Source of the DNA: Blastocladiella britannica
Taxonomy: Eukaryota > Blastocladiomycota > Blastocladiomycetes > Blastocladiales > Blastocladiaceae
NCBI GenBank assembly: GCA_025349905.2
Contig: MU624885.1
Coordinates: 1 to 18,866 of the forward strand
DNA: 18,866 nucleotides
Reading direction: 5' to 3'
The position numbers were made by a program, and so were the translations under genes. Of the stretch, positions 1 to 18,866 are shown in pieces (the first letter of the stretch is position 1; each line of letters opens with the position of its first letter). The notes beneath the pieces were generated by a model. It did not search any database, was not told where the DNA came from, and was given only the letters and a program-made list of their open reading frames with translations.

Positions 1-163
1 CCCCCTTTTCTTTCTCGGAGCCAAAAACGGTATCCACTCTCTGCTGCACCAGTCACACAATTGGTGTAGTGCCCGCATAGCGGACGAGATCGCTGGTGAG
101 ATGGAAACTTTCGAAAGCCCACTCAGCCGTGTCTGAAGAACAACAACCAATAAATTTCTAGAA
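1..163 (+). promoter_or_regulatory. Upstream region of the ankyrin/F-box-like gene
   Basis: The window starts with a pyrimidine-rich stretch (CCCCCTTTTCTTTCTC), and an A-rich leader lies just before the ATG at 164. A TAG in the same frame at 158-160 closes the frame upstream of the ATG, which supports this start. No TATA box is clear. Confidence 0.35.
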
Positions 164-2594
164 ATGGACGTAAATGCAGAGCTTTTTACTGCGGCCCGGG
201 CAGGCAATCTCGAGCAGCTGAGAGTGATTATTGCCGCCAACCCAGACTTGGACCCGCTGGTGGGCGTGCATGCCCAATACGACGACAATGACGACGATCC
301 CATGGAAATTGATAATGACGCATTACCGCCCATTGACTGGCAATGGGACGAGCTGCTACCAGCACTCAACGACCTTAACAACCACGCAACTATGGCCGAT
401 GACTATGACGCCAGCACGACGACGTGCACGGACGATACGGTGGTCTTTTTGGAGTCGACCGACGAGGACGCGCTGCGCGAGTACATTGACCACGAGTCGC
501 CCGACTGCGCGCTTCTGGCCGCCGCAGTCGCCAACGAGCTCGAGTGCGTCGAATTATTGGTTGCGCATTGCCGCGCTGCCGAAATCGAAATGTTTCCTTG
601 GGAGGTGCTGCTTTATGCGCTCGCACGCGCTCCGTTCAAGTGCGCGACCGCGGTCTTTGACGCGAGTGCGATTGAGCATATGCTTGCGCAGCGCCCTGCT
701 CGAGTGACGGTGTTGTGCGCGGCTGCCTCACTTAATTTGGATCCGGCGGTTGTCAAGTACGTTTTGGCCGCGGTTGCGTCGCGGAGAGAGCTTCAAATAG
801 CCGACAATGACGCAGCCGCGCGGTTTGCAGCGGCAGTGGACGCCGAGTTCCCAACCCTGGTGAAGCACTTGATCGAGCACCCTACGTTCCCAGACTTGCT
901 GAACCCTGAGGTGCCGTGGGCGGTCACGGCGCGGGCCCTGAGCGATCTTGCGTCCCAGGGAGATGCGGCGAATGTGGTGCGAATGCTCGGACGGACGGTG
1001 GATCACCACCGTGCGATTCACCCAAATGACGAGGCGTACGAGGGCGATCCCGAAGACTACCGGAACGTGTTTGTCCGCGCCGTGGTCTCCGGAAACGTCC
1101 AGCTGGTCCGTACCTTGTTGGCTTCGCCGTGGAGCGAGTGGATTGGCGGGTACCACAATGAAGACTCACTCTCTGGCGAGCGCAACCGACTGGTTCGCAT
1201 TGCCGTGGCGGAAGATCGGACGGGTGTCTTTGTCGAGCTCGCGCGAAATCCAAGGTTTTCCATTACCCATCTGTATGCGTCTCAATTTTTTGTTTTGTTG
1301 TTGATACAATCTCACTTACGGGCGCTATTATAGCTGGACTGTATTTCAGCTGGAAGGATTTTCTTCGTTTGGGACGTATCCAATTAGCTTGGAGCTGCTC
1401 CGCAAACCCATGGACGCTTACTTGTGGTCGTTGGTGGCCGACCCATCTGACGAAGCGGCCGCTTCAATTGACCCGATTCAAACCAAGAAAAGCCGGATTG
1501 GGCTGCTCCAACTGCCCGACCTGGTCCTCGACGACCTCACCGCACACTACCTTGATGCTAGGTCGTTTGGTCGACTCCGACAGACCTGTCGTGAAGGAAG
1601 TGTGCTTCCGATCCCATCTCAACTGTTACCCATGCGGCTCATGCACACCCTCCTTTCTGGCCAACACTTGGCGCCGTCGGCTGCGTCCGTGTTTTCAAAA
1701 CCGATGCGGCAGCAAGAGGTTGGTTGCTTGGTTCAACTGCGCTGGCTGATCCGAGCAGCCGAGCGCGGTGACGCGAACGCGCTCGAGTATGCTATGTCCC
1801 AACTGCCCGCCCACATGGCGGCTCCCAAGGACCTGGTCCCGATCATGTTCCTGTGGGCCATGCACGAGATTGCGGCGTGGTCCGACCACCTCTCCAGCAA
1901 ACCCGACCCGTCGCCGCCCGAGTCAGCGCTGGTGAACCACGCCAAGCGCATGCTGGGCACGCTCATGGCACACCCGCAGTGTCCATGGTGGCGCCTTGGC
2001 ACCAAGTCGATCGTCCGAGCTGTCCTGGCCTCATCGGCTTCTCCCGTCCCGCTGCCAAGTGATGTTCAGTCACTCAAGTGGCGCCTGGGTACCGCCATTG
2101 TCATGGGCGACATGGAAACACGGACGACGGTCTTGGCGCAACTGGCGGCCGAGTACCCGAACCCACTCGAGCAGCGGGCCGCATCGCCAGTCCCTGACAA
2201 CTTGGTCCTGTGGTCTCCCATGTCGGTCCTTCAGGGGATGCAACTTCAAATGCACTTCCCGTCGCCTCCAACCGTTGTGGACTTGGAGGAAGCGTTCCGG
2301 GGCAACCGGCCGGCGGTCGTGGCTGCCGGGTGGGGCACCAGCGTCACCGACACGCTCAAGGGGTACCAGCTCGATGACTTTGCGTACAAGTGCATTGCGG
2401 GCCGCGCGGTCGCCGCGGCGGCCGAGCTAGTGCGAGTTGCCGCTGCGCATCCGGCGGTGGCGGCCGAGGGGATTGCGAACGCGGTGGGCCGGTGGGCGGG
2501 GTTGGCAGATGCGGCGGGGCAGGCAGAGGTGGCACGGACGTTCTTGGATGCGGTTCCCCAGGATGTTGCGGCGGAGCATATGATTGCTGAGTGA
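164..2594 (+). CDS. Ankyrin-like repeat / F-box-like protein, two exons
   Basis: Exons are 164-1272 and 1334-2594, joined across a 61-bp GT-AG intron (donor GTATGC, acceptor TTATAG), giving 789 aa. Splicing removes the in-frame TAG at 1331-1333 and links two long open frames, which supports the model. The N-terminal half holds about seven degenerate ankyrin-like helix pairs, for example ELFTAARAGNLEQLRVII at residues 6-23. An F-box-like segment (LPDLVLDDL... ending in RQTCR) lies near residues 430-466, and more helical repeats follow. Families of this kind act as substrate adaptors of SCF ubiquitin ligases or as protein-interaction scaffolds; the actual role here is unknown. An F-box in mid-protein is unusual, so an ancestral fusion of two family members is possible. 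The disrupted gene at 16.4-18.5 kb appears to belong to the same broad family. No signal peptide or membrane segment is evident. The frame and intron are solid; the domain names are tentative. Confidence 0.75.
1273..1333 (+). other. Intron of the ankyrin/F-box-like gene
   Basis: This 61-bp GT-AG intron begins GTATGC and ends TTATAG. Removing it keeps the frame and joins ...ITHL to WTVFQLEG.... It contains the TAG that would otherwise end the first open frame. Confidence 0.8.
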
Positions 2595-2736
2595 TCGGCA
2601 AGCGCGTGCGCGCAGTCGGGAATCGGGGCAGATCTTTGCGCGAGGACCCATATGTGCTGGCCGGGGCCGGAGCAGCTAAACATAAAAATGATACACAATC
2701 CCAAATATTAATTTCTCAGATCAATCAAAAAATATC
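2595..2736 (+). promoter_or_regulatory. Intergenic leader of the CCDC42/CFAP73-like gene
   Basis: These 142 bp separate the stop of the ankyrin/F-box-like gene from the next ATG. The second half becomes markedly A/T-rich just before the start codon. It must contain both the 3' end of the upstream gene (a CATAAA-like element is near 2679) and the promoter of the flagellar gene. I see no clear TATA box. Confidence 0.4.
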
Positions 2737-3630
2737 ATGTCTGCAACACAACAAGAGCTGGCCGATTTCTTCAAGCACAATGTGCAACTAACGCTATCGA
2801 CGCTGGCACCTCCCGCCGATGACGTGGATGTGACGCCCGCGACGCGGCTCCTGGAAAAGCGGCGTGAGATTGCCGAGCTCGAGACGGGCCTAGCGCGCGA
2901 AAAGGACGATTTCCGGATCCGCATGGACATGCTCGCGCAGCGTCGCGACGAGCTCGCACGCAAAGAAACGATGCTGGGCGAGTCGCTCACCAAGTTTGAA
3001 AAGTTCCTCAAAGACAATGACGCCAAACGCAATCGGGCGGTGAAGAAAGCGCACGAGGAGCGGCGGCAGCGCGAGCTCAAGGAGGGCGAAATTGCCAAAC
3101 TGCGGGAAATGGCTGGACAGTTATCCAAAGCGCGGGTCCGGCAAGAACGAATGGTCCGTCAAGGGCAGCATTACCAGCGGTACTTGGAGTCGGTGATCGA
3201 GGCGGCGGAAGGGTTTCCCGAGATCCGCGACTTGCTGGCCCGGTACGATACGTTGGCGGCGACAAACGGCGAGTTGCTGGAACGTGCGAGGGACGCGCAG
3301 GACCGGACTGAGCGTGAGCGGGCCGCGTTCACGCAGCGGTGCGAGGACAAGAACACCGCCATTCTCAATATGAACAATGCGATCGCCAAGCTCAAGCTGC
3401 GGCTCGAGGATCTCGAGGCCAAGTCGGCCGCGTGGCAGGTCACGATCGAGCGGTCCATGCAGGGCGCGACGCAAAAGTCGCTTGAAGTTGGCCAGATCCG
3501 ACTGGCGACCAACAACCTCTTCAACTTGGTCAAGTTGCACCTGCACAACCGCGTGGCCACCACACCCGACACACTCGCGCAGCTCGAAAAGATTCAAATG
3601 TTTATCTTGGATCTGGAGGAGCTCGTTTGA
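2737..3630 (+). CDS. CCDC42/CFAP73-like flagellar coiled-coil protein (DUF4200)
   Basis: This single-exon frame encodes 297 aa that are almost wholly alpha-helical coiled coil. Residues about 36-153 carry the DUF4200 signature: LLEKRREIAELE at 38-49, a K/E/R-rich heptad stretch, and FEKFLKDNDAKRNRA at 87-101, which is the conserved F.KFL.xNDAKR core of the CCDC42/CFAP73 family. Members of this family sit on axonemal doublets. Chlamydomonas FAP73 (MIA2) is part of the modifier-of-inner-arms complex that regulates inner-arm dynein, and CCDC42 is needed for sperm flagella. The length fits the family (roughly 300 aa). The start is the first ATG after an A-rich leader, and the frame is closed upstream. 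The gene implies that the organism builds a motile flagellum. I cannot separate the CCDC42 and CFAP73 subfamilies by eye. Confidence 0.87.
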   Translation: MSATQQELADFFKHNVQLTLSTLAPPADDVDVTPATRLLEKRREIAELETGLAREKDDFRIRMDMLAQRRDELARKETMLGESLTKFEKFLKDNDAKRNRAVKKAHEERRQRELKEGEIAKLREMAGQLSKARVRQERMVRQGQHYQRYLESVIEAAEGFPEIRDLLARYDTLAATNGELLERARDAQDRTERERAAFTQRCEDKNTAILNMNNAIAKLKLRLEDLEAKSAAWQVTIERSMQGATQKSLEVGQIRLATNNLFNLVKLHLHNRVATTPDTLAQLEKIQMFILDLEELV

Positions 3631-3639
3631 TTGATTGAC

Positions 3640-3645
3640 AATAAA
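3640..3645 (+). terminator. Poly(A) signal AATAAA of the CCDC42/CFAP73-like gene
   Basis: A canonical AATAAA lies 10 bp after the TGA stop at 3628-3630. The convergent TAF5 stop is at 3654, so cleavage would fall inside the antisense of the TAF5 coding end and the 3' UTRs of the two genes must overlap. Confidence 0.6.
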
Positions 3646-3653
3646 TAGATATA

Positions 3654-5962
3654 TTATGCATCCCGGCTGTACGGTCCCGACGCCAGCAAGAGATTTCGCT
3701 GCGTGAACTTGAGCGTAGTGACGGGCGTGTTCTTGGTGTGAAAAGTCTCGAGCAGGTCGTTGCTGCAACAAAACAATTGTCAGTTCCTTCTCGTACGAAT
3801 TGAAAAATAAAAGAGAGGGACCTGGTGGCCTTGGACTTTTTCTTTTTCTTGACCGAAACGACCTCGGCAGCAGCAGCCGAGCCGTCAGCGCCACCGCTAC
3901 CGGCGGTATCGTCGTCCGATCGGAGCATATCCCACACGCGAACGGTGCCGTCGAGTCCGCCCGAGACCAACAGAGCGCCGTTACCCTGAGAGAAAGCCAG
4001 CGACGTGACGAGGCCACGGTGCCCAGCCATCTTCTTGATGCGCTTGCCCTCGCCCAGATCCCACACATGCACGCACTTGTCGTCGCCTGCGGTCGCTAGG
4101 TACCGGCCGTTGGGCGAGAACGCGAGCGTCTGCACTGCACCGGCATGGCCCGTCAGTACTCGCACGCAGTTGCCGCTCGAAACGTCCCATAGACGCGCTG
4201 ACTTGTCGGACGATCCGGTCGCAAGGTAGTTGGAGTTGGGGTGAAATTTCACGGCCTATCCCAGTTTTTTTTTTTCGGTTGTGAGTTGGCGCAAGAAATA
4301 GAGACTAGAAAAATGAATAGATTAGCGTACATCCACATCGGAGTGGTGGCCGGCAAAGATGCGCAGCGGATGAATCTGCTCGGCCGCCCACAACCGCGCG
4401 GTGCGGTCGTGGCTCGCCGTTGCGAAATAGATCCCCTCCGGCCCCACGTCCACGTCCCAAACCGGGAACCCGTGGCCGCGGTACACGGCGACGTTTGAGT
4501 ACGTCTCGAGGCTCCATAGCCGCGCAGTCCCGTCCTCGCTGCCGCTCATCATCCATCGTGGCCGCGGCCCCGGAGCAATCGAGACCCCAAACACGGTCCC
4601 CGAGTGACCAATCAGCCGTCGCATCGGAGCGCCTACGGGCTCGTAGAACGCCTCCAGCTGGTCGTCCGGCATAGCCTGCAGGTGAGCATTGTCGATGCCG
4701 GGTGGCGGTGCGATCCGCGCTCGCAGCGGCGCGGACGTGAGCGAGTGCAGGCGGACGGTCGAGTCGGCGAATCCGGCGGCGGCGAGCGTCGCGTCGTCCG
4801 AGAGCGCCGAGCACGTCAGCGAGTCGTACGTGTTGTGCCACGTGTAGAAGCAGGTTGACGGCAGCGCGGTCGCGGTCAGGACTGCCGAAGCGGCAATGTC
4901 GCGCATCTGCGCCATGTGTCGCTGGAGCTCATTGAGGTCTCTGTAATATCGCGTTATTCGTCAATGGCAAGATGAAGAAAAATAAAAGTGAAGAGAAAAA
5001 ACGCACGGTGGAGGCATGGGCACCTTCATACGCGACTCGGGAGCGCCGTGCTCCTCGGCCGGCCGGTGCTTTCGAAACAAGTCCAGCAGCGACACCGAGA
5101 GCCCCGCCAGCTCGTCGTCGGGAATGACGCCCGCCGCGCGCATCAGGTCCTCGCGGCGCAGCGAGTCCTCGACGTCAGTGCGCAGTTTCGGGTCGAGTGG
5201 GGGCATACCCAGGGCGATTCGCGACGCGTTGAACGTGGCATGCGACGACTCGTTGATCCCCAGCACGCCGTACCCGACGGGCGGGGCCAGCTCATCATCA
5301 TCGTCATCATTGGCATCACCGGTTCCAGTTGCAGCAGTAGCCGCTCCCCGAGCACGCGCGCGCTTGGACGCAGCCCCACCCGAGACGTCAATGTGAATGT
5401 ACTGGTTGAGAATGCGCAGCAGCGCCGTGCACTTGTTCTCCTCCAGGTACATGATCAGCAGCTGGAAGGTGGTGGCGGCCATGGGCACGGTGAATTTGGA
5501 CGAGCGGTGATGCGCCGCGTACTCGTTCTGCTGTAGGTAGTGTGGGTCGGTGACGGCGGCCAGCTTGTGCAGGTCGTCGGCGTGGAACGCGGCGTGGTCC
5601 ACCGCGTACGAGTCGAGGAACTGCTTGGCCTCGGCCGACATGTTGCGCGCAACCAGGTCCAGGTACACGTGCTCAAAGATCGGGAACAGAATGTCCTTGA
5701 GCTCGGTCTGTTCTCAGTTGGCTTGTTAATACGACGTGTGTGCTCACGGTCGTCATGACAAGTCATAATATAAAAGCTATACCTTGAACACGTCCAGCGA
5801 CTCGTCGATCCATTGCCGCAGCTTGGCGTACGATGTCTGGTACGCCTCGAACGTGAAAGCGTCGGACCGGAACTGGGCGATATAGTCGGTATGCCCCGCG
5901 GACTCGGTGGCCCTGGCCGCGCCGGTGCCGTAGTAGTCGCCGGCTGTTGTGCCCGTATTCAT
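3654..5962 (-). CDS. TAF5: Transcription initiation factor TFIID subunit 5 (TAF5), five exons
   Basis: Exons on the minus strand are 5962-5783, 5707-5007, 4940-4331, 4255-3822 and 3762-3654 (677 aa), with GT-AG introns of 75, 66, 75 and 59 bp. TAF5 is a scaffold of TFIID and, in many fungi, of SAGA; it acts in the nucleus. Residues about 25-180 form the NTD2 domain (LRQWIDESLDVFK spliced to TELKDILFPIFEHVYLDLV). A linker follows with a basic patch and an Asp run. At least six WD40 repeats come next, with repeat ends such as ARLWSL, ARLWAA, ARLWDV, VHVWDL and VRVWDM. The last exon encodes the typical TAF5 tail (DLLETFHTKNTPV, then LKFTQRNLLLASGPYS). The N-terminus starts almost directly at NTD2, so the LisH motif usual in TAF5 is absent. 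Only 49 bp separate this ATG from the arsM stop upstream. An unseen 5' exon cannot be excluded. Confidence 0.92.
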
Positions 5963-6011
5963 TTGTTTTCAAATATTTTTGATGCAAGAGGCGACGCGAA
6001 AAAGCAAATCG
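5963..6011 (-). promoter_or_regulatory. 49-bp spacer between arsM and TAF5
   Basis: Only 49 bp lie between the arsM stop (6014-6012) and the TAF5 ATG (5962), both on the minus strand. The spacer is A/T-rich close to the TAF5 ATG and shows no AATAAA on the minus strand. The TAF5 promoter must therefore overlap the 3' end of the arsM coding sequence, unless TAF5 starts further upstream or the two are co-transcribed. Confidence 0.45.
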
Positions 6012-7097
6012 TCAGCAGCAGTTGCCCCCACTCGAGGCATCTGCACCACCGGAGGAAGAAGAAGACGCGGGCGCACCACCGCAGTCAGGGAACAGACCAA
6101 AGTGGCGCGACCGGTCGCCCGTCACGGTGAAATGCGGCGAGAGCCACGTCTCCTGGACCATCGCCGCGGTGTTGCCGCACACCAGCATCGGCTTGTGTGC
6201 CTCGAAGTTGTGGCCCGCGTCCAGAGCATACGCGTGTGCGTGGCCCGGGAGCGTGCCCTTGTACACGGCCACCTGGCCATAGTCCTCGCACTTGTCCTCG
6301 AGCGACTTGAGCTTAAACAGACGATAGGTGATGGACACAAACTTGGCCGACCCGACCAATTCCACCAGCTCCGGGTCGCGCACGTCGATCGGCGCCGACG
6401 CCACCACGCGCACGTCGACGAACCCGACATCTGCGCACACCCGGCGGAAATCCTCAGTGTACAGCGCGCCCCCCAAGCACTCGCCAAACAGCACCGGGTG
6501 CGTGCGCACCGCGTCGGGGAGGCGCCGGTCCACGTACACGTCCGAAAAGTAAAACTCGCCCCCGGGCTTGAGCGCCGCGTACACGCCGGTCAGAACACTG
6601 CGCTTGTCGGGAGAGAGGTTGACTACGCAGTTGGAAATGACCAGGTCGTAGGTGCTGTCGCGCACGCCCGCGTCCGACAGTAGCTCAATGTATCCCTGAA
6701 CAAAGTTGAGCTTGGGCGTGTACCCGAGCGTGCGCGCAAACTCGGGGATACCGTCCCTGGCCACCGCCAGCTGCTCGGCGGTCATGTCGATCCCGGTGAC
6801 CGACCCTTTGGGACCCACGAGCGCCGCCGCAACGTAGCAGTCTTGGCCGGAACCGGACCCCAAGTCCAGCACGTGCAGGCCATCGATGCCGAGCGGGACG
6901 GGGGACCCGCACCCGTAGTACTTGTCGGTGACGGAGCGCGGAACCTTGGCCAGGGCGGCGCGGATCAGCGGGTGCGGGGCCTTGGAGGTGGTGCAGGCCG
7001 AGGTCTTGAGGTCCTTGGACGACGCCAGCACGCGGCCATAGTAGTCGCGCACCACGTCCACGATGGCGGCCGGGGCGGTGATACCAGTGTTTTCCAT
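6012..7097 (-). CDS. arsM: Arsenite S-adenosylmethionine methyltransferase (ArsM/AS3MT)
   Basis: This single-exon frame encodes 361 aa, close to the family size (human AS3MT is about 375). The enzyme transfers methyl groups from S-adenosylmethionine to As(III), giving methylated and partly volatile arsenicals; it is usually cytosolic and thiol-dependent. Residues 78-95 hold the SAM-binding loop DLGSGSGQDCY.... The four family cysteines are present: C35, C63 (KYYGCGSPVP), C157 (ISNCVVNLSP) and C207 (GECLGGALY). They match Cys32, Cys61, Cys156 and Cys206 of human AS3MT, so a full catalytic set is retained. The C-terminal third (PGHAHAYALDAGHNFEAHK) matches the AS3MT tail domain. A Ser/Gly-rich extension ends in a Cys-Cys pair, as in several microbial ArsM proteins. 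The gene is divergent from arsJ and sits 49 bp upstream of TAF5. It has no introns, unlike most neighbours. Confidence 0.95.
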   Translation of the reverse strand: MENTGITAPAAIVDVVRDYYGRVLASSKDLKTSACTTSKAPHPLIRAALAKVPRSVTDKYYGCGSPVPLGIDGLHVLDLGSGSGQDCYVAAALVGPKGSVTGIDMTAEQLAVARDGIPEFARTLGYTPKLNFVQGYIELLSDAGVRDSTYDLVISNCVVNLSPDKRSVLTGVYAALKPGGEFYFSDVYVDRRLPDAVRTHPVLFGECLGGALYTEDFRRVCADVGFVDVRVVASAPIDVRDPELVELVGSAKFVSITYRLFKLKSLEDKCEDYGQVAVYKGTLPGHAHAYALDAGHNFEAHKPMLVCGNTAAMVQETWLSPHFTVTGDRSRHFGLFPDCGGAPASSSSSGGADASSGGNCC

Positions 7098-7237
7098 TTT
7101 GAGTTAAAGTTACTTGTATTGTGCTCTGGACCTTTCTGAAAGAGCCTAAGCACTTTGAAACGTGCTTTTGCGCCCAGGGCATTCCGCTTTTTTGTTGGTG
7201 CCATCGAATCTCTTTCAAATCCGACAACAGCAGCAGC
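7098..7237. promoter_or_regulatory. Shared divergent promoter region of arsM and arsJ
   Basis: The two ATGs at 7097 (minus) and 7238 (plus) are 140 bp apart, so both promoters must lie here or overlap the coding ends. The region contains an inverted repeat at 7148-7167 (AAGCAC, 8-bp spacer, GTGCTT) and a small palindrome CTTTCTGAAAG at 7132-7142. No TATA box is obvious. Coordinated, possibly arsenic-responsive expression is an inference from this layout. If arsJ instead starts at the in-frame ATG at 7121, the shared region shrinks to 23 bp, which is less likely. Confidence 0.55.
7148..7167. repeat. Inverted repeat in the arsM-arsJ intergenic region
   Basis: Perfect 6-bp arms AAGCAC and GTGCTT flank the 8-bp spacer TTTGAAAC. 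It lies near the middle of the shared promoter, where a dimeric regulator could bind. No known fungal site matches with certainty, and 6-bp arms can arise by chance. Confidence 0.45.
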
Positions 7238-7260
7238 ATGCAGGAAGAACAACAACGACC

Positions 7261-7328
<68 letters not shown>

Positions 7329-8865
7329 GCAAGGAGTCGTCGTCCTCCATGCGCGATTTTTACACCATTGCCTCCACCTACCTGGCATTCACCGTCGTTG
7401 ACGCTGCCCTGCGCATGTTGGTCCTACTGGAACTATTTACGCGTCATTTCACTGCCATCGAACTGGCGCTCATGTTCACGCTATACGAGGTGCTGGGCGT
7501 CGTCACCAACCTCTTTGGCGGGCTGGCTGCATCGCGCATTGGGTTTCGGCCACTCCTTTTGCTTGGGTACTCTTAAAAATGGAAGTGCCACCACTGTCTC
7601 CAGCAACTAACCAAAATAGAATAGCCTCCTGGCCCAGATCGTCGCCATTTCCATGCTCTACTTTTTGGATAGCGCCTGGTCAAAGGCCGTCACAACCATT
7701 TACGTGGCCATCTCGCAGGGATTCTCGGGGATTGCGAAAGGTATGGTACCATTTCCATTTCTTGTGCTTGAGCCAAAAACTGACAGATAAAAAAAAAGAT
7801 CTGGTCAAAATGTCCGGCAAGTCCGTCTCCAAGCTGACCAAATCCATTTCGGCCGAGGAAGCCTCCGCAACGCTCCTCCGGCTCGTGACCATGCTCACGG
7901 GCGCCAAAAACTCCATTAAAGGTCTGGGCTACTTTATCGGCGCATTGCTCATCACCTGGGGCTATTTCCCAGCGCTGACGGTGCTCCTGGTCCTGGTCGT
8001 GGTGACGCTAGCGCTCACGTTCCAGTACGTGGCGGCCGACCTCGGCAAGTCGCCGTCACGGCTGACTCTTCACAAGGTGCTGACGTCGCAGTCGCCACAG
8101 ATCCGACAACTGTCGCTGGCGCGCGTGTTCTTGTTTGGCGCCCGCGATCTGTGGTTCGAGGTGCCGTTGCCCGTATTCTTGCGTGGCACACTCGGGTGGC
8201 CGTACTTTGCCACTGGATTTTTCCTGGCCGCTTGGATCATGGTCTACGGCGGCGTGCAGTCGTCCACGCCGGCCATTCTTCGCGCGGTCGGGGTGCACGT
8301 GCCGGACAGCGCACGGCAACGGCGGCTCGCCGACCCGCACTCGCCGCGGCCCCTGTTGCCGATTCATGCGGCCCTGATGACGATCCTGGTGGCGCTGGCA
8401 TCCGCTTTAACGGCGCTTCCACCCGCCGCCAGTTCCCCGACGGGCCCGACGATCGCGGTCCTCGTTGGGCTGTCGTTGTTTGCCGTGTTCTTTGCCATGG
8501 CGTCGTCGCTGCACAGCTACCTGATTGTCGCGTACAGCGGGCACGATAAAGTCGCGGCCAATGTTGGGATCTACTACTGCGCCAACAGCGTGGGCCGACT
8601 TTCGGGGACCCTGGCGTCGGGGTACTTGTACGTCAACTGGGGACTCTCGGCATGCGTGTGGTTCAGTCTTGGTGCGATCGCAGTTAGCGGGCTTTTGAGT
8701 ATCATGCTCGAAGATCCTGCTTCTGTTTCTGACCAGGTCGAGGAGGATATGCCATTGGCTCCAACATCGGCTGCTCCTGGTGCTGTTGAGCGGGACCAAC
8801 ATCCAGGCGGCGACGGTGATGTGCTCTTGGACGCGTCCACCCCAACTGTTGTCGCTCAACCATAA
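7238..8865 (+). CDS. arsJ: ArsJ-type organoarsenical efflux MFS transporter, three exons
   Basis: Exons are 7238-7566, 7625-7740 and 7799-8865 (503 aa); both introns are 58 bp, and CTAAC and CTGAC branch points are visible. The protein is a multi-pass MFS carrier with the distinctive ArsJ motifs: TYLAFTVVDAALRMLVLLEL, FTLYEVLGVVTNLFGG, SGIAKDLVKMSGKSVSKL (around residues 143-160), LTGAKNSIKGLGYFIG and FLFGARDLWFEVPLPVFL. In bacteria ArsJ exports 1-arseno-3-phosphoglycerate made by GAPDH from arsenate, giving arsenate resistance. Two features are not bacterial: a glutamine-rich N-terminus (21 Gln at residues 10-30) and a hydrophilic C-terminal tail of about 50 residues. The start at 7238 is the ATG just before the Gln run; M38 is an alternative that keeps the whole core. 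No GAPDH gene is in the window. The partner is the divergent arsM. Plasma-membrane or vacuolar location cannot be decided. Confidence 0.88.
7265..7324 (+). repeat. Pure (CAG)20 trinucleotide repeat in arsJ exon 1
   Basis: Twenty uninterrupted CAG codons are followed by one CAA. They encode a 21-residue polyglutamine run at residues 10-30 of the ArsJ-like transporter, before the first membrane segment. An uninterrupted tract of this length is expected to vary in length between strains. Confidence 0.97.
7741..7798 (+). other. arsJ intron 2 with competing acceptor sites
   Basis: The donor GTATGG is at 7741. The branch-like CTGAC is at 7780-7784. The acceptor AG at 7797-7798 is preceded by a run of A instead of pyrimidines. 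A second AG at 7785-7786 is also in frame and would add four residues (D-K-K-K in place of D). The conserved family motif GIAKDL(V/T)KMS supports the downstream acceptor, and the upstream AG lies too close to the branch point to be efficient. Confidence 0.7.
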
Positions 8866-8900
8866 GAAAAATAGACCGCAAACATTATATATGAAAAAAG
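8866..8900. other. 35-bp spacer between convergent arsJ and WARS genes
   Basis: The arsJ TAA (8863-8865) and the WARS stop (8903-8901, minus) face each other across 35 bp of A/T-rich DNA. No perfect AATAAA is present on either strand, so the polyadenylation signals are non-canonical or lie inside the opposing gene. Confidence 0.6.
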
Positions 8901-10551
8901 CTACTCGGACTTGACAACTGGAGCAGCCACGGCTGCCTTCTTGGACTTTTCCTCGCGCGGCTTGGGCGCGGTACGTGCCTTCTTACCCTTGGCCTTGGCG
9001 TCCGACGCAATCGACAGCAGCTCCCACGCCGACAGCAGCGACTCGCCGACGAACCCGCGCTCGACGGCCCACGGCATCGGTCGCGACGAGTCCATGAACG
9101 CGCGCAAGTCGTCCTCGGTGACGGCTGCTTTACGCGTCTGGAACGCCGCCACCACGTCCGACAGCACCGTAATGCACTTTTGTTTCAGGAACCCGGTGAG
9201 CAGCTCGCCCGACTTGTACGCGGCGTACGTAGCGGCCAAGTCGGCATCGTCCTCCAAAAAGAACGTCAGGTACTGGTACGACACGTCCACGTCCGGGTCT
9301 CCACCGAGCTCGCGGTGCAACTCGACCGTCTCGCGCCCGCCGGAGAACGCGTACTTGTTGATCTTGTCCTTGATTTTCTTGGGCGTGTCGGACATGAAGA
9401 TCGCCGACGAGTCCACGGACGCCGACATCTTGGACTGCGAGCCCTGAAGCGCCGGGAAAAACTTGGCGTGAATCAGCGCGGGTTTCGGGTACCCGAGCTT
9501 GTGGGCGACGTCGCGCGTCAGACGGAAGTACGGGTCCTGGTCGATCGCGCACGGGATCAGGCACGGAATGTCGGACCGGGTGCCGAAGATGTGCGGGAAC
9601 GAGTTGGAGAACGACGGCGCCGCTTGGATCGACACGAAATGGGACTTGCCGACATTGTCGGTTTCAGTGAACCCGAACGCGCCGCGCGACTGCGAGTAGG
9701 GGATCGATTTGGCGATGCGGACCACGTTGTGGTAGAACGCGCCTCTATATTATTACATGTTTGATGAGGACAACTTCTTCCACAAGAAGGAATAATAAAA
9801 CGTACCCAACGTAGTTGAGGTTGGAAAAGATGAAGGTCTTGTTGAGATCGAATCCGCAGGCGATAATGTCTTTGGCATTCTCTTGCGCAAACTTGAAGCA
9901 CTGCTCCACGGTCAGCTCCTGCTTGAAGAGGAACTTTTCGTCGTCTGTACAAGCGTTGAGTTAATGAATTGAATCCAAACTCAGTAGACTCAGTAGTAAA
10001 TACGGTACCAGTGAGCTGAATCACGATCGGCACGTCAAACACGTCCTGCAACCACTTGCAGAACAGGAACGGAATGAAATGCCCCAAGTGCATCGAGTCT
10101 GACGACGGTCCACGGCCCGTGTACAGGTAAAATGGCTCCTTTTTCTCGAAGCGGGTCAGGATATGGTCCAGCTCGCTATTGTAAATCATATTGCTGTCAG
10201 TAAATACCATCCAAAAAAGTGGATACGAGTACATACCGGTGCGAGAAAAACACGCCGCGACGCAGGAACCGGTGCGCCTTGTGGCCAGTGACGCGCTCGA
10301 ACCGCTCCAGCAGCGCCTCGTCAATGGCCTTGGTGCCAAACTGCTCAATGAGCTTGTTGTAGTTGATGGCCTGGACCTTGCCGTCCACTACGGCGCCCTT
10401 GACATCCCACGGGTTGACGTCCTGCTCCGCGTTGCTATTGGTAATTTTTGTTTGTTGAATGGGACGGACGCGCTCAATGGTCAAAGTATACAACATACTC
10501 GGCGACAACAAGTTCGACGGAGATGCCAATGGGTTCGGCGGCGGCAGACAT
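8901..10551 (-). CDS. WARS1: Cytosolic tryptophanyl-tRNA synthetase, five exons
   Basis: Minus-strand exons are 10551-10499, 10434-10237, 10175-10009, 9944-9806 and 9744-8901 (466 aa); the introns are 64, 61, 64 and 61 bp. The enzyme charges tRNA-Trp with tryptophan in the cytosol. It is a class I synthetase of the eukaryotic type: [11 protein letters not shown] near residues 74-84, [18 protein letters not shown] at 99-116 with the HIGH-like [19 protein letters not shown] at 252-266, and KMSAS at 291-295. The exon 3 acceptor was set to 10176 because it reproduces the usual 13-residue spacing between HR and PF(Y/F)LYTGRG; an upstream AG at 10194 is in frame but would insert six residues. The C-terminus differs from the usual compact end and carries a Lys/Ala-rich tail of about 30 residues. 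The gene lies 115 bp downstream of EDC4. Confidence 0.95.
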
Positions 10552-10666
10552 GATTTTATGAAAATTATTGGTTCAGAAGAGGTTGCTGACTCTGTCGCGC
10601 GAGGAGCGAGGCATCGTGCCACAATTTAAACCCCGAAGATCAAGACTCACAGGACATCCGTTTTTA
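10552..10666 (-). promoter_or_regulatory. 115-bp spacer holding the WARS promoter and EDC4 3' end
   Basis: Both neighbours run on the minus strand, so this short stretch must hold the EDC4 poly(A) site and the promoter and leader of the synthetase gene. I see no clear TATA box. Confidence 0.4.
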
Positions 10667-10668
10667 TT
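10663..10668 (-). terminator. Poly(A) signal AATAAA overlapping the EDC4 stop codon
   Basis: On the minus strand the sequence reads TAATAAA, so AATAAA begins at the second base of the TAA stop codon (10669-10667). The 3' UTR would be very short, in keeping with the compact spacing to WARS. Confidence 0.5.
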
Positions 10669-13600
10669 ACTGCGACAAGGTCTGCACGCACAATGTGAGT
10701 CCGCGCAGAATCGGCTTCACGTGCGCCAGACTCGGCAACCGCACCCCACGCGCGTGCTCCTTCATCAGCACCGTCTCAGCGGCCTTCACCTCCTCCAGCG
10801 CGCCCTGCAAGTACCCGAGCGCAGGCGCCGCCACCTCCGGGTCCGGGAACGGCAGCTGCGGGTACAGCGCCTGAATGACGGGCGTCAGCCATTGGGTGCG
10901 CGCGTGCATCGTAGACGCGTCGTGCACGACCGCGGGCAGCTGGTGGCACAGCGTGGCCACCAGCGACAGCAAGATCGTGGGGGACAGCGCCGTGACCAGG
11001 TGCGACGAGGGGGGTGGGGGGAGCAGGTGTTGCACGAGCCAGTCGGTGGCCGCCAGCGCATTGTCGGACGACATGGCCAGGCGGAACGCGCCGTCGAGGT
11101 TGTCGGCGTTCAGGCACGCGCCAATCTGGGTCTCGAGGGATGCCGACGATGTGGGCGCGTAGCCTCCTTCTTGATCATCGTCTTCCTCTTCGTCTTGGTC
11201 GTCGTCGTCTTGGCCCTGGCTATTGGTGTCGAGCGGGCCACCGAGCTGCTGCGACTGCAGGCGCGCCTCCTCCTCTTCCTCCTCTTCTTCTTCGTCCTCG
11301 TCATCGTCCACGACAATGGCTTGGAGACCGTTGGCGGTACCAACGTCCTCATCTTCGAAATCGTCATCGCCCGAGGTGATGGCAGCAGCTACCGGCCGAG
11401 TGTCAGGCGACCCGAAATCGGCCGCGGTATCCGCGACATCGTCGTCGTCCACGTCCTCGCGTGCCGGTGGGCGGTAATCCCACTCGTCCGCCGCCGCCGA
11501 AGCCCGCTGCTGAATTTGTTGCTGCTGCTGCTGCTGCTGCTGCTGGCGGAACAGCGACAAAGACGACACGCGCGCGTCCAGTCCGACCACCACCTGCTGC
11601 ACACCGGCGTCGACCGCGCGAGCCACCTGCGCGAGCATTTCGCCCGTAGCGCGCTCATACGCGGGCACCAGCTGCTCGACGACCGCGCGCTGGCACGCCG
11701 CGGCGGTATCGGTGGCAATCCGTGCCAGTTCCATCGACCGGTGCCGCGCGTCGTCGGCAAGCGCCTTGGCCACCATTTCGCGCACCACGGGCACCACCAT
11801 CGATTGCACGTGCGAGGACACGAGCGAGTCGAGCGTCGCCGCTACGTTGTTGGTGAGCGTGGCCGCCACCACTTTCAGCAGCTCCTCTTGCCGGTCCTGC
11901 TCGGCCGCCGCGCGACGCTCGATCGCCGCCTCGTACTTGGCCGCCTGGGCCGCGAGCTTTCCGTCCAAGAGCCGCGAGAGCATGGATTCGCTCACTGCAG
12001 CATCGGCGGCCGGGACTGGAGCTGCCGCACTCGGTTGGGCGGTCGTCGGGGTTGCCCGCGCCGATTGGGATCCGCGGCCCGTGACCGACTCGGCCTTGGT
12101 CGCAGGGATCACTACCGTTGCCACCGGTTCGGGCGACGGCGGCGAGCTCAGCAGCGTGGCCATAGACGCGCCGCGCGCCACTCCTCCTGCCGCGGTGTCA
12201 TCGCGCGATGCAGTCGCATTCGAGCCAACCGCCGCCGCCGCCTTCCCGGCCAGCACGGGTACCGTGAGTAGCGAGTCCGCGGGCGTGCGGCAATGGATGG
12301 CACCACGATGCAGCCGCGGGTCCGCGAGCACGGCCGCCAGCTGCGAGAGCGCTCCCGCGTACAGTCCCGCCGACGTGGCTGCGACTGCCGTGTCGCCAAC
12401 AATGCTCCATCCGACGAGCTCGTCGCACTGCTCGAGCGACGGTAGCGCAAGCTTGGCGACCCGGTGTGGGCGCGGGTTCCCGCCCGCACACAGCGTCACT
12501 GCAATCACGCCCGCGGCGGCGTTGCGTGGGCCGGGGACCGACGTGGTGGCGGCGGGGATCGCGCCGGCCAGGTTCGACAGCGACTGCGCGTTGGGCGCGG
12601 GAGCGGCAGTCTGCAACCAAATCGTGCCGCCCAGGGGCGAATTCCGCGACGCCTTGCCAGCAGTAGCCGCAGCAGCTGCAGCATTGGCAGCACCCACAAC
12701 ACCATTTCCTGAGGCAGTGGCCATAATGCGCGTGAAGTTGACCTTGGGGAACGCCGCGGACGCCACCACCGACGCGACACTGTTGGAGCTGCGGCTCGAT
12801 GCGCGTGTGGCCGAGATAATGAGAAGCGTCGAGGGCAACGCCACTACCAGCCCGAGCTCCACCTCCGAGTGGCCAATGCTCTGCACGCCGACGATTGGCG
12901 CGCCGGCGGTGGTCCCACCGAGGGGGATGGCGCGCACCACGGCCAGGCCCGTCCACAGCTTGATATCGCCCGAGCGCGTCGCCGTCCAAAAGTAGTGGGG
13001 CAGGGACGCCGGCACCAGGTGCGCGACCGCCTCTGCGCCAGCCACTGCCACTGCCACTGCCGGGTTGGACAGCGACACGCTGCACACGCCAACGACCGAC
13101 ACTGCATCCTGCATCACCACATACGACACGCCCGACGCGACGCATGCGGCCACCACCGTGTTGTTGCCCAGCAGCACCACGCGCGTGATCTGGGCGAGAG
13201 CGCCGCTGGCGTCAAACACCTTGAGCTCGCCCGTTCGCTCCACGGTCCCCGACTCGGCGCGCACCCGGTACACGGACACGGCGTCATTGTGCGCCAGGGC
13301 CAAAAACTGTGGGCGCAGTGCCACGTCCACGACTGGGCGTGGGCTGCGGGGTGCTGCACTGGTCCCGGCGCCGCCGCGTCGGCTGGCAGCAGTGGCAGAT
13401 GCACCACGGTTGCTGCCGGACTGGCCTTGATTAGTTGCAGCCGACTGCGACGACGCTTCCGTGCTGCTGTCGTCCTCCAGAACCGCCAGAGGGGTGCGTG
13501 CCACCACATCGACCACGTGCACGTGGCCGTCGGCGCCAATGTACGCGGCCATGCACTCGTCCGAGGCAAGGGCAACCAGGCCGACGGGGGCGGGACCAAT

Positions 13601-15970
13601 GGGCTCGGCCGGAGCCACATCGCCACTGCCGCGCGGCAACACCGCGTCGGCGGCGTCTCCAGTGCCGGCGGTGATGAGGGTAAAGTTCGGGAACGTCACG
13701 GCCGGGAGGGACTTGAGGTGCACATCGAAAAAGAGCGACACGGCTGGCTGTCCCGGGCCCACATACAGCTTGCTGGACTCGACCGATTTGGCCAGCTTGA
13801 ACTGGTACACGCTCGGCACTGACGAGGATGACGCCGAGGTGGCCGACTTGGGCGTGGTTGGCTCGGGTTGGCCGCCGAGGTTGGCCAGAATGGGAGCGGC
13901 AACCACACCCGCCGGGAAGACAAGGTCGCCGACCTTTTGCTGCTGCTTGGATGGCGTCGGGGTGGCTGCAGACTGCTGCTGCTGCTGCTGCTGCTGCTGT
14001 GCCTTCGGGGCCGGGAGAACAGAAAGGTCCCAAATGTCCTCCTCGCTGTTGACTGCCTCGGCAATCGGCCCGCCCAACGCGGCAGCGCCGCCGCGGCTCT
14101 GGCCGGTGCTAGGAGTGCCGGTCGACGAGATCCGCCGGGTGGGGCTCATGGTCTGCATGCCTGCCACTTCGAAGGGATCGTCCAGCATCAGCAGTTCGGT
14201 TGCGCTCATGCGGCGAGCAATCTCTGCCCGCTGCTGCTGCTGTTGCTGTTGCTGCTGGCGTGCCGGCTGCTGAGCTTGCGATTGCGGCGCAGGAGCCGTG
14301 GTCGGCGACTTGCCAGTGCGCTTGGGGCTCTTTGTGCGCTTGGTGCCCTTGGCCTTGGTCACCACAGGTGCCGCTGCTGCTGCTGCCGCGGGCGAGGGCG
14401 CCGCTCCGGCCGCCTGGTCGCTTCTGCCCATGCCGAACGCGCCGTTGGCGTCGGTGCTGGCCGCAAGCGCAAATGCGCGGTCGAGATGGTGGCCCGCCTC
14501 TTGCTGCTGCTTTTGGTGGTCAGGGTGGGACGAGGAGCTGACAGAGTGGTCTTCCGCGTCCTCAAACTGGTGCTGGCCGTGGTTGTCGGCAGCGTCCGCG
14601 GCCGCTGCCTCCAGCAGATGGAACGGGTTGACATAGGTGTACGCGGGCTTGGCGGCAGGCGCGGTCGGCGTCGCGGGCTTCTGCGGTTTGCTTGCGGCGA
14701 CGCTCCCGGTAGTGGACGTGGTCGAAGAGGCGCGGGCCGGTTGCTGCTGCTGTTGCTGTTGCCGCTGTTGCTGTGAGCGCGACAGGGGCGTCGGAGAGGC
14801 CAGGGGTCCTGTGTCAGACGTCGGGGACGCTTGGTGCGGGAATTCAGTGCGCGTCGGCACCGGCGACGATGACGTCGATCTAAATTGATTTTTTGTGAGT
14901 CTCTTTAACACGAAAAATGAGAAGACAACTCCGTACCCCATTGACAAGGCGCGCAAAAGAGACTGCTGCGCGGCGGTCGGCGAGTCGGTTGTCGATCCGA
15001 CCGGCGATGTCGAGTGCTTTCCGTGGCTGCTGCTACCGCCAGTTCCAGCAAGTGGCAGGGGTGCCGGCGGCACGCGCGCGCGCGGAGCTTGTTGCTGCTG
15101 ACCCTGCTGCTGCTGCTGGGAAGGAGCAGCAGCCGCAAACACGTCCGACGACGATGGCGTCTGGAACATCAAGGCAAGCAGAGGGTTCGGCTGAGCACCG
15201 CTACTCCCACCCGCGGGACCGCCACCCATCAAAGCAGCGGTAGCCGGAGCCGCGGGCCCGCCGACCGACGGCGTGCGCCGCCCCTTGGCCGCCGAAGTCA
15301 ACAGCGCCTGCAGCGATCCGGCGCTCTGCGACCCGGGCCCACTGAACGACGACGGGCCACCGCTTCCTCGCTGGTAAAGGTGCTGCTGCTGCTGGGCAAT
15401 CGAAGACGACGGCGGGTACGGCGACGAGCCCGAGCCCGAGTTGATGGCACCCAGAAGGGCACTCGCCGACTGCTGGCGCGAGGGAGCCGACGACGACGGC
15501 AAGGACGCGTTGGGCGTGCCTGACAGGTTGTAGAGGGCCGACATGGGGCCCTGGGCATGCGAGGTGCCGCCATCAGAGGCAGCAGCGGCGGCAGGGGACG
15601 GGGGTGGGTAGAATAGGTGCTGGGCGGGACCAGGACCCGAAGAAGAGCCAGGTGGGGCGCCGCCGGTCATGGCAGGGTAGCCCGACGGGCCCGAGGGTGA
15701 CGACGACGACATGGGCAGAAAAGGGTAGGGCTGGTACTGCTGCTGCTGTTGGTGCTGGTGCTGGTGTTGTTGCATATGCCGTTGCTGGTCTTGGGCTTGG
15801 CCTTGGAGAAAGGCGGCATGCTGGGCACGATCGCGGAATGCGCGGTCCACGAGCTGCTGCTCAAGTTGGTGCTGATCGGCGTGGGTCAGGTGGTAGCCGC
15901 CGGGGGCGCCCGAGGAGCCTGTCGGAGACGGGCCGTCGCCGCCACCGCCATGGTTGGGCAGGCGAGACAT
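10667..15970 (-). CDS. EDC4: Enhancer of mRNA decapping 4 (EDC4/Ge-1/Varicose-like) scaffold
   Basis: Exons are 15970-14937 and 14879-10667 (1748 aa); the 57-bp intron is a multiple of three and has no stop, so the unspliced frame would encode 1767 aa. EDC4 bridges the decapping enzyme Dcp2 and its activator Dcp1 in P-bodies. Order of regions: a Ser/Gly/Gln/Pro-rich disordered N-terminus (1 to about 700) with several Gln runs; a divergent WD40-like domain (about 700-1195, starting YQFKLAKSVESSKLYVGPGQ); a helical region (about 1309-1450, with LDSLVSSHVQSMVVPVVREMV); a Gln run; an acidic Asp/Glu stretch (about 1530-1580); and a C-terminal alpha-helical domain (about 1593-1748: IGACLNADNLDGAFRLAMSS, then ILLSLVATL) resembling the Ge-1 C-terminal domain. 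The domain order matches animal and plant EDC4. The low-complexity content makes the identification by eye less certain than for TAF5 or WARS. Confidence 0.8.
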   Translation of the reverse strand: MSRLPNHGGGGDGPSPTGSSGAPGGYHLTHADQHQLEQQLVDRAFRDRAQHAAFLQGQAQDQQRHMQQHQHQHQQQQQYQPYPFLPMSSSSPSGPSGYPAMTGGAPPGSSSGPGPAQHLFYPPPSPAAAAASDGGTSHAQGPMSALYNLSGTPNASLPSSSAPSRQQSASALLGAINSGSGSSPYPPSSSIAQQQQHLYQRGSGGPSSFSGPGSQSAGSLQALLTSAAKGRRTPSVGGPAAPATAALMGGGPAGGSSGAQPNPLLALMFQTPSSSDVFAAAAPSQQQQQGQQQQAPRARVPPAPLPLAGTGGSSSHGKHSTSPVGSTTDSPTAAQQSLLRALSMGYGVVFSFFVLKRLTKNQFRSTSSSPVPTRTEFPHQASPTSDTGPLASPTPLSRSQQQRQQQQQQQPARASSTTSTTGSVAASKPQKPATPTAPAAKPAYTYVNPFHLLEAAAADAADNHGQHQFEDAEDHSVSSSSHPDHQKQQQEAGHHLDRAFALAASTDANGAFGMGRSDQAAGAAPSPAAAAAAAPVVTKAKGTKRTKSPKRTGKSPTTAPAPQSQAQQPARQQQQQQQQQRAEIARRMSATELLMLDDPFEVAGMQTMSPTRRISSTGTPSTGQSRGGAAALGGPIAEAVNSEEDIWDLSVLPAPKAQQQQQQQQQSAATPTPSKQQQKVGDLVFPAGVVAAPILANLGGQPEPTTPKSATSASSSSVPSVYQFKLAKSVESSKLYVGPGQPAVSLFFDVHLKSLPAVTFPNFTLITAGTGDAADAVLPRGSGDVAPAEPIGPAPVGLVALASDECMAAYIGADGHVHVVDVVARTPLAVLEDDSSTEASSQSAATNQGQSGSNRGASATAASRRGGAGTSAAPRSPRPVVDVALRPQFLALAHNDAVSVYRVRAESGTVERTGELKVFDASGALAQITRVVLLGNNTVVAACVASGVSYVVMQDAVSVVGVCSVSLSNPAVAVAVAGAEAVAHLVPASLPHYFWTATRSGDIKLWTGLAVVRAIPLGGTTAGAPIVGVQSIGHSEVELGLVVALPSTLLIISATRASSRSSNSVASVVASAAFPKVNFTRIMATASGNGVVGAANAAAAAATAGKASRNSPLGGTIWLQTAAPAPNAQSLSNLAGAIPAATTSVPGPRNAAAGVIAVTLCAGGNPRPHRVAKLALPSLEQCDELVGWSIVGDTAVAATSAGLYAGALSQLAAVLADPRLHRGAIHCRTPADSLLTVPVLAGKAAAAVGSNATASRDDTAAGGVARGASMATLLSSPPSPEPVATVVIPATKAESVTGRGSQSARATPTTAQPSAAAPVPAADAAVSESMLSRLLDGKLAAQAAKYEAAIERRAAAEQDRQEELLKVVAATLTNNVAATLDSLVSSHVQSMVVPVVREMVAKALADDARHRSMELARIATDTAAACQRAVVEQLVPAYERATGEMLAQVARAVDAGVQQVVVGLDARVSSLSLFRQQQQQQQQQQIQQRASAAADEWDYRPPAREDVDDDDVADTAADFGSPDTRPVAAAITSGDDDFEDEDVGTANGLQAIVVDDDEDEEEEEEEEEARLQSQQLGGPLDTNSQGQDDDDQDEEEDDDQEGGYAPTSSASLETQIGACLNADNLDGAFRLAMSSDNALAATDWLVQHLLPPPPSSHLVTALSPTILLSLVATLCHQLPAVVHDASTMHARTQWLTPVIQALYPQLPFPDPEVAAPALGYLQGALEEVKAAETVLMKEHARGVRLPSLAHVKPILRGLTLCVQTLSQ
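11516..11545 (-). repeat. CAG/CAA tract encoding 10 Gln in EDC4
   Basis: Eight CTG triplets on the plus strand plus two TTG encode ten consecutive Gln on the minus strand, between the helical region and the acidic stretch of the EDC4-like protein. Confidence 0.85.
13973..13999 (-). repeat. (CAG)9 tract encoding 9 Gln in EDC4
   Basis: Nine uninterrupted CTG triplets on the plus strand encode nine Gln in the disordered N-terminal part of the EDC4-like protein. Further Gln runs with mixed CAG/CAA codons occur near 14224-14262, 14742-14772 and 15737-15778. Confidence 0.85.
14880..14936 (-). other. In-frame 57-bp intron of the EDC4-like gene
   Basis: The donor GTACGG and acceptor TTTAG bound 57 bp with a CTCAC branch-like element. 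The A/T-rich, hydrophobic 19-residue insert it would encode (GVVFSFFVLKRLTKNQFR...) is out of character with the Ser/Gln-rich surroundings, which supports removal by splicing. Retention would not break the frame. Confidence 0.75.
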
Positions 15971-16366
15971 TTAATATTTTTTTACTTTTGTGCTTAGTGT
16001 CGGTCGGGCCCGGGTGTGATTTGCCTTGGTTAGGATTTGCGCTAATACAATGGTGGTGCGACCAAGAGCAAACGCGTTAATTTGAGGACTCGAAAAATAA
16101 AATTAAGGAGAGGACGTGGTGCCTTGGCCCTGCAGATCAGGCGTGCCATGGGCATATAAAATAAAGGCAAAAGGTCATACGTTGACGACCGGGCGAGTCG
16201 GGGAAGTGAAGCACTTGTTCGTGTAAAAAAGCAGATGAAAGAAAAAAAAACGAACGAGACATCCACAAGCCCGCGCTCGAGTCCGTTCCTTGACCACCGT
16301 GGGCTGGGGTCGATGATCCTCACCCACCGCACTGCCCTGCACCCGGAAAAGCTTAAAAAGACACCT
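15971..16366 (-). promoter_or_regulatory. 396-bp intergenic region upstream of EDC4
   Basis: This stretch separates the EDC4 ATG from the end of the disrupted F-box/ankyrin-like gene. It is A/T-rich next to the EDC4 ATG and again around 16080-16170 and 16220-16250. It should hold the EDC4 promoter and leader. I see no tRNA, no convincing open frame and no transposon end. Any 5' UTR intron cannot be called from sequence alone. Confidence 0.4.
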
Positions 16367-16371
16367 TTATT
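16366..16371 (-). terminator. AATAAA overlapping the final stop of the disrupted gene
   Basis: The minus strand reads GAATAAAGG, with AATAAA covering the terminal TAA (16369-16367). This is the same arrangement as at the EDC4 stop and suggests that the disrupted gene still has its original 3' end. Confidence 0.45.
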
Positions 16372-18546
16372 CCAGTCCAGCCAGCCCAGCTGCCACCGCC
16401 AATCTCTTGACCTCAGGCCGCGTCTCGGCGATCGCGCGCAACTCGGCGAGTTTCTGAGCTGACTGGTCAAACGCCGAGTAGATCGCTAACAACTGCAATA
16501 CGATTCCAGCCGCTACCGATCGGCCGTGGTCGACGTTGGATGCCACAATCGCCGGCCAACTAACGAGCGGGGTCCGCCACTGCTGGGCCATGGTAGCGCC
16601 AGTCCGCACCGCGTCAAGGCGCAGCTGCCAGAGCCATGCGGGTGTGTGAACTGAGAACTCGGCTGGGAACAAGAGCACAACGGCGGGAGAAAGTACGGCG
16701 ATTCGCGCTACGATCCACATCGACTGGTACTGCAGCTGTTCGGAGTCGGTGCTGGCCTTGACGGTGCTGGTCGCAAGTACTGCCGCTGCGGCCGTCGGTG
16801 GGTCGGCGGTCCATAGGTCATCACTATTATTAGGGGTACCAGTGCCGCCGTTGTTTGCGGAGGCCATGGCGCGTTCAAGTCTCGCCGCGAACGTCGCAGT
16901 CCATGCGTGCAATCCGGCCGTCATTTGCTGCGTGGTTTCAGGATTGTCCATCACGGCAGGGAGCAAACTCACACTAGCTGGCAACACCCGGTTCAGGATC
17001 TACTGCCACGCCGGCCAAACCGCCGCCCGATCGCCACCTCTGTTGGTTGTAACGGACGCAAGAGGAGCTCGGAGTTGCGCTAAGTGCTCCAAATACCAGC
17101 ATCCGCTGCGGAGACGTGAGGTCCAGGACGGTGGCCCAAGTGGCGGTGCCCAATAGACGGTATCTCTCAGTGCGCGGTGTAGAATGGAGCCAATGTGCGG
17201 GATCTTGAGCACGTACTGTGCGGCCTCTGCTGGTTGCGGCGGTAGCCAATGATCTTGCCGAGCACCGAAGTCACTTGCGGGTCGTAGCCGACAGATGGCT
17301 GGACTTGTGGGATCGCCATCAATTCTCGGAGGAATCGCACCTGGTGAAAGTGCCTGGCGACCATCGCTGGAAACGATTCGGGCCGCAGATCGTAGGCGAG
17401 CATGATGGCGGGGCCGTAGTTGGCGTAATCCATTCCGAATCCTATTGTACAGTATATCGTGAGGCTAGATTTTGCACACGCAGGATGAAAACTCAAAAGG
17501 TACCGCAATTCGAAAACAGCGTCCAGGCCGCCTTGGATAAGCGAACTCGACGCCTCGATCGCAGAATAGAGACTAGTCAGACACTCCGTCCCGTGATTGT
17601 ATATTCAGCAGCTCGTGCAGCTCGGGAGCAGTAAAGATCTCCAGCTCGATCAACGCCGGCACCAAATCGTGGTGGCCCTGAGCAGCTTGCCGTTGCATGA
17701 CCATGCAAAGATGTTCGCATTGCACCTGTCGCAGCCTCAGGTCGGCGATAGACTGGAGCCACGGCCGGTCGTGCTCGAGAAAAAAGAACACGAGGGTCTC
17801 CTATTTGGCAGACATCATCCGATAGTCCGTGAAGGGGAGGCATCGCCGGTAATTGAATCCTCGGTCAACGAGCCAGCGCCATGTCGGCAGCACGCGGTCC
17901 TCCGTCGATAAACGAATCGGAGATCCAATCACAATGTCCTTGGGCGTGTTCTGGGACAGAAACTGCATAAACGCATGAGGATCAAGCACGCCCTCGGCGA
18001 CCATAAATTCCAGGACGGACGCTTGGCCCCTGGCGGCTGCTATCGTGGCCCAATGGAAGGGCAGTGTGCACCGGTGCTCAAGAGGAGGGTCATTGTCGCC
18101 TTCGTCGCGAGTGTTGGAATACACGCCGCGTGTGACGCACTGGTCGTCAATCCCCAGCTGCATCCATAGCGTGACGGAGCAGTGGCGGCGATCAACGTGG
18201 GCAGCAAGGCCGCGAGTCGGTGCACCGCGTCTTTGAACTGGTCGAGTTCGCCCCGGAGCAAAAATACGAGCGGCACCTGCAACGCTTCGGGGACGGGCCG
18301 GAGGCGCGGGGTAGCGAAGAATGTGGCCAGCGCTGGCGAGGTTCGTGGGTCTCCAAACGGGCTCCCCTGGGCAACCTCATGCATTATCGCATTGGTGGTC
18401 CCGGCCAAAATCGAGTCAGCCCATGCAAGGACTGGCACACTGTCCCGAGCAACATGAGAGAGCTCTGCAGTAGCGGCAGAGAGACATGACGCTGGCGTGG
18501 CAGCGGCCAGGATGCCGGCGATGAGCTCAGTGGGCAATCTTTCCAT
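16367..18546 (-). pseudogene. Disrupted F-box / ankyrin-like repeat gene
   Basis: Protein-like sequence runs through 2.2 kb of the minus strand but changes frame. It begins at ATG 18546 with an F-box-like start (MERLPTELIAGILAAATPAS). The frame shifts near 18170, just before GIDDQCVTRGVYS, and continues through LPFHWATIAAARGQASVLEF. An in-frame TAG at 17803-17801 falls between MMSAK and ETLVFFFLEHD. The frame shifts again near 17600 into YSAIEASSSLIQGGLDAVF, and again near 17240 into YVLKIPHIGSILHRAL. A second TAG lies at 17003-17001. The last part (VMDNPETTQQMTAG onward) is open to TAA at 16367. No single set of good GT-AG introns explained all breaks, although some introns are possible (for example 18225-18158 or 17869-17801). 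Total length is similar to the gene at 164-2594. Alternatives are a multi-exon gene with poor splice sites, two shorter genes (including a 194-aa frame from ATG 16951), or sequencing errors. Confidence 0.55.
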
Positions 18547-18866
18547 TTTTTTATTGACTTTTTCGTGAAAAATGAAACAAAGCAAAGAGCCAGCGCCAAA
18601 GTTTGCCCACTTCCCACGAATCCGCACAATCAGGTTGTTTCAGCTGTCAGGTCCGCGCCAATGACCCGACTGCATCCTGAGCCGCTGGTCCCAGATCTGA
18701 GCCCCTCGGCCGGTTGTTGTTGTTGCTGATCTTTTTCCGCCACCAACGACAGAAAAAAAGTGAGCGACAGGGAGGGGCCGCTTTCATAGGCAGAGATGCG
18801 TCGATCAGGAGTCCTTAATATTTTGATTTCGTGAAGAGTCGTGAAGGACGGGGACAGCATTCAACC
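18547..18866. other. Right-end region without a recognised gene
   Basis: These 320 bp lie upstream of the disrupted F-box gene and reach the window edge. A minus-strand open stretch at 18860-18630 with a short Gln run has no recognisable domain. The 18541-18590 part is A/T-rich, as expected for a leader. I see no RNA gene or mobile element. Confidence 0.3.

Follow-up and report, generated by a model that had tools for sequence, protein, structure and literature searches.

A divergent arsM-arsJ gene pair of Blastocladiella britannica as a probable arsenic-detoxification locus

Do an arsM and an arsJ gene that lie head to head in the genome of Blastocladiella britannica (GenBank assembly GCA_025349905.2) form a unit for dealing with arsenic, or are they neighbours for some other reason? 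The window analysed, a stretch of 18,866 nucleotides of contig MU624885.1, carries arsM on the minus strand and arsJ on the plus strand (Table 1), in eukaryotic sequence between a TAF5-like gene and a WARS gene. This is probably an arsenic-detoxification locus made up of two genes and native to a fungus-like eukaryote, for which we infer the substrates, the membrane, the co-regulation of both genes and the sufficiency of a housekeeping GAPDH.

Table 1. Features of the arsM-arsJ locus (positions in the window).
Feature	Positions	Strand	Remarks
arsM, AS3MT-type arsenite S-adenosylmethyltransferase	6012..7097	-	single exon, 361 aa, uninterrupted frame
Divergent spacer, presumed shared promoter region	7098..7237	.	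140 bp between ATGs
arsJ exon 1	7238..7566	+	ATG at 7238; CAG/CAA tract inside; alternative in-frame ATG at codon 38
arsJ intron 1	7567..7624	+	58 bp, GT-AG, branch-like CTAAC at 7607
arsJ exon 2	7625..7740	+	spliced frame
arsJ intron 2	7741..7798	+	58 bp, GT-AG, branch-like CTGAC at 7780
arsJ exon 3	7799..8865	+	spliced protein covers NF033734 profile 1-392 of 392

The product of arsM is predicted from its sequence to be an arsenite methyltransferase, with As(III) methylation as its putative activity. Its translation contains Cys35, Cys63, Cys157, Cys207 and a C-terminal CC. Each of the four As(III)-binding cysteines has a cysteine counterpart in the two solved ArsM chains that match best, 5evj (presumably from Chlamydomonas; 441 bits) and 4kw7 (290 bits), in agreement with the four key cysteines claimed by the sequence-only reading. 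The core of SAM methyltransferases is also present (Pfam Methyltransf_31, 100 bits), and the profile search which that reading had proposed did match the NCBIfam arsenite methyltransferase family (NF008823), with 170 bits against a cut-off of 263.

The exon model of arsJ is, among the GT-AG combinations listed, the one that best fits the bacterial ArsJ alignment across both junctions, and gives a spliced protein of 503 aa. The eukaryotic introns that had been ascribed to the pair as a whole thus belong to arsJ, which has two, whereas arsM is intronless. A polyQ extension had also been described: the 21 CAG/CAA codons are there in exon 1 (7265-7327), but they would encode a polyQ tract only if the first ATG is used as the start, which is unproven, and another ATG in the same frame, at codon 38, falls at the place from which bacterial ArsJ aligns, beginning with its own start. 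In any case, polyQ is no distinguishing trait, as such tracts recur within the window (three other CAG-type runs of 9-10 codons each).

By its sequence, the transporter is an ArsJ homologue, with a match far above chance. The NCBIfam ArsJ profile (NF033734) aligns with it over its whole length with 372.1 bits, the runner-up family reaching 34, which bears out the bacterial ArsJ type proposed earlier. Because this score stays under the 400-bit cut-off of the profile, which belongs to a library built for the proteins of bacteria and archaea (the bacterial control L020 reaches 537.5), the transporter is named here an ArsJ homologue and not an NCBI ArsJ equivalog. Compared with 86 ArsJ loci from bacterial and plasmid collections, it keeps all 14 charged positions (His counted) conserved in the bacterial proteins and 90 of the 109 columns that 95% or more of them have in common, losing 19; bacterial rows left out singly keep at least 89.9% (median 99%), all of them above the B. 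britannica protein. A tree of 87 rows, drawn without an outgroup, places the transporter with bacterial ArsJ in a starred set of 29, on a long branch (3.34 versus a median of 0.2) and with no clear sister, while a grouping with 15 cyanobacterial rows is neither rejected nor supported (p-AU 0.318). The outcome that had been named as contrary to its identification, a transporter outside the ArsJ clade, did not appear in this tree, which is however a weak test owing to the long branch and the missing outgroup. As for a close bacterial donor of arsJ, there is none among the 86 proteins compared, with 46% as the highest identity and no close sister.

Such divergence could also be that of a transporter which has left arsenic and now exports some other phosphorylated or anionic metabolite, for example a glycolytic intermediate. 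The long branch, the 19 lost columns, the score below the cut-off and a dedicated GAPDH that was not found would all suit this alternative, which is nevertheless very unlikely given the complete set of conserved charged positions, the arsenic enzyme encoded by the neighbouring gene and the requirement of ArsJ for arsenate tolerance in Chlamydomonas, as described in excerpts of PMC7826186.

Are the two genes native to this genome? Bacterial contamination or misassembly might be suspected from an ArsJ best known from bacteria and an arsM devoid of introns. However, arsJ can only be read with two introns, both genes are flanked on one contig by the TAF5-like and WARS genes, and their composition resembles that of the neighbours (GC3 of 0.85 for arsM and 0.74 for arsJ, within a range of 0.67-0.87 for five neighbouring frames). 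Together with the low identity to bacterial ArsJ, this leaves contamination with a negligible probability, and it was rejected on the introns, the eukaryotic neighbours and the composition. A fungal host is the likely fit for two other observations, a DUF4200 gene in the window, with a domain known from ciliary proteins, and fungal-type chitin synthase matches (PF01644) on contigs C242, C295 and C240, with none in the 14 prokaryote controls, PF01644 being no exclusive proof. Two of these three matches cross stops, and therefore contain introns or have decayed.

The head-to-head arrangement itself is as first proposed, with a gap of the length given before. In the locus preferred here, this divergent spacer would allow arsM and arsJ to be switched on jointly. 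Alternatively, both would be real arsenic genes that work separately, and their arrangement would be accidental in so compact a genome, with no shared regulation. The flanking spacers are tiny (about 50 bp from the TAF5-like gene to arsM and about 35 bp from arsJ to WARS), so that the short gap between the two genes is unremarkable, and excerpts of PMC7826186 place ArsM outside the arsenic neighbourhoods of green algae. However, ArsM and ArsJ have each a single match in the 15.26 Mb assembly, inside the window, and with one gene per about 2 kb, or about 7,000 genes, the chance adjacency of two named single-copy genes would be about 2 in 7,000 (a post hoc calculation). Moreover, of 80 bacterial loci with arsJ, 5 also have arsM close by, in one case as a divergent arsM / arsR-arsJ unit. 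An accidental pairing is thus considered unlikely. A near-palindrome in the spacer (7148-7167) was discarded as a signal, as it is at about chance level (by arithmetic, 140 bp should contain about 0.16 of them).

Within the proposed locus, ArsJ, a major-facilitator transporter, would clear the cytosol of pentavalent arsenic, in the form of free arsenate or of 1-arseno-3-phosphoglycerate produced by the ordinary glycolytic GAPDH, whereas trivalent arsenic would be methylated by ArsM with S-adenosylmethionine. A single locus dealing with As(V) through ArsJ and As(III) through ArsM had been suggested before, and remains a plausible division of labour, since both identities hold. The GAPDH that was then supposed to be encoded elsewhere exists (one, on contig C84), but scores as glycolytic (461 bits) rather than as ArsJ-type (297 bits). 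Neither at the locus nor in the 15.26 Mb assembly was an ArsJ-dedicated GAPDH found, nor did ACR3 or ArsH have any match in that assembly, absences which are provisional because the completeness of the assembly is not established and the control genomes are prokaryotes. A search of the assembly for an algal-type extra PGK gave only one PGK match, on another contig. In a weak test that lacked a positive control, no arsenate reductase to feed ArsM was identified in the assembly; Acr2-type reductases were sought as rhodanese matches (six) with an HCX5R motif, which we take as the mark of this type. A loosened HCX5R gave one match, not counted because its frame differs from that of the rhodanese match.

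The dedicated GAPDH is the usual companion of bacterial arsJ (72 of the 80 loci from bacterial genomes also have an ArsJ-type GAPDH), and its not being found here counts against the locus as interpreted. With the ArsJ and GAPDH system of Pseudomonas aeruginosa, Halomonas GFAJ-1 and the var operon of Vibrio cholerae, the B. britannica gene shares a full-length homologous MFS transporter with the 14 charged residues, and differs from it in its introns, its arsM partner, the lack of a detected dedicated GAPDH and its modest identity. According to excerpts of PMC9601151, ArsJ is the main determinant in V. cholerae, 1As3PG forms even without the dedicated GAPDH, the substrate exported appears to be free arsenate, and the glycolytic GAPDH is judged a likely insufficient substitute. 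A bacterial parallel is offered by L020, an Acidobacteria MAG, where arsM and arsJ are transcribed apart from one intergenic zone, with no ArsJ-type GAPDH within the 7.8 kb of locus sequence (about 0.6 kb past arsJ). However, arsR lies there between both genes, an ACR3 (429 bits) follows arsM, and its arsM matches that of B. britannica with only 117 bits.

Among eukaryotes, green algae are known to have ArsJ, and in Chlamydomonas the mutation of arsJ makes cells sensitive to arsenate (PMC7826186, in excerpts). Their ArsJ-GAPDH3-PGK neighbourhood resembles the present locus as a small arsenic neighbourhood with a eukaryotic ArsJ, in genomes that also contain arsM; but GAPDH3 and ArsJ are co-present or co-absent there and ArsM lies outside, whereas here arsM adjoins arsJ and the glycolytic-type GAPDH and the PGK are on other contigs. 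The Cyanidiales red algae are similar in their solitary arsJ, with no GAPDH/PGK cluster, and in the arsM of the same organisms, although the excerpts of PMC9812998 do not mention arsM beside arsJ, and label arsJ an As(III) efflux gene, contrary to other papers. With regard to ArsM, the four cysteines and the near full-length alignment (solved chain 5evj) are shared with the AS3MT/ArsM of chytrid fungi and green algae. The group I AS3MT of the chytrid Spizellomyces punctatus is said to be intronless as well, and the excerpts of PMC5398495 report no arsJ partner for these chytrid and green algal genes, while those of PMC5552862 place other fungal ArsM with planctomycetes.

The pair had been considered undescribed, which stands, within the literature covered, for fungi and for a eukaryotic head-to-head unit, but not for ArsJ in eukaryotes, given the green algae and the Cyanidiales, nor for the proximity of arsM and arsJ, given the bacterial loci. 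In the open-licence literature, as available in excerpts, no ArsJ in fungi and no eukaryotic head-to-head arsM-arsJ pair is described, and what looks new is that a fungus-like genome has an ArsJ, with arsM as its partner and without its usual GAPDH. A survey that covered 670 genomes, including 142 from fungi, reports acr3 in 85.3% of fungi, and holds that the As(V) which eukaryotic microbes form is hard to excrete, 1As3PGA being needed first; the word arsJ is absent from its main text, as far as excerpts of PMC11370035 go. It is possible, though somewhat doubtful, that in this fungal lineage the divergent pair replaces the usual ACR3 route of fungi, with ArsJ expelling arsenate directly, using the housekeeping GAPDH or as free arsenate, and arsenite being methylated with no arsenite pump. 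If true, a fungus with ArsJ and without ACR3 would add a route that is missing from the picture of PMC11370035. Moreover, where no GAPDH is dedicated to it, an ArsJ would offer a natural means of testing which of the two it exports, free arsenate or 1-arseno-3-phosphoglycerate, the question left by the V. cholerae study (excerpts of PMC9601151).

The spliced transporter covers the entire ArsJ profile (NCBIfam NF033734) with 372 bits, as compared to 34 for the runner-up family and to 538 for the one bacterial ArsJ scored alongside. It misses the 400-bit cut-off set by NCBI and by that rule does not qualify as an 'equivalog' of the prokaryotic ArsJ. Relative to 86 bacterial ArsJ sequences (the best 80 of at least 584 confirmed loci in genome contigs, and 6 from 65 plasmid records), it retains 90 of the 109 columns that at least 95% of these sequences conserve, among them all 14 charged ones, His counted. 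Bacterial rows analyzed by leave-one-out keep a median of 99% of the conserved columns, with a minimum of 89.9%, so the transporter is more diverged than each of the 86. In a maximum-likelihood tree of 87 sequences (the bacterial ones and that of the window, no outgroup), its branch is long and has no obvious sister, and the AU test of this bacterial-only comparison does not reject a group formed with 15 cyanobacterial rows (p-AU 0.318). In the case of ArsM, NCBIfam and Pfam place the protein among the SAM-dependent methyltransferases, with arsenite methyltransferase (NF008823) as top family at 170 bits, below its 263-bit cut-off. The best solved structures are 5evj (441 bits), from Chlamydomonas, and then 4kw7/4fr0 (290 bits), from Cyanidioschyzon; each bears the name of an arsenite or arsenic methyltransferase. 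Cys35, 63, 157 and 207 align with the four arsenic-binding cysteines of the solved chains. The sequence-only reading had proposed an ArsJ-type transporter and an arsenite methyltransferase with all four key cysteines; the full profile match and the charged columns bear out the first, the cysteine alignment the second, and as assignments from sequence both identities are strong. The closest plasmid relative of this ArsM (46.6%), at L012:2642-6167 of Acinetobacter portensis, has as neighbours a pair of glycosyltransferases annotated for arsenosugar biosynthesis, together with a phosphate transporter.

Features of the arsM-arsJ region and its neighbours
Feature	Position	Strand	Description
TAF5-like gene	same contig		TFIID NTD2 domain and WD40 repeats
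arsM	6012-7097	minus	361-residue ORF, no introns
arsJ	7238-7566, 7625-7740, 7799-8865	plus, opposite to arsM	three exons, the first 140 bp from the arsM start; 503-residue transporter
Tryptophanyl-tRNA synthetase (WARS)	8901-9749 and upstream, same contig
Uninterrupted frame	10667-15970		1767 codons; abundant Q/S runs; no confident Pfam domain
DUF4200 gene	same contig
Frame with weak ankyrin matches	same contig

The arsJ splice model was picked out of enumerated GT-AG pairs because it agrees best with the bacterial ArsJ alignment over both junctions. The two resulting introns are 58 bp each and carry branch-like sites. The eukaryotic introns ascribed to the pair hold for arsJ but not for arsM, and the head-to-head layout about 140 bp apart is confirmed. 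Very short spacers, marking this as a compact eukaryotic genome, also separate the TAF5-like gene from arsM (about 50 bp, 5962-6012) and arsJ from WARS (about 35 bp, 8865-8901). As short spacers are usual here, the arsM-arsJ distance alone is uninformative on joint control, which the divergent spacer could nevertheless provide; the two genes would seldom be neighbours by accident (odds of about 2 in 7,000, by post hoc arithmetic). The spacer contains a near-palindrome at 7148-7167, AAGCACTTT-GA-AACGTGCTT, a candidate operator at about chance level by arithmetic. The assembly (15.26 Mb, 624 contigs) has fungal-type chitin synthase matches on three contigs, two of them reading through stops, and the host is taken as a fungus or a close relative, presumably with a cilium, DUF4200 being a domain of ciliary proteins. 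The 1767-codon frame, which may resemble the decapping scaffold EDC4, holds three CAG-type runs of 9-10 codons.

The window is the single place with ArsM in the assembly, and both exon matches to ArsJ lie within it. Neither ACR3 nor ArsH was matched, by searches positive in 7 of 14 control genomes each (6 and 1 above cut-off, respectively), and an HCX5R motif like that of reductases is missing from the matching frame of all six rhodanese matches; these absences are provisional because the controls were prokaryotic, the search ran exon by exon and assembly completeness is not stated. One PGK is present, and one GAPDH gene (two exon matches, contig C84). Its main exon fits the glycolytic GAPDH profile (461 bits) better than the ArsJ-type one (297 bits). 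With the ArsJ-type profile, two ArsJ-associated GAPDHs of bacterial origin reach 581 and 579 bits, the second scoring higher still (661) with another GAPDH family. The GAPDH expected elsewhere in the genome exists, but scores as the glycolytic type and not as the kind dedicated to ArsJ. The locus is real and coherent, and we infer that ArsJ would export pentavalent arsenic, either as free arsenate, in line with the argument for V. cholerae, or, following the original model, as 1-arseno-3-phosphoglycerate (1As3PG), which the glycolytic GAPDH would produce; ArsM would methylate arsenite. In V. cholerae, ArsJ is reported as the main determinant, 1As3PG is still made without the dedicated GAPDH, free arsenate is seemingly the exported form, and the glycolytic GAPDH was judged likely insufficient as a substitute (PMC9601151). 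The arsJ homologue of Halomonas GFAJ-1, together with gapdh, conferred arsenate resistance on E. coli (PMC5930303).

Of the 80 genome loci (the best 80 of at least 584), 72 have an ArsJ-type GAPDH close to arsJ, as do all 6 plasmid loci compared; among the 8 genome loci lacking it, L056, L057, L090 and L092 have less than 3 kb examined before arsJ. Three bacterial loci with at least 4 kb examined on each side (L042, L055, L070) show no ArsJ-type GAPDH match, and offer a natural GAPDH-less ArsJ for comparing the transport of free and complexed arsenate. In the same best 80 loci, arsM occurs in the arsJ-flanking DNA of five (L020, L047, L058, L061, L088), each scoring higher (287-368 bits) than the cut-off for arsenite methyltransferase. 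At L020:3368-7233, from an Acidobacteria MAG, arsM (368 bits) is divergent from arsR-arsJ, with ACR3 (429 bits) behind arsM and no ArsJ-type GAPDH within the 7.8 kb examined, apparently a bacterial arsM/arsJ locus without the usual GAPDH partner. The arsM-arsJ pairing has therefore bacterial precedent.

Among eukaryotes, green algae are described with an ArsJ-GAPDH3-PGK neighbourhood, and Chlamydomonas arsJ and pgk3 mutants are arsenate sensitive; ArsM, reported in 9 of 9 green algae, lies outside these neighbourhoods (PMC7826186), whereas arsM adjoins arsJ in the window. The arsJ of Cyanidiales is presented as solitary and termed As(III) efflux, contrary to other papers (PMC9812998). The AS3MT of the chytrid Spizellomyces punctatus is given as intronless and in a group differing from ascomycete and basidiomycete fungi (PMC5398495), whereas PMC5552862, which positions fungal ArsM beside planctomycetes, reports introns in all examined eukaryotic arsM genes except that of Hydra. 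ArsJ is termed a bacterial transporter family in a 2026 mushroom paper (PMC12860867), and a review that deals with arsenic and eukaryotic microorganisms nowhere mentions arsJ (PMC8618186). The open-licence literature, searched for fungal ArsJ and for eukaryotic or divergent arsM-arsJ, yielded no title or abstract on fungal ArsJ, which may be in print elsewhere. Within that literature, the claim that such a unit is undescribed stands for fungal ArsJ and for a eukaryotic head-to-head arsM-arsJ pair, but not for arsM/arsJ in bacteria (5 of 80 loci) or for algal ArsJ, already published. What looks new here is an ArsJ that has moved into, or been retained in, a fungus-like lineage, where its partner is arsM and not its GAPDH.
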